DNA from: Candidatus Atribacteria bacterium
GTDB taxonomy: Bacteria > Atribacterota > Phoenicimicrobiia > Phoenicimicrobiales > Stramentimicrobiaceae
DNA: 64,000 nucleotides
Direction of reading: 5' to 3'
Assembly: GCA_018402425.1 (NCBI GenBank)
Contig: JAGYIZ010000006.1
Span: 1 to 64,000, forward strand
This document shows, in pieces, positions 1 to 64,000 of this stretch. Positions within the stretch are counted from its first letter, which is position 1, and every line of letters begins with the position of its first letter. Position numbers and translations under genes: made by a program. Under the pieces are notes generated by a model. It saw only the letters and a program-made list of their open reading frames with translations. It was not told where the DNA came from and ran no database searches.

Positions 1-371
1 GCAAGTTAAAATTAGTATCTAGTAGCTAGTAGTCAGTATCTAGTTTAATAAAAAATAAATACAAAAACGTTCAGGTATAACTGTATGAGATTGCCACGCC
101 AATTCAAATTGGCTCGCAATGACAGAAACAATATTCGGTATCGGGTATCAAATACAGTGATGAGTAATTAGTGATATGCAAGAGATAATAAAATTAAAAA
201 TTTAATCTAAAAACAATGGACCAAAAACTAGGAACTTTTTATTTAAAAAAGGTACTATTTAGTTATTCCCTATTTTTGTGATGATTAGACGGAAAGCGTT
301 TTGTGTTAGTATTTGGCATTCAATGACAAGAAAATCAAGCTATTGTAATGCCGGGGATTTCTCAAATGATA
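1..371. repeat. Composite dispersed repeat, no gene seen
   Basis: This gene-free stretch is built from short repeat blocks that recur through the island. It begins with a block of near-repeated 'agtatctagt' words, followed by a 'tacaaaaacgttc' block. Next comes an imperfect palindrome at about 90-122, with 'gattgc' and 'gcaatgac' ends, then a 'gtatcgggtatc' stretch and an 'aatttaatctaaaaac' block. The first ~100 bases recur almost exactly at about 1424-1525, so the AbiE remnant between them is flanked by direct repeats. Confidence 0.7.
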
Positions 372-644
372 TTATTTCCAAATCCCATCATTTATATCCC
401 AAATTTTATCATCATTTGTCTTATCTTTAATTGAATTTAATATAGGCTTTAAAAATATAGTTATTCTGTCCATTACTTGATTAAAATTTTTATCAACTTC
501 TATAAGTCTTGTTTTTCGAATAAAAGCGTTCCATTGTATTTGTTTCTCTTTATCATGATGGAATTCAGATCTAAAAATTATCGGATTATCAGGAAAAATA
601 GTTTTCCACATTGAAGCAGCTATATCTTTTATTACTTTTTTCAT
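372..644 (-). pseudogene. AbiEii-type nucleotidyltransferase toxin, C-terminal remnant
   Basis: The 90-residue frame matches only the C-terminal tail of AbiEii/AbiGii toxins. It has the typical 'F-x-x-E-F-x-x-D-x-x-K-Q-x-x-W-x-A-F-x-R-K-x-R-L' run, ending in a helical segment with 'FLKPIL'. The N-terminal nucleotidyltransferase motifs (GGTAI, RFSEDLDF) found in full members of about 250-300 residues are missing. It starts 18 bases after the stop of the AbiEi antitoxin gene, which is normal toxin order in the AbiE operon, so an internal or 5' deletion removed the catalytic part. It is unlikely to be active. Confidence 0.7.
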
Positions 645-662
645 TATTATTTATTAATCTTC

Positions 663-1265
663 CTAAATCATTGCCTCTAGCCAGGTTTTAAGCAGGGGTT
701 TAACTCGACATATTTCAGCAAATTCAAGAAGCCTTTCCAGGTTACGATCTTTTCGCTTTAGATATTCTGAAAGACTTTCTTTTACCATATCAATTCCAAG
801 CTTATTTCGGTATCGGAAACAATCACATATTGTTTTTTCCGGATTATAGATTCGAATTTTATAACTTGTAATTTTTTTCTCAATAATCCCTGCTTCGAAT
901 TGTCTTCTGGAAAAATAGTAGAAGGTAACAGGTGGATAATCAATCTTTGGTCTTCTAGTACCTCGGCAAATAGCCATTGATATTACTGAAGGGTTATAAG
1001 TTGTAAGGTCATGATAAGTAAGTGCAGACAAAAGACAAACAACACCTTCCGGAACAGCGAGAGATACATCAATCAAACCTTGATTAGAAACCAGTGGAAT
1101 ATCGGAAAGTCTATATAAGCCTCTTTTAACTCTTGTAGCCAACCCCTTCTCTGTAATTCTTTTTATGTCTCTGGGATGAATCCCAGCCGAAAGAAGATCT
1201 TTTGTTCTAGCAAATCCTTTATGTTCTTTAAAAATTTTATATATTTTATTATCTATATTATTCAT
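663..1265 (-). CDS. AbiEi-family antitoxin / winged-helix regulator
   Basis: A type IV abortive-infection antitoxin of about 200 residues. An N-terminal winged-helix domain is visible ('F-A-R-T-K-D-L-L-x-A-G-I-H-P-R-D-I' then 'VKRGLYRL'), followed by the AbiEi C-terminal region with 'ALTYHDL' and 'RIYNPEKTICDCF'. I start at the ATG whose complement is at 1263-1265, because the wHTH begins directly after it. The frame stays open 35 codons further upstream, but that part does not look like the family. In characterised systems AbiEi represses the operon and counters AbiEii; here the AbiEii partner downstream is only a C-terminal fragment, so this is an orphan antitoxin. Confidence 0.75.
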   Translation of the reverse strand: MNNIDNKIYKIFKEHKGFARTKDLLSAGIHPRDIKRITEKGLATRVKRGLYRLSDIPLVSNQGLIDVSLAVPEGVVCLLSALTYHDLTTYNPSVISMAICRGTRRPKIDYPPVTFYYFSRRQFEAGIIEKKITSYKIRIYNPEKTICDCFRYRNKLGIDMVKESLSEYLKRKDRNLERLLEFAEICRVKPLLKTWLEAMI

Positions 1266-1370
1266 AGAAACACCAATGGATAAAAACGTATACATATTAT
1301 AATATATGTAAGCATTTTTGTCCATATTATATAATTCATAGAATATTTCTGAAATAGATTTAAGATGCAA

Positions 1371-2280
1371 GATAAAAGACAGTTTTCGGGTTTACAGTTT
1401 ACGGTAAAAATGCAAGATCTAAGGTGTGAGTTGCAAGGTAAAATTAGTATCTAGTAGCTAGTAGTCAGTATCTAGTTTGAATAAAATAAATACAAAACGT
1501 CTCTGGTATAACTGTATGATTGCTCCACCCCCCACCTTAATCCTCCCCCCTCAAGGGGGAAGAGACAAGTCAGGGAAATCCTTCCCTTCAAGGAGGGGAG
1601 ACGAGGATATATCAAATCCAAAACGAAAAACTAAAAACCAATAACTTATTTATTTATTTTAATATGTAGTTTTGACTGCTGTATGTCAGAATTAAATAGA
1701 ATTTTTTTAATATTTTTCAATTTTTAGAGGTTTGTTTGATAGAGTTTAATAAAACAGTAGCAGTAAAATGTTTATTTCGGTGCGAATAACAAACCTAATT
1801 TATTATAATATAAATGATGGGGGAAAGTGCAAGCCTTGTTTTAAGTTAGTGGCCAGTAGTATTTGAGAAATCAATTGTTATTTAATTGCAAACTTAAATT
1901 TGTTTGGCCTTTTCTAAAACTCCCAGCTAATGCAGCATTACAGCCAGCACCTGGGCTCGTATCTATCATTGCTGGTTGGCCCCAGCATTCTCTCTAAAGT
2001 TTACTTTTAAAGTACCTTCAAAGATGCACTGGCACAATCTTTTTCTTCTATATAAAGGGCTTTAATTGCAATAATAAGACAATGAAAGGACTTTTTTCTG
2101 GTAGTTATTAATGAATAAATAACAAAATGAGCAGCATGAAACATTGAGTAATAGCATTGTATAGTGACCATTTATAATTTTTATTGTTTTCAAAACTTAT
2201 TTTAGCTTGTTCAAATCTGACTAGCAACATTAAGTTCTTTTTTGGTGCCAATTATGTCGTGGGAGTAAATTTTTAATTTA
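1371..2280. repeat. Repeat-rich intergenic region
   Basis: Bases 1371-1640 repeat the block found at 1-170 and carry a C-rich palindromic repeat ('caccttaatcctcccccc' then 'tcaagggggaag') at about 1528-1575. Bases 1641-2280 are AT-rich; I see no gene, RNA or further repeat there. Confidence 0.6.
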
Positions 2281-2833
2281 TTATTTTTTAGGCATCTCTG
2301 AAAATTCAGGATTCACTTTTGCTTCCCATAACACTATCCTTTCTATTTCTTGATAGAAAGTTGGATCTGTTTTTTCCATTTCTATATATTTTACGGGTTT
2401 ATGGATGATTAATTGTGGCTCTGTTATATTGATATTTTTGTAGTATCTTTTCAATTTCTTCAACTATGTTTGTTACTATGAATAAGTCAATATCACTATC
2501 TTCAGTATCTTCACCATTTGCCTGCACTACCATAAAGGATTATTTTACTGGATTTTTGTTTTAGTTTTTAATAAGGGGCATAAGATTTATTATAGTTCTT
2601 AATACTTTCAACTGCTTAACAACAGGATTGTAATTACAGTGTATAACATAAGCTTCCTTGCTGCCTATTAATAAGACTTGTTTTTACTAAATCATTTAAA
2701 GTAAAATTTGGTTCTAAGCCTTGCTCAATTTAGTAAAGGGATTGTATCTCTTGGACATAAATTCCTTGCCGGGCTTTTGTATTAAATATTCAATTACCTT
2801 CTGTGGATTAGTTTTAAATAGAATTTCTTTCAT
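2281..2833 (-). pseudogene. MNT-type nucleotidyltransferase with N-terminal wHTH, frameshifted
   Basis: Reading the reverse strand across frames gives a recognisable protein. It starts at the ATG at 2831-2833 ('MKEILFKTNPQKVIEYLIQK', a winged-helix opening), runs through damaged sequence, then shows 'GEDTEDSDIDLFIV', the DxD core of minimal nucleotidyltransferases. It ends in a 60-residue open piece finishing at 2281. The span of ~184 codons fits a full wHTH-MNT protein, but several frameshifts break it. Such genes are usually regulators or antitoxin-like partners of small HEPN genes; no partner is visible. Confidence 0.6.
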
Positions 2834-3723
2834 ATGAAATATCCTTCTTTTGACTTATATTTGCCTTATACTATTATTATAGCTGGCAGAACATTTTCGT
2901 CAGCTTTCTGAGGGAATAAATGTTGGTGATTCTTTTGTTTTTAGTTTTTAGATCAATACACTAATAAGATTTTAAGTATAAGTGGATGAGATTGCTTTCA
3001 CCCCCACCTTAGTCCTCCCCCCTCAAGGGGGAGGAAATGAGACCGATTCGCAAATGACAAAACAGTATATCGTATTCTGTATAACGTATAACGTTAATAT
3101 CGTATTGTGTCGTGCGTATTAAGTATTGAATACAGCAGATTGAGTGACAAGTAATTAGTGATTAGCAAATAAATATTTTTGGGTATAATCGTATGAAATT
3201 GCTCCACCCCCACCTTAGTCCTCTCAAGGGGGAGGGAGACGATAGGAAATAATCAATGCTCAAGCGAGGAAGGGACTATAGAAGAATTAATTATAGCCTC
3301 GGGGAGGAAATGAAAATAGCAATCCTCGGCCCTCAAGGGGGAGGAGCAAACTGTGTCGAGTATGAGGGTATCGAGTATTAAATACAAGAAAATAGTTTGT
3401 TGTGGAAATATAAGGAAATAAAGGAACGGGACTAAAAAACAAAAGCTACAATTCAGTTCCTCAGTTTAATTATATTAATGTAATCTAAAAATATATTTTT
3501 GTACCGTTTTTTACCGAGATTTCTGATAATATTTATTTTTCAAACTTTCTCTTATCAGCTGATTTGCTGTTTCCTTTGCTGGTATTTAAATTCTTTAATA
3601 ATATCTGTAGAGGTAATAATAGGCTTGATAAAAAGCAGATTTAAAAATTTAACCCATAAATACTTGAAATCTTATTTAAAAAAAGTGTTTTTAGTAATTT
3701 TTCTTATGTAATTATTTCTTTGG
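2834..3723. repeat. Repeat-rich intergenic region
   Basis: The region holds C-rich palindromic units at about 3000-3045 and 3205-3240, then degenerate 'ctcaagggggaggaaatgag'-like units up to about 3345. 'gtatcg/gtataacg' words occur around 3060-3120 and 3355-3385. An AT-rich hydrophobic frame on the plus strand near 3499-3711 has no ribosome-binding site and no family signature, and is not called. Confidence 0.55.
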
Positions 3724-4562
3724 CTAAGATAAGCGCTTCTGAAACCTCTTAATTCCTTCTAAGAAAAATTTTAGCCACTCTTCCCATTCATCTTGCTCTC
3801 TAATTTCCATTAATAAATCATAATACCTGCTTCTATTCTTTAGATAAACACTTAGGGTATAATAAGGGGTGAGAAAGTATCTTTCACAATAAAGATAAAA
3901 AGTGATGAGTAATCTACCCACTCTGCCGTTACCATCTAAAAATGGATGGATGGTTTCAAATTGAGCATGAATTAGCGCTATTTTAACTAAAGGAGGAATC
4001 TCATCTTTTGATGAATAAATTTCTCCAGCTCTGACATCAGTTCAGGTACTTTTTTCAGGTGGAGGAGGAACAAAATAGCCTCAGATAAAGGGGCTCCTGC
4101 TACCCTATCCAATTTTGTATTGTTCTAAATTCTCCAGGAGTCTTGCTGGTACCACGAGTACCTGAATAAGTATACTATGTATTTCTTTAATCAATCTATT
4201 TGAAATTGGTAAACTAGATAGTCTTGCTATTCCGTAGTTAAGTGCTTTGATGTAATTTATTACTTCTTTTACTTCATTGATATTCCTTCTGGTTCCAAAT
4301 TTGCTTGAATCTCAAAACCCCAAGGATGTTGAGTGCCTTCTATTTGTGAACTTAAAAGAGCTTCTTTTACATACATTGCTATAAAAGATCAGAGTTGGGA
4401 AGAACAGTGATCACCATCGCTCCTGACAAAAAGCCCCATCTGCTTTCTGATACATTTGTTTCACTATATTTTATTGGCTTTATTGGTGGTAATGGTACAG
4501 GCATGAATGCTTTTATATCCACCAGGCTGAATTATATATTTTCCAGTTTTATCATTTTGCAT
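3724..4562 (-). pseudogene. Fic-domain protein (AMPylase-like), multiply frameshifted
   Basis: A full-length Fic protein can be pieced together from the reverse strand. It opens with 'TGKYIIQPGGYK' and 'MYVKEALLSSQIEGTQ', which contains the S/T-x-x-x-E-G inhibitory-helix type motif. The Fic core 'HPFLDGNGRVGRLL' follows, and an intact 65-residue tail ends at 3724. The active-site His and the DGNGR loop are still present, but at least three frameshifts and stops separate the N-terminal segments from the core. Fic proteins transfer AMP or other groups to target proteins and are often toxins. I judge it dead. Confidence 0.8.
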
Positions 4563-5038
4563 AATATATTCCAACTTTTTTAATATTTAAGTCAGGTATT
4601 TCTGACTTAGAGTAATATTAAATATCCTTAGTCAATTATAATGGACTTAGAACATTTTTTCAACTTTTAAGTCAGGTAAATCTATCTATTTGGCCACAGG
4701 AATTTCTGATTGTTTTATTCAGTTTTTTGCCTACAATTTTGTCTTTTTTACCTGGCGGGCGATTTTTTCTTGGGGTCGCCACTGGCTACTTTGCTGATGT
4801 CGTTAGCAGCCCGGGCTAGTTTTTGTAGAGCATACTGACCAGTTTGACATGATTTGGCTCTGTATTCTGAGGGTATAAATGTAGGGTAGTTTTGGTTTTT
4901 TGTTTTAGTTTTTAGCCTAATATTATAAGACTAAGGATTCAAGTAGTAAATGAAAGAGATTACCAAACTAGTCGTTGGTAAAAGTTATGGTTAACTATTA
5001 TAATACTAAGCTTTTAGGATTGTTGATCTTTGAAACTT
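4563..5038. other. Intergenic region with a degenerate short coding remnant
   Basis: At about 4725-4852 the reverse strand, with two frame changes, encodes a lysine-rich stretch that includes 'QTGQYALQKLARAANDISK' and 'IVGKKLNKT'. A second degenerate copy lies at about 7420-7555. I do not recognise the protein family. The rest is AT-rich sequence with the 'tattctgagggtataaat' word that also occurs near 2905. Confidence 0.5.
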
Positions 5039-5357
5039 TTAAAATATGTTCTTGAAGGATTGTAAATTATTTTGTAATGTATCCCAAACGGCTTCAACAT
5101 CAATTCCTAAAGTAATCATGAATTAACACATTTCTAAAACCTGCTGCTTCTTTCCATTCCACTTTGGGTATCTTTTCTAACATCTTCATAGGGATATTTC
5201 TTGTTGCTTCACCTATAACTTCAAAATTTCTAATAACAGCATCGATGACCATTTCATTTGAAAACTTATGAAAATCCATATTCTGAGTATGTTTATTTTT
5301 CAATAGCATTTATGATATCTTCTAAATATAACAGGTAATCTCTGAACGATTAGACAT
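5039..5357 (-). pseudogene. HepT-like (DUF86/HEPN) toxin, frameshifted
   Basis: Joined across frames, the reverse strand gives a complete HepT: 'RDYLLYLEDIINAIEK', then an open core with 'EMVIDAVIRNFEVIGEA', then the RNase-like R-x4-6-H motif as 'RNVLIHDYF', then 'DVEAVWDTLQNNLQ'. The R..H motif is intact, but one frameshift follows the start region and one follows 'HDYF'. HepT is the HEPN toxin of the HEPN-MNT system. Its start overlaps the end of the MNT gene, the usual operon layout. Confidence 0.75.
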
Positions 5358-5636
5358 ATTGGACCTCATTAGATTTTCTCTTCAGTCTTGGTTTTACTGC
5401 ATCTTTTATTACCAATCAACTTTTCCCAATAGATTTTCAAGGTAATACTTCAGTCTCATGTAATTAAAAATCTTTGATGACTTATTAAAACTAACCAATA
5501 TATCTATATCACTATCCTCATATAAATGCCCACCCTTTGGTAAAGAAACCAAAACACTCATCTCTTTAACTTGAAATTTTTTCTTTATGTGGTTAACATT
5601 AGCATTTAATTTTTTCTTTATTTCAATAATATCCAT
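5350..5636 (-). pseudogene. MntA-like nucleotidyltransferase antitoxin, frameshifted
   Basis: This is the minimal nucleotidyltransferase partner of HepT, which in characterised systems AMPylates and silences the HEPN toxin. 'EDSDIDILV' supplies the two metal-binding Asp residues, but the usual G-S-x-x-R-G-E motif reads 'VSLPKGGH', so the catalytic Gly is altered. A single-base deletion after 'LLGKVD' ends the frame early at 5409; the downstream frame 'VIKDAVKPRLKRK' restores the normal tail down to 5350. The HEPN-MNT pair is therefore broken in both genes. Confidence 0.75.
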
Positions 5637-5973
5637 ATCTAAATACCTTACTAAGATTTTGTTTTAGACTGATATTCAATTTCGTTGTATTTTTATCATA
5701 TTGTATATATAGAATTGTATATTTTTTCACTTTTTTCACAAGTATTATTAGTATAGCAGTTAGAAATTTCAGTTAATTAGTTGCGTTGGTTAATTGCAAA
5801 TTAGTTCAAAATCTAGAAAAATATTAGTATCAACCAATCTGCCAATCACAAATCTAAAGATCAATTTAAATCTACCACTCAAATAAAAATCAATTAATAC
5901 TGCGAGTATAAGTGTATGATTGCTTCTTGTTCCTGTTTTTTGTTCAAAAACGAAAAACTAAGAACTTGTTTTT
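5637..5973. other. AT-rich intergenic region
   Basis: There is no gene here. Around 5815-5970 the sequence contains diverged pieces of the dispersed 'aatcaaaaattt', 'gtataagtgtatgattgctt' and 'aaaacgaaaaactaagaact' blocks. Confidence 0.5.
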
Positions 5974-6948
5974 CTAATTTTCCTGGTTAATAAGATTCAC
6001 TATTACTTAATCATGATGTCTTTTCTTCCGGTTAGCTTGCTTTCTGCGATAAGCAGTGTTAATGCTACCAGGGCATTATCGGCAAGGCGTTTACTGCCGT
6101 CTTCTTTATATAGAATACCATTTTCATTTAAGAACCATATGAATATTGATGCAGCAATTCGTTTGTTGCCATCTACAAAGCTGAATGATTTTTAACAACG
6201 AAATAGAGCAAATGGGCTGCTTTTTCTTCAATGCTGGGATAGACTTCTTTTCCGTCAAAACTCTGATAGATAGCGCCGATAGATCCTGAGAAAGATTGGT
6301 CTTTTCCAGGCCAACAAGCCGGATGAATAATGATTTTTCAGGCGTTGCAATTCCTGTCTAGCCTTTTCATAGGTTAGTCTGAATTTTTCCTGAGTTGTAA
6401 CTTCTTTTTATCTGAAGCCCTGATGGTCATATTCATCAAGTAGGTGTAAGGCTTTCTCTGTAATCCAAAAATAACTGCAATAATCCGGTAGCTTCAGGAG
6501 ATTCCAGGTTTTTGCAAAAGTAGCCTTTCATCATTCTGGCAGTTTTTTGTAGTTCCTTGAGTTTAGCCTGATTTTCCTGCAATCTTTTTGGTTGATGGTA
6601 TAGCCCTGGATAAGATGGTTTTCAGACATTAGTAGCCCAAATATGGAACTGGGTACCCTTTAGGAGCTTTACCTGGTAGCCTACTGATATGATTGTCAAG
6701 GTTATACATGTTGGTATTATAATTTTTCCTGTCTGAAGCAGTTATCCGAAATTCTGATAACTGAATTTTCTTCTAGCTCACCTTCAGAAATATATTTTTT
6801 ATATGTTCATTTATAGTCCGAACATCTTTTCAAACAACTCAGCCATTTGTCTTTGTGAAAGCCAGACCTGTTTCTTCTTTTAAGTTTACTTCAAAAGTTT
6901 CTTTACCATCTTCTAGGTATAGATGATAATTTCATTTTTGTTGTTCAT
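5974..6948 (-). pseudogene. RhuM-family / Fic-DOC fusion protein, multiply frameshifted
   Basis: The reverse strand, read across frames, begins at an ATG at 6946-6948 behind 'aaggaag'. It gives the RhuM opening 'VWLSQRQMAELFEK' then 'VRTINEHIKN', a middle with 'TINQKRLQENQAKLKELQK', and a DOC/Fic-like C-terminus 'AAHLLYFVVKNH' then 'DGNKRIAASIFIWFL' ending in 'VIVNLINQEN' at 5974. Full length (~325 codons) matches RhuM-DOC proteins of pathogenicity and defence islands. At least five frameshifts make it non-functional. The DGNKR nucleotide-binding loop survives. Confidence 0.75.
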
Positions 6949-7869
6949 TACTTCCTTCTATAATTAAAAATTCTATATTTCATTTTACCAAAAATTCTTT
7001 CCTTGATTTCCTGTTTTATTTATTAAAATAGATGCAAGATTCAAGGTATGAGATAATGAGTTAAAATTAGTCTATAGTATTTGGTATCTAGTATTTAGTT
7101 AAATGTAAATACAAAAACATCTAGGTGTAAATGGGATGAAATTGCCAAATTAGTTGATAGTCATTGGTAGCTGCTATTTAGTTAAAATAGTTTCAAATGT
7201 GAGTACGAGATAAAAAAGTTTTTCAGTTGACAGTTGTCGGTTAAGAAAATTTTTAATTATAAAATATTTGCAAAATTGAAAGAATACAAGGATGTATGAT
7301 TGGGAAATAAAATATTGCTACTTTTTTTATGAATTCATATTTTTTGTTTTATCTGAAATGAGGTAACCAATAAATTAATAACTGATTAACTCTCTCCTAT
7401 TTCCAAAAATTTGCCAAGTGTTTTATTCAGTTTTTGCCTACAATTTTATTCTTTGCCCGGCGAGCAATTTTGGGGTTTCCGCTAGCAACCTTGTTGATAT
7501 CATTAGCTGCCCGGGCTAGTTTGTAGAGTATACTGACCAGTTTGACATTTATTTTCCTCCGAAAATAGTATCGAGTCAGTGAGTATCGGGTATCGAGTCC
7601 AAGACAAATTTAAAATCTATCAATAAAATCTTTAGTATAATTGAATGAGATTGCTTCATCTTTGCAAAGCAAGATCTGCAATGACAGAAACTAAAGAATC
7701 TTTGGGTAGATACTTTTGCAAGAATGTGAATCATTGCAATATACAATATTCCAAGTATCCAATAGTTCCTAGTTTAATCTAAAAAAGAGAATCCAAAGAT
7801 GTTTTACTAGAGTAGTAAAGATATATTGATTGAACTAATACAAAATTCGAGGAATCTTATTATTTTCTA
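6949..7869. repeat. Repeat-rich intergenic region
   Basis: Bases ~7025-7190 repeat the block seen at 1-120 ('ttaaaattagt', 'tacaaaaac', 'gatgaaattgcc'). At ~7420-7555 lies the second degenerate copy of the short coding remnant (reverse strand 'LARAANDINKVASG' then 'IARRAKNKIVGK'), preceded on its strand by 'ggaggaaaat'. At ~7570-7600 there is a 'gtatcgggtatcgagt' run, and at ~7645-7685 an imperfect 'attgcttc..gcaatgac' palindrome. Confidence 0.55.
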
Positions 7870-8112
7870 TTAAACTGCAATGTTTGATTTATTTTCATTT
7901 CTGATAATACCTCTGGATTTTATTTTCTTCAGGAATTGGCAATTTTCTTTCTTAATAAATTCAGATGTTCTTCCATTTCTCTATCTTGCCTGATAGATGC
8001 AATCTTCATAGAATGGCCTACTCCGGTAAAACCTTCGATATCAGGAGAATAAAAAGTAAAAATGTAGATCTTCTGTAGCTTCTATAATTAGGGAATATTT
8101 TAAACTAATCAT
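7870..8112 (-). pseudogene. HicB-family antitoxin, frameshifted
   Basis: The ATG at 8110-8112 follows an excellent ribosome-binding site ('aaggaggg'). The protein opens 'MISLKYSLIIEATED' and continues after a shift as 'DIEGFTGVGHS', then 'MEEHLNLL', then 'LPIPEEN', the HicB partial RNase-H fold. At least two frameshifts interrupt it. HicB neutralises HicA; the broken hicA lies 12 bases upstream in the usual order. Confidence 0.7.
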
Positions 8113-8124
8113 TTTATACCCTCC

Positions 8125-8315
8125 TTATTTTAAGCCAGCACTTTAAGATAAAACTACAAGTACCAGCAGGGACTTTGAACCATGATAGTCTATTCTAATC
8201 AGCTTTGTGCAGGTTTACTATAATAGCGAATTGAACCTTTTCTTTGACAATAGAGTAATCCATTTCTTTCTAAGATTCTACCAATTCGCTGAACTTCAAA
8301 ACTGTTCTAGTTTAG
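8125..8315 (-). pseudogene. HicA-family mRNA interferase toxin, degenerate
   Basis: The reverse strand shows diverged HicA pieces: 'GFTLL..QRK'-like sequence, the 'R-I-D-Y-H-G' equivalent of the catalytic His segment, and a tail resembling 'PAGTxxSILKxAGLK' ending at 8125. Several stops and shifts separate them, and the 5' boundary is approximate. Position next to hicB supports the call more than the sequence does. Confidence 0.5.
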
Positions 8316-8851
8316 TAATTATCAAAACTTTGTAATATTTTTCCTTTTTCATTATAAAGTATGCGACTGATATTTTCAATTTTGCTTTTGTTCGTAATGA
8401 CAGAAAATAGTATAACGTATTCCGTATAACGTATAACGCTTAAATACAATAAAAAATCTGTCGGCAAATACAAGATACAAGATAAAAACAGTTTTCAGTT
8501 ATTAGATACTGTGTCAAAATCAACTCGCAAACTCTCCCAAAAGACAGATTATTAATTATTATTATTATAAATTACTCCCTAGGAAGATATTTGAGAATTT
8601 CCCTCTCCCCTCGGAGGGAGAGGGTTAGGGTGAGGGGGATAAGGAATCTATAATATATTTTTAATTTTATCTTCACCCCCACCTTAATCCTCCCCCCTCA
8701 AGGGGGAGGAAATGAGACAAGGAGTTTGCAATGACAGGATGAAACACCTTTGGTTAAACAATATTGCAATTTTCAAATACTCCAGGCATCCATTTGTTGC
8801 TGTTTTAATCTTAAAACGAAAAACGAAAAACTAATAACTTATTTGCATATA
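8316..8851. repeat. Intergenic repeats, two families
   Basis: Bases 8508-8640 are one copy of a ~130-bp dispersed repeat: 'gtgtcaaaatcaactcgcaa', an AT-rich 'ttattaattattatt' core, and a palindrome of 'ccctctcccctcgg' with 'agggagaggg'. Bases ~8670-8715 hold the separate C-rich 'cacccccaccttaatcc' palindrome. A 'gtataacg' word array lies near 8400-8440. Confidence 0.65.
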
Positions 8852-9637
8852 CTATTTTATCTTCTGTTGAATAAATTCAGGGAATAATATTATTCTTTGT
8901 GCATCATCGGGATGGAATAAGAATGGCTTTACATCTGCTGCCAGTTTCTTCAAATTTAATTCATTGCACTTTTTTAATATTATATTCCTTATTTCTTCCA
9001 AATAATCATTTTCTTTTAATCCCATTTTTTCTATTAAATAATGATAGTTTGGTTTTGTCTTGGAAAATAAAAAGATTGCATCAAAGAAATCCCTGCCCAT
9101 GGGACGAGGTCTTTTGAGGATAGCCAATATTTTTTGAGCCAACAATATGTCCGCTGGCACTGCCCTTATCTTAAGTAAAATGTCAAAATTACTAACAAGA
9201 ACACTTTCGGCTTTATACTCAATATTTTGTGGTTCAGTATCCAGCTGGATAGTCATCTTTTCCCGAGCATGCCCGGAAAGATTATATTGGTAAAAAATCC
9301 CCGGAAATTTAATCAGACATCTGAAGGCATTCTCTATCCTATTGCTTATTTCTACCTGATAACCAAGTAATTCTAATTTTTTAGATACTACTTCTGATAA
9401 ACCAGAAAAATCTTTTTCATTTAACCCCCGGTTATCAAAATCTAAATCTTCTGAAAATCGCTGATTGCCATGGATTATATGGATAGCAGTACCACCCATA
9501 AATATTAAATGATTCCCATATTCTGAGCGGTAAATAATCTCTAAAATAACATATTGTAAGTATTCTCTTAGGAGGTTTCTTTTGTAAATTCTAATATTTT
9601 CAGGATAAAATGATTCAATTTGTGCCAGACTAAGCAT
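8852..9637 (-). CDS. AbiEii/AbiGii-type nucleotidyltransferase toxin
   Basis: The 261-residue frame is complete and carries the family's nucleotidyltransferase signature: 'FMGGTAI' (residues 46-52) and 'RFSEDLDF' (60-67), which hold the metal-binding acidic residues. A C-terminal helical region follows with Lys169 in 'AQKILAIL' and 'GRDFFDAI' (181-188). In type IV toxin-antitoxin systems such enzymes transfer nucleotides, in some cases to tRNA acceptor stems, and cause reversible growth arrest. The start overlaps the end of the upstream AbiEi-like gene by 8 bases, so the two were co-translated. That upstream antitoxin is frameshifted while this toxin is not. Confidence 0.85.
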   Translation of the reverse strand: MLSLAQIESFYPENIRIYKRNLLREYLQYVILEIIYRSEYGNHLIFMGGTAIHIIHGNQRFSEDLDFDNRGLNEKDFSGLSEVVSKKLELLGYQVEISNRIENAFRCLIKFPGIFYQYNLSGHAREKMTIQLDTEPQNIEYKAESVLVSNFDILLKIRAVPADILLAQKILAILKRPRPMGRDFFDAIFLFSKTKPNYHYLIEKMGLKENDYLEEIRNIILKKCNELNLKKLAADVKPFLFHPDDAQRIILFPEFIQQKIK

Positions 9638-10246
9638 TTTTTATATGCCTCCAAAAATGATTCATTCTTTTGGTCAGACGCTTTTGGTTGAATTTTTCTA
9701 GATATTCATTCATTTTTTTTTCGTTAACTTGTTCTATCAGTACTTCTTGGTTTATTCGCAAACTATCGAAATCAGAGGCTGTCTGTAAATTCTGGTGAAG
9801 ATAGAAATAATCAAGAAGAGCCTTTTCGATACTGGCAATTTTTACATGATACCTTGTATTCTTTATTAAGCTATAACCAAAAAACAGGGGCGGGCTTATA
9901 CTGCGAAAGCTGAATTCTCCAAAAGATGTATTAAAATGATAAGTCTTTCGAGTTGAGATTGCCGTAATTCCATAAATGCTTTCTGGTATTAAATTATAAT
10001 AAGATAAAGTACTCTCTAAGGAAACATAAGATGGATAATAGATTTGATTGGAAATTTTAAATAATATTTCTTCATCAACAACTATATCAGAAAACAGATA
10101 ATAGCCTCGATAATCTTTTTGATATAGCCTTTATCCTGCCATTCATTTAATCTTCTTCTATGAAAGTCAGGTTCGATGTTCTTTATGTCATTTAAAGAAA
10201 ATATAGTGAAATCTTTCAGTTCGTTTTTTAATTCCAAGAACTTCAT
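9630..10246 (-). pseudogene. AbiEi-like antitoxin with one frameshift
   Basis: It starts at the ATG at 10244-10246 behind a 'ggagaaata' site and opens 'MKFLELKNELKDFTIFS' with a wHTH ('RRRLNEWQDKGYIKKI'). About 45 codons in, a single missing base near 10105 throws the frame into a stop. The next frame continues the family sequence ('GYYLFSDIVVDEEILFKIS', later 'SIEKALLDYFYLHQ') to a stop at 9630-9632 inside the toxin start. Only one lesion is visible, so this is a recent break, phase variation, or a sequencing error. Confidence 0.7.
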
Positions 10247-10591
10247 TATATTTCTCCAAAATGTTATTTATAGCATTTTCAGGAAATATTATATCATTAA
10301 AGAACCTAAATGGCAAAGCAAATAGGAAAAAGTCTGCGGTTGTCATTTTTCTGTTTTCAGTTTTTAGAATAAAAACTACAAATACTGTGGGCATATGGTA
10401 TGAGATTGCCGCGCAGGCAAAAGCCTGCTCGCAATGACAAAATCGTATATCGTTTAAATACGGTGATTAGTGATAAGTAACCAGTAATGAGCAAGAGGCA
10501 ATAAAATCAAATATTTAATCTAAAATGAAAATATACAGATCTTTTATCGAAATCTCTTGTAAGCCATGTTAATTTATCCAACTTTATTTAT
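10247..10591. repeat. Intergenic composite repeat
   Basis: A copy of the composite repeat: the palindrome 'attgccgcgcaggc' paired with 'gcctgctcgcaatgac' at ~10404-10438, then 'gtatatcg', 'gtgattagtgataagtaacc' and an 'aaatatttaatctaaaa' end at ~10525. A short frame across 10188-10394 overlaps the AbiEi start and is not considered a gene. Confidence 0.55.
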
Positions 10592-12525
10592 TCATTTTGA
10601 TTTTACCTTTTTCCCAAAATCCATTACCACTCTATCGATTAATTTCTTACCTTTTGGGGTAAGCCAGAATTCTTTAATTGCCCAAACTTCTAACTTAGGA
10701 TGAGTTTTTTCTTCTTTTGTATCCAGCGCTCCAAACCATTTTAAGTATCTGATTAAAATCCCATTGACTACTGGTGTTAATGCGAAAGCAATTTCAACTT
10801 CTCTTCCTTTTTGAGCAATATTATTATAGAGTTCTTTTGTAAATGAATTGCTATTTATCTTTTCGTTTGGTTTAAACTGATGGAAAGGGTGCCATAATCC
10901 AACAATTTTTTTCTGATATTCTTTGGCATAGGGTTTAACATGTTCTGCTGGTTGTAATTCTACCCAATTTACTTTTTCAATCCAGGTAATCATAAGCTCT
11001 ATTGTCTTGTCGCCATACCTTTTTTTAGTAAATTTCTTAAATTTTTTATGATTGACCTGTACATACCCCTTCTTATCATGAAAAATTAATTTCGCTGCCC
11101 TGGATAACAGGTGAATAAAGTGAATGTAGAGCTTCCTCTTTTCTTCACCCCTATTTTCTTCTTCTCCCATGAATACAAAGCTGTCCTTACCAGGATTAAT
11201 GAAATTCTTTTCAATTAATTTGAGGTGTTTAAAGGGTATCCAGCGGTTTTGTTGGGTTACTTTTATGTGATTATCCTGAAAATAATGAACAAAAGTTTCC
11301 ACATCACTGGCCACCGGAGAATTTCCTTCATCGATATCATTGAGATTTATTAGATCTTGAGAATCTATATCTATAGGGTCAATACTAAATGAAATCGGAA
11401 ATCTTTCCTGGGACTATTTATTTTTTCTCTCTCTTCTTTCATTGCCTGGAAAGGTGTTTTTCCATTTAGTTCTTCTTGTGGTTCATTAAGCCATTTCCCC
11501 TGCAATTCCTTAATCGTTTTTTCTATTTCCTCTTTATTGGAAAACTTTTTAATATCCACATTTTCTTCAACATATTTCATAAAATCTTTTAAAAGTTCTT
11601 TTTCCAAGGGACCCATACTTCCTTTATTTATTTCTTCCGGAGATTTTCCCTGGAATTCATCTCGGGGAGTATTATTCCAAAAATCATAGAATAGCTGCTG
11701 AAATTCAATCAATTCTTCCTCTGAAGAAATATGCATCTTTTGTACCAGTTCTTTGATAAGAGATGTAGGATCTGTAATCCGATTGACCTTTTTTCGTAAA
11801 CTTTTAATAGAAGGGGCCTTTTTGCCTAAATGTTTTTTTAAATAATTTCTTAATTTTTTCTCTATGTTTTCGATAGACTCCTGGCTATTAGATCTCTTAT
11901 TCTCATTTTCTACACCTCTCTGAAGGATTTCCCTTTCAATCATTAACGGGTCAATATCCTTAGAGATTTCTTTGGGCAAATCTTTCCAGGCTCTTTTTGC
12001 CGTGTAAGAAGGAACATCTGGCAGATATAGATTGATACCGGACAAGGCATAATCTGATTCATAGGGTAAAATTCTTCCGATAAAATAATCATTTTTTTGC
12101 AGCTGAAAGGTGGCTTGATTTTCTCTCACTTTATATTCCTTTCCCGAGGAAAGATCTTTTGCTATAAAACAAGATCCTGGCCATACTGTGCTAACTGTAA
12201 AGCCACTGAAAATATTATTTTTAAACCCCTGAATTATTTCTTTATCTTTTTGATTATATTTATAGAGCATTTTAGATATGAATAATTCAATGGGTTTCCT
12301 TTTATAATTCTTTGAAGTATAGGAATAAATAAAATAGTCATTGAATCTTAATTCGGCCATTTCTTCTGCATCGGGAGTTAGGTAGTATTTTTGGGGGTTT
12401 TTAGTTAGGAATTTTTCCCGTTCTTGAACCATTTCTAAAAATAAATTATAGTCAGATTCACAGAAGTCGAGTATATCATTGGTAAATTCATCGATTCTAG
12501 TAGCCGGTTCCTTCCAATCAGTCAT
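10592..12525 (-). pseudogene. Unknown ~645-residue protein split by one frameshift
   Basis: Two adjacent open frames (384 residues, 11371-12525; 240 residues, 10592-11314) belong to one gene. The upstream frame derails near 11395. The other frame reads on as 'PISFSIDPIDIDSQDLINL' straight into 'ASDVETFVHYFQDN' without a start signal. The total span is one base short of 645 codons. Two copies of a W-x-N-x-P-x-x-E-x-x-G-K-x-P motif lie near residues 287-304 ('FWNNTPRDEF' then 'GKSPEE') and 351-368 ('WLNEPQEELNGKTPFQ'). Coiled, Lys/Glu-rich sequence lies between residues ~215 and 280. The C-terminal half is basic with no catalytic motif I recognise. The family is unknown to me; the two motif copies resemble short modules in some SEC-C-type proteins, which is weak. 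Confidence 0.6.
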
Positions 12526-12787
12526 ATTTATAGGTCTCCTTTGTTGAGATTTAATTAGTAAGTAGAAAAGTAGTTCTTTAAAATATATTGTAGTTTACTT
12601 TACAAAGTAGTTTTATTTTATCACCTATTTTTCATTAGTCAAAAATTACTGGTAACTAAAAAAAGTGATTAATTGTATTGTTAGGATGGAGGTGTTCTGT
12701 TATGAAAATATACTCTATTTGCTGAAAGCATAGGGACTGAATTTGTACTCGATACACGATAACAAATACTATATACTGTTTTATTTT

Positions 12788-13060
12788 TTATGGTCTTTTT
12801 AGCGTTCGGTCATGCTTGCCAATATTGCGGAGTAGGATAGAATCTGACTGATAATATTGCCAGGTCATGCGAGTATCTCGATTTACCCTGCATTCAAATA
12901 TTTCTGCAGTGCCCTGGATTTTTTTGATCTGTAAAGAAGGATGGAATAGCGCAGTTGGATTTTGTAATAACAGTTCTAATTGTTTTTGAAATGTCTGTTG
13001 TTCTTCTTTTGTTAGTTTTTGAAAACTGCTCTTAAACCATTGGGTTATTTGAATCTTCAT
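12788..13060 (-). CDS. RelE/ParE-superfamily toxin
   Basis: A 90-residue protein of typical RelE/ParE size. It has an N-terminal helical hairpin ('WFKSSFQKLTKEEQQTFQKQ'), the 'ALFHPSLQIKKIQG' strand-loop, and the C-terminal sheet 'EIFECRVNRDTRMTWQYY' with 'ILLRNIGKHD'. The basic residues Arg76 and His80 of the last strand could serve the mRNA-cleaving role of RelE-like toxins, but I cannot tell RelE (ribosomal RNase) from ParE (gyrase) function. The start codon directly follows the antitoxin stop (taa-atg), showing a coupled operon. The frame is intact while the antitoxin's is not. Confidence 0.8.
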   Translation of the reverse strand: MKIQITQWFKSSFQKLTKEEQQTFQKQLELLLQNPTALFHPSLQIKKIQGTAEIFECRVNRDTRMTWQYYQSDSILLRNIGKHDRTLKRP

Positions 13061-13335
13061 TTACTCTTTTAAATCTTTCATTAATTCATCAGTATTATTA
13101 AAAGTTTTTACTCTGCCTTTTTTGATATCTTCTTCAGCTTCCCTCTCCTCTTTTTGCCAATTTTTACTCCAGAACCAGGTTTGGCTTTTATCAATAATGA
13201 CAACTGGCTTCAATACTATTTCATCATCGCGAAGTTCAATAGAAATAGTATCACCTTTTTTTAAATCCAATTTATCCATTATATTCTTAGGAATTGTTAT
13301 CTGGGAATTGTCTCGATTTTAGTCATTTTATCCAT
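13061..13335 (-). pseudogene. AbrB/MazE-type antitoxin, 5' frameshift
   Basis: The family start is the ATG at 13333-13335 behind 'aggtgac' ('MDKMTKI'). One missing base near 13315 breaks the frame before 'DNSQITIPKNIMDKLDLKKG', which is the SpoVT-AbrB DNA-binding swapped hairpin. The open part from the internal Met at 13279 (72 residues) keeps the second half of the hairpin and the toxin-binding tail, but lacks the first strand. A shortened protein could still bind the toxin without binding the operator. Confidence 0.7.
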
Positions 13336-14027
13336 TTATGTCACCTGTATTGATATTAATAATTTATTATTCTATTAATATATTAGAATAATTATTTATT
13401 GTTTGCAGAAAAAATGGTTATCGGTTGTTAGTTATCGGTTTTCAGTGAAAAATGCAAGATTACAAGGTGCAAGGAAAAAGTGATACTGTGTCCAAAAGTC
13501 AGCTCACAAACTCTCCCAAAAAAGACAGATTATTAATTATTATTATTATAAAATTATCCTTTCTTACTTACTTTCCCTCTCCCCTCGGAGGAGAGGGAGA
13601 AACTAGGGTGAGGGGGAGGAAATGAAAAGAGGGTATTGGTTATAAAATAAAGTTTTAGTTATTTGTATAGTACAAGTGATGAGCAATAGATAATAGATCT
13701 AAATATTAAATCTATAAGCAATATAATTTACCAATTAATAAGACGCAAGATTCAAGGTGCGAGTTACAAGTTAAAATTAGTCGTTAGTCGTTGGTCGTTA
13801 GTATTTAGTTTAATACAGTACAAAAACACAAAAACGTTCTGGAATAAGTGGATGAGATTGCTTCACTTTGTTCGCAATGACAAGAAAGAAGGGGTTGTTC
13901 GCAATGACAAAACAGTATCGGGTATCGAGCACTAAATACAGTGATTAGTAATAAGTAACCAGTAATGAGAAAGAAACAATCAAATCAAAAATTTAATCTA
14001 AAAACCAAAAGCTAAAAACCAAAAACT
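13336..14027. repeat. Intergenic repeats, three families
   Basis: Bases 13482-13660 are a copy of the ~130-180 bp dispersed repeat seen also near 8508, 28660 and 48919: the 'cacaaactctcccaaa' head, the 'attaattattatt' core, the 'ccctctcccctcgg' palindrome and a 'aaatgaaaagagg' tail. Bases ~13740-14020 are the most complete copy of the composite repeat: 'tagtcgttagtcgttgg' words, the 'attgcttc..gcaatgac' palindrome at ~13855-13882, 'gtatcgggtatcgagc', 'gtgattagtaataagtaacc', and an 'aatttaatctaaaaacc' end. Confidence 0.7.
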
Positions 14028-15080
14028 TTATTTATATGGTCCTTCCAGGTATTTGGAGAGAATAAGTGCCGGGTCTTCAGGGGAAGATAGCAAGGAAAAT
14101 ACTGCCAATGAGTGGATAAATTCAATAGGATAATCCAATTGGCCCCAAACTTTAAAACCTTTTTTAGCGAGTGTGGCAATTCCGACGCTTTCATAATATT
14201 CAGGCTTTTTGGTATCCCTTTCGGCCTGACTGCAGGCAATAATATATGGTTTTTCCCTGTTTTGATAATATGAAGCCAGGAAATCCAATACATTCGAGGG
14301 GGCATTCCCTGCCCCAAAACCGTAAATACAGATAATTTCTTTATCTACTTCAATCCTGGGCTTTAATCCGGGAACACACATCAGCCATTCAACCTTTTCA
14401 TAAATTGCTTCAATTTCTTGTGTCGTATAGTGTAAAAAAGATTCTATTTCTTTTGCCGGATGGTATTCTCTTTGTGATTTAGAATCTTCTTTCTGGTTTT
14501 GCTGAGGTAATTCAGGTTCAAAGTCTACTGCCTTATCATTGCTGGCAATAAACATATCCGGGTGAGAGGCACGGGCTTTATGAGCACGGTTTCCGGGAAT
14601 CAATTTCCAGTTACAGTAAATCCAGACACCGGGGAAATCGGAACATACTACCTGGAAAGCACCGCTTAAATTAACAGTAATATCTTCTGTCTTATAATCC
14701 AGGGTCAATTGGCTGCCGGTAATAATAATAGGAATATGAAGGTCAGGAAAACACAGGCTGAGCCAGGCAGAAAAATAGGCCATAGTATCTGTGCCAAAAA
14801 GAATTAGTATTCCATCAATACCCTTCTTTATTTCTTTTGACAAAACTTCAGTAATATTAATCCATTTACCGGGATGGATATTAGAACTATCTTCTCCCGG
14901 AATCCCTAAGGGTTCGCGAAAAACTAATTCTATATTCGGATCCTGAAAAGTTTTTTTGATATAGTTGTGCAATAAATGGAAGGTCTTCTCGTTTGGACGG
15001 ACAAATTTGGTATTTTGATTGTAACCACTGTTAATAGTCCCCCCGGTAAAAACAAACAAAATTCTCTTCTTTTTACTCAT
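14028..15080 (-). CDS. L-asparaginase / amidohydrolase family protein
   Basis: Hydrolyses L-asparagine to aspartate and ammonia if the family assignment holds. The N-terminal catalytic motif 'FTGGTI' gives nucleophile Thr15. 'EDSS' (63-66) is the substrate-carboxylate loop, and 'GTDTM' (96-100) holds the second catalytic Thr97-Asp98. In most asparaginases a His precedes that Gly; here it is Phe. At 350 residues it is slightly longer than usual, with a charged insert at ~197-213. No signal peptide is visible, so it is cytoplasmic. It stands alone between repeat-rich DNA and a hairpin. An asparaginase-like glutaminase or amidotransferase subunit cannot be ruled out. Confidence 0.8.
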   Translation of the reverse strand: MSKKKRILFVFTGGTINSGYNQNTKFVRPNEKTFHLLHNYIKKTFQDPNIELVFREPLGIPGEDSSNIHPGKWINITEVLSKEIKKGIDGILILFGTDTMAYFSAWLSLCFPDLHIPIIITGSQLTLDYKTEDITVNLSGAFQVVCSDFPGVWIYCNWKLIPGNRAHKARASHPDMFIASNDKAVDFEPELPQQNQKEDSKSQREYHPAKEIESFLHYTTQEIEAIYEKVEWLMCVPGLKPRIEVDKEIICIYGFGAGNAPSNVLDFLASYYQNREKPYIIACSQAERDTKKPEYYESVGIATLAKKGFKVWGQLDYPIEFIHSLAVFSLLSSPEDPALILSKYLEGPYK

Positions 15081-15180
15081 TTCAATTTTCTCCCCTATCC
15101 ATCGGTGCTAAAGAATCGTATTCTAGTAAAATCTCTCAGATAATTTGTTTTCTGTCTCTATTCTAATCTAATGCTTTTGG

Positions 15181-15240
15181 GGGTCAGGTCTCAACATTTG
15201 ACATTTCTTTATGACAATGTCAAATGTTGAGACCTGACCC
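15181..15240. repeat. Perfect 25-bp inverted repeat hairpin
   Basis: Two perfectly complementary 25-base arms (15181-15205 and 15216-15240) enclose a 10-base loop; the outer end reads 'gggtcaggtctcaacatttg'. No T-run follows, so it is not a standard terminator. Similar 'GGTCAGGTCT..' hairpins are common repetitive elements in bacterial genomes. A degenerate second copy lies at 22413-22468. Confidence 0.85.
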
Positions 15241-15269
15241 TATAATTCCCCATAATTTGTTCAGGGAAA

Positions 15270-15941
15270 CTAAAAACCCCGAGTCTGTCCTTTCCAGGGA
15301 GGATTTTTACCTACCTGGTATTCCTCTACTCCGGGACCACCAAGTTGATTCAATCGCCAGATGCCATAGATATAACTGGCAATCAATACAAACAGAGTCA
15401 CCGGCCAACCTAATAAAATATTTGCCCAGGCTATTTTAGATATATCACCGATTTGCAATAGTGATATTTGTATTAATAAACGTATCAGAATCAATGCGGT
15501 CCAAAACCAGGTTACTTCGCGATAGGCTGGTTTGACATCCCTACGCCAATACCATTGCAGAGGCCATCCCCGGCTCAAATGACTTGCCCAGGCAGCCAGA
15601 GGCTTGCCTGCAAGCAGGCTTACCAGGGCTAAAAACAATAATAAGGAACTGCTTACGACTGGTCCGATAAAATAAAGGGCAGGATTTCTGGTTAGGTAAG
15701 CCAGGCCGGAGGCTAACGAAACACCCACTAAACCACCTAAGGCATATTTCCAGTTTTGTTTGCGAACAAGGCGCATTATTGAAAAAACTATTGCAAATCC
15801 CAAAGAAATAATCACAGCCATATCCAGGCCTGATACACTATTAATTAAAACAAAAACTAATGGTGGCAATAAAGCGTCAAGAGTTTTGCCGGAAATTACT
15901 GAATTAATCTCTTCTAATATTTCTTTTCTTTTTACCATCAT
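15270..15941 (-). CDS. DUF3159 family membrane protein
   Basis: A 223-residue integral membrane protein with about six hydrophobic segments: ~28-42, 44-58, 66-83, 88-109, a break with 'HLSRGWPLQWYWRR', then ~147-163 and 171-190. The opening 'LDALLPPLVFVLINSVSGLD' followed by 'RLVRKQNWKYALGGLVG' matches the pattern I associate with DUF3159 proteins, which are mainly described in Actinobacteria. Function is unknown. It is monocistronic, starting at tandem ATGs (MMVKRK). Confidence 0.65.
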   Translation of the reverse strand: MMVKRKEILEEINSVISGKTLDALLPPLVFVLINSVSGLDMAVIISLGFAIVFSIMRLVRKQNWKYALGGLVGVSLASGLAYLTRNPALYFIGPVVSSSLLLFLALVSLLAGKPLAAWASHLSRGWPLQWYWRRDVKPAYREVTWFWTALILIRLLIQISLLQIGDISKIAWANILLGWPVTLFVLIASYIYGIWRLNQLGGPGVEEYQVGKNPPWKGQTRGF

Positions 15942-16195
15942 TTATCTTTCTCTAATTTTTTCTTTTTAGTCTATTGCCTTTTATTAAATTTCAAACAGCT
16001 AAGCCTTGAAAATATGCTTTTATTTGATATTTTAGCATAATTTTTGATTTTTTGCCTACATCTTGCCTGCATCTATTATATATAGGTTAAAGCTAAGAAA
16101 ATACCGAAAAGATAATTAGGTTAAATTGTGATAAAATAAAATATGAAATATTGATTTTTTTCTATTCTATATTGTAAAGAAAGGAAATAAATACC

Positions 16196-16639
16196 TTGGC
16201 AGAATTAAATAATATACAGCTTAGACAGAAAATAGCAGATCTGCTTTCTAAAGAAAAGCTGGCTGTTCTTGCTACCTGGGACGAAAAACAACCTTATAAT
16301 ACTCTTGTTGCCTATATCTTTACAGAAGATCTTAAATCTATCCTTTTTGCCACCAGGAAAGATACCAAAAAATATCAGAATATTGCAAAATACCCTTATG
16401 TTTCCCTACTTATAGATAACCGGACAAATAACAAAAAAGATTTCAAAGATGCCGTTGCATTAACTGTGAGAGCAAAAGCAAAACAAATTGAAAAACAAGC
16501 ATATTTAAATCTTTATCTCAATCGTTTTCCTGATTTGAAAGAATTTCTGGAAGATCCTCAAACAGCCCTTGTTCTCTTAGAAATTCAGCAATATATTTAT
16601 GTTTATAGATTTCAAGAAGTATTGGAATTAAAAATGTAA
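16196..16639 (+). CDS. Pyridoxamine-5'-phosphate-oxidase-like flavin-binding protein
   Basis: A 147-residue split-barrel protein of the PPOX/FMN-binding fold. It opens 'KIADLLSKEKLAVLATWDEK' then 'YNTLVAYIF', followed by 'ILFATRKDTKKYQNI', the usual strand-turn where FMN phosphate is bound, and 'VSLLIDNRTN'. The substrate is unknown; family members reduce F420, biliverdin-like or quinone compounds, and a few are general reductases. The start is TTG, supported by 'aaaggaa' about 12 bases upstream and by alignment of the first helix. No operon partner is present. Confidence 0.75.
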   Translation: MAELNNIQLRQKIADLLSKEKLAVLATWDEKQPYNTLVAYIFTEDLKSILFATRKDTKKYQNIAKYPYVSLLIDNRTNNKKDFKDAVALTVRAKAKQIEKQAYLNLYLNRFPDLKEFLEDPQTALVLLEIQQYIYVYRFQEVLELKM

Positions 16640-16775
16640 TTCTTTCACTCAGCCATTTTTTTAAAAGGAACCTCTTCCCAGTTTTACTGATTAATAAGAT
16701 AAGATTATAATAAAAAACAAGTGAAAAAAACAATAAAATAGTTTTTGGTGTAAGATATTAAGGCAATTAAGTGTA

Positions 16776-18335
16776 ATGGCTATGAAAAAAATAATACAAT
16801 TACTATTCATTTTATTTATTTTTCTTATTAGCGCTATATCTGCTTTCGGAGATACCGGGGAGAAGATTTTAATTGCTTCCGGAGTAGTTCCTCATCACAT
16901 GCTGGCAAAAGAAATCATAATAAATTTTTTTGAATTCGTCGCCAAACAGGAAAAGCATCCTGAAACTGTCATTCTTTTAAGTCCGGATCATTTTAATTGC
17001 TCAGCACTTCAGAAAGAAAATTCCTTTATCAGTATTGATTGGGAAACAGATGATCTTAAGCTTGATGAGATATTAGTTAATTGTAAATTACTAAAAGAAT
17101 TGTCAATTAGCAATAAGATAAAACCAACCCGAAGCTCAGTATTGGCAGAATTTGGTATTACCAATCTTCTGCCTTTTATTAAGGAGTATCTTCCAAAAAC
17201 AAAAATTATCCCCATTATTATACCGGAAGATATTTCCCGGGAACAGGTAAGTCAGCTGATAGTAACAATTGATAATATTGCTCCCTCCAAAACTTTACTG
17301 GTTGCCAGTGTCGATTTTTCCCATTATCTGCCACCTGGGGCTGCGTCATTTCATGATACTAAAAGCATCAGGGTCTTATTAAACTTTGAGAAGGAGCATT
17401 TTGAAAATATAGAGGTAGATAGCTGGCAATCATTATATGCTGTTCGCTTATTTGCAAAATTGCGGGAAAGCGAAAAACCAACCTTTATTGCCCATAAAAA
17501 TTCTGTTGATTTTTTACCCTATGATTTGAATTCTACAACTTCCTATTTCAGTGTTGTTTTCCAGGAAGGAAAGCCCGGGGAGAATCTACAAGCAGAAACT
17601 ATTTTACTAGCCGGGGATATGATGCTTGGGCGCGGCACGAAAAAATTGATGGGAGAAAATAGTATTTATTATCCCTTTCAGAAAATCGTGCAATTGCTAA
17701 GGGGCGTAGATATAGTCTTTGCTAATTTAGAAGGGCCTGTAGTGAAAAATCCACCGGAATTTTCTGTTGATTCATTAAAATTCTCCTTTCATACGAACGT
17801 GCTGGAAAGTATAAAATGGAGTAAAATTAATCTGTTATCATTAGCCAATAATCATATTATGGATATGGAGGAGAAGGGTTTTCAAGAGACTATAGACTGG
17901 CTGGGAAAATACCAGCTTAACTCTATCGGAAATCCACTATCCAGTTATCAAAATAGTCTAAATCTTTCTTTCTCTACGGAACACTCTGTTTTTCTGGCTT
18001 TTAACCGGATATTGCCGTATATTAATTATCAGGAAGAAATTATTGCAGAAATTAAAAAAGTGAAGCTGAATAATCCGGGAAAAATTATCATTGTAAGCAT
18101 GCATTGGGGTAATGAATATGAATTAACTAGTTCTCATGCTCAAAGGGAATTAGCTCATAAGGTAATTGCTGCCGGTGCTGATATCATTGTAGGACACCAT
18201 CCTCATGTAGTTCAGGAAATTGAACTGATACAGGGTAAACCGGTCTTTTATTCATTGGGAAATTTTATCTTTGACCAACAGTCTTTTCCAGAAACCAGGG
18301 AAGGATTAATAGTTAGCCTGTCAATTGAAGGATAA
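16776..18335 (+). CDS. Secreted MEMO-like / CapA-like fusion protein
   Basis: A 519-residue two-domain protein with an N-terminal signal peptide (residues ~3-25). Residues ~30-265 look like the MEMO fold of AmmeMemoRadiSam protein B ('SPDHF' at 69-73, 'VDFSHYL' at 179-185). Residues ~273-519 are a CapA-type metallophosphatase-like domain with 'LLAGDMMLGRG' (278-288), 'FANLEG' (315-320), 'LANNHIMD' (356-363), 'MHWG' (441-444), 'GHHPHVVQ' (472-479) and 'SLGNFIFD' (492-499). CapA proteins act in poly-gamma-glutamate and surface polymer formation or peptidoglycan-linked hydrolysis. The frame stops right after the last core strand, but the following ~200 bases resemble a decayed continuation, so the tail is probably lost. 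Substrate unknown. Confidence 0.8.
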   Translation: MAMKKIIQLLFILFIFLISAISAFGDTGEKILIASGVVPHHMLAKEIIINFFEFVAKQEKHPETVILLSPDHFNCSALQKENSFISIDWETDDLKLDEILVNCKLLKELSISNKIKPTRSSVLAEFGITNLLPFIKEYLPKTKIIPIIIPEDISREQVSQLIVTIDNIAPSKTLLVASVDFSHYLPPGAASFHDTKSIRVLLNFEKEHFENIEVDSWQSLYAVRLFAKLRESEKPTFIAHKNSVDFLPYDLNSTTSYFSVVFQEGKPGENLQAETILLAGDMMLGRGTKKLMGENSIYYPFQKIVQLLRGVDIVFANLEGPVVKNPPEFSVDSLKFSFHTNVLESIKWSKINLLSLANNHIMDMEEKGFQETIDWLGKYQLNSIGNPLSSYQNSLNLSFSTEHSVFLAFNRILPYINYQEEIIAEIKKVKLNNPGKIIIVSMHWGNEYELTSSHAQRELAHKVIAAGADIIVGHHPHVVQEIELIQGKPVFYSLGNFIFDQQSFPETREGLIVSLSIEG

Positions 18336-18516
18336 ACCACCCGGCTTTCCCAATAAAAACCAGACTGGTCAGCCAATGCTGATGAGCCAGAGTGAAACTG
18401 AAATATTTCTTAATAATTTGGCTAAAAATCTGATAAAAGATTATGGGAAGATATTAAAAAAGGTATAATAGAATTAGAGTGGATAAAGTTAAAAAAAATT
18501 AGCGGGGGTATAGAAA
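18336..18516 (+). pseudogene. Decayed C-terminal tail of the MEMO-CapA gene
   Basis: After the stop at 18333-18335 (GGA TAA ACC, one base from GGA AAA ACC) the plus strand, read across frames, continues like a CapA tail: 'TTRLS', then 'PIKTRLVSQ', then 'GQPMLMSQSETEIFLNN', then 'DIKKGIIELEWIK'. This suggests a nonsense change followed by free accumulation of frameshifts. The upstream domain may still fold without it. Confidence 0.5.
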
Positions 18517-21057
18517 ATGAAAAGTCAAAAGAAAATAAATTTCTTTTTAAGAGAATATTTATATTAATTCCGGGTAGGAATTGTAATACTATTTTTCTTT
18601 AACAGCAATTCAGTCCATGGCAAATACAAGCCAAATCAATAAGCAATTAGATCAACCAAAGATTTTATCATAGAACGAGTTAAAGTTAATGCCAATATCC
18701 CCTCGCATCCTCTACCCCTAAATATTTCTTGAACTAGCAAATTATGAGGAAGTATTTAGAAAATTGCCCTTAGAAACAGAAGCAATAGAATTATTAAAAA
18801 AGAATGCCTTTATCGTGATTCCAACACCTCTTGATATTGCTGAACAGGAAATATATCTTGTTCCTCGGACGCAGCCAATCCCAAGGATGATTTCGTTGCT
18901 TATTATCAAGTATTAAAAATATAGATGTACCCATATTTATTACTTCAGATTCTCTGCTGCATTTTTACCATATTTTCTTGATACTACTTAATGCGCCTGA
19001 AAGAGATCTTTTCATCAGGATATCTGGGAAATCAGCAAGCAAGAATTATTTGAGACATCGTTGCAGGATTACTGGCAGACTGAAGGTGACAGGAAGCTGC
19101 CAGAGAAATCTGGCTTATCTTTCGGTGGCCCTAAACTTTTAAGACCTGAAAAAAGTCAGGTTATTAGTAATGAAACACTAAAAGAAGAATACTGTTCATG
19201 GAAATGGACTCAGAAATTTTGCGAAATGATGATAGCCGGAGTGAAAGATATTTTCGGTGAGCAAGCCAGTTATCAAAGGTTTCATGAAGAAGAATCTGAG
19301 CAGTATAATTTTAATGTTCCGGGAAACTGTCCGATTTGGTGCAGGCAGAATCGTTTATCGAAAAGCATGAAGGCTGGGAATATCGCCGATTTTTATTTAC
19401 CAGGAAGACTATTCTCAATATGTTCCCTGGGGGGTAATATACCAAATCAGAAAAGTTAAAAATTATTTTAAAAGCCTTAATGTGGTTTAAGAATGACTGC
19501 ATTAATTGAAGGCTCGCCATTCATCACCAGGAGAATCAATGTGCAGTGGTGGAGTAGAAGGAATTATCTCTGAATATGATGCCTGATACAGACCTTGCAG
19601 GTATTTTTACTGGCAGAGAAATTTGGTCAGTAGCCAGAATATCCAGAAACGATGGGAACTGTGGATTTCTACAGCATTGCCTCATTTATGGTGGGTTTTC
19701 AGATTGGGTCCCTATGAATACGGCGAAGTATTGCAAAGGGTATTTCTGAAGAAATGGCATAATAAATCCAGATAGATTAGCTGAAAAATATAACCAACTA
19801 AAAGAAGTGATTGGAAATTATCCCTATAATCCTAAGAGATTTACAGCGGATTAGGTGCCTGTGAATTACTAATGCCCCAACCACCACTTAATGAAAAAGA
19901 AATTCAAGACTTAAAAATGCAAGCCAGGGAACTTTAATCAAACAAAGGTTTTAGGATGATGGGACAAAGATTTACCCTTGATTCCTGGTTATTTTCAGAA
20001 ATTGTCTCTCCTTATAGCGGTGAGTATGACGGGACCAGACTGCCTTTGCCTACCGAGGATAAACCATTCACCTTCAGCTGGGATGATGATTATGAGGAAT
20101 TCAGGGATAACCGACCTTACCCGGGTTAAACCGAAGTGAAGCTTGCCCACCCCCGGCAAAACAGGGAAGTTCGGGGATTTCCACGGGTTAGACATCATGG
20201 CTTTGCTGGGTTCGGATAGAGCCTGGGAAATTTTGGAAAACCTTGGAGAGTACCCAGTATAGTGATTATGAAAAAGTTCTTCGAATTAAAAGATAATATT
20301 GATTCTTTCAGGCAGGAAGACTGGTTTAAAAATCTTTATCTGAATTGGCTTTATGTTTGAAATCATTACATGGTAAGATTGGTGCCGGTTAATGCACCTT
20401 TATGCAGACAACTGCCTGGCAGGATAAACAATTAAATAGTGCTCTGGCTTCTGGGCACAATTAAGACATGATCTTATACGTAAAACACACTATGGCTGAA
20501 AAAGGTGGAATATTCAGACCACGTAGGTTATGTGGAGCCGGTTCCTGAGTTTTATAGCAGGTTATTAAATCTAACCAATCTAACCCCTGAAGGCTTTAAA
20601 CAACTGATTCCCTCTCAGCAATTAGAGGGATATGAGGATTGAGGCAGGACTGGGAAGATTCACCGAAATTTTGGAAAGACTGCTCGAAATCACAAAAAGA
20701 ACTGGCAAATCAGCCATTGGAAGAAACAGATTATAACTTCATTGAAAATTTTGGCATATCGGGAAGTTTAATTGAACCGTATCCGAGAGATGTAGACCCT
20801 GGATGCATTGAAAACCGTTATGATTGCTGATGTTCATACTGAAGGAAATACCAGGAAAGTGCCAAAGAAAACCGGTTTATTAAGACCGCCGTTATTGCCT
20901 ATAAACTTCCCCAGGGTATATTTCGTGTTAGAATTGGTCCTGTTTTCAGTTATTATGAATTCAAGCAGCCTATGAGCGAGCGGTTAACTGATGAAGCCTG
21001 AGAGAATTCTGAAACCAATCCCCTGATGAACCGGAGGATTAGAAATTTTTCGGAATA
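18517..21057 (+). pseudogene. DUF3160 family protein, shattered
   Basis: Reading through many frameshifts on the plus strand restores most of a DUF3160 protein of ~800 residues. A start 'MKSQKKINFF' leads into a hydrophobic export signal ('GIVILFFFN'), followed by 'FITSDSLLHFYHIFLDTT', 'EDYSQYVPWG' with 'YTKSEKLK', 'MGQRFTLDSWLFSEIVSPY', 'PTEDKPFTFSWDDDYEEFRD', and near the end 'IGPVFSYYEFKQPMSERLTD'. Well over ten indels and stops are present. DUF3160 proteins are exported and of unknown function. The longest surviving open pieces are 19061-19459 and 20639-20830; neither is a gene. Confidence 0.8.
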
Positions 21058-21381
21058 GCATACAACTCTTTTAAGCAAATATTTATCTTAAAATATATGA
21101 GTTTTTCGTATTTGGGTACTTCTGCATATAGTGAAAATAAATTCAACAATTAAAAATCAACAAATTTCAAACCAAAGTTATAATATTTTTTTTGAAATAT
21201 AAATAAAAATCAGATTCATATTTTTATATAGATATACCAATCCCCTTCATTCTTTTAATGATCAAAGAATCAAAAACGCTTTTTTAATCTTCTAACTGTA
21301 AATTAACCTGATAAGGCATACTATATTAAAAATAATAATTATATTCTCTAAATTTAACTTTAAAAGCTCAAGATATAACTA
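21058..21381. other. AT-rich intergenic region
   Basis: I see no gene, hairpin or repeat in this stretch between the DUF3160 remnant and the convergent lipoprotein remnant. Confidence 0.5.
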
Positions 21382-21782
21382 TCAAGCGAGAGGAGTCCAA
21401 GTCAGTGGATATTCAGAAATATTTACAAAAACTTTGAAATCTCCTTTGTGAGGTCTCAATCTTTAGCGGTAGCGGTGACATGAAACATAATCCCAGTACC
21501 TTATTAATAACCCAGATGCATCTGATATTAAGGAATGCATATCTTGCTCATTACCGTTATTAAATCCAATCATTAATATCCCTGTATCACTTGAATCTAA
21601 ATGATATTCTACCTCTACGGTAAAATTCTGTACTTTGCCCATCTTACTAGGCCGGAAGAAGGTGCATTTGTAATTTCAACAAAGTCTTCTTCTACAATCG
21701 AAATAGCCGGGGTTCCATTACAGCCTGCTAAAAACAAAACAAATACCAAAATGAAAATAATACAAAACAATTTCTTATTCAT
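21382..21782 (-). pseudogene. Small exported lipoprotein, frameshifted
   Basis: A strong ribosome-binding site ('aaggaggg') precedes the ATG at 21780-21782. The first 57 codons encode a lipoprotein signal ending in 'LFLAGC' and a short mature part. A frameshift near 21625 stops it; the next frames continue 'VEYHLDSSDTGILMIGFNN' and end 'VFVNISEYPLTWTPLA' at 21382. The family is unknown. Membrane-anchored lipoprotein is inferred from the lipobox only. Confidence 0.6.
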
Positions 21783-22619
21783 TCTACGAAACCCTCCTTA
21801 AAATATATTTACTTAATTATAGAAATTTAATAAAGCGAATTCAAGCTAATTCCTTTGAATCTCCAACTATCTGTAAATTAGATGACTAGATGAACCAAAT
21901 TCTGTTGAAAACATATTTCCTCAAAATATTCTTATCAAAACCTGCAGGTATTTAAATCTTGTAATTTGGTCCTGGCGGATTTTTGTCCTGGTGGCTCTGA
22001 GCTACCCTGCAAGCACATTAATACTAAAGCAAGCAATGCTACTGCTAAGAATTTTCTTGCTGGCCTTGTTGGCTTTAGCTAATATATATTTGACTTACAG
22101 GTTTTTTGTGTGTGCATTCTATGTCTATTTTTTTTTTAAATACTTCAGAATTTATATAAATTTATATTGTAAGGTATATATATTTCAAGTAAATATAAAG
22201 ATCTGTACAAAATTTAAACCATTAAAAGCGTTTCTTATCTTTTTAAGGCAAATTAGTTTGCTATCTTCGTTGCACATCTATAGATCTTTATAACAGGTTC
22301 TCCTGGTAGATAGAAAGCTTTTCCTTAGTTTATTATTATAAACTGATTTGTTGTTATCATCATAGAACATTTCAGATTGGTTTACTTTTAATTTCCTGCC
22401 AACAAGTTTAGTTTGAACTTCACATTTGACATTATCTTAATGAAATACAAATGTGAAGATCTGACCCCTTCTGTTAGCAAAGATTACTTTTTTACTCATA
22501 ATAAACTTCCTAAAATTAATTTTAACGAATTATGATTTATTTATTGCTATCTACTCGATATTTAGCAATTGTAAAAATCCTGTTCAAACACCTCATAATT
22601 AGATAAGATATAACCAAAG
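21783..22619. other. Intergenic region with a lipoprotein-signal fragment and degenerate hairpin
   Basis: On the reverse strand at ~21995-22085 a fragment 'RKFLAVALLALVLMCLQGS' resembles a lipoprotein signal with the rest lost. At 22413-22468 the arms 'cttcacatttgacat' and 'aaatgtgaagatctgacc' form a degenerate copy of the 15181-15240 hairpin. Otherwise AT-rich and featureless. Confidence 0.45.
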
Positions 22620-23425
22620 TGTGAAGTGTAAATGATTTATACAATCTAAAATACTATCGAATGATTGGTTATAGTATTGATAGACAGAAGAGTATGCATA
22701 ATAGTCTCCCATGTCATAAACAACAATGGCATGACTTTGCCATTTGTCCATTCATTGCCCGCATAGTTACATTCATAGCCTAAAATGAGCAATATTTGGC
22801 AAGGTAAATACCGCATGATCGCCACAGTCTCCCTTTTTTGATAAATAGTTTGATAAGGAAATGTAATCATTAAATATCTTGTAATTAAAATGTTTCTCCA
22901 TATACTGGCATATTTTTCTGGGTTGTTCATTTGGTACACACCAGATTGACAAATTGGAGTCATCCTGATAAAGCCCCATTCCAGGAATAGTGGGAGAAAA
23001 AGAGTCTTCTGCTTGAGGATTATAGAATAATCAGTAGATAGCTGTGGACAATATTTTGATCTATGATATGTTTTGGTACGAATTTTTACTTACCCATTAA
23101 TATATTTCCATTATGTGATTCGCTTGAATTGGAAAAATAATCCCAGTGTAATTCGATTTCCATCAAAGGAATTGGTTATTTTGTAATTTTGCACTCAAAA
23201 TATAATCTTCCGGATGATCTGGGTTAATTTATACCAGACATGAACATAAAGATTACCGCCAGAGTAATATTTCAACTTTGAAAGCCTGGTCGGACTGATA
23301 GCTTCCCAATCACCTATAAATATTTCAGCTTCTAATGGAATATTTGTGAGGGATATTCCATGACAGTCATTAAAAAGAAAGAGCAAATCAAAATAAGATT
23401 AAAAAAAATTACATTTATTATCCAT
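22620..23425 (-). pseudogene. Unrecognised protein with transglutaminase-like Cys motif, frameshifted
   Basis: Reverse-strand pieces across frames form one damaged gene starting near 23425. An N-terminal part contains 'IFIGDWEAISPTRLSKLKYY' and 'HVWYKINPDHPEDYILSAK'. A C-terminal part has 'ISLSNYLSKKGDCGDHAVF' and, after a shift, 'GYECNYAGNEW', ending in a stretch with a His. 'K-G-D-C-G-D-H-A' resembles the active-site Cys segment of transglutaminase-like/papain-fold peptidases, but the match is short. At least four lesions. I do not recognise the family with confidence. Confidence 0.4.
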
Positions 23426-23716
23426 TTGCTTCTACTTTTCTTTTCTTAGAAAATATCTTAGAAAATAATGTATATCTCATAGTATCTGGTAATCGTGGGA
23501 AGTAATTTTATTATTATTCAATATAAGAAATATAATAAAATATTACAAAATCTAGCTTATTCGTTAAATTAAAATTACCAAAATAATCAGTTGCTGTCAA
23601 AACTTTATTAAATCTTATCATCTTTTCACTATTTTTATTTATAGGAACAGAAAATAGAAACATGATACTATTCGAGATACTAATTTATTATATTTCTGGA
23701 GAAATCTGCTTGCTCT
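23426..23716. other. AT-rich intergenic region
   Basis: No gene or repeat seen; very AT-rich, downstream of the VapC remnant. Confidence 0.4.
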
Positions 23717-24111
23717 TTAAAGAGCTGGATTTTTGGCAATCATTTCGTAATAATGATCGGCATGAAAAATAGTTAAATCATAATATGTCGCTAAAGAAGC
23801 AATACAAAGGTCAACAGTTGGCACGGTGATTCCTTTTCTTCTTAGGTTATAAGCTAATTGCGCACCTGTGTTCCAAACTTCTTTATTAGTCTCCAAATAA
23901 TGAAGGGCATTCATCTCTTCAGCTATTATGTTGTATTCTTTATTATTTTTAGCTCCCTGTAAGATTTCAATCATTATCAATCCACAAGTTGCAACCAAGT
24001 CTTTCTCCAGCAAATCCCCCACTAATTCTTTTATAGTTGCTGAGCAATTGTGTTTTAGGCTAAAATCCATAGGGAGGAATCAAGAAGGAACCAGGTTATT
24101 TTATTACTCAT
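23717..24111 (-). pseudogene. VapC-type PIN-domain toxin, 5' frameshift
   Basis: The start at 24109-24111 gives 'MSNKITWFLLDSSLWILA', which carries the first PIN-domain Asp of the 'D-S-S-x-W/I' motif. A single-base shift after it stops the frame. The next frame (from 24070) encodes the remaining PIN domain: 'CGLIMIEILQGAKN' with the conserved Glu, 'TVPTVDLCIASLA' with the third acidic residue, and 'TIFHADHYYEMIA'. The metal-binding Asp in the first strand is thus separated from the rest, so the RNase should be inactive. Start ATG overlaps the VapB stop (ATGA). Confidence 0.75.
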
Positions 24112-24312
24112 CTTCTCTGCCCTTTCAAGGTCCTTAAATCAATAGTTAAATCATAATTCCCTAAACGGGTTTTTTTAAATTTTTAACCGCATTCTTCTAC
24201 TGAGATTCTTTTAAAGACAAATTAATTAATTCTCTCTTATAATGCACTTGAGATATCTTTATCGTTCTTCTAAGAGTTCTTTATCTATGTCTACTGTTGT
24301 TCTATAATGCAC
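24108..24312 (-). pseudogene. VapB-type antitoxin, frameshifted
   Basis: Start is probably the GTG at 24310-24312 ('HYRTTVDIDKELLEE', a ribbon-helix-helix opening). After a frameshift the helix 'RELINLSLKES' and then the tail 'TRLGNYDLTIDLRTLKGQRR' follow, ending in a TGA that overlaps the VapC start. At least two lesions. Together with VapC this is a dead type II toxin-antitoxin pair. Confidence 0.6.
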
Positions 24313-24517
24313 CACCTCTATGCATAAAATATCATCATTTTTTATGCCTGTCAAGAAACATAGGTATAACTGAAAGAAAATAAGTTTTTAGTTTTTTGTT
24401 TTTAGTTTTTTGACAAAAACAGTATGCAGTATCTATTTTATTGTCTCGGGATAAATACTAACGACCAAAGACTAATTTGGACTCGATACTACACACTCGA
24501 TACACGATACTGTTTCC
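24313..24517. repeat. Composite-repeat fragment
   Basis: Contains the reverse orientation of the repeat blocks: 'tttttagttttttgttttta', 'actaacgaccaaagactaa' and 'ctcgatacacgatactg' at ~24380-24515. Confidence 0.5.
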
Positions 24518-25492
24518 CTACCTTATCGCCTGATACCCCAGTGACCATTTACCACAACGATCTCCCCAACGGGCAATTATTTCTCCGTCAACCTTGATTT
24601 CAATCACTTCACAATGATTAGGACATCCGTCACATTCAAATCCGCTGGTTTGATAATCCTTATCAACTAATTCAAGACCGTAAAAAGCAGATTGACGGGG
24701 ATTTTGCTCCATCTCTTCCTTGGCCAATAGTGCTGCACCAATGGCACCCATTACCCGGTAATATTCCGGAACAATGATTTCATGACCTGTCTCTTTTTGA
24801 AAACTTTTCTTAATTCCGGAATTGGCTGCCACTCCACCCTGAAAGAAGATAGGAGGTGCTATCTTCTTACCCTTGCCTACATTATTGAGATAATTGCGTA
24901 CCATTGCCTCGCATAAACCGGCAATAATCTCTTCTTCTTTATAGCCCATCTGCTGTTTATGAACCATATCCGACTCGGCAAAGACGGTGCATCTACCGGC
25001 TATTCTTACTGAATTTTGTGCACGCAGGGCATAATCTCCAAATTCTTCTATTGGAATACCTAAGCGAGAGGCCTGATGATCAAGAAAGGAACCGGTACCT
25101 GCTGCGCAAATCGTATTCATGGCGAAATCAACGACCACTCCGTTTTGCAAAATAATAATCTTAGAATCCTGTCCGCCTATTTCAAAAATAGTCCGAACAT
25201 CCGGATTAATATAAAGAGCTGCAACAGCATGAGCAGTAATTTCATTTTTAACAACATCTGCGCCAGCCATAGCGCCGGCCAGAACTCTTCCGCTGCCGGT
25301 TGTTCCAACACCTATTACTTCCAGAGAAATTCCTTGATTCTCTTCCTTTATAATAGAAAGGCCTTTTTTGATCATCTTGATAGGCTGGCCTTGAGTACGC
25401 AGATAAACATCACTTACCACATTATTATATTCATCTAATAAAACAAGGTCAGTGCTTACCGCACCTACGTCAATCCCTAAAAATGTTTTCAT
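24518..25492 (-). CDS. Acyl-CoA dehydratase activase (HgdC/BcrAD-BadFG-type ATPase)
   Basis: A 324-residue ASKHA-fold ATPase that in known systems injects an electron, with ATP hydrolysis, into 2-hydroxyacyl-CoA dehydratases or benzoyl-CoA reductases. Visible: 'GIDVGAVSTDLVLLD' phosphate-1 loop, 'EIGGQDSKII' (104-113), and the two Cys that bridge the dimer's [4Fe-4S] cluster, Cys129 in 'ICAAGTGSF' and Cys168 in 'GRCTVFAESD'. 'QGGVAANSGI' is the adenosine motif. Unlike plain HgdC it has a C-terminal extension with Cys287, Cys290 and Cys294 ('CDGCPNHC'), as in the fused activase/DUF2229 proteins. Its start overlaps the upstream gene by 4 bases; last gene of a three-gene operon. Confidence 0.85.
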   Translation of the reverse strand: MKTFLGIDVGAVSTDLVLLDEYNNVVSDVYLRTQGQPIKMIKKGLSIIKEENQGISLEVIGVGTTGSGRVLAGAMAGADVVKNEITAHAVAALYINPDVRTIFEIGGQDSKIIILQNGVVVDFAMNTICAAGTGSFLDHQASRLGIPIEEFGDYALRAQNSVRIAGRCTVFAESDMVHKQQMGYKEEEIIAGLCEAMVRNYLNNVGKGKKIAPPIFFQGGVAANSGIKKSFQKETGHEIIVPEYYRVMGAIGAALLAKEEMEQNPRQSAFYGLELVDKDYQTSGFECDGCPNHCEVIEIKVDGEIIARWGDRCGKWSLGYQAIR

Positions 25493-26589
25493 GATACGTT
25501 AACCCTCTTTCTTCTCATCTTTAGTAAATCAATAAAGGCTTCGATACGAGTATTAAGGCCTTCTTCCCCTGTCTGCTCGTCATATGTTAAAGTCAAAGTA
25601 GGAAAGTCTAAATCCTCACTTACTTTTTTCAAAATAGTCTCGGCTACGATTTCCGGCATACAGGTAAAAGGCACCACCTGGATTGCGCCATCTAATCCTT
25701 CTTGATGAGCCAGGACTACATTCCCCACACTAGTTTGACCTTCACCGCCTACCGAATGGGCTAGATACTGGTAAGCTGCCTGTTCAATATCTTTTTCTTC
25801 CTTAAAGCTTTCTTTAAAGATATGTAATTTCATAATAGGAGCAATCCAGGCTTCGATGGAATTTTTCCGAACTACCTCTACCCCCAAATAACCCAGTTTT
25901 TCTTCCAGATGATGGTTGACAAAAGGTTCCAGTGATACATAAAATTCTCCCACCAGAGCAACCCGGATAAGATTTTGCATATGAGGATTTGTAGCTTCAG
26001 CAAACTTTTCCATTGTTTCTTTTCTAATTTGCTCTAAAGTATTTATATCTTTAGCTTGCTTTATTTCTCTGATACTTTTCAATAGTATTCTGGAAGCTGC
26101 TCCTTTTTTCTTTTCTCTGGGTCGAACCTGTAAGACTTTATTCTCTAATTCTTCGGTCAGCAGAATTTGCTGCCAGGCAAATCGTAATTGTTTTACCATG
26201 TATAACCAGCTTTTCCCGTTACGTAAAATGTTGATGTTTTTCCACAAGGTTCTTATGCCTTCTTTTCTGGGAAGTTCGAAAATCAGCATTCTAAAGTTAT
26301 AGCCTAAATCCAGCAGTACATCTCGTTGGACCTGAGCATAGTAACCAAAACGGCATGGTCCCCATCCACCGGCCATTATAAGGCCTTCTGCTCCCAGATC
26401 TATAGCCTCTATCATATTACCAAGGGCTATCTTCAATGGTAAACAGCAATATTCAGGAGAATATTTTACTCCCAGATCCATAGTTCTTTTACTATTGGGA
26501 GGCGCTTCAACCAGTTCATGTCCCATGTCTGTTAGAATAGTATTATTAATCACTTCAATGTTACCAAGACGGGGTAAGGCCAATTTCAT
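25489..26589 (-). CDS. DUF2229-type acyl-CoA dehydratase activase-related protein
   Basis: A 366-residue protein similar to the dehydratase-like half of giant activase fusions. The first ~120 residues hold 'CCLPLKIALGN' and 'GGWGPCRFGYY', Cys-containing loops related to the HgdB/DUF2229 cluster-binding fold. 'FYVSLEPFVNHHLEEKLGYL' and 'TCMPEIVAETIL' follow, then 'YDEQTGEEGLNTRIEAFIDL', a signature also at the end of the neighbouring upstream gene. Overlaps its neighbours by 4 and 29 bases, so tight co-translation is likely. No HgdA/HgdB dehydratase is in the window; the real substrate is unknown. Confidence 0.75.
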   Translation of the reverse strand: MKLALPRLGNIEVINNTILTDMGHELVEAPPNSKRTMDLGVKYSPEYCCLPLKIALGNMIEAIDLGAEGLIMAGGWGPCRFGYYAQVQRDVLLDLGYNFRMLIFELPRKEGIRTLWKNINILRNGKSWLYMVKQLRFAWQQILLTEELENKVLQVRPREKKKGAASRILLKSIREIKQAKDINTLEQIRKETMEKFAEATNPHMQNLIRVALVGEFYVSLEPFVNHHLEEKLGYLGVEVVRKNSIEAWIAPIMKLHIFKESFKEEKDIEQAAYQYLAHSVGGEGQTSVGNVVLAHQEGLDGAIQVVPFTCMPEIVAETILKKVSEDLDFPTLTLTYDEQTGEEGLNTRIEAFIDLLKMRRKRVNVS

Positions 26590-27562
26590 ATCTCTTTTTC
26601 CTCCTAATCATATCAAGAAATGCCTCAATACGAGTATTGATACCGGCTTCCCCGGAATGTTCATCAAAAACAAATTCAGTATACGAAACATCCGGATATT
26701 TCTGGCTTTGATGATGAATAAGTTCACCAACCATTGAATCCTCCCCACATTCAAATGAGGTCAAATGTATTATTCCATCTACTTTCTTTTCAAAATAATA
26801 AAAAGCGGCACCCACTACTTTCCTGGAAAGACTCCAGAAAATAGGTTTATATAATTTTTTTAATTGTTTTTTGATAATAGCAGGATGAACTATTTCCGGT
26901 GTTAATACATTAACATTCATCTTTTTTAGCTTATTTATCAAATCCATATTAACATAGGAATCATTGGTCAAATAATTATGACCCAGTACAGCAATATTGA
27001 CAGGTATTTCAATATCCTTTCGAGGCTTTTTTGGTATATTATTTTGTATAGAAGATTTAAAAAGTAGATTTGGTTCTAAAATATTTGCCAGATAATTTTG
27101 TTGAAAAATTTTCCAGGAATCAGAAAAAGCTCTGGAAATCTCTGATGAATTATCCGTAATAAGCTTGCCCACCTCCATCAAACTGTTTTTCCAGGTACCA
27201 TAGGACTGGCGGACGTCAATAATTGGAGTTAATTGAGTTGGCAAATTCTGCAAAGAACTCCTTACCATATCCGGTAATCCAATCATTTTGGGACAAAAAA
27301 AGGCTCCTCTTTCAATACATACCATCCTTGGAATCAAGATATAGTCTACCTGCTCGGATAGGCTTAACACATGGCCATAAAAAATCTTAACCGGCAGGCA
27401 TACTTCGCTTAAAGCCGAACGAATCCCTAAATCTAATATTTTTTTGTTAGTTGGCTGGGATAGAATAACTTCTGCACCCAGGCGGGTTAAGAATTCTTTC
27501 CAAAGAGGATAATATTCATAAAAATAGAGTGCATAGGGTATACCAATTTTCTTTTTTTGCAT
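26561..27562 (-). CDS. DUF2229-type acyl-CoA dehydratase activase-related protein (paralogue)
   Basis: First gene of the activase operon, ~333 residues. The opening 'KKIGIPYALYFYEYYPLWKEF' is the classic start of DUF2229. 'SEVCLPVKIFYGH' and 'CIERGAFFCPKMIGLPDM' supply Cys residues likely to hold an Fe-S cluster. It ends 'FDEHSGEAGINTRIEAFLDM', parallel to the downstream gene. I use the ATG at 27560-27562; a GTG four codons upstream (27572-27574) is possible. In many anaerobes these parts form one ~1400-residue protein; here they are three separate genes. Confidence 0.75.
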   Translation of the reverse strand: MQKKKIGIPYALYFYEYYPLWKEFLTRLGAEVILSQPTNKKILDLGIRSALSEVCLPVKIFYGHVLSLSEQVDYILIPRMVCIERGAFFCPKMIGLPDMVRSSLQNLPTQLTPIIDVRQSYGTWKNSLMEVGKLITDNSSEISRAFSDSWKIFQQNYLANILEPNLLFKSSIQNNIPKKPRKDIEIPVNIAVLGHNYLTNDSYVNMDLINKLKKMNVNVLTPEIVHPAIIKKQLKKLYKPIFWSLSRKVVGAAFYYFEKKVDGIIHLTSFECGEDSMVGELIHHQSQKYPDVSYTEFVFDEHSGEAGINTRIEAFLDMIRRKKRYEIGLTPSW

Positions 27563-27662
27563 TTTTGATATCACTTTCTAATTCATTCTAAACTCTTAAT
27601 TATTTTAATAAAATATAGCTTCATACACAATGATAATCATAATAATATTTAACTCAAGATGG

Positions 27663-28146
27663 TTAATCAGGCTGACTTATCATAGGAACAAACATAACCC
27701 CGGTAATTCCTTCGGAAACTCTCTTTCCCTCAAGCATATAAATTTTCAGCAGAGTTTGTACCATCCAGACACCTCCAACCGGAATAACCATCCTTCCATG
27801 CTCTGGATGTAACTGCTCTAATAAAGGGGGAAGACATAGTCTTAAAATGGAGTATTATCATAACCTAATTGTTTTAGTAAATCCTGCGCTTGCAGGGATA
27901 ATGATTCATATATTTCAATAGAGAGACTTGTCTGCAATGGCCAGAGAAGGCTTGGCATCCAGAGCCTGTTCCAATTCCTCCAGGACCTTTTATCTCCATT
28001 TAATTCCAGTAATTGGGTCATCTAATTTCTTTGCCATTTTTGCTCCTGGATTCAGATACCAACTGGCCATTAGCCATGGTTTCTGTCTCACTACAGCTCT
28101 AATAAAAACTGCATCAAATACTATTTATATCTTTCTGTACTTTCAT
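27663..28146 (-). pseudogene. Degenerate reading, C-terminus resembles isoaspartyl methyltransferase
   Basis: Across frames the reverse strand ends in 'LLEQLHPEHGRMVIPVGGVW', then 'VSEGITGVMFVPMI', which resembles the C-terminal strands of protein-L-isoaspartate O-methyltransferases. Upstream pieces such as 'RQKPWLMASWYLNPGAK' and 'EELEQALDAKPSLAIADKS' are not recognised and may belong to another gene. Many stops. An intact pcm is present at 36854. Confidence 0.35.
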
Positions 28147-29303
28147 AAGTAGTCCTTATACCAATAAATGTTGAATTCTTTATATATTTTTTTTTCAAGA
28201 TAGACAAACTCAATTTGTCTAATTTTACCATTTTACCCCCTTGTTGTTTTAAACCTATTTATTTAATAAAATTTATAAATTTGTCTAATATTTTACTGAA
28301 ATTCACTGGCAATATAAAGGTGAAGAAGGCAGGATAAATGACCAATTATTTAAAAATAATTTTAGAGGTAATCATGGCTACTGTAAAACTGATCTAAAGC
28401 TAAACAGGGAGACAAAAAAGGCATGACTCATTTGACAAACAATTTATTCCACTATTGAAAAACAGGCAGGATTTTCCAGTCAGATGGTCTAAATATGAAG
28501 ATGCCTTATCAACAGGCTGCACTTACTTATTTGCTTCCAGGTGGCCTATCATAAAGAGCTCCCACCGGTTCACACTTGCCGGATATATAAAGAAAAGGAT
28601 TAAGTGACTGTGGGGGTATTGGAGAAAGCAAAAACAGTATCGAGATATCATATGTAGTAGACTGGGTATCAAAAGACAATCACAAACTCTCCCAAAAGAG
28701 ACCCATATTTATAAAATTATCTTTTGTACTTCCCCTCTCTCGGAGGAGAGGGTTAGGTGAGGGAGAAAAATCTATAATATATTTAATTTACTCCTCACCC
28801 CCACCTTAACTTCCCCCAAGGGGAGGGGAAATTAGATGAGTCAACCTTTCAAGGGAGGTCACATTTCCTCTCCCTCGGGAGGGAGAGGCTAGGGGTGAGG
28901 GGAGGAAACACAGAAGGTAATTGTGGAGAAATAGTGCTTCAGTTTTAAAATACATTAATACATTATTAATGGGAAATAAGGAATAAGAATTCTACTTATA
29001 ATCTTACATTATTGCATTTATCCATCCTTGCTAAAATATATAAATTGACAGCAATCTAAACTAAAACTAAGAATAAAACAAAAAACTAATTTATGGGGTG
29101 AAATGTCAGAAAATAAGAACTGAAATCACTTAAGAAGCATAGATATTCAGCAGCAATCAATCAACCAACTGTAGATAGTACCATTATACCTCTACTACTG
29201 AGGTATATGGATGCAGAAATAGCAAAATGCTAAGTCTATCATAACAGGTTGTTAATTATCGGTGCAAAAAGGCATGATAATAAAAGAATAAGCCAATCAT
29301 GTA
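28147..29303. repeat. Long gene-free region with several repeats
   Basis: Bases 28660-28766 are a shortened copy of the ~130-bp dispersed repeat. C-rich palindromic units follow at ~28795-28830 and 28865-28905 ('cctctccctcgggaggg' type). Bases 28320-28620 show no intact gene, although the plus strand has a short in-frame scrap 'DALSTGCTYLFASRWPII' of unknown origin. Bases 28920-29303 are AT-rich with nothing recognisable. Confidence 0.5.
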
Positions 29304-30296
29304 TTAATTCAAATCGGGATATTGATTCAAGATGCTATATAGATAATCTTTCAATTGCCGAGAAGAAATCATTTTATGATAAGTAAGGGCAATTCTGGCA
29401 GCAATAGTAGCATTGTGCTTTAGTAATTCCATATTGGCCTTTAAGCTTCTACCCTCACTTAATTCTTTTATCTGATTAAGTAAAAATGGGGTAAGCTGTT
29501 TTCCTTTGATATTTTCCTTATCGGCAATTTCCTGAGCTTTGGATATCCAATGATCCATTTTCTTTTTACCCAAAGCAAATTCAGTTGGAACCGGGTTGGC
29601 AATAAGTAAACCGTTTTCTAATTTTAATTGTAGCTGTGTGTTGATAATCTGAGCAGCTTCTAAAACATCTCTCAGAGAATAATCAACTTTTAAATGGCTG
29701 GATTGACTGTAAAAAGCAGGAAATTCATTTGTCTGATAACCAAAAACCGGGACACCCATGGTCTCCAAATATTCCAGGGTACTGGGAATATCCAAAATAG
29801 ATTTGGCACCGGAACAAATAACCACAACAGGTGTTCGGGCAAGTTCGGTTAAATCGGCAGAAATATCCATGGTAGGATGCTCAATGCTTCGATGAACTCC
29901 CCCGATTCCACCGGTAGCAAAAAACAATATTTTACAGCGGTGAGCTGCCCACATGGTTAAGGCTACTGTGGTTCCGGCATCCATTTCTCTAAAAATAATA
30001 GCAGACAAATCCCTTCGGCTGGCTTTAACTGCACTTTTTGAATGAGCAAGATTCTCGATTTCACTATTGCTTAAACCAACTTTTATCTTACCTTTTAATA
30101 TAGCAATTGTTGCCGGGATAGCTCCCTCATCCCTGATATTCTTCTCCATATTCAAGGCAGTAGTAATATTTTCCGGGAAAGGCAAACCATGAGTAATTAG
30201 GTTAGACTCAAGCGCTACAACAGGTTTCTTATTATCTTTTCGGTTAATAGCTTCTTGGATCTCTTCAGAAATCTCAAAATAATCCATTGGTTTCAT
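29304..30296 (-). CDS. psuG: Pseudouridine-5'-phosphate glycosidase
   Basis: Splits pseudouridine 5'-phosphate into uracil and ribose 5-phosphate (reversible C-C glycosidic bond cleavage). At 330 residues it is slightly longer than the usual ~310. 'VVALESNLITHGLPFPEN' gives Glu30, equivalent to catalytic Glu31 of E. coli PsuG. Lys91 in 'AVKASRRDL', the 'FATGGIGGVHR' loop (126-136), the metal-binding Asp145 in 'DISADLTELA' and Lys165 in 'CSGAKSILD' are all present. It follows the kinase gene with a 4-base overlap, so the pair forms a two-step pseudouridine salvage pathway. Confidence 0.93.
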   Translation of the reverse strand: MKPMDYFEISEEIQEAINRKDNKKPVVALESNLITHGLPFPENITTALNMEKNIRDEGAIPATIAILKGKIKVGLSNSEIENLAHSKSAVKASRRDLSAIIFREMDAGTTVALTMWAAHRCKILFFATGGIGGVHRSIEHPTMDISADLTELARTPVVVICSGAKSILDIPSTLEYLETMGVPVFGYQTNEFPAFYSQSSHLKVDYSLRDVLEAAQIINTQLQLKLENGLLIANPVPTEFALGKKKMDHWISKAQEIADKENIKGKQLTPFLLNQIKELSEGRSLKANMELLKHNATIAARIALTYHKMISSRQLKDYLYSILNQYPDLN

Positions 30297-31261
30297 AATA
30301 TTTTAAACATCCTCACAATTTTCTTTTTAATAAGATTTTCATTTATCTGGGAATATACAGTTTCCTGACTGGTTACGGTTAAACCGGAAATTATTAACCC
30401 GATTTGGACCGCCTTTAGAAGAGCATAATCATGGTACAAGCCATACGCCATACCGGCTACCAGAGCGTCTCCCGCACCTGTACTGTCAACCATTTTTTTT
30501 CGCCTGGTGCTAATTAATTCACCTTCAGGGAATTCCTGTGAAAATATAAAGACTCCCTGAGCACTATTGCTCAGTATAATATTCTTCACTCCCTTTTTTA
30601 TTAATTGCTGAACAGCCTTCTTGCGGTCTGTAGGGTTTTGAATAACGGTTCCGGTGAGAGCATTAAGCTCACTGCTATTAGGTGTCAGATAAGTTATTTT
30701 TGGTAAAATTCCCAGTATTTTTCTGCTTTTAACTACGGAAACCGGGTCAACAATTAAAGGAATTTTTTCTCTATTACATAAATAGGCAATATAGTGAATG
30801 GCCTGGGTGGTTAAATTGGTATCCATTATTACATAGCGGCTTTTTTTAATAATTCCTGCTTTGGCAATAAGATACCGGGGAGTTACTCTCTTCATAATTA
30901 CTGTATCACTTACTGCAACCTGCATATCTCCTTTTTCATCAAGGATGGCAATGTATTTTCCTGTTGAATCTTTCTTTGATTGAATTATTTCCCTGGTTTC
31001 TACCTTTGCGTTTCTGAGTTTTTCCAATATCTCCCTACCTTCATCATCATCACCGACAATCCCTAAAAAAGTCACCGGAATATTGAGTAATCCTAAGTAA
31101 TGAGCAACATTTCTCCCTACTCCTCCATGGCCAATACTGATCGTTCCAGGGTTGGAAGTTTCCCATTGGATTACATTTTTTGACCTTCCTTTAATATCTA
31201 TATTTGCACCACCAATTACAGTAATGCCATTCTTTTCTTTTTCAGAAAAATCTGCAATCAA
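30293..31261 (-). CDS. psuK: Pseudouridine kinase (PfkB family)
   Basis: A 322-residue ribokinase-like kinase that would phosphorylate pseudouridine to supply PsuG. The N-terminal signature 'VIGGANIDIKG' (15-25), with Asn20-Asp22, is the PsuK-type start. 'GGVGRNVAHYLGLL' (46-59) is PfkB motif 1. 'DSTGAGDALVAGMAYGL' (from 259) is motif 2, with catalytic Asp265. The frame begins at TTG (complement at 31259-31261). The conserved 'NGITVIGG' strand starts only 11 codons later and no ATG lies between them, so the TTG start is credible. First gene of the psuK-psuG operon. Confidence 0.9.
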   Translation of the reverse strand: MIADFSEKEKNGITVIGGANIDIKGRSKNVIQWETSNPGTISIGHGGVGRNVAHYLGLLNIPVTFLGIVGDDDEGREILEKLRNAKVETREIIQSKKDSTGKYIAILDEKGDMQVAVSDTVIMKRVTPRYLIAKAGIIKKSRYVIMDTNLTTQAIHYIAYLCNREKIPLIVDPVSVVKSRKILGILPKITYLTPNSSELNALTGTVIQNPTDRKKAVQQLIKKGVKNIILSNSAQGVFIFSQEFPEGELISTRRKKMVDSTGAGDALVAGMAYGLYHDYALLKAVQIGLIISGLTVTSQETVYSQINENLIKKKIVRMFKIL

Positions 31262-31380
31262 TTTAGAAGATATTCCTTTCTTTTTCTAAATTAGATAGTA
31301 TAAATCATATCACAAATTAATTATAACATAATAAAAAATGAAACATTACTAAAAGAGGGGTAAACAAAATAGCCAACTAA

Positions 31381-32238
31381 TTAACGGCAGGATAAAAATA
31401 GTTCTTTGGCTCTATGCGAACTTCTGACCAGTGGCGCAGATGCCACGCCCTTAAATCCCATCTGATAAGCCTTCTCTTCATAATAGGCAAACTGATATGG
31501 ATGAATATATTCCACAATAGGATGATGAAAACGGGAAGGGGCTAAATACTGGCCAATAGTCAGCATAGAACAGCCAACTTCTCTTAAGTCTTGCAAAACA
31601 TCTAAAACTTCTTTCTCTCTTTCACCTAAGCCTACCATTATCCCTGATTTAGTAAGTATTTTTGGGTTAATTTCTTTGCTCTTTTTTAAAACGGTAAGAG
31701 AACGCTGATAATCAGCCATAGGACGAACTTCGGGATATAAGCGAGGCACTGTCTCGACATTGTGATTCAAGACATCGGGTCCTGCTTTGACCACCTCAGC
31801 AAGTGCATCACGGTTGCCTTTAAAATCAGGGATAAGGACTTCTACCAGTAGTTCATCGGAAAACTGGTGCAATTTTTGTATTGCCTGAACAAACTGAGAA
31901 GCACCACCGTCCGGTAGATCATCACGAGTTACCGAAGTAATGACTATATAATTCAAACCAAGTTCTTTTACTGCCTCGACCAGATGGTCGGGTTCATGTA
32001 CATCAACAGGGTCAGGTTTTCCTTTATGAACATTGCAGAAAGTACAATTTCGGGTACAGTTTTTCCCCAAAATCATAAAGGTAGCAGTTTTTTTACCAAA
32101 ACATTCAAATAGATTAGGACACATTGCTTCCTGACAAACGGTATGCAGAGACAAGCGTTTAAGTAATGAAATAACCTGCTCTGTCTGTTCGTTTTTTCTA
32201 TACTTGATTCTTAGCCATTCCGGCTTTCTCATATTCAT
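31381..32238 (-). CDS. lipA: Lipoyl synthase
   Basis: Radical-SAM enzyme that inserts two sulfurs into protein-bound octanoyl groups to make lipoyl cofactor. All six cluster ligands are visible: Cys35, Cys40 and Cys46 for the auxiliary cluster ('[12 protein letters not shown]') and Cys61, Cys65 and Cys68 for the SAM cluster ('CTRNCTFC'). The C-terminal 'RSSHRA' holds the conserved serine that ligates the auxiliary cluster. 285 residues is the normal length. It overlaps lipB by 4 bases, giving a complete de novo lipoylation operon. Its targets (glycine cleavage H protein or 2-oxoacid dehydrogenases) are outside the window. Confidence 0.96.
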
Positions 32239-32948
32239 GATGATTCCCCTAATATTTCTTTTAGCTCTTCTCTGTCTTTCCAGGAAGGCTGAAGGTTAAA
32301 TATTTGTCCAAAATAATGTACAACTTGTTCCTTGGCGATACTTATGTTTTGTTCCTTCCCGGTTATTTTTTGAATTGAAGTTATTCCTTTATCCATAATA
32401 CCACAGGATAAAATCCACTGAAAGGGAGTTAAATCAGTATTGACATTGAAGGCAAAACCATGCATGGTGACACCTGAACGAATTAGTAAGCCAATGGCAG
32501 TGATTTTGTCATTTCCAATCCAGACCCCGGGATGTTCGGAATCACGACCGGCTTTAATCTGATAATGGTCTTCTAATAATTGAACAAAAATTTCTTCCAG
32601 ACTATGAACCAGCTCTCTAACTCCAGCAACATGGTCTTTAAAGCGCATAATCGGATAACCGATAATCTGTCCCGGACCATGGTAAGTTACGTCTCCACCA
32701 CGTCCGATAGAGCATATTTTTACACCTTTTCCTTTTAGAAATTCCCTGGGAACCAGTATATTACTTTGATTTCCCCTTTTTCCGATAGTAATTACCGGTT
32801 CATGTTCCAGGATAAGCAGAGTGTCAGCTATGCGATTTTCCTTTCTTAGCTGCAACAATCTTTCCTGAATATCCAAGGCTTCTTCATAATCAATGATCCC
32901 CAAATCAATGACATTAATGTTTTTTTGTTTCTCGAAAATTTCTTTCAT
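32235..32948 (-). CDS. lipB: Octanoyl-[ACP]:protein N-octanoyltransferase
   Basis: Transfers octanoate from acyl carrier protein to the lysine of lipoyl domains, the substrate for LipA. '[18 protein letters not shown]' (83-100) is the LipB signature. The catalytic dyad is Lys148 in 'NDKITAIGL' and Cys182 in 'LSCGIMD'; Ser replaces the more usual Pro before the Cys. 237 residues, normal. Immediately upstream of and overlapping lipA. Confidence 0.95.
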
Positions 32949-33020
32949 TTTCTACTACCTCACTTTTTGTCTTCTAAAAAATAAATTAATGTCAATTAAT
33001 AATCATATTTTTAACCGTTA

Positions 33021-33566
33021 TTATTTGATGGCTCGAAAATTTAGTAATTCTCCACGCTGTATATTCTTTTCATGTACAAGAGTCCTATTCAGCTGACTTT
33101 CCAAATAAAATCCCAGATTCTTCATCTCATCTTTAAAATCCTGTAACTGCTTGGAATTTATGTGTGTCGGAAATACTGATATTAGCGCTTGGGGTTTTGA
33201 AATTCTATAAATTTCATGAAGTAATCTTGATAAATTTCCCTCATTTGGTCGAAAATACCAAAAAATATCATAAAGCAGGATAACATCGATTGAGTTATTT
33301 GGTAAAGATATTTTTTGCTCTACATCTTCCTGGATTATCTTAATATTTTGAAATAGGCTTGAAGTAACCTCCTGTTGCAAATCGTGTAATTTGCCTCGAT
33401 CAGTATCTATGGCATAAACCATACCTTTTTCTCCAACCAGCTTAGAAGCAGGGATAGTATAATTACCATATCCGCAGCAACAATCCAAAACAATATTTCC
33501 CTTTTTTAATCCTACATCCTTTAAAGCTTCCAGGGAATATTTCTCTACATATTTTTTCTCAGACAT
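33021..33566 (-). CDS. Class I SAM-dependent methyltransferase
   Basis: A 181-residue Rossmann-fold methyltransferase. Motif I 'VLDCCCGYGNYTIPASKLVG' (26-45) is followed by 'VYAIDTD' with the acidic residue that binds SAM ribose, 'IIQEDVEQ' (motif II) and 'DVILLYDIFWYF' (motif IV). It opens 'EKYSLEALKDVGLKKGNIVL', as in UbiE/arsenite-methyltransferase-like enzymes, but lacks the extra Cys residues of ArsM; the run of three Cys in motif I is unusual. Substrate unknown. It lies just upstream of lipB on the same strand. Confidence 0.75.
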   Translation of the reverse strand: MSEKKYVEKYSLEALKDVGLKKGNIVLDCCCGYGNYTIPASKLVGEKGMVYAIDTDRGKLHDLQQEVTSSLFQNIKIIQEDVEQKISLPNNSIDVILLYDIFWYFRPNEGNLSRLLHEIYRISKPQALISVFPTHINSKQLQDFKDEMKNLGFYLESQLNRTLVHEKNIQRGELLNFRAIK

Positions 33567-33657
33567 AATTAATATTGACTCCTAGTTTTATTTTATCAAA
33601 TTAGCAGTTAAATCAGAAGTCCGATATTATAATCTATAAAGTGTTAAGGGCTCCTAT

Positions 33658-34359
33658 CTACTTTTCACCAGTTCTGGGAAAATAATCTTTTCTGATATTT
33701 TCTCTATTTACATTGAGTTCTTCTAAGGCTTCTTCAACCGATTTGACCATTCTAATAGGTCCGGATAGATAAAAAATCCGTTCATAAATATCCGGAACCG
33801 ATTCTTTGATCAACTCCTTGTTACAACGCTGAGGTGAATATATGTACTTAATCCTAATACCCTGGAATTTCTTTTCCAAGCGATCCATGGTTTCTTTAAA
33901 AACAACGCTTTCTTCATTTCTATTACTGAAAATTAAGATAATATCTTTGATTTTATTCCTGTTTTCCAGTTCCAATAAGATTGAATGAAAAGGAGTAATG
34001 CCAATTCCGCCAGCAATAAATACTAACTTCTTGTTCGGCTCTTCTACCGTGAAATGTCCCTGTATCCTTAAAGATTCTATGGAATCTCCTACCTCTTTAG
34101 AAAAAAGCGCTTTCTTAAATGAACTGTTCTCTTGAAAGAAAAAGCGGGTAGTAATCATAATCCTTTCCTGATAAGGAGGAGAAGATATAGTGAAAATCCT
34201 GGTATCTCCCCTATCATCCGGATTATCATGGGGAAGCTTATAAAATACATATTGGCCTGCCTGCCAGGAAACATGGTTGGGGGGTTGGAATATAAAACTA
34301 AAAACATCATTTGTTTCTTGTTTTTTCTCGATTAATTTTAATTTCATTTTTTCGCCCAA
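33658..34359 (-). CDS. Ferredoxin-NADP+ reductase-like flavoprotein (FAD/NAD(P) oxidoreductase)
   Basis: A 233-residue FNR-fold protein without an iron-sulfur domain. The FAD-binding strand 'GDTRIFTISSPPYQ' replaces the common R-x-Y-S with R-I-F-T, and the NAD(P) loop 'LVFIAGGIGITPFHSIL' is intact. The C-terminal 'FYLSGPIRMVKSVEEAL' is the usual end of the NAD domain (GPxxM). Such proteins shuttle electrons between NAD(P)H and a partner such as a ferredoxin or a hydroxylase. No partner gene is adjacent. Substrate unassigned. Confidence 0.8.
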   Translation of the reverse strand: MGEKMKLKLIEKKQETNDVFSFIFQPPNHVSWQAGQYVFYKLPHDNPDDRGDTRIFTISSPPYQERIMITTRFFFQENSSFKKALFSKEVGDSIESLRIQGHFTVEEPNKKLVFIAGGIGITPFHSILLELENRNKIKDIILIFSNRNEESVVFKETMDRLEKKFQGIRIKYIYSPQRCNKELIKESVPDIYERIFYLSGPIRMVKSVEEALEELNVNRENIRKDYFPRTGEK

Positions 34360-34587
34360 TCCTTCTTTTTTTAATACAACTCTAACTTATAATGCATTTA
34401 ATAATATTATAACATATTAAAGATAAGCTATCTTTAGAAAATTGTTTCTAAAATAAAAAGAATAAGGCCCTTTTTGCTGTTTTAGCATCACAACAATATA
34501 ATCAATACAAAATTATAGTAATTATACAATTAATCAAAAATATTACAAATTTTCCCCTTTAAATTACTTTAAACATTAGCAAGATAG

Positions 34588-35387
34588 TCATATTACTATC
34601 AACGATTCCACACGTGTAGCTGCCTTCCTTTTTGCAGGAATGCAAATAAATCTTCGTATCTCATCACCGTAACAGATATGTTTAACACCAAGATCAAGAT
34701 AATATTTAACCTGATCGGATCACCATATACTTCACATCTGGAGAAACATACTCAGTGCTTTAGAGCAACTTCAATCATCTTGCGTTCTGCAGCCTTACAT
34801 TCTTCATTGATGTCAGATTTATTTTTGCCCCATACTCATGGAATAATCAGGTCAAATTGAACCATATCAACCCCGGGAATAGAACATATCTCTTCAATGT
34901 TTACATCCATCGTTTCTTTTTCTATCATAAAGAAGCATAATACAACTTCATTAACACGTTTAACATGATCTAATTGAGATAAATGGGCTGACAACCAATA
35001 GAAACGACGATTAGAGGTAGCCAGAGCGACCACCGGATATTCATTCATCTGCTTTTTACAGCAGTTATAGAATCTCTAACCTCTTCCAGGTTTGTGATCT
35101 GTAAAAGTTGCTTGAAAGCCAGAGGCAATTGCTCTGGGCAACATACTCCACGATTCTGAAAATCCCAGCCTTAATCATGCATCCCATTCCGGTTAATTCA
35201 CCAAGCCCGGGAATGTTCTCAAGATCATATTGGTCCGAAGGAGAATATTCAGCAACATATTCAATGTAATCAAAATTGCCACTACTACCAACATGTTCAA
35301 CAACCATCGGCCATTGGTTTTAATACACGAAATGTTTCTAAAGGAGTTTTCCGTTTTTAGAAGTTCTCTTAATCTGTTCCTCTTCAT
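34588..35387 (-). pseudogene. HpcH/HpaI-type aldolase, frameshifted
   Basis: Pieced across frames, the reverse strand gives a full class II 2-keto acid aldolase: 'MKRNRLRELLKTE', 'MVVEHVGSSGNFDYIEYVAE', 'SSNRRFYWLSAHL', 'EVVLCFFMIE', 'EICSIPGVDMVQFDL' and 'LGVKHICYGDEIR'. The longest open pieces are 34836-35048 and 35065-35307. At least five lesions. HpaI aldolases reversibly cleave 4-hydroxy-2-oxo acids to pyruvate and an aldehyde. It lies 59 bases downstream of a damaged 2-hydroxyacid dehydrogenase, suggesting one decaying catabolic operon. Confidence 0.75.
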
Positions 35388-35446
35388 TTTAAATTTCCTT
35401 TCTTTTTGCCAAATACAATATCATTTTTAGTTAATTTATTTTTGAA

Positions 35447-36439
35447 TTATTTTATATACTCCTTATTTACACAGTTGACCGGCATTTCATCCTTCATGAA
35501 TTTGGACATACCATTTAAAGATTCAGAGCCATCTCAACCTGACTTCATAACTCCAAATACTACGATGTGAGGTACCAAAACAACTTTGTCAAGCTTCAAT
35601 AGTTCCTGATTTATTTCAGGTTCAAATTCATAAACATCAAGAGCAGCACCAGTAATTGTTCCTGCTTTCAGTGCATCTACCAGAGCCTGCTCGTCTACCA
35701 TCTTACCTCTCGATGCATTTATAAGATAGGCAGTGGGTTTCATCATTGCCAAAGTTTTTGCATTAATCAAATGGTGATTCTCAGGTAGGTAAGGACAATG
35801 AACCGTAACAAAATCGGCGGTCTTTAGAAGTTCTTCAAGAGAAACACGGTTAGCGTTTATAGACTCTTCAAAGTTCTTATCAGCCGGAACCGGGTCAGAA
35901 TAAATAATATTCATGCCCAACCCATGGCATTTGACTCCGACTGCCTTTCCGATACGGCCAAAACCAATAATGCCCAGACTTTTCCCATGAAGATTAGTAG
36001 CATGTTTGTCAAAAAGAGGAAGGTGTACGCTTCTTTTTTCTGCACGAACTTTTTTATCCAAACTGACAACACATCTGGCTACAGCCATCATAATGGATAT
36101 TGTTAATTCAGCAGTAGGTTGTTGAACGGCAACCGGCGTATTGATAACACCAATGCCTTTTCCGCCGGCATATTTAAAATCGACATTCTCATAACCAACA
36201 CCGAGGGTCCCAATTACTTTAAGTTTTGTACCAATATCAATCATTTTTTTGTCAATAGGCTTACCTAAGGCCAGTCCTGATACCAGCATTCCTTCTACAT
36301 CAGGAAGGATTTCTTTGACTCTGTCCATACTCATCAAGCCATTCTCTTTCTCCTCGGGATAAATAAGTTCAAATTCTTCATTTACTTGGTCTGCCACTTC
36401 CCTGGGAATCCAGAAATGAATCAAAATTTTCATTTTCAT
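35447..36439 (-). pseudogene. D-2-hydroxyacid dehydrogenase with 3' frameshift
   Basis: The open part (301 residues, 35534-36439) is a nearly complete NAD-dependent 2-hydroxyacid dehydrogenase. It shows 'GTLGVGYENVD', the dinucleotide loop 'GIIGFGRIGKAVG', 'INASRGKMVDEQALVDAL' with the substrate-binding Arg, 'ALDVYEFEPEI' with the catalytic Glu, and the catalytic His in 'LVPHI'. A frameshift right after that His makes the last residues 'VVFGVMKSG'. Another frame then reads 'SLNGMSKFMKDEMPVNCVNK' to a stop at 35447. Core and active site are intact but the C-terminal dimer helix is lost, so activity is uncertain. Confidence 0.7.
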
Positions 36440-36853
36440 AATTTTTCTCCTTTTAATGTTGTATTAATCTAAGTTATTTATAGATGAGATAAAAGATTCG
36501 GTAAAAGAATTTTTAACAAAAGATAATTTGTTAATTTACTATTGTATTGTAAAACAAAATTCATATGTACTATAATATTATTATATATTTTGTTGGATGT
36601 ATTACAACTTTGATTTCAAGTAATATCGCACCCGCATAGCGGGTGGTTTTAAGAAGGTGGTAATGGTTAAATAAACATCAGAAATATATATCATGCCGCT
36701 CCTTCAACAGATTGATATCTATCTGTTCTTCTTCCGGAGGTTAAAAGATTATCTTTTTTCTGTTATACTGAAACAGGTAAATATTTAGTCGTTGTTATTC
36801 ATTAAATTGCAACAAAAAATAAGTTAATAAATATTATTATAGGGGTTAAAAAA
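36440..36853. other. Divergent intergenic region with one short MITE-like copy
   Basis: AT-rich region between two divergent genes, so promoters for both must lie here, but I cannot point to clear -35/-10 pairs. It contains the shortest copy of the MITE-like element (36622-36675). Confidence 0.5.
36622..36675 (+). repeat. MITE-like element, internally deleted copy
   Basis: Starts with 'aatatcgcacccgcatagcg' and its hairpin partner 'gcgggtgg', then jumps to the distal end 'aaggtggtaatggttaaata'. Only the two conserved ends (54 bases) are left compared with 194 and 237 bases in the larger copies at 43122 and 49528. Confidence 0.7.
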
Positions 36854-37534
36854 ATGAATTTAGAGCGATTAGCCAAAGAAGTAAAAAACAATTTATCACG
36901 ATTAGCTTCTAATGAAAAAGAAAGAGAAAATCTAGATAGAATAATAGCTGCTATAAGAGTTATAGATAGGATCTTTTTTGTCAAACACAAAAGTGATGCT
37001 TATATAGATACTGCTCTCCCTATCGGATATGACCAAACTATTTCTCAACCTTCTACGGTTGCCAGAATGCTTATGCTGGCAAATCCAGAACCAGGCAATA
37101 ACCTGCTAGAACTGGGCGCAGGAAGCGGTTGGAATGCCAGTCTAGCTGGCTATATTGTATACCCGGGAAAGGTTATAAGTATGGATATTGTACCTCAATT
37201 GTTGGAAGAAGCTTATAAAAATCTGAATGAACTTAAAATACATTTAAATTCTGAAGACCGTGACAGATTAACCAATATCGAGTTCAGGAATTTTAATATA
37301 TTAAAAGAACTGGGAAATTGGCAGGAAAAATATGACAAAATTATTATCACTGCAGGCATTAGCAGGGGACAGGAAAGTTTAATTCATCAATTAGCCGATA
37401 AAGCACTCAATGAAAAAGGTATCTTAGTCTGTCCACATATTCATGGACCATTGATTATTCTGAAAAAAGAAAACGGGAAAATCAGCAAAGATACAACCAT
37501 GGAACAGTATGTTTTTGTACCCTTATTAGAATAA
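36854..37534 (+). CDS. pcm: Protein-L-isoaspartate O-methyltransferase
   Basis: Repairs age-damaged proteins by methylating L-isoaspartyl residues with SAM. 226 residues. The PCMT signature is clear: 'YIDTALPIGYDQTISQPSTV' (50-69) precedes the SAM motif 'LLELGAGSGWNASLAGY' (86-102), then 'VISMDIVPQLLEEAYKNL' and 'YDKIIITAGI'. The N-terminal extension before the signature ('NLERLAKEVKNNLSRLAS') is normal for the family. A 'taggggtta' sequence upstream gives only a weak ribosome-binding site. Monocistronic. Confidence 0.88.
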   Translation: MNLERLAKEVKNNLSRLASNEKERENLDRIIAAIRVIDRIFFVKHKSDAYIDTALPIGYDQTISQPSTVARMLMLANPEPGNNLLELGAGSGWNASLAGYIVYPGKVISMDIVPQLLEEAYKNLNELKIHLNSEDRDRLTNIEFRNFNILKELGNWQEKYDKIIITAGISRGQESLIHQLADKALNEKGILVCPHIHGPLIILKKENGKISKDTTMEQYVFVPLLE

Positions 37535-37570
37535 TATTAATTTTTTATTATAAACTTCTCAATATTAACC

Positions 37571-38941
37571 TCAGTCTAATTTACTGTTTAGTACTCTGGC
37601 AGCCGTTAAAACCGGATCCCATACCGGGGAAAATGGCGGTGCATATGCTAGATCTAGCTTCTCCAACTGTTCAACTGTAAACTTTCCGCTAAGGGCAGTT
37701 GCAATTATATCAATTCTTTTTACAACTCCTTCTTCTCCTACCATACTTGCACCAAGCAATTGTTTGCTTTCTCTGTCTGCTACAAGACTTATTTTGATAG
37801 GTTTGGACCTTGGACAATATCCGGCTCTGGAATGGCTATCTATGGTTATTTTTATGGGACTGAATCCATTCTTTCCAGCAATTTCAGTATCTACGATTCC
37901 GGTTGTAGCTACTTCCAGTTGAAATACTTTAACAATAGCTGTTCCCGTAATAGAAGCCAGTTTAGTTATTTTGCCTCCTATAGTACTTCCAATAGCACGG
38001 CCATTCCTATTTGCAGTCAATGCTAAAGGAATATAGCTTGGTTTCCCGGTAACTGTGTGTTTTACTTCAGCACAATCTCCTGCAGCATAGATATCAGCAA
38101 TACTTGTTTGCCCATATTCGTCAGTTGCAATGGCGCCGGTTTGGCCTAATTTAATACCCGCTTCTCTTGCAAGAGATACTTCCGGGGCAATACCCGCTGC
38201 TACCAGAACCATGTCTGTTAAGGGATACTCTTCATAATCATCTACCTTCTTATCCTTTAATTGTACAGACAATTTCCCATGACTTCGCTTTCTGATAGTA
38301 TTAACATATTTTCCCAAATGAAGTATTGTATAGTCTTGAATATGGTTTTCTACTACCTCGGCAATTTCCGGACCAAAAGAATTTAAGACATGAGGAAATA
38401 GTTCGACAATATGGGAATTTATTCCATATGCATGGAAGGCTTCAGCCATTTCCATTCCAATATAGCCACCTCCAACTATCAATGCTGATTCCGGTGAATT
38501 TTTTTCTAAATATTCTTTGATTCTTTGACCGCTTCCCATATCACGTAAAGTAAATACACCATCCAAATCAATCCCCTCAATATTAGGCTTCAATGCTCTG
38601 GCACCGGTACTTATTAAAAGTTTATCGTAAGTAATTTCTATCTCACCATAATTTGTTTTAGCAATTACGCTTTTATTATCCGGGTTTATCTTCATTACTT
38701 CATGGTGTAATCTCAGGTCAATATTACGTTCTTCTCTAAATTTTTCAGGAGTTATAGCAACTAAGTCTTCTATGTTTTTGATATCACCTTTAATGTAATA
38801 AGGTAAGCCACAGGCACCATAAGAACTCCAGGCTCCTTTTTCTAAAACAATAATCTGCAAATCAGGATTTTCCCGTCTTGCCTTGCTGGCAGCACTCATC
38901 CCTGCTGCATCGCCACCAATAATTACAAATCGCTCTTTCAT
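37571..38941 (-). CDS. CoA-disulfide reductase / NADH oxidase-like flavoprotein
   Basis: A 456-residue pyridine-nucleotide disulfide oxidoreductase. It has an N-terminal FAD loop 'VIIGGDAAGMSAASKARR', single redox Cys44 in 'SSYGACGLPYYI' (as in CoA-disulfide reductase and NADH oxidase/peroxidase, not the CxxxxC of glutathione reductase), a second nucleotide loop 'ALIVGGGYIGMEMAEAF', 'IYAAGDCAEV' for FAD, and a C-terminal dimer domain. It could reduce CoA disulfide or persulfide, or use O2/H2O2, to protect an anaerobe. Distinguishing these needs more than sequence. Confidence 0.85.
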   Translation of the reverse strand: MKERFVIIGGDAAGMSAASKARRENPDLQIIVLEKGAWSSYGACGLPYYIKGDIKNIEDLVAITPEKFREERNIDLRLHHEVMKINPDNKSVIAKTNYGEIEITYDKLLISTGARALKPNIEGIDLDGVFTLRDMGSGQRIKEYLEKNSPESALIVGGGYIGMEMAEAFHAYGINSHIVELFPHVLNSFGPEIAEVVENHIQDYTILHLGKYVNTIRKRSHGKLSVQLKDKKVDDYEEYPLTDMVLVAAGIAPEVSLAREAGIKLGQTGAIATDEYGQTSIADIYAAGDCAEVKHTVTGKPSYIPLALTANRNGRAIGSTIGGKITKLASITGTAIVKVFQLEVATTGIVDTEIAGKNGFSPIKITIDSHSRAGYCPRSKPIKISLVADRESKQLLGASMVGEEGVVKRIDIIATALSGKFTVEQLEKLDLAYAPPFSPVWDPVLTAARVLNSKLD

Positions 38942-38966
38942 AATAACCTCCTATAAATACATACCA

Positions 38967-39659
38967 CTATGACATTTTTCTTATACGTACTTCTATATCT
39001 TTTTGGTTTCTTAATAATTCAATTAATTGATTGGTGTCCGTATTGCCAAAATGGTAAGGATATAAAATGTTGGGCTTTACCATTTTTGCCGCATCGGCAA
39101 CCATTTCAGGCGTCATAGTATAGGGCAAATTCATGGGTAAAAATGCAATATCTATATTTTTAATGTCTTTCATCTCAGGAATATTTTCCGTATCTCCCGC
39201 AACATATACTCTTAATTCGCCGAAGGTAAGAATATAGCCATTCCCTGCTCCTTTTGGATGGAAATGTTGTCCGTTATCCCGTTTATGTTGAATATTGTAA
39301 GCTGGAACTGCTTCAATTATCATATCTTTTAGAGTTTGCACATCCCCGTGTTTCATTACCAGTCCGGTACCAGTCTTTTCTGAACATTCTTCTGTTAACA
39401 CAACCAAGGTATCTTCCTCTTTAATTAGTTCAATCGCGTTCAAATCCAAATGGTCATGATGCTCATGGGTTATTAAAACAATATCTGCCTTTGGCAATTG
39501 ATTGTAATCGGCCAAATTGGACCAGGGATCTACATGAATAACTTTATCCTGAAACGTAAACATAAGAGTCCCATGTCCAATAAAAGTAATTCCCAGTTCA
39601 CCTTCTGATGTTTGAAAAGTATCTTTTTCAAAAAATATTTTCAAAATTTTTCCCTCCAT
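38967..39659 (-). CDS. Metallo-beta-lactamase-fold hydrolase (UPF0173-like)
   Basis: A 230-residue MBL-fold protein with the metal motif 'THEHHDHLD' (His65, His67, Asp69, His70), a later His in 'HPKGAGNGYIL', Asp in 'VYVAGDTENIPEM' and a final His in 'LYPYHFGNTD'. 'FIGHGTLMFTF' at the start and 'FLPMNLPYTMTPEMVADAAK' are typical of the UPF0173 / UlaG-like group, whose substrates are mostly unknown. Lies 25 bases upstream of the CoA-disulfide-reductase-like gene on the same strand, perhaps co-transcribed. Confidence 0.8.
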   Translation of the reverse strand: MEGKILKIFFEKDTFQTSEGELGITFIGHGTLMFTFQDKVIHVDPWSNLADYNQLPKADIVLITHEHHDHLDLNAIELIKEEDTLVVLTEECSEKTGTGLVMKHGDVQTLKDMIIEAVPAYNIQHKRDNGQHFHPKGAGNGYILTFGELRVYVAGDTENIPEMKDIKNIDIAFLPMNLPYTMTPEMVADAAKMVKPNILYPYHFGNTDTNQLIELLRNQKDIEVRIRKMS

Positions 39660-39712
39660 ATCTTATATTTCTTAAACTGAAAACTAATAACTATAAACTG
39701 AAAACTTAATAA

Positions 39713-40351
39713 TTACTCAATCTTCCATACCCGTACATTCTGTCGACCCCAGTCATCTGCTTTTTCTAATTCACCCAGGTTAAAACATACATCAATGTGT
39801 TTTCCCTTGATTGCACTGCCAACGTCATCTGCCACTCCCAGCCCATAACCTTCAACATAAAGCACGTCCCCGAATTGAAACATACCATAATCCGGGTCAA
39901 TCGCAATACTTCCATAACCGGCCGGATAACCGGTAGCAGTATAACCATCTGCATAGGGTGCACAGCATCGCTCATCCGGAGTATAAGCAGTCGCCAGAAC
40001 CTGATAGACCGGGTAGTTAAGTTCACTTTCTGATTGATTCTTTATCTTCTGTTCTATAACCTGGGCAGCATTCCTACATTTATCCCAATCAATTCTTTCC
40101 TTAAAATCATATTTCTGAAAGCGAGACTGAACTGTTGGATCTTTTTTCTCCTCAATCAAAATAGCAATAGTGCAACCTGCTTCTTTCTCTTTTTTCATCA
40201 TCTGGTGCTGGCTGGTTATTCGAATAGTGTTACCCTGTTTATCCTTAATAATATAAATATTAGCGGTAACATTTAGATTAATAAAAAATATGAGCATAGA
40301 AAAAATTAAAATAAACAAATAAATAAGCATATATCTTTTTTGGTTCCTCAA
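39713..40351 (-). CDS. 3D-domain (RlpA-like/double-psi barrel) exported protein
   Basis: A 212-residue protein with an N-terminal membrane anchor or signal (~7-29) and a C-terminal 3D domain named for three conserved Asp: 'LATAYTPDERC', 'GSIAIDPDYG', 'VADDVGSAIKGKHIDVCF'. The barrel resembles the catalytic domain of MltA-type and Rpf/YabE-like peptidoglycan-cleaving proteins, so a cell-wall role is likely. The intervening region (~35-110) is charged. It starts directly after the stop of the small membrane protein gene upstream, so both are one operon. Confidence 0.8.
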   Translation of the reverse strand: MRNQKRYMLIYLFILIFSMLIFFINLNVTANIYIIKDKQGNTIRITSQHQMMKKEKEAGCTIAILIEEKKDPTVQSRFQKYDFKERIDWDKCRNAAQVIEQKIKNQSESELNYPVYQVLATAYTPDERCCAPYADGYTATGYPAGYGSIAIDPDYGMFQFGDVLYVEGYGLGVADDVGSAIKGKHIDVCFNLGELEKADDWGRQNVRVWKIE

Positions 40352-40570
40352 TTATTCATCTCCTCCAACCAAATTTGATATTGAGAAAATCCAGGGTGCA
40401 CCTGCTCCTATCCACAAACCAAGTATAGCATAACGAATAAAGTAAAAAAGATGGTAAGCTAACTGACCTGACTTGGGAAATAATACTTTTAATCCAAAAT
40501 AGAAAATAATAATTCCCATAATACCAATAAAAAAAGTAAACAACAGTCCCCATTGAATGATCGTTTCCAT
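40352..40570 (-). CDS. Small membrane protein, unknown
   Basis: 72 residues with two hydrophobic segments (~6-30 and ~43-60) separated by 'KVLFPKSGQLAYH'. No family recognised. It is supported as a gene by exact abutment to the 3D-domain gene (next start codon follows its stop) and by absence of stops in a region where other frames are broken. A second frame in the same place is considered a shadow. Confidence 0.6.
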   Translation of the reverse strand: METIIQWGLLFTFFIGIMGIIIFYFGLKVLFPKSGQLAYHLFYFIRYAILGLWIGAGAPWIFSISNLVGGDE

Positions 40571-40594
40571 AGATAGTGCTCCTATTGTTTCTTA

Positions 40595-41152
40595 TTATAA
40601 TTCTTGTAATTCTCTTGTAGAAATTCCTTCCAGTTTAAGCATGCTGCGCTTAAGTGCTAATCCACCTGTGGCTGAAAATCCGGTTAATTTTCCATAGCTG
40701 CCGAGCACTCTATGACAGGGAATAATTAGAGGAATCGGATTAATACTCATTACACCACCAACGGCTCGACAAGCACGGGGATAACCAGCTTGTTCTGCTA
40801 TCCACCGATAGGTTCTGGTTACACCAAAAGGTATTTCTCTTGTCTTTAGTAAAACATTTTTTTGAAAAATTGTATAATCATCAAGGTTAATCTCTTCTTC
40901 TTTAAATAGAGTTCTCTTGCCAGCAAAATATTCTTTTATTTTTACTATTATAGAAAAAAATTGTTCATCTGCCGGAATTAGTTTTATGTTTGATTGAAAA
41001 TATCTATTCAATTCTGCTATGACACCTTCTTTTGTCCGTTCCGGCAAAATAAGCTTCCTTAAACCCTTTTTATTTCCCGCAATGCCGACCCAACCCATTG
41101 ATGTTTCGGTTAATGAATAATAGAATATTTGATCAGGATTTTGGGTAACCAT
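40595..41152 (-). CDS. ogt: Methylated-DNA-[protein]-cysteine S-methyltransferase
   Basis: Suicide repair protein that removes methyl groups from O6-methylguanine. 185 residues: an N-terminal variable domain, then the conserved C-terminal core 'IPFGVTRTYRWIAEQAGYPR' (helix-turn-helix) and 'ACRAVGGVMSINPIPLIIPC' leading to 'HRVL', with acceptor Cys146. 'GFSATGGLALKRSMLKLEG' closes the active site. Lies 24 bases upstream of the small membrane gene. Confidence 0.93.
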   Translation of the reverse strand: MVTQNPDQIFYYSLTETSMGWVGIAGNKKGLRKLILPERTKEGVIAELNRYFQSNIKLIPADEQFFSIIVKIKEYFAGKRTLFKEEEINLDDYTIFQKNVLLKTREIPFGVTRTYRWIAEQAGYPRACRAVGGVMSINPIPLIIPCHRVLGSYGKLTGFSATGGLALKRSMLKLEGISTRELQEL

Positions 41153-41382
41153 TTCTTATCCTTTCTCCCTTAATAAAATTATTAAAAAATCAATGCCAGA
41201 AAATTATTCTATATTAAAATTAAATTATTTAATCTTATTAGAAAAATACAACTGACGAAATATTTGAAGATAAGCAAAGTTCAATTGTTAAAATTTAATT
41301 TCTATTATATAATTACATAGCACATTGACAGACTTATCATCAATGTATATCATTATATAATATTTGGCTTAATAAAAAAATA

Positions 41383-41755
41383 ATGTTTGAGGAAATTACA
41401 GTGGTAAAAGATTTTAAAGCCCTATTACTGGCAGGAGGAAAAACCAAACATGCATTAAAAAAAGTGACCGGGCAAGAATATAAAGCTATATTGACAATTG
41501 ATGCAGTTAATTCACAACCAATTATTTACCATATGGTAAAAATGTTAAAAGAATAGCAAATATATATCAAATATTTATGTAGCCGGACCGAAGGAGATTA
41601 ATCAATTAATAAGTCCGCAAGTTGATGGCCTTGGCCTCTGGTTCAACCTTAATAGATACCTAAAAGCAAGCGTTCCCCAACTGAGATGAATCCCATATCT
41701 TAATTGCCACTTGTGATATTCCTTTGGTTTAAGCCAACATTTTTTATGGCTTTCT
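41383..41755 (+). pseudogene. NTP transferase (MobA-like) N-terminal remnant
   Basis: Plus-strand pieces read as a nucleotidyltransferase: 'FKALLLAGGKTKHALKKVTG' (LAGG loop, usually followed by K/R-rich sequence), 'PIIYHMVKMLKE', 'EINQLISPQVD' and, after further shifts, 'LIATCDIP'. The gene then runs into the 5' end of the GltS-like carrier and has no C-terminal half. Likely a deletion joined the two genes. Confidence 0.6.
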
Positions 41756-43069
41756 TTGTTTGTTGGTATCGGTGTGTTCTTGAAAAGGAAAGTTTATTTT
41801 TTTCGCAAATATCTTTTCCCCACCGCTATTATTGCCGGGTTTATCGGCTTGCTGCTGGGTCCTGAAATACTAAATATTATACATTTAGATAATGAACGGC
41901 TAGGCAGTTTGGTTTATCATCTGATGGCTGTTGGGTTTATAGCTATTGCGCTGAAAAAAAGGGAACATACCCATAGTAAAAATATTGTCAATTCAGGTAT
42001 TTATATTGTCAGCATTTATGTGGTTCAGGGAATTGTTGGTTTTACAATTTCTCTTTTGCTGGTAAATACTTTTTTCCCGGATTTGTTCCCGCCTTTTGGC
42101 TTATTATTGCCATTGGGGTTTGGCCAGGGACCGGGTCAGGCTTATGCTATAGGAAGCCAGTGGGAGGAAATTGGTTTTTTTCAGGGAGGAAACATTGGTC
42201 TTTCAATTGCTACCATCGGTTTTCTTTGGGCTTGTATTGTAGGAGTTATCTTTATGAATTACTTAGTCAGGAAGGGTATTTTCAAAATAGAATCTGATAG
42301 GGGTAACCGAAAAGAAGAAAAAATTCATGAAGAAATGGATTCAGGAGAACTTCCTCTGGGTGCTTCTTTAGACGACATTTCTATTCAATTGTTTTTGATT
42401 GGTCTGGTGTATTTGGTAACTTATCTAACTTTATTAGGTTTAAATACTATATTGGTTTCGCTGGGTACCTTTGGAGAAACGCTTGCTCAGCTATTCTGGG
42501 GATTTCACTTTATTATCGGAACCACCTATGCTATTTTACTGAGAATTGGTTTTGACCTATTTAAGAGAATGAAAATAATGACCCATGAATATCCAAATAA
42601 TTATATGTTACAGAGAATTGCGGGTGGCTCTTTTGACTTCATGATTGCCGCAGCCATTACTGCTATTTCATTGAAAACATTACGCTATTATATGATTCCT
42701 ACTTTGCTCATTACTACTATTGGGGGAATAGTAACAATTTTCTTTATCTTGTGGATGACTCGTCGTATTTTTAAAGAAGATATTTTTGAAAATACCCTGG
42801 CTTTTTACGGAACATATACAGGTACCATTTCTACCGGGATGGCTCTATTAAAACAAATAGACCCGGGTTTTCATTCACGAGCATCGGAAAATATTGTCCT
42901 GGGTAGTGGGGTTGCTCTTTTATTTGGTTTTCCTCTTATGGTGATTTTAAATATTCCCATATTCGGGTATGTTACTAACCAGCCTTCAATGTATCTGCTG
43001 ACATTGCTTGCATTTTTGGTTTATTTTGGTATTTTATATTTTATTCTATATAAGAATAAACCCAAGTGA
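41756..43069 (+). CDS. GltS-like sodium/glutamate symporter family protein
   Basis: A 437-residue membrane protein with ~10-12 hydrophobic segments and a central hydrophilic loop near residues 175-205. The GltS pattern is visible in 'KRKVYFFRKYLFPTAIIAGF' at the N-terminus, 'PLGFGQGPGQAYAIGSQWE' (120-138), the glutamine/glycine-rich re-entrant loop, and 'FYGTYTGTISTGMALLKQ' in the second half. Carries glutamate, possibly with Na+; substrate not proven. The frame opens at TTG (41756) with no clear ribosome-binding site and begins inside the remnant of another gene, so the first helix may be truncated. Confidence 0.8.
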   Translation: MFVGIGVFLKRKVYFFRKYLFPTAIIAGFIGLLLGPEILNIIHLDNERLGSLVYHLMAVGFIAIALKKREHTHSKNIVNSGIYIVSIYVVQGIVGFTISLLLVNTFFPDLFPPFGLLLPLGFGQGPGQAYAIGSQWEEIGFFQGGNIGLSIATIGFLWACIVGVIFMNYLVRKGIFKIESDRGNRKEEKIHEEMDSGELPLGASLDDISIQLFLIGLVYLVTYLTLLGLNTILVSLGTFGETLAQLFWGFHFIIGTTYAILLRIGFDLFKRMKIMTHEYPNNYMLQRIAGGSFDFMIAAAITAISLKTLRYYMIPTLLITTIGGIVTIFFILWMTRRIFKEDIFENTLAFYGTYTGTISTGMALLKQIDPGFHSRASENIVLGSGVALLFGFPLMVILNIPIFGYVTNQPSMYLLTLLAFLVYFGILYFILYKNKPK

Positions 43070-43439
43070 TAGAAAAGTCTTCAAATAGAAACGTTCTAGT
43101 CCTGTAAAGTTTATCAAAATATTTTATTTAACCATGAAAAACCACCTTCTAAGAAAGTGGTAATGGTTAAATAAAATGGTTTTATCATAAAAAGATTAAG
43201 ATAAGCTAGATGTCAATTTTTCACCTGAAGTTCAATGTAGGAAGTGGGATTGCTAAGAAAAAGCTAAACCTCTTTAAGAGGCTCTTAAAGCCATCCGCTT
43301 TGCGGATGCGATATTTACTTGTAAATAAAATAAGAAAGAATCTTTGGACTTAATTAATTTGTCTGTTAAAATACAATATAGTGAAATTTATACTATAATC
43401 GATTTGACAAAGATTAAAAGAAAGGAAATACTTCTAAAA
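43070..43439. other. Intergenic region with MITE-like copy
   Basis: Most of this gap is the inverted MITE-like element at 43122-43315. Bases 43316-43439 lead to the cinA start. Confidence 0.5.
43122..43315 (-). repeat. MITE-like element, full copy in inverse orientation
   Basis: A 194-base element. Left end is a large hairpin: 'ttttatttaaccat' pairs perfectly with 'atggttaaataaaa', enclosing an inner stem 'accaccttct..agaaagtggt'. Right end is 'ctctttaagaggctcttaaa' and 'ccgctttgcgg', then 'atgcgatatt'. Read on the minus strand it aligns with the copies at 36622, 49528 and 54414. No coding capacity. Confidence 0.75.
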
Positions 43440-44696
43440 ATGAATGCAGAAATTATTAGTATCGGAAACGAAATTCTATGTGGTAGGATAATTGATACCA
43501 ATGCTAATTATATTATAAAAAAATTAGAGGAAATAAATCTCTATATAAGGCATGTATCAGCCGTGGGTGATGATGATGAAGAACTGGTAGCATCACTAAA
43601 AGAAGCCTATCACCGTTCTCAAGTTATAATCACTACCGGTGGTCTGGGACCCACTGAAGATGATATTACCTTTCAGTCAATTGCCAAAGCATTCAATCTT
43701 AAGCTGATAAAGCACCCTGAGGCCGAAGAACATATGATTAAAATATTAAATCGCATCAAGATTGATATTTCAAAAAGCAATCTAAAGCAAGCTTACCTTC
43801 CTGAGGGTTCCCGCTGTATAATAAACAGTTACGGAACTGCACCAGCCATGATTTTAGAAAAAGATAACCGCATTATAATTGCCTTGCCTGGGGTTCCTCT
43901 GGAAATGAAAAACCTGATGACCAAAGAAATAATTCCTTTTCTATGCCAAAAATTTCCCAATGTTCAACATAGGCAATCCAGGATTATCAGACTAAGCGGT
44001 TTGGGAGAATCAACCGTTAATGAAAAAATTAAAGATTTTATACACAAAAATGAGCATCTCAACATAGGTATCTATGCAAACCCTGAAGATATCCAAATTC
44101 AGTTGAATGCTCTTGGAAAAACATCCCAAGAAGCTACGGCTATTTCAGATGAAGCTACCGAACATTTAAAAAATTTATTGGGAGATTTTATTTTTGGTTT
44201 TGACCAACAGTCCCTGGAAGAAGTCATCGGAAATATGCTCAAAAAAAGAAATTTTACTCTGGCAGTGGCAGAATCCTGTACCGGAGGGATGCTGGGTGAA
44301 ATGATTACTTCTATCCCCGGTAGCTCTGATTATTTTAAGGGCGGTATCATTAGCTATGATGGAGAAATCAAAGAAAAGTTACTGGGAGTACCTCGTGAAA
44401 CCATGATAAAATATGGACAAGTCAGTGAGCAGGTAGCTAGGGCTATGGCTCAGGGTGTCCGCAAAAAATGCCTTAGTGATATAGGGATAAGTATTACCGG
44501 AATTGCCGGACCAGGAGGAGGCAGCAAAGAAAAACCAGTGGGATTGGTTTATATTGCTCTGGCAGATGAGCAGCAGACTATAGTTCAAGAACATCAACTA
44601 CGCAGAGACCGGCAAACTATTCGATTACGCTCTGCCCGCAGAGCATTAAACATGCTAAGGTTACATCTTATCAATATTGAAATTATTAATTCATAA
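43440..44696 (+). CDS. cinA: CinA-like protein with nicotinamide-nucleotide amidase domain
   Basis: 418 residues from the ATG at 43440, chosen because the family starts 'MNAEIISIGNEILCGRIIDT' and 'aaaggaaa' lies ~13 bases upstream; the frame remains open further 5'. The N-terminal MoCF-like domain shows 'ITTGGLGPTEDDIT' and 'PGVPLEMKNLM'. The C-terminal PncC domain has 'AVAESCTGGMLGEMI', 'GGIISYDGEIKEKLLGV' and 'GIAGPGGGSKEKPVGLVYIA'. Deamidates NMN to NaMN in NAD recycling; the N-terminal domain may act as an ADP-ribose or CoA pyrophosphatase. Confidence 0.93.
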   Translation: MNAEIISIGNEILCGRIIDTNANYIIKKLEEINLYIRHVSAVGDDDEELVASLKEAYHRSQVIITTGGLGPTEDDITFQSIAKAFNLKLIKHPEAEEHMIKILNRIKIDISKSNLKQAYLPEGSRCIINSYGTAPAMILEKDNRIIIALPGVPLEMKNLMTKEIIPFLCQKFPNVQHRQSRIIRLSGLGESTVNEKIKDFIHKNEHLNIGIYANPEDIQIQLNALGKTSQEATAISDEATEHLKNLLGDFIFGFDQQSLEEVIGNMLKKRNFTLAVAESCTGGMLGEMITSIPGSSDYFKGGIISYDGEIKEKLLGVPRETMIKYGQVSEQVARAMAQGVRKKCLSDIGISITGIAGPGGGSKEKPVGLVYIALADEQQTIVQEHQLRRDRQTIRLRSARRALNMLRLHLINIEIINS

Positions 44697-44877
44697 TATT
44701 AATAGTGGTTCTTGTATTATAGTTTCAGAAATTATTACTTCTTATGTTTCTTAAAATGTCTTTTGCATAATTGGATTAACTATATTATTTAATATTAATT
44801 TTGCTGTTGTTTGTTATTTCCTTCACCAAAAACTAAAAACTAAAAACTCGCCTAAAAGGATATTCCAACAGTATTTC

Positions 44878-45840
44878 CTAATCATATAAATGGCAGGCAA
44901 CATGATAACCCGGCTTTATTTCCCTTAAAGGAGGTTCTTCTTTTTTACAGATATCCATTACCTGTGGGCAACGGGTATGAAAACGGCAACCTGTAGGCGG
45001 ATTAACCGGGCTGGGGACATCGCCCATTAAAATTTCTTGTTTTTTTCTCTTTTTTGGATCAGGAATAGGGATTGCAGAAAGCAGTGCCTGAGTATATGGA
45101 TGCTTTGGATTGCTAAAAAGAGACTTCTTGTCAGCCATTTCCATTATTTTCCCCAGATACATAACTGCTACTCTATCACATATATGCTTTACTACGCTCA
45201 GATCATGAGCAACAAAAAGTAATGTTAGTCCAAATTCTTCCTGTAATTCTTTCAGAAGATTGATTATTTGTGCCTGAATTGAAACATCCAGGGCAGAAAC
45301 AGATTCATCTGCTACAATAAATTCAGGATTAGTAGCCAGGGCTCTGGCAATACCTATTCTCTGGCGCTGTCCGCCACTGAATTCATGTGGATAACGATTA
45401 ATTTGATCAGGAGACAAACCAACCTTTTCCATCAATTCAGTAACCCTTTCTTCTCGCTCATGGGGTGTCCCGATATTATGCACTTCTAATGGTTCAGAGA
45501 TGGCCTTCCCTATTCGCATCCTGGGATCAAGCGAACCAAAAGGATCCTGATAGATAATCATCATTCTGCGTCTAAAGCGCTTCATCTTATTTTTATCAAG
45601 ATAAGTTATTTCCTCATTATCAAAAAATATGGAACCGGAAGTTGGATCAATAATTCTTAGCAGCATCTTGCCGCAAGTGGTTTTGCCACAGCCTGATTCA
45701 CCAACCAAACCCAGCACTTCTTTATTGTTAATAAAAAAACTTAAGCCATCTACAGCCCGCAAGGCTTTTCTTTTTCCTGCCACAACCTTGCCGACATAAA
45801 ACCATTTTTTTAAATTTTTAACTTCAATCAATTTACTCAT
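44878..45840 (-). CDS. Oligo/dipeptide ABC transporter ATP-binding protein (OppF/DppF type)
   Basis: A 320-residue ATPase: Walker A 'GESGCGKTT' (47-55), signature '[15 protein letters not shown]', Walker B '[19 protein letters not shown]', switch '[10 protein letters not shown]'. The C-terminal '[20 protein letters not shown]' followed by '[10 protein letters not shown]' is the OppD/F Fe-S-like Cys region. Lowest gene of the dppB-C-D-F cluster; start overlaps dppD by 4 bases. Energises peptide import across the membrane. Confidence 0.92.
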
Positions 45841-46859
45841 AAATCAAACTCTCTAATTTTCTCTTTCTCATATGCACCAAACTTCCCCTCTACCAGATGA
45901 CATTTAACAAAATGGCGAGGTTCAACCTCAATAAGTTTCGGTACTTCTTTAAAACATCGCTCAAATGCATATTCGCATCTGGGCGCAAAGGGACAACCCG
46001 GTGGTAAATGAAGTAAATTTGGCACAATTCCTTTAATAGTATCTAAAGTTTTTGTTTCTTTATCCATTCTGGGAATGGATTTATTTAATCCTTTAGTATA
46101 AGGATGCATCGGTTTTTCAAATATAGTGTAAATATCCGTATATTCAACAATATGCCCGGCATACATTACTGCGACATAATCACACATCTCAGAAATAACA
46201 CCCAAATCATGGGTAATCATCAGTACCGACGTATTGAATTCTTTTTTCAAATCATTCATCAGACGAAGAATCTGTGCCTGTATTGTCACATCAAGAGCAG
46301 TAGTAGGTTCATCTGCTATCAATAAGGCCGGATTACAGGATAAAGCCATGGCAATCATGATTCTCTGGCGCATCCCGCCGGACAACTCATGGGGATAATT
46401 ATTCATCCTTTTATGAGCATCAGGAATCCCTACCACTTCAAGCATCTCAACAGCTTTTTTATTGGCTTCTCTTTTTGTTAAATCCTGGTGCAATAAAATA
46501 GTCTCTATAATTTCATGACCAATTGTAAAAACCGGGTCTAGGGAAGTCATCGGTTCTTGAAAAATCATCGATATCTTGCTACCACGAATCTTGCGCATTT
46601 CTCTTTCACTTAGAGCACATAAATTTTTGCCATCAAATATTATATCCCCACTTACAATCTTTCCTGGCGGCTGAGGTATCAAGCGCATAATAGATAAAGC
46701 AGTTACGCTTTTCCCTGAGCCGGACTCTCCCACAATACCTAATGTTTCTCCCTGATTAACCGAGAAACTTACCGCATCAACTGCCTTAACTATACCTTCA
46801 TGAGTATAAAAATAAGTTTTTAAATTGTTTACTTTTAATAATTCTTTCTTTTTATTCAT
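45837..46859 (-). CDS. Oligo/dipeptide ABC transporter ATP-binding protein (OppD/DppD type)
   Basis: A 340-residue ATPase with Walker A 'GESGSGKS' (44-51), '[15 protein letters not shown]' signature, Walker B '[19 protein letters not shown]', '[11 protein letters not shown]', and the C-terminal Cys region '[17 protein letters not shown]'. A start at the ATG (46857-46859) gives the normal length. Part of the transporter operon and overlaps dppF. Confidence 0.92.
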
Positions 46860-46879
46860 CGTTTCTACTATCTACATAT

Positions 46880-47773
46880 TTATTGTTTTAATCTCGGATC
46901 CAATATATCTCTCAATCCATCACCTAATAAATTAAGTCCTAATACAGACAATAAAATTGCAATCCCCGGAAAAGTCGCCGCCCACCAGGCTCCACTGACT
47001 ATATAGGAATAACTATTTGATAACATTGCCCCCCATTCCGGAGTTGGAGGCTGTGCACCCAAACCCAAAAAGCCTAGTGCAGCGCAATCTAAAATGGCTG
47101 TAGCCAACATTAAGGTACCATAAACAATTACCGGGGCAATACTGTTAGGAATAACATGACGCAAAATAATACGCCAATGACTTGAACCAATTGCCTTTTG
47201 TAATTCAATATATTCCATTTCCTTAATATATAAAACCGAGCTGCGAATAATTCTAGCCATCTGTGGTGAATAAACAATACCTATGGCAATCATAGCCTTT
47301 TCCAATCCCTGTCCTACTACCGTGACAATAACAATGGCTAACAAAAGAGCCGGAAAAGCAAACATAACATCAACAATACGCATAATTACTGCATCAACCC
47401 ATCCACCAAAATAACCAGATAAAACACCAAAGGCAATCCCTAATATCATAGCAATAGCAACTGCTACAAAACCAGCCGTCAGACTCACCCTGGCTCCATA
47501 AATAATTCGGCTCAAAACACATCTACCCAGTCCATCAGAACCCAAAGGCATTCCCTCAGCACCATTATCATTCCAAAAACCCGGTTTTAATTTGTTTGCT
47601 AATACCGGAGGAGAAGGATAAGGATCGTTAGGAGCAATTATATCTGCTGTAACGGCACAGAAAACCATAAAAAGTACAATTATCAAACCAAATACGGCAG
47701 ATTTATTATACTTAAAGCGACGTAATAGTTCACTTCCGGTACTTTCTTTTTTAATTTGCATATTTCCTTCCAT
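46880..47773 (-). CDS. Oligo/dipeptide ABC transporter permease (DppC type)
   Basis: A 297-residue inner-membrane permease with six hydrophobic helices. The N-terminal 'SELLRRFKYNKSAVFGLIIV' is the OppC_N segment, 'PLGSDGLGRCVLSRIIYGAR' precedes the BPD_transp domain, and the coupling helix is 'AIGSSHWRIILRHVIPNSIA'. Partners the DppB protein upstream. Confidence 0.92.
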   Translation of the reverse strand: MEGNMQIKKESTGSELLRRFKYNKSAVFGLIIVLFMVFCAVTADIIAPNDPYPSPPVLANKLKPGFWNDNGAEGMPLGSDGLGRCVLSRIIYGARVSLTAGFVAVAIAMILGIAFGVLSGYFGGWVDAVIMRIVDVMFAFPALLLAIVIVTVVGQGLEKAMIAIGIVYSPQMARIIRSSVLYIKEMEYIELQKAIGSSHWRIILRHVIPNSIAPVIVYGTLMLATAILDCAALGFLGLGAQPPTPEWGAMLSNSYSYIVSGAWWAATFPGIAILLSVLGLNLLGDGLRDILDPRLKQ

Positions 47774-47786
47774 TAAAACTACCTGG

Positions 47787-48791
47787 TTATTGATATTTTA
47801 TCCTTGGGTCAATATAAACATAAATGATATCTGTAATCAAATTCACTATAACAAAAATAAAAGCAAAAAATAAAACACATCCCTGCACAGCTGGGTAATC
47901 TCTCATTTGAACTGCTTTTACTACATAGCGACCTAACCCAGGCCAGGAAAAAACAGTTTCAGTCAGGATTGCTCCTGCTAATAGGAGACCAAAATTCAAC
48001 CCGATAACTGTTACCACAGGAATTAAGGCATTACGTACTGCATGCTTATAAATTACCAGTCTTTCTGAAAGACCCTTGGCTCTCTCGGTACGAATAAAGT
48101 CCTGTCGCAAAACTTCCAACATGCTGGAGCGAGTTACCCTAGCCACAGTAGCCATAGGGATAGTACCCAGAGCAACAGCAGGTAAAATAAGATGGCGCAA
48201 TGCACTGATAAAAGCTTCCCAATTACCGGCTATAACACTATCCAGCAGATAAAAGCCGGTGATCCTGGTAAAGGGAATCATGATACTGATACGACCACCA
48301 ATTGGAAACCAACGCAAATAGACACCAAAAATCATCATAAGCATAATACCCAACCAAAAAACGGGCATAGAAACACCAAACAGGGCGACTCCCATAAAAC
48401 CGTAATCCAAAAAAGAATACTGCCGTGATGCAGAAACAATCCCTGCAATTACACCCACCACAATTGCGATAAACATAGCCAAAAGTGTTAGCTCAACAGT
48501 ATTGGGAAAACGGTGCCAAATCTCTTTGCTGACATATTCATTGGATACGATAGAACGGCCAAAATCACCCTGCAAAGCCTGTTTAAGCCATATCCAATAT
48601 TGAGTTGGCAACGGTTTATTTAAACCGTACTTTTCCTGAATTCTCTCGATAGTCTGAATAGAAGCATGTTCACCGGCAATAGTTCTTGCCGGATCTCCCG
48701 GGGCTAAATGAATCAAGGAAAAAACCAGGATAGAAGCACCTAACAAGACAGGAATAAGCATTAATAAACGTTTTGTAATATACCATTTCAT
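47787..48791 (-). CDS. Oligo/dipeptide ABC transporter permease (DppB type)
   Basis: A 334-residue permease with the opening 'MKWYITKRLLMLIPVLLGAS', the periplasmic 'LAPGDPARTI' and 'YGLNKPLPTQYWIWLKQALQ' segment, and the coupling helix 'RAKGLSERLVIYKHAVRNAL'. First intact gene of the transporter operon; 13 bases upstream of dppC. The binding-protein gene that should precede it is a pseudogene ~1 kb upstream. Confidence 0.92.
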   Translation of the reverse strand: MKWYITKRLLMLIPVLLGASILVFSLIHLAPGDPARTIAGEHASIQTIERIQEKYGLNKPLPTQYWIWLKQALQGDFGRSIVSNEYVSKEIWHRFPNTVELTLLAMFIAIVVGVIAGIVSASRQYSFLDYGFMGVALFGVSMPVFWLGIMLMMIFGVYLRWFPIGGRISIMIPFTRITGFYLLDSVIAGNWEAFISALRHLILPAVALGTIPMATVARVTRSSMLEVLRQDFIRTERAKGLSERLVIYKHAVRNALIPVVTVIGLNFGLLLAGAILTETVFSWPGLGRYVVKAVQMRDYPAVQGCVLFFAFIFVIVNLITDIIYVYIDPRIKYQ

Positions 48792-49527
48792 TGTGCTAAA
48801 TCTGTAATCTCCATTTTAATAATAGATAATGTAAAAAGCTAAAATATTTTTACAGTTTTTAAAACTAAAAAATATTCTATCATTCAATTCCTATAAATGC
48901 AACAAAACAGTATTGAGAGTCTGTGTCAAAAGTCAACTCACAAACCCTCCAAAAGACAGATTATTAATTATTATTAGAAAATTATCCTTTCTTATACTTC
49001 CTCTCCCCCTTGTCACCTTCACCCCACCTTAGTCCTCCCCTCAAGGGGAGGAAATGAGATAGCAATCCTTCCTCAAGGGGAGGAGACGATATGGCTCAAT
49101 CCCATTTAAAGGAGGAGGAAGAAAGATTTAATTCTTGCCTGAGTGGTAAATGAGATGGGTCAATCCTTTCTTCCTCGAGGGGGAGGAAAAGAAAAAGTTA
49201 ATTCTCACCTCAAGGGGGAAGAAATGAGAAAAAGAGTCTATGTTTCTCAATCGGGGAGGAAATGAGAAAAGAGTTACCTCGGCCTTAAGGGGGAAGTTAC
49301 CTTCCCTCTCCCCAAGGAGGGAGAGGGTTAGGGTGAGGGGGATAAAATGAAAGAGGAGTATTGGTTTATAAAATAAAAATAAGAAGCATTCTCAATCTGA
49401 TCCATATTCGTATATCTAGGTGAATGGATTATTGATTTAATCTGAAAACTGAAGACCGAGAACCGATTTTTATAACTTATTACTGTATTTTATGCTCAAT
49501 ACGCGATACGCACGACGCAATACAATA
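48792..49527. repeat. Repeat cluster between the permease and the dead binding-protein gene
   Basis: Bases 48919-49005 are the left part of the ~130-180 bp dispersed repeat; its right part (palindrome half 'gggagagggttagggtgagg' and tail 'aaatgaaagaggagtattgg') appears at ~49297-49375. The ~290 bases between are irregular tandem C/G-rich units such as 'cctcaaggggaggaaatgag', spaced ~35-60 bases. Bases ~49430-49527 carry 'ctcaatacgcgatacgcacg'-type words. Confidence 0.7.
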
Positions 49528-49764
49528 AATATCGCACCCGCTTAGCGGGTGGCTTTAAGAACCCCTAAAAGAGGTTTACTTTTTTCTTAATACCTTTTTG
49601 TCCTGCTTTTTTCTACTATTTTTACTGAATATTTCTAAGCATTAAAAAAGTTTGCTTTGGACTGTAGAAAAATATCAGATAGCTTCTCTTGCTCTTTTTT
49701 ATGGTAAAACCAATTTAACCATTACACCCTTCTTAGAAGGTGTTTTTTCATGGTTAAATAAAAA
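49528..49764 (+). repeat. MITE-like element, largest copy
   Basis: 237 bases. Left end 'aatatcgcacccgcttagcg' with hairpin partner 'gcgggtgg', then 'ctttaagaacccctaaaaga'. Right end 'tttaaccattacaccc' / 'ttcttagaaggtg' hairpin and 'atggttaaataaa'. The middle ~130 bases are AT-rich and differ from the 43122 copy apart from a shared 'tcttaa' and 'atggtaaaacca' or similar. Confidence 0.75.
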
Positions 49765-49797
49765 AGGGATGAATCAAAAGATTCATCCCTTTTTTAT
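49761..49797. terminator. Bidirectional Rho-independent terminator
   Basis: Perfect stem 'gggatgaatc' / 'gattcatccc' with an AAAA loop, flanked by A-run and T-run. It lies at the 3' end of the binding-protein remnant (minus strand) and directly abuts the MITE-like element. Confidence 0.85.
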
Positions 49798-49805
49798 TTA
49801 ATTTA

Positions 49806-51447
49806 CTATTTAATATCAACAGGGTAGAAGAATTTGCGGGATGTTGGGTGTAAAGTGGTTCAACTACATTATTGATGGAAAACTATATTTTTGGATTGAA
49901 TGAGCTGTAAACCCATCTCGGCATCTTCATGAACCACCTGCTTTTTTATAATATCCTTCCCGTTCATTTATATCATAAGTTCTCAAAGTTTTAAAATCTG
50001 ATTTTCTTCGTTAGTATAGGTGCATAGTTTCCGGTTAAATGAACAGGCATTTAGTCCGTACAGAACATTCATGAAATTATCCGGTCACCATTATCACCAG
50101 TCCATCCAAGAGGCACATCTGGTGTTGTCCGGCTTCAGTCTCCCCTGCAAATAGGTTCCCCAGTTCACCTTTTATAGAAGTTAACATCGATACCGACAGC
50201 AGCCAGATAACTCTGAATAGCTCCCGATTTTAGGTGGATCAAACATATATGGTCTGGAGACGGCATGACGTAAGGTTACTTCAAAACCACAGAATCGGCT
50301 TCAGCCAGTAATTCTTTGGGCTCTTTCCGGGTCGTAAGGATAATCTTATTCCATCATGGTGTCCAAGTACACTTGGGAGGCACACCTGTTTTGGCTACAG
50401 AAGCAGTCCCCATATAAATGTCTCTGACTATAGATTCTTATCAATAGCCATATTGATTGCTTTTCTTACTTCTTTCTTAGTCATGGCTCATAATAGCCTG
50501 GACTTTCTAAAGGCTCATTAGGTCTTTTACCTTACTTTATTAGCATCTACATAACCATAACCTATGTTCATGGCCATATAACCAACATTCATTCCTGGCT
50601 CAGTCAGAAGCTTTAGATCAGGATTAGCCTCAATACGTTCAAGATCAGATGGGTTAGGATATTCTATTCCATGAACCTCTCCTACTTTTAAAGCTCAGCA
50701 ATCGGGCAGAGGGATCTTCAATAACCCTGAATATCAATTTATCCAATTGAGGTCTTTTCTCCAGTAATCTTCATTGGCTTCTAAGGTAATAAGGATCATC
50801 TTTAACCCATTTCGACAAATTTAAAAGGTCCGGTTCCACATGGATTCTGAAGAGTATTCCTCAGCATTGGTCGGACTCAATAATTGCAACTGTAAACATG
50901 GCTAAACTGGTCAGTTATGGATGCATTTGGGGCTTTTAAAATACTTTTACTGTATAATCAATTTTACTCACAATAATTTCTTCATTCTCGACTGTTTTAA
51001 AAGAATACAACTGCTGAGGCACCGAGATTCAACTTTTTACATCACAAACATATAGCCCCAATAAGGCCACTCACCATACTGATGATAGGGGTGCTCAGGG
51101 TTACTCGTCGAGCAAAAGAAAATAAAACTGCATTGGCATTAAAATCAGTCCCGTCATGGAATCTAACACCTTTTCTTAGATAAATACAATTTCGGTACCA
51201 TCGTCGAAATTTCCAAGTGATTCTGCAAGACATGGTTTACTCCTCAGTAGAACCTGCTTCATATCTCACTCACCTCTCAAAAATATTGTCCATCCTCTGA
51301 ATAGACTCACCGTCACATGTCAGCCGGATCTAAACGAACGGTATCTCGCTACTACCAAAGACTAAAACTTTTTCTTTGAGCCATACTCTGACATAACTAA
51401 TCCTAAAGATAAATAAATGTCACAGATTATTAATCCTTATTTTTCAT
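49806..51447 (-). pseudogene. Peptide ABC transporter substrate-binding protein, shattered
   Basis: The start ATG at 51445-51447 follows 'aaaaggag'. Reverse-strand pieces across frames give an OppA/DppA protein: 'KEKVLVFGSSEIP', 'ESIQRMDNIFE', 'RYEAGSTE', 'YLRKGVRFHDGTDFNANAVL' (the SBP_bac_5 signature) and, at the very end, 'RKFFYPVDIK' to the stop at 49806-49808. ~547 codons is the right length. More than ten lesions. This was the first gene of the dipeptide transporter operon; the permeases and ATPases are intact. Confidence 0.82.
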
Positions 51448-51784
51448 TTTACTCCTTTTTATTTTATTAATTTCCTTACTTCTACTTAACTTAAAAATAT
51501 TGTTCAATAGATTAAAATAACCACCTCCTTTTTTGAAAATTATTTTCTTTTCAAATATCTTTTAGCAATAGAGATTTCCTAGTAAAAAACTGCCTATATA
51601 TTAAGCAAAATATTAACACCCCCAAAAAACAATGTCAACTTATTATATTAATAAGAATTAATAGATAACTATACTATTCAATCCACACTATTTATCAAGG
51701 GTTGAGTCCCTGTCCCAGCCAATAAGGAAATGAACCTTACCCCAGTCAACAAGGACATTCCCTTGAACTGAGAATTTGAGAAAG
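51448..51784. other. AT-rich intergenic region
   Basis: The stretch must have held the promoter of the transporter operon, but I see no convincing promoter, repeat or hairpin beyond AT-rich sequence. Confidence 0.4.
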
Positions 51785-52624
51785 CTAAGGAATTATTAAA
51801 TGGTCCATTTTTGACTCTTTAAACTGCCGGATGATTTTAAATTGAGACAAAACTACTTCTTTGCTACGGGAAAATTTCTGATTGTGGTTCTTACACCAGG
51901 TACTGAAAAACTTTTGGTATTTTTTTTCTCTTCCTTCAGAAAATATATCTTCATTGCTACCCATCTGACTGACAGCTTCATTAATCTTGTCAAACGATTC
52001 AACGGTAACCGCGGTAACTTCTAATACCGCAACAGGAATGCCTTTCCAATTATTCAAAAATGAATAATCTCCAACTTGGGGAATATTCTGGTGGTATAAA
52101 GAATATTGATCCTTGAGTTCTACAAGTATTCTTTTTTTGTCCTGAAGTATTGCTTTATTATAATCATCAGTTTCCCTTTTCCCATGGCTATTTTTAACAA
52201 TATGAAAATTTCGCTTCGTTACAGTAAACCCATTTAACAAAATATCGTGATAGGTTTGAATAACTGACTTTCCGGAAAGACCGGAGAAATTATCACTTTC
52301 TTTAATACAATTTATAGGAGTCCACTGAATATCCCGATACTTGGTCAAATCGAACAATATTTCAGATGCCTCTTTCCCGGGACATAAAAAAAGATAAATT
52401 ACCTGATCATTATGATATATATCTAAAAGATTCTTTTTACCTATCAGGTTTGATTTCAAGGGAATAAAAGCCTGTTTAGCTAAAAGTTCTACATTCAGGC
52501 GATTAGATGGCTTGTTAACAGGATCTTCTACTTCTGGTAAAAACCAATGATTATTATCAATTTTATTCTTGTTTTTTACCCACAAAGTCTTGTGCTCTCT
52601 ATCCAAAATTAAGAGAAAAGCCAT
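51785..52624 (-). CDS. ASCH-domain protein with Nudix-like N-terminus
   Basis: 279 residues in two parts. Residues ~1-130 open 'MAFLLILDREHKTLWVKNKN' and look like a worn Nudix fold (strand, 'HWFLPEVEDP' where Nudix has W-x-L-P-G-G), without the full Nudix box, so a hydrolase is doubtful. Residues ~135-279 match ASCH (PUA-like RNA-binding): 'AVLEVTAVTVESFDKINEAV', then a 'REKKYQKFFSTWCKNHNQKF' helix and 'EVVLSQFKII'. ASCH proteins bind RNA or hydrolyse modified nucleosides. Function unknown. A single gene between AT-rich gaps. Confidence 0.6.
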   Translation of the reverse strand: MAFLLILDREHKTLWVKNKNKIDNNHWFLPEVEDPVNKPSNRLNVELLAKQAFIPLKSNLIGKKNLLDIYHNDQVIYLFLCPGKEASEILFDLTKYRDIQWTPINCIKESDNFSGLSGKSVIQTYHDILLNGFTVTKRNFHIVKNSHGKRETDDYNKAILQDKKRILVELKDQYSLYHQNIPQVGDYSFLNNWKGIPVAVLEVTAVTVESFDKINEAVSQMGSNEDIFSEGREKKYQKFFSTWCKNHNQKFSRSKEVVLSQFKIIRQFKESKMDHLIIP

Positions 52625-52982
52625 TTCTACTCCTGAAGATATTTATTTACACATACCCAAAAAAAGTATTTAATTAGTAGTACAGGAATGTTTTGAACTT
52701 TCAATGTTGTAAAATGATTTAAGAAGCTTTATTTTACTACAAAAAACCTATTCTTATAATTACTACGACAAAATAGGCATGAAATCCTTCTTTTACTTTT
52801 AAAGGTATTAACTATTATAATAATTATTCTTAAAAATGAAAAGGAAGAACCTCATTCTTTTGGCCAACAGTAATTAATAATTATTATATTATATCATATA
52901 AATATTTTACTTTCTTTACAAAAAAACAATATAATGTAATTATCTGTAATAGAATTATTTAATCATTCCAAAGAAAAATAAA
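52625..52982. other. AT-rich divergent intergenic region
   Basis: No gene or repeat seen. Divergent promoters for the ASCH gene and the MATE gene should lie here. Confidence 0.4.
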
Positions 52983-54362
52983 GTGATTATGCAAAAAATT
53001 GTCAAAAGAGACCTAACCAAAGGAAATATTGCTAAAAATCTGCTTATTGTATCTATACCTACTATGTTTGGCTTCTTTGCTCAAACTCTCTATGATTTTA
53101 TTGATATGATCTGGATAGGAAAAATATCTGCCCAAGCAGTAGCAGGTGTAGCTATATTCAGTACAATTTTTTGGATTGCCGACATTTTTAATGAGATTAT
53201 AGGGATTAGTTCAGTTTCTCTTATTTCACAAAGTTATGGAGCTGGTCAAACTGATAAGGCAAAAGAAATGATTGAACAATCCATTTTTTTTAAAATGATT
53301 GTATCAGCTGTTATGGCAATAATCCTTATTATAATTTTAAAGCCGCTTAGCTTGTTCTACACTGATGATTCTACAGTTATTAAACATATTCTCGATTATG
53401 GAATTATCCGTTCTCTTTTTCTCCCCTTTATGTTTTCTTCCTTTAGTGTTAATACTGCAATGCGCTGTACCGGTGACGCTCGGCACCCTATGATTATTAT
53501 GACCTTTACTGCGCTTTTAAATATTATCCTGGATCCGATTTTTATGTTTGAAACAATTCCGGGCACTTCCCTCCCAGGATTAGGATGGGGAATCCAGGGA
53601 GCAGCTATCGCTACCGTTTTTTCAACATTTATAGCCTTTTCAGTTGGCCTGTTTCTCCTCCTTACAGGAAGGAGCTATGTAAAAATATCTTTTTTAGGCT
53701 TATTCAGCTTAAATAAAGAAAATATTAAAAAACTATTTATTATTGGTCTTCCCTCGGGATTAGAAATGTTTTTTCGTCAGGGAAGTCAATTCCTGCTCTT
53801 GAAGTTTGTTTCCTTATACGGCACCCATGCATTGGCCACTTTTGGTATTGGCATGCGCTTGTTTAACGTAGTTTTTCTCCCTTTATTGGGTTTGTCTATG
53901 GGGGGAAGTGCAGTAGCCGGTCAAAATCTTGGTGCCAACCAAATTAACCGAACTCATCGAACTGCCCTATGGACAGCATTTCTGGGTAGTATTATTACCG
54001 GCATTATAGCCGCTGTCACAGTGATTTTTCCTGAACAGATTATTAGATTATTTGTCAATAATAATCAAGTTGTTGAGATAGGGAAAAACATGATTTATAT
54101 CATTGCTCCCAGTTTTATTGCTATTGCTCTTTCTATGGGGTTAAATACTGTTTTTTCAGGCTCCGGTTATAACTTTCCCTATCTTATGTCCGGGATCGCA
54201 TCACGCTGGCTCTTCCAGATTCCATTTTCCGCTCTGGTAGTCTATGTCTTTAATCTCCCCATTTCCTATATCTGGATAGGATTTTTAGTATCTGAATTTA
54301 TAGAATTATTAGTAATTCTTATATATTACTATCAAGGAAGATGGAAAAACACCAGGGTATAA
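52983..54362 (+). CDS. MATE-family efflux transporter
   Basis: A 459-residue membrane protein with 12 hydrophobic segments in two homologous halves. Opening 'KGNIAKNLLIVSIPTMFGFF', 'LYDFIDMIWIGKISAQAVAG' is the typical first-half motif, repeated in the second half as 'IIGLPSGLEMFFRQG' and 'LGLSMGGSAVAGQNLGANQI'. Exports cationic drugs or metabolites using Na+ or H+. Two starts are possible, GTG at 52983 or ATG at 52989. Monocistronic; a MITE-like copy lies downstream. Confidence 0.88.
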   Translation: MIMQKIVKRDLTKGNIAKNLLIVSIPTMFGFFAQTLYDFIDMIWIGKISAQAVAGVAIFSTIFWIADIFNEIIGISSVSLISQSYGAGQTDKAKEMIEQSIFFKMIVSAVMAIILIIILKPLSLFYTDDSTVIKHILDYGIIRSLFLPFMFSSFSVNTAMRCTGDARHPMIIMTFTALLNIILDPIFMFETIPGTSLPGLGWGIQGAAIATVFSTFIAFSVGLFLLLTGRSYVKISFLGLFSLNKENIKKLFIIGLPSGLEMFFRQGSQFLLLKFVSLYGTHALATFGIGMRLFNVVFLPLLGLSMGGSAVAGQNLGANQINRTHRTALWTAFLGSIITGIIAAVTVIFPEQIIRLFVNNNQVVEIGKNMIYIIAPSFIAIALSMGLNTVFSGSGYNFPYLMSGIASRWLFQIPFSALVVYVFNLPISYIWIGFLVSEFIELLVILIYYYQGRWKNTRV

Positions 54363-54413
54363 AGTTTTTTAATAATACTGATTCAGCATAAACCAATATA
54401 GATTCATTAAGGT

Positions 54414-54482
54414 AATATCGCACCCGCATAGCAGGTGGCTTTAATAACCCTAAAAAGGTTTAATCTTTTCTTGGTTAAATAA
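54414..54482 (+). repeat. MITE-like element, short copy
   Basis: Begins 'aatatcgcacccgcatagca', then 'ggtggctttaataacccta' and 'aaaaggttta', and ends 'ttggttaaataa'. The end overlaps the stop codon of the convergent GNAT gene, so the repeat supplies that gene's terminal codons. Confidence 0.7.
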
Positions 54483-54987
54483 GTCTGTCCATGGCCTTTT
54501 TATCCATACGATAAACAGTCCATTCCTCCAAAGGATAAGCACCCAATTTTTCATAAAATTTCCTGGCAGGATTCCAATTCAGCACCGACCATTCCATTCT
54601 CCCACAATCTCTTTCCCTGGCTAACCGAACACATTCTAATAATAATTCTTTACCTATACCTAATCCCCTGAAGGATTCTTTTACGTAGAGGTCTTCAATG
54701 TAGAAACCCGGTTTTCCCAGAAAGGTTGAATAATTATGGAAAAAAATAACCATGCCGGCTGGCTTTTCTTCCCAAATAGCCAACAGCGCTTCTGCATAAA
54801 CCTTCTTCCCAAATAATGTTTCTCTTATTGCATCCTCGTTTGTTACAACATGATCGGATAATTTTTCATAAACAGCTAATTCTTTAATCAATGCTAATAT
54901 TACAGGTACATCCGCTAACTCAGCTGCTCTAATGTTAAGTTTTTGTTGATGATTGCTCTTTTTTTCCAAAACATTTTTCCTTTCCAT
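54475..54987 (-). CDS. GNAT-family N-acetyltransferase (SSAT-like)
   Basis: 170 residues. After a short basic N-terminus, 'NIRAAELADVPVILALIKEL' is the GNAT beta1/alpha1; 'GFYIEDLYVKESFRGLGIGK' is the beta4 strand plus the pyrophosphate loop R-G-L-G-I-G; 'MEWSVLNWNPARKFYEKLGA' is motif B. This arrangement, with 'YEKLSDHV' in the first loop, resembles spermidine/spermine and thialysine acetyltransferases. Substrate not proven. Confidence 0.82.
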   Translation of the reverse strand: MERKNVLEKKSNHQQKLNIRAAELADVPVILALIKELAVYEKLSDHVVTNEDAIRETLFGKKVYAEALLAIWEEKPAGMVIFFHNYSTFLGKPGFYIEDLYVKESFRGLGIGKELLLECVRLARERDCGRMEWSVLNWNPARKFYEKLGAYPLEEWTVYRMDKKAMDRLI

Positions 54988-55068
54988 TTTTAATATAAGG
55001 CAAATTAATCAATTTATGCCCAATTTTTAATATTTATTCCTTTAAGCATAACATATAATACAATTCAA

Positions 55069-55869
55069 TCAAAAGTTCAAATATAAAAACCACCCTCCCA
55101 AAAGAATAAGGATGGACCCTGGTATTTTTTCTATTACATTTTCCTTAAAAAATAATAGAGAAAATAATAAAGTTAGAACCAGAGAAAGATTGGTCAACGG
55201 TTCAGCAAGGCTCAAATCAATCTGCTGCATGGCATAGAGTAAAAATAGATATGAAAATCCATTTATTAATCCACTTATTATTGATAGTATCGGTTTTTTA
55301 TTAAACACTTTTAATATGGTTTTGGTCTTCCCTCTAATCAGCAATATGACCAATAAATTAAAGGCAATAAAAAAGTATAATATCGTAGAATAAGTAACGG
55401 GGTGGACATTGGGAAGATAATATTTATCAATAATCCTTCCTAAACATTGGCTGGTAACAGCTAAAAACATCATTCGGCTGGGGATATCAGCAATAATATA
55501 GCGAACTGAATAAAATGGATTCCTGATATCTTTCAGCAGTGAAACCCCAACTATCATTAAAATAACCCCAATAATTTTAGTTAATGTAAATGGCTCTGAA
55601 AGAAAAAGGAAAGAAAATATTATCAGAATCAATCCATTTAAACTGTATATCGGGGTTACTAAAGATGTCTCTCCTGTTGCCAAAGAAGTAACAAAAGAGT
55701 AGGAATATACAGTATATAATACGCTACTGCCATAACATGGTAATAAAAAAATAAAATTTTTTATGGGAATAAAAGAAGCCAATGGAGTCAAAATAATTGC
55801 TCCAAAGATGAAGAATAAAAAAGTTGCTGACAAGTTATAATCAATATTACCTTGACGATCTCCCAGCAT
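55069..55869 (-). CDS. EamA/DMT-superfamily transporter, 5' end uncertain
   Basis: 266 residues from the first ATG, with ~9 hydrophobic segments and two EamA repeats ('VTPIYSLNGLILIIFSFLFL' and 'EPLTNLSLVLTLLFSLLFFK'). The expected first helix lies upstream in the same frame ('ILVSYLALTARIVFIAFEKI') but ends at a stop (tag near 55944) with no ATG/GTG/TTG. Either an atypical start is used, translation begins at the ATG with one helix missing, or the start was lost. Small-molecule exporter or importer; substrate unknown. Confidence 0.7.
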   Translation of the reverse strand: MLGDRQGNIDYNLSATFLFFIFGAIILTPLASFIPIKNFIFLLPCYGSSVLYTVYSYSFVTSLATGETSLVTPIYSLNGLILIIFSFLFLSEPFTLTKIIGVILMIVGVSLLKDIRNPFYSVRYIIADIPSRMMFLAVTSQCLGRIIDKYYLPNVHPVTYSTILYFFIAFNLLVILLIRGKTKTILKVFNKKPILSIISGLINGFSYLFLLYAMQQIDLSLAEPLTNLSLVLTLLFSLLFFKENVIEKIPGSILILLGGWFLYLNF

Positions 55870-56066
55870 CCTTACAACAATCTTTTCAAAAGCAATAAAT
55901 ACTATTCGCGCCGTTAAAGCAAGATATGATACCAGAATATGCTATTCCTCGCTTTCCAAAAAATAACTTACATTTCCAACAAATAACCTGTTAGCGAAAA
56001 AGAAAAGACTAACTTTTTTCTTCTTTTGAAATATTTGTCAATGCAAAAATATTTATTCTCCATTAC

Positions 56067-56567
56067 CTAATTAAGGCAGCTTAATAAATCAATGAGTCCA
56101 TACCCGATAACAAAAACGAGGGTTGCATAAACAAAAAAACTGGGCGAAATATTTCTTTCAGTATAATTAGTTTGCTTTAAAAAAAGAATTTTAGTCAAAT
56201 CACCCAACATCATTAAAAGTGCAAAATATGGCAAAAAGAACCAGCCTGTATTTCTAATCAATGCTAAAAATATCCCCCAGTGTCCAGCATTATTAAAAAA
56301 TACAAAAATAATGGATAAAATCTCCTTATTTTGCCAGCGATTAAAAATGGCAAAAAATATTCCCAATGACAAAATGCCCAAAATAATCAACTGAATTAGA
56401 CGGTTCCCCGAAGGTATTATCCAAACCTGAGAATCCCGACTTAAATAAAAAGCCAGTATGCCAATTATAATTGCTATAGATTTAATCCCTGTTTCCACCC
56501 AACCTAAAAAGGTCCAATTATGGATATACCACTCATTTAATTCTTTTTTTCTCTCTTTCTGCTTCAA
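56067..56567 (-). CDS. Membrane protein, unknown
   Basis: 166 residues with five hydrophobic segments (~27-41, 55-73, 82-102, 107-122, 145-162). No family recognised. It starts at an ATG at the end of a 'gaaaaaactatac'-like leader without a strong ribosome-binding site; 'MKQKERKKELNEWYIHNW' is a charged cytoplasmic lead. No operon partner on the same strand closer than 197 bases. Confidence 0.55.
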   Translation of the reverse strand: MKQKERKKELNEWYIHNWTFLGWVETGIKSIAIIIGILAFYLSRDSQVWIIPSGNRLIQLIILGILSLGIFFAIFNRWQNKEILSIIFVFFNNAGHWGIFLALIRNTGWFFLPYFALLMMLGDLTKILFLKQTNYTERNISPSFFVYATLVFVIGYGLIDLLSCLN

Positions 56568-56791
56568 AAAACTATACCTCCCCTCTTCTATTTATTGCTT
56601 TTAATAATATTCATTATTTTACTGAGAACAACAGTAAATACCGCCTCTTCAAATCTATTATATTGAAAATAACCTAAAATAAATACTTTTGCAATCATGA
56701 ATCATTAAATTCTTTGACGAATATTTATTTGTTTAAGATAGATATTTCAGGTAAAATGCAGATATAGATATCCATTAATGAGGTATTTATA

Positions 56792-58579
56792 ATGCCTATT
56801 AAGTATCTGAATGGGAAACGTTTATATTATGCTTTTCTTTCCGGTGCCCGGGAAATAATCCGACAAAAAGACCAGTTGAACAAAATTAATGTATTCCCCG
56901 TCCCGGACGGAGATACAGGAACCAATCTGGCTTCTACGGTTAATAATATGCTGCAGGAAGTCAAGGCTTCAAAAAATGTAGATTTAACTCTGCAATCCTT
57001 AGCTGATGCAGCATTATCAGGAGCACGGGGAAATTCAGGTATAATTTTTGCTCAATTTTTTAATGGCTGGGCCAATGCCGTCGGGGAACGAAAAACATTA
57101 TCTATTCAAACCTTTGGAGAATCGGTAAAGGCTGCGGTACCCTCTGTTTATAATGCTATCCTTAATCCGGTAGAAGGAACCATGATTTCGGTTATTAAAA
57201 TATGGGCTCAGTCTGTATATGATATGAAGAACAAGACCCATGATTTTAGCGATGTTTTTAATTCTGCTTTACTAAAAGCCAGAGAAGCCCTTGAAAATAC
57301 ACCCAATCAACTAAAAGTACTTCATGATGCACAAGTAGTGGATGCCGGCGCAAAGGGCTTTGTTCATCTATTGGAAGGAATGGCTCAGTTTATTCGGTCG
57401 GGTAATTTAAGAGAAATCATTCAAGAACATGAGCAATTTATTGATAAAGTCGAACCTATGGCAGAAAGTAAAACAGATTTAAGCTATCGTTACTGTACAG
57501 AATCTATGCTAACGGGAATGAAGGCAGAAAAAATAACCCGGTTAAAAGACCAACTAAAAAACTTAGGCAATTCAATTATCGTTGCTGGGAATAATAAAAA
57601 AATGCGAATTCATATCCATACTAACGAACCTGCCAATGTTTTTTACCAACTTAAAGAATATGGAAATATTATAAATCCAAAAGTAGATGACATGAAAAAA
57701 CAATATGGCGCATCGCACGAAAAGCATGCTTCCATTGCTTTGGTTACTGATTCGATTGCTGATATACCAACAGCATTACTTGATTACTATAATATTCATG
57801 TGTTACCTATTTCTATTTTCTTTGGGAATAATGAATTTTTAGATAAAACGACTATTGCTGCTGAAAAATTTCATCAACTGGTAGAAAAAACAGTACAATT
57901 CCCTACCAGTTCTCAACCCAGTGTTAAAAATGCTGAAAATCTTTTATTATTTCTCTCTAGCTATTATAATTCAGTGATTGCTTTAATGGTATCAGGCAAA
58001 ATCAGCGGTACCTTGAATTCCGTCTATCAGGCTGCCCAAAAATTACAAGATGACGGATATAAAATTGATGTAATCGACTCCAAATTAAATTCCGGCGCAC
58101 AGGGGCTATTAGTTCAAAAAACTGCGGAACTTATTGAATCGGGATTAAACCATGAAGAAGTAGTTAAAAAAATCCAATATTTAATTCCCAGAGTAAAAAT
58201 TATGGTCAGTGTGGCTAATTTTAAATATATGGTTCAATCAGGAAGAGTCAGCCCACTAAAGGGACTGCTGGCTAAATTTCTCAATTTGAAACCCATTGTT
58301 TCTTTGGACAAAGACGGAAAAGGAGTTGCCTTTGCCAAAGCATTCAGTCGAAGGGCAAACTTTAATAAAATTATGAATATCATTCGGGAAAACCATCAGA
58401 AAAACCCTATTACCCGTTATTGTATTGTACATTCCCAGGTACCCGAATTGGCAGAAAAATATAGGCAATCTCTTGTGAAAATACTTCAGTTGGAACCACA
58501 ATACATTGAAGAAGTTTCCTCAGTGGTCGCTATGGCCTCAGGAAAAGGTGCGGTGGGTGTCTGTATTATGAGTGAATAA
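56792..58579 (+). CDS. DAK2-DegV fusion (fatty-acid kinase FakA / FakB type)
   Basis: 595 residues. Residues ~1-200 are a DAK2 domain with nucleotide/metal motif 'PVPDGDTGTNLASTV' (36-50) and 'SGARGNSGIIFAQFFNG' (76-92), as in FakA. A middle linker domain follows (~225-300). Residues ~314-595 are a DegV/FakB fatty-acid-binding domain: 'ALVTDSIADIP', 'HVLPISIFFG', 'TSSQPSV' and 'LMVSGKISGTLNSVYQAAQ'. In many Firmicutes these are separate proteins that phosphorylate exogenous fatty acids; here one polypeptide carries kinase and carrier. Cytoplasmic. Monocistronic, with plausible co-transcription into DUF1295 (52 bases downstream). Confidence 0.87.
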   Translation: MPIKYLNGKRLYYAFLSGAREIIRQKDQLNKINVFPVPDGDTGTNLASTVNNMLQEVKASKNVDLTLQSLADAALSGARGNSGIIFAQFFNGWANAVGERKTLSIQTFGESVKAAVPSVYNAILNPVEGTMISVIKIWAQSVYDMKNKTHDFSDVFNSALLKAREALENTPNQLKVLHDAQVVDAGAKGFVHLLEGMAQFIRSGNLREIIQEHEQFIDKVEPMAESKTDLSYRYCTESMLTGMKAEKITRLKDQLKNLGNSIIVAGNNKKMRIHIHTNEPANVFYQLKEYGNIINPKVDDMKKQYGASHEKHASIALVTDSIADIPTALLDYYNIHVLPISIFFGNNEFLDKTTIAAEKFHQLVEKTVQFPTSSQPSVKNAENLLLFLSSYYNSVIALMVSGKISGTLNSVYQAAQKLQDDGYKIDVIDSKLNSGAQGLLVQKTAELIESGLNHEEVVKKIQYLIPRVKIMVSVANFKYMVQSGRVSPLKGLLAKFLNLKPIVSLDKDGKGVAFAKAFSRRANFNKIMNIIRENHQKNPITRYCIVHSQVPELAEKYRQSLVKILQLEPQYIEEVSSVVAMASGKGAVGVCIMSE

Positions 58580-58630
58580 TTAAATTACTATAGGTTTTTT
58601 ACATTTCCTACAAAAAAGGAGGAATATTAA

Positions 58631-59425
58631 ATGCTTTCTATTTTTCTTCCCTCTGTTATTCTTATTTTTATTTATTTTACTATCTTTTTTGTTATTGCAC
58701 AAATCATGAAGAATAATTCTATTGTAGATATAGGTTGGGGGTTGGGCTTTATTCTGATCGCTCTATATACTTTCTTTTTTTCGGAGGTAATTACTGCAAA
58801 AAGCATACTTGTCACCTTGTTGGTATTGATCTGGGGCTCCCGACTATCCTATCATATTCTAAAAAGAAACTGGGGCAAGCCGGAAGATTTTCGATATGCC
58901 AAATGGCGTAAAGAATGGGGAAAATGGCTATTTATACGTGGTTTTTTTCAGATATTCATGCTGCAAGGATTGCTTATGTTAATTATTGCTTCACCAATAA
59001 TATTTATTAATTATTCCCATCAGGCGGGATTACAGTTATTAGACTATCTGGGGGCACTTATCTGGATAACAGGATATCTCTTTGAATCAATCGGAGACTA
59101 CCAGCTAGCTCAATTTATCCGGAAACCGGAAAACAAAGGGAAGATTATGAAATACGGGTTATGGCGATACACTCGTCATCCCAACTATTTCGGTGAAGCA
59201 ACCATGTGGTGGGGAATCTATATTATTGCCTTATCATTGCCTAATAGTTTTTGGCTTATCATCAGTCCTTTAACCATTACAATACTTTTACTTTACGTCT
59301 CTGGAGTGCCAATGTTAGAAAAGAAATTTGCCGATGATCCAAAGTTTCAGGAATATGCCCGGGAAACATCAAAATTTTTTCCCTGGTTTCCCAAAATATC
59401 AGAAGAGACTAAGGAGGAGGATTGA
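58631..59425 (+). CDS. DUF1295 family membrane protein (steroid-5-alpha-reductase-like)
   Basis: 264 residues, about seven membrane segments. '[14 protein letters not shown]' near the start and '[20 protein letters not shown]' then '[10 protein letters not shown]' mark DUF1295; the C-terminal '[20 protein letters not shown]' is the isoprenylcysteine methyltransferase/steroid reductase-like NAD(P)H-binding end. Function in bacteria is not settled; lipid or sterol-like substrate is plausible. A 'aaaaggagg' ribosome-binding site is 10 bases upstream. Confidence 0.85.
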
Positions 59426-59426
59426 G

Positions 59427-59768
59427 TTGAAAATAGGCAAAATCATGTCTTTGATAGGTACAATGATTATGGGTTTTTCTATCATCTATGGGCTAATCCT
59501 GGGAGACTTTACTGGTGAAGGCAGTATCCTTTTATCATTATTATGGGGTAAAATCACTTTAATTGATATCTATATTAGTTTTTTCATTTTTACAGCCTGG
59601 ATTATTTACCGGGAAAGTAATCTTGCTCACTCCCTGGTTTGGTTTATTCTGATGATGGTACTGGGAAGCTTTACAGCCTGCCTTTATTTATTTCTAGTTT
59701 TTCGTCAATCAGAAGGAAATTGGCAAAAATTTTGGTATGGTAATCGTCTTGTAAGAACTGAACAGTAA
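59427..59768 (+). CDS. DUF1475-like small membrane protein
   Basis: 113 residues starting at a TTG (59427-59429), chosen because a near-perfect 'aaggaggagg' lies 6 bases before it and the frame otherwise overlaps the previous gene for 100 bases without protein-like sequence. Three hydrophobic helices (~6-22, 38-54, 60-82); 'WIIYRESNLAHSLVWFILMM' and 'GSFTACLYLFLVFRQ' resemble DUF1475. It follows DUF1295 by one base, so the two are surely co-translated and may act together in the membrane. Confidence 0.75.
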   Translation: MKIGKIMSLIGTMIMGFSIIYGLILGDFTGEGSILLSLLWGKITLIDIYISFFIFTAWIIYRESNLAHSLVWFILMMVLGSFTACLYLFLVFRQSEGNWQKFWYGNRLVRTEQ

Positions 59769-59916
59769 TAATAAAAATAATTCACAATTTTATTATACAT
59801 CTCATTATAATCTAAAAAACCAAGTACAGTTTTCTAGATTATTAAAAAATATATTTATTAGTATTTTTTAAAATAAAATATAATACTTTGTGATATACGA
59901 AAGGAATTTATCTGTT

Positions 59917-60024
59917 ATGTTAGAGGCAGCTCCTCCTTCGACCAAGGAATGTCCTTTTTGTTTTACTATGATTCCAATTAAGGCAAAACGGTGTCCAAAC
60001 TGTACAACTGAATTGGCCAAATAG
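59917..60024 (+). CDS. 35-residue zinc-ribbon protein resembling the MscL C-terminal tail
   Basis: ATG at 59917 preceded by 'gaaaggaat' about 10 bases upstream; 35 residues ending at a TAG at 60022-60024. The sequence '[18 protein letters not shown]' then 'PNCTTEL' has two CxxC pairs (Cys12, Cys15, Cys26, Cys29) and closely resembles the rubredoxin-like tail of large-conductance mechanosensitive channels in many bacteria. No channel part is in front; the upstream ~150 bases encode nothing similar. Either a stand-alone mini zinc ribbon or a relic of mscL. It is followed by a terminator. Confidence 0.6.
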
Positions 60025-60057
60025 AATATTCTTTATATTTTTTAAATCAATTTTATT

Positions 60058-60092
60058 TTAAATAGGTCAGTAAAAATACTGACCTATTTAAT
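60058..60092. terminator. Bidirectional terminator between convergent genes
   Basis: Perfect stem 'aaataggtcagta' / 'tactgacctattt' with a small AAAA-type loop, A-rich on the left and T-rich on the right. It ends the zinc-ribbon gene (+) and the lipocalin operon (-). Confidence 0.85.
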
Positions 60093-60109
60093 TTATTTAC
60101 TATTCAATA

Positions 60110-60664
60110 CTAGTTATCACAAATCTGCTGGGTCACTTCAATTTTTTCTACATCATAACCCCAGTCTTCTGCCTGTTGAATAAGCATATCATAAGTTGCC
60201 GGGTCCATTTGGGGTGTTCGGGATAAAATCCATAAGAATTTATAATTTTTCCCGGTAACCATGGCATAGGAATAGTCTTCCTCATCCAGAGCAATAATAT
60301 TATATTGGCTGGAAATAATTGGGAAAAAACTGACTTTTAGCTGTCCCGGTTCTTCAGGATTCGGAATCCAGGCAGTTCCGGTAATTTTATCTAATTTACC
60401 ATCTGGTGTGCTCTGGAAACCTTGATTAATTACCTCAATTTTGCCATCTTCCAGCAAATTGTAAGTTGCTGTTACACATACTAAATCATTGGCAAACCAG
60501 GTAGGCAAACTGGCAATTTCATACCAGACTCCCGCATATCTTTCCAAATCTACCTGATCAACTGTTTGAATATTATCCAAAACTGGTGAACCAATAATAG
60601 CACAGCCACTAATCAATGAAGAAACTAAAATCAATACCACAAAATAATAAATTTTCCTGTTCAT
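60110..60664 (-). CDS. blc: Lipocalin-family lipoprotein (Blc-like)
   Basis: 184 residues with a lipoprotein signal ending 'SLISGC' (lipid-modified Cys21). The mature barrel has 'YAGVWYEIASLPTWFANDLV' (GxWYE motif at 45-49), 'CVTATYNLLEDGKIEVINQG', 'KVSFFPIISSQYNIIALD' and 'FLWILSRTP', the Blc signature. Binds lysophospholipids or fatty acids at the membrane and helps envelope repair. The start overlaps the previous gene by 4 bases (ATGA). Confidence 0.88.
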   Translation of the reverse strand: MNRKIYYFVVLILVSSLISGCAIIGSPVLDNIQTVDQVDLERYAGVWYEIASLPTWFANDLVCVTATYNLLEDGKIEVINQGFQSTPDGKLDKITGTAWIPNPEEPGQLKVSFFPIISSQYNIIALDEEDYSYAMVTGKNYKFLWILSRTPQMDPATYDMLIQQAEDWGYDVEKIEVTQQICDN

Positions 60665-61248
60665 TTAATTACCTCCTTATAAGGTTCTACTTCTTGAATT
60701 AACTCTTTCCAAAATTTCTTTCTCTTTTCAGATTCCGGTGGTTCTTTAACCGGCAGTTCAAAAAAAGGAGCAGTTACTCCCTCTTTATGTAATTCTTCTG
60801 ATAATATTTCTGCCATAATACCCATTAAAACTGGTTCATCGGACTTTGGGTTATCTACAGGATTGGGTGATTCGGTATTATATCTATTGACTTTGTGTTT
60901 TCCCCAATGAATTCCGCAAGTTGGACTATTTTCCAGACCAATGAATCCAATTAAACGGTAATTACTTCTGATAAATTCCCGTACCATTAACATAGGAACT
61001 TTTAAAAGTTCTTTGCAATGATTTCGAAAAAAAATATTGTCGTACTGTTGACGACCCTGTGGATTGCGTTTTAAACCCATAGCAGTAGTTTCCGGGCAGG
61101 GATATTGAATAATTCCAACCTTCCTATCCATTAGATAGTTCATTAGTTCATGCGATAAAGGAAAATTTTGTCCAAGAATATGAACCCGACAATAAGGATT
61201 GACCAGGCATTGGGCAATCAAGATAATTTTACGGTCTTTTTTACTCAT
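60661..61248 (-). CDS. DUF523-like cysteine-containing protein
   Basis: 195 residues. Conserved Cys14 and Cys20 ('IAQCLVNPYCRV'), Cys51 in 'GIIQYPCPE' and Cys111 in 'ENSPTCGIHWG' follow the DUF523 layout (Cys near N-terminus, P-C-P-E, S-P-S/T-C-G). Members of that group include 2-thiouracil desulfurase-like Fe-S proteins and unknowns. Function here unknown. It precedes and overlaps the lipocalin gene, so both form an operon. Confidence 0.65.
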   Translation of the reverse strand: MSKKDRKIILIAQCLVNPYCRVHILGQNFPLSHELMNYLMDRKVGIIQYPCPETTAMGLKRNPQGRQQYDNIFFRNHCKELLKVPMLMVREFIRSNYRLIGFIGLENSPTCGIHWGKHKVNRYNTESPNPVDNPKSDEPVLMGIMAEILSEELHKEGVTAPFFELPVKEPPESEKRKKFWKELIQEVEPYKEVIK

Positions 61249-61312
61249 CGTTTTTTTCTTCCTTCCTAAACATAAAATTATTTTGTAATTAAAAATAACT
61301 ATGTTGGTGAAC

Positions 61313-62107
61313 TTATCTGAGATTAACAGTTTTTAATTTATCCTGTTGGCATAACTTGCAATATTCAGGTGCAACGGACAACCATTCTTTATCTTCATCT
61401 TCATGTTTATTATAAAAGTCTTTTACAATCTCCCCGTCAAGCATTTCCACTACCCGATTAGATTTGGCAGCAATATGTCGCTCATGGGTAATAATTAAAA
61501 AACTCGTTCCCATATCCTGATTAATTTTCTTTAATAAACCGAATACCTGGTCTGTATTGGAGGAATCCAGATTTCCGGTAGGTTCATCTGCCAGAATCAG
61601 AGATGGTTCATTAATGAGTGAACGGGCGATAGCTACCCGTTGTTGCTGACCGCCCGAAAGATTGTTGCCCTTATTATTCATTCTCTCTTTGAGTCCAACC
61701 AATTCCAGTAATTCTTTTGCTCTTTTAACTTTCTTAGCCGATGTTAGTTGATGTTTAATCCAGGTCGGCATCAAAACATTTTCCAGAGCAGTAAATTCTT
61801 TTAGCAAAAAATGAAACTGAAAGATAAAACCAACATGCTGATTTCTAAATTCTGCCAATTGATTTTGGTTCATCTTTTCCAATGATTTTCCCTCAAAAAA
61901 AATTTCTCCCACAGTTGGTTTATCCAGGGCACCCAATATATTAGCCAAGGTTGTTTTGCCACACCCCGAAGGTCCTATCAAGGTAATAAATTCATTTTGT
62001 CTCAATTTAAAATTTAATCCCTTTAAGGCTACAGTTTGGATAACCTTACCATAAATTTTTTTGACATCTTTTGCTTCTAATAAAATATTATCCCTATTAT
62101 CAGGCAT
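61313..62107 (-). CDS. ABC exporter ATP-binding protein (LolD/MacB type)
   Basis: 264 residues: Walker A 'GPSGCGKTT' (45-53), Q-loop '[19 protein letters not shown]', signature '[15 protein letters not shown]' (150-164), Walker B '[12 protein letters not shown]', 'ITHERHIA'. The '[10 protein letters not shown]' and '[14 protein letters not shown]' patterns place it in the LolD/MacB/FtsE group. It has an unusual C-terminal tail of ~35 residues with a CxxC pair ('[10 protein letters not shown]'). Overlaps the permease gene by 8 bases. Powers lipoprotein, peptide or toxin export together with its neighbours. Confidence 0.88.
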
Positions 62108-63293
62108 TTCTAATCACCTCGATAGGATTTAATTTAGCCGAACTATTAGCAGGAATAACAGCAGATACAATACAGGCAATAGTAGTTATGATGATGATAA
62201 ATATGATTTGAGATAATTGTACCTCAATAGAAAAAACACTTACAAAATTTGTAAAAACATTAATTAATAAAATTCCCAGTGCTGTGCCGGATAAAGCCCC
62301 CAAAAATCCCAGGATAGCTCCCTGAAAGATAAATATCATTCGTGCACTATTATTTTTAATACCAAGCGCCTTTAAAATACCAAGCTCACGGGAACGCTGA
62401 ATAACCGAAATTCCCAGAACGCTGGAAATTCCTAAAGTTACCGCCAACAAAACAAATATCTGAATAATATAATTTGATACACTTTGACTACTTAAGGCAT
62501 TCAATAACTGGGCATTCTGTTCTTTCCAATTTTCCACTATTAAGCCACCCAGCTGAAAAGATAATTCACGACTGATCCGATCAGCAGCGAAAACATCATT
62601 TATTTGTAGTTCAATTCTTGAAATATAGTCTTCCTTATCCAACAATTTTTGGGCCCTCTTTAAATCAATAAAAATCCAATTACTGTTGATTGATTGGTTC
62701 TCAAAATCAAATATTCCCTGAATACTAAATCTTTCACGGACATTATTGGCTAAAGCAATTAATACTACATCTCCCGGATTAAGCTTAAAATCTTCTGCCA
62801 GTTCTTTCCCAATAATAATCTGATTTCCTTCCAGGATATCACTTCCCTTAATAATGCGTTCTGAAATTTGATAAATTGCGTTGGCTCGATCCAGCTCCAC
62901 TCCTCTTAACAATACCGAAGTATCTTCTCCGCCTTTCACTAAAAATCCATTTCCATCCAGTACTGGAGATATGGCAGTAAAATAACTGTTATTTTCCAAA
63001 CTAGTTAAAACGGGACGCCAATCCTGAAAATCAGCTGTCTTAGCCAGTTGACTTTCAATCAGCCCAAAACGGGAAACCTGTCTAATGTCTCTGAAAATAT
63101 CACTGCTTTCACTGATGGTAATATGGGCACTATTGCCCAAGGTTTGTTCAATCAGATTTGATTGCAGACTGGTAATAATAGCCCCAATAAAAATAATAAC
63201 AGACACACCAACTGCAATACCGATTACAATAAATAAAGATTGGTTTCTTCCTTCTATCAAAAATCTTAAGGCAACTCGCAAGGAGAAAAGCAT
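62100..63293 (-). CDS. ABC exporter permease (FtsX/LolC/MacB type)
   Basis: 397 residues with four membrane helices: one near ~18-40 after 'MLFSLRVALRFLIEGRNQSL', then a ~230-residue extracytoplasmic MacB-PCD domain ('LRGVELDRANAIYQI'), and three C-terminal helices in the FtsX domain ('VLGISVIQRSRELGILKALG' coupling segment). Partner of the ATPase downstream; adaptor gene upstream. Confidence 0.88.
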   Translation of the reverse strand: MLFSLRVALRFLIEGRNQSLFIVIGIAVGVSVIIFIGAIITSLQSNLIEQTLGNSAHITISESSDIFRDIRQVSRFGLIESQLAKTADFQDWRPVLTSLENNSYFTAISPVLDGNGFLVKGGEDTSVLLRGVELDRANAIYQISERIIKGSDILEGNQIIIGKELAEDFKLNPGDVVLIALANNVRERFSIQGIFDFENQSINSNWIFIDLKRAQKLLDKEDYISRIELQINDVFAADRISRELSFQLGGLIVENWKEQNAQLLNALSSQSVSNYIIQIFVLLAVTLGISSVLGISVIQRSRELGILKALGIKNNSARMIFIFQGAILGFLGALSGTALGILLINVFTNFVSVFSIEVQLSQIIFIIIITTIACIVSAVIPANSSAKLNPIEVIRNA

Positions 63294-63313
63294 TCAACTT
63301 CCTTTCATATCTT

Positions 63314-64000
63314 TTAATCTTTTAAAACAACTTCCATACCATTCTCTAATCCTGCCGGATCAAGAATAATTTCATTCAATTTAACACCTTCAATTATTCT
63401 AATTTCCTGCGCATTTGGATTATCAATAATAACACTTCTCTTTTCTGCTCTTCCATCAAGAATGGAAAAAACAAAATAATTTCCTTCATCACTTACTATA
63501 TATTCCTGAGGAATAACCAGAGAACCGGGATATTCAGCGTAAACAATTTCACAGCGAACCGTCATATTCTTAATTAAATAATCATTGTCTCCAATCAATT
63601 TTACTTTTATCTTCACTGTCCCTTTATTAGGGTCCACCGAAGGAGCAATATAACTTATCTTACCTTCTATCCTGTTTTCGGAGGAAAATTCAGTTGATAC
63701 AAATACTGGCTGATTAAGGTTTATACGCGATATATTTCTCTCATCCAATTCAATTTCTATATATTTACCGTTTTTCTCTGCCATAGTATAAAGGTTCTCT
63801 CCTATCATGGCATATTCCCCTAAAGATTTGTATTGTTCAATAATAATACCGTTAATTGGAGAAAGAATGGTGTGTTTATCCAATCTATTTTTTAGAAGAT
63901 CAATTCGGGCTTGGGCTGATTTCATTTCTGCCAAAGCAGTTTCTCTTTTTGCACCACCTTCGGCGCAGGATTCCATGAATTTTTTTTGAATTTCAGTTGT
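63314..64000 (-). CDS. Membrane-fusion (HlyD/RND-type) adaptor protein, truncated by window edge
   Basis: The frame is open to the window's end, so the N-terminus is outside. Visible: the end of a coiled-coil hairpin ('ALAEMKSAQARIDLLKNRLD'), a lipoyl-like half-motif 'TILSPINGIIIEQYKSLGEY', a beta-barrel ('QPVFVSTEFSSENRIEGKIS') and the membrane-proximal domain ('SLVIPQEYIVSDEGNYFVFS'). This is the MacA-like adaptor of the three-gene exporter, linking permease to the outer envelope. The intact coiled coil suggests a diderm envelope. Confidence 0.85.
   Translation of the reverse strand, partial: TTEIQKKFMESCAEGGAKRETALAEMKSAQARIDLLKNRLDKHTILSPINGIIIEQYKSLGEYAMIGENLYTMAEKNGKYIEIELDERNISRINLNQPVFVSTEFSSENRIEGKISYIAPSVDPNKGTVKIKVKLIGDNDYLIKNMTVRCEIVYAEYPGSLVIPQEYIVSDEGNYFVFSILDGRAEKRSVIIDNPNAQEIRIIEGVKLNEIILDPAGLENGMEVVLKD

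Follow-up and report, generated by a model that had tools for sequence, protein, structure and literature searches.

A mobile gene family of uncultivated bacteria with a tentative link to defence islands, and its frame-broken member in an Atribacteria contig

The window analysed here (64,000 nucleotides of a contig from a Candidatus Atribacteria bacterium) carries on its minus strand a gene that is split over two frames, and which belongs to a family of uncultivated bacteria from Atribacterota, Aerophobota and some other groups. The relatives are intact single open reading frames, the gene has moved horizontally, it is often surrounded by defence genes, and cas1 neighbours of two kinds are seen. 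The reading that we tentatively favour, and hold with a little less than even confidence, is that the gene is mobile and encodes a nucleic-acid-binding protein with an accessory or regulatory role in defence islands, the window copy being a frame-broken member of the family. The family has no name in Pfam, NCBIfam, PHROGs or PADLOC, yet a single gene has crossed bacterial families and recurs among defence genes; if the link to defence were true, it would be a testable new component, and it would offer a first clue to the function of the N-terminal module of the protein and of the SEC-C proteins in which this module also occurs. Our literature searches found no paper on the gene, which is weak evidence of absence.

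A single protein split over two frames

The gene consists of the following parts:

11398..12525, minus strand: 5' piece (376 codons before the break), with a helical and putative OB-fold N-terminal domain and both W...P...G-K-x-P motifs
11393..11402, minus strand: frame change, one base short compared with the relatives (from phases and alignment)
10592..11413, minus strand: 3' piece in the next frame, with a linker and a tandem winged-helix-like C-terminal domain (from homology, profile match and model)
10595..11323, minus strand: C-terminal domain modelled alone, predicted to be tandem winged-helix-like (pLDDT 81, pTM 0.83)

The pieces appear as the minus-strand open reading frames 12525..11371 (384 aa) and 11314..10592 (240 aa, GTG start); the open stretch of the second begins at 11413, and the stop of the first begins at 11373. 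Their phases are one base apart, which corresponds to a loss of one base or a gain of two, and homology puts the frame change at about 11395-11400, right after R-K-D-F: similarity to the relatives runs in the first frame up to S-P-R-K-D-F and is taken up in the other at P-I-S-F. The initial annotation had proposed one protein split by a one-base deletion at about 11395. Both phases and alignment agree with this, and all 11 named near-full-length homologues are single open reading frames of 635-664 aa, with none encoded as two separate genes. The 5' piece, present as a single copy in its own genome, is 69-74% identical to the four closest relatives, and the profile matches to the window pieces (E 3e-198 for one and 3e-118 for the other) exclude chance. 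Programmed frameshifting as a cause of the split was set aside, as 11/11 relatives are read in one frame.

The two motif copies described previously are present in the window (W-N-N-T-P-R-D-E-F-Q-G-K-S-P and W-L-N-E-P-Q-E-E-L-N-G-K-T-P), and the pair recurs, in some cases with substitutions, in all 11 relatives scanned, with the pattern W-N/L-x-x-P...G-K-S/T-P across the family. The basic character ascribed to the C-terminal half holds for the window protein (net +11, pI 9.4) but does not extend to the family, in which the net charge varies from -4 to +13 (11 relatives).

Distribution and horizontal movement

A scan of GTDB genome contigs revealed 13 loci, of which 11 encode near-full-length members (within L018-L028), one a partial member (L029, a truncated form of 306 aa) and one a distant homolog (L030). 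The hosts are Atribacteria MAGs (L018-L023), a "Vogelbacteria" MAG (L024), Aerophobetes (L025 and L027), a "Clostridia" MAG that is assigned to the same phylum as the latter two (L026), and another bacterium (L028). Within Atribacterota, the phylum of the window, 9 of the 50 genomes have a match; no tblastn match was found in plasmids and phages, and none of the pattern matches in viral contigs encoded a relative. Locus L018 has two paralogs (8001-9956 and 13383-15143, about 3.4 kb apart), the second of which is shorter (587 aa), is devoid of the stretch that precedes the first motif, and follows a gene assigned to PDC-S23 by PADLOC.

In L019, L020 and L021 (genomes G006, G045 and G016 from families f1, f5 and f2, respectively, according to our own correspondence of gene coordinates), the gene is 95-96% identical at the DNA level. 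The block common to L019 and L021 comprises little more than the gene, with 79 bp upstream of the start and about 150 bp downstream of the stop, and has unrelated flanks beyond, while the block common to L019 and L020 is longer and takes in a HEPN pair. For comparison, L018 and L019 belong to the same family (f1), and their core flanks are only 66-73% identical. The same pattern is seen for L022 and L023/L028, at 82-83% identity. As judged from these alignments, the gene moves alone and horizontally between bacterial families; mis-binning of small contigs is possible, but the unrelated flanks require movement even in that case.

Age and cause of the break

The pN/pS ratios of the 3' piece against L018, L019 and L021 are 0.34, 0.38 and 0.35 (0.37-0.40 for intact pairs), and those of the 5' piece are 0.23-0.24 (0.25-0.28 for intact copies), with synonymous changes near saturation in most pairs. 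As the ratio after the break is equal to that between intact copies, nothing points to prolonged decay, and the break is probably not old. Several other genes of the window are frame-broken too:

9633..10282, minus strand: AbiEi-like gene (tblastn with the intact L019 protein, two frames)
6948-6006: RhuM-like gene, counterpart intact in L018 or L019
2842-2317: nucleotidyltransferase, counterpart intact in L018 or L019
about 2321-2021: HEPN gene, counterpart intact in L018 or L019
18574-19649: DUF3160-like gene, counterpart intact in L018 or L019

In addition, a CapA/Memo-like gene (16776-18335) stops early, with the similarity continuing in the same frame to 18485. The names RhuM, DUF3160, oppA, CapA/Memo and nucleotidyltransferase (MNT) are presumptive, in part read by eye. 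Broken stretches are distributed along the contig (1983-2882, 5970-6996, 9633-10282, 18574-19649 and about 49000-51300), the last of them comprising an oppA-like gene that looks broken as judged by eye.

The contig is either error-rich or decaying, and the source MAG is 78.6% complete and divided into 137 contigs; draft errors and recent decay of the island could each account for the break. Since other window genes are frame-broken too, the deletion need not carry biological meaning. One could go further and regard the window copy as a decayed or mis-assembled gene, mere island debris in a draft MAG, from a housekeeping family with nothing special about it, as the broken AbiEi-, RhuM-, nucleotidyltransferase-, HEPN- and DUF3160-like genes nearby, the oppA-like gene at 49-51 kb and the state of the MAG would suggest. 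We consider this unlikely: the copies in the relatives are intact and constrained, the family moves horizontally, unlike housekeeping genes, and debris accounts for the break, not for the family.

Genomic neighborhood

Defence or toxin-antitoxin (TA) genes occur within 5 kb of the gene at 8 of 11 loci including the window, although these loci are not all independent:

window, 8852..9637, minus strand: AbiEii nucleotidyltransferase (PF08843, 1.1e-21), a homolog of which adjoins the gene in L019 too
window, 12788..13279, minus strand: MazE-like/YafQ-like pair (Pfam matches below the cut-offs)
L018: PDC-S23
L019: AbiEi, AbiEii, HEPN and type I restriction-modification (RM)
L020: HEPN pair, in the same block as in L019
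L024: type I RM
L025: cas4, cas1 and cas2
L026 and L027: PIN in each

Defence or TA genes were not seen within 5 kb at L021, L022 and L023, and no RES-type toxin gene was found by Pfam among the window neighbors scanned. The window gene had been annotated as part of a defence-like island beside TA modules, and the AbiEii gene and the MazE-like/YafQ-like pair do adjoin it; the initial annotation is correct in substance. A type III restriction enzyme guessed by eye beside L020 has no Pfam match and is not claimed here. Further along the window, 23717-24070 encodes a PIN-domain protein (PF01850, 7e-6) that may be a solitary VapC-like toxin.

A comparison with PADLOC at E<=1e-15 gave 144 models matched among 55 neighbor ORFs and 34 among 98 control ORFs, counting models rather than proteins, so that many models match one protein. 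The neighbor set was compiled without L028 (a sister of L023), L029 and L030; 1 of 56 neighbor ORFs, the L018 paralog, was excluded, as were 9 of 107 control ORFs located at the end of a contig or stretch. The control stretches were picked by contig number, unmatched, and random stretches also had some matches, and we regard the enrichment near the gene as an indication only.

Association with CRISPR-Cas genes

In L025 the gene is an operon neighbor of a type I-B adaptation module, in the order cas4, 32 bp, the gene, cas1 right after its stop, cas2, and an array with three copies of the CRISPR repeat (cas4: TIGR00372, 1.8e-28; cas1: TIGR03641, type I-B, 8.2e-140; cas2: 1.2e-13). Downstream of the gene in L027 lie the first 34 codons of a cas1 (58.8% to that of L025, E 1.5e-6) and one CRISPR repeat that is 92% identical over 38 bases to that of L025; a cas4-end-like stretch of 10 residues, which is not significant alone, precedes the gene. 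By sequence similarity, this is an eroded remnant of the arrangement in L025. As L025 and L027 are relatives, the two cases probably go back to one event. Independently, L069 encodes a cousin of the family with a TPR-like C-terminal part, separated by 430 bp from the cas1 that comes after it; cas2 and cas4 follow, and cas3 is ahead.

These arrangements could mean that the protein is a CRISPR accessory that helps or regulates spacer acquisition by Cas1-Cas2-Cas4, with the other copies acting in trans or having escaped, but we find this somewhat less likely still than island debris. Most copies lie away from cas: counting the window with the 11 named loci, cas genes or their remnants are near just 2 of the 12 that are full-length. 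There is no regular operon with cas1-cas2, and L027 has kept the gene and lost cas1 and cas4. No cas1 was found in 7 of 9 Atribacterota genomes that carry the gene, including G000, many of these being incomplete MAGs; carriers are no richer in cas1 (2/9) than genomes without the gene (16/41; Fisher p 0.46), which leaves a link to cas1 unsupported as a general rule.

Predicted folds and sequence motifs

The AlphaFold model of the L018 protein (12-row alignment, pLDDT 77, pTM 0.44) comprises helices (residues 10-103), a small beta domain (105-167), a helical middle that includes both motifs (287-300 and 349-362) and a C-terminal domain from about 405. The VIA comparison of the whole model essentially concerns residues 101-169 and 405-637. 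The former resemble cold-shock domains (Z about 8, rmsd 2.2-2.5 over 66-67 residues) as well as RPA and RecO (Z about 7-7.5), which suggests that the beta domain may be an OB-fold. The C-terminal domain of the window protein, modelled alone from 14 rows, resembles the winged-helix part of TFIIH p52 (Z 8.0-8.9, 135-142 residues, rmsd 3.4-3.9), and its residues 131-243 resemble PadR regulators (Z 7-8), suggesting a tandem winged-helix arrangement. The alignments are shallow (12 and 14 rows), and Z of 7-9 may mean a mere common arrangement; as neither the whole model nor the C-terminal domain had a Foldseek match at E<=0.001, these folds are suggestions and not family assignments. A sequence-profile search of the PDB returned only chance-level matches, and no catalytic domain was recognised in the protein.

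In Pfam, about 24 residues of the second motif match PF09722, the C-terminal toxin-binding domain of Xre/MbcA/ParS (E 1.4e-4 for the window piece; E 2.3e-5 for L018, with 24.7 bits marginally over the cut-off of 24.5), and the rest of the protein is at chance level. This match, found at E<=0.01 in 4 of 12 members, covers only positions 12-35 or 13-35 of the 51 in the model. No family was found over the protein in NCBIfam, and no Cas family is matched there or in PADLOC; 0/12 members matched in PHROGs, 0/12 in PADLOC-DB 2.0.0 at E<=0.01, and 0/12 matched SEC-C (PF02810). The view that the protein belongs to no known family has thus stood up to all four collections, none of which yielded a profile match to an unrelated family over its length. 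By the tests made, its sequence places it outside the antitoxin, SEC-C and Cas families.

The likeness to Xre/MbcA/ParS antitoxins is confined to the stretch W-L-x-x-P...L-x-G-K-T-P, while the protein described here is much larger and has the motif in a central position and doubled. That it is a large antitoxin-like protein, with PF09722-like motifs that capture and inactivate the toxin of a nearby gene, is the least probable of the alternatives. In its favor, the second motif reaches the Pfam cut-off in L018, TA genes are frequent neighbors, and Xre antitoxins likewise combine DNA binding with a PF09722-type domain (PMC12457610). Against it, the match is limited to about 24 of the 51 model positions, the gene travels by itself with no constant partner, the neighbors vary between loci, and the same motif pair is found in a SEC-C protein.

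Proposed role

In the reading that we favor, the protein would be an accessory or regulatory factor of defence islands, and DNA or RNA would be bound by the OB-fold of the N-terminal domain together with the tandem winged helices of the C-terminal domain. The paired W...P...G-K-x-P motifs would serve for docking to another protein, much as Xre/MbcA/ParS antitoxins use their related motif to attach to the toxin. The predicted folds point to nucleic-acid binding and the likeness of the motifs to partner docking, in that the middle part may act like the antitoxin docking motif, and we infer a role in defence from the neighborhood. A more specific version, to which we assign about the same low likelihood as to island debris, is a new mobile defence factor, either stand-alone or linked to CRISPR adaptation, that would bind nucleic acids with its OB-fold and winged helices and plug into different immune systems, including cas4-cas1-cas2, via the paired motifs.

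Other proteins with the N-terminal module

The N-terminal module has a match in 28 of 386 sampled genomes and occurs in several other contexts. It is present in proteins of 444-523 aa with TPRs (L069, L071, L072, L079 and L080), which share with the family the N-terminal domain and the second motif, and differ in their TPR-like C-terminal part, where the family has the predicted winged helices. The PADLOC match of the TPR-type cousin spans residues 346-448 only, around the TPR part. The protein from a Planctomycete (L030, 1002 aa) has the N-terminal module (profile E 4.6e-95, with L030 itself included in the profile; independent tblastn E 2e-14) followed by both W...P...G-x-S-P motifs in the same order, but its long C-terminal part ends in SEC-C (PF02810), whereas the family has the winged-helix-like domain and no SEC-C in the 12 members scanned. 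Other, shorter SEC-C proteins, in which SEC-C was identified by motif pattern, share the N-terminal domain alone. As far as searched, the N-terminal module thus appears to be common, and the putative winged-helix part peculiar to the family.

Proteins of about 210 aa that consist of the N-terminal domain alone are encoded beside a gene that we take, by eye, to be carA (L011, 1453-2088; L012, 1432-2058; L013, 1333-2013) or between presumed carA and carB (L074, 3071-3721), in several unrelated genomes overall. Directly upstream of the TPR-type cousin we found a Fic-family gene in two related genomes (L072, 8037-9128; L079, 179-1252), and in L071 (2467-3321) a gene for a plasmid pRiA4b ORF-3-like protein (PF07929, 2.5e-54).
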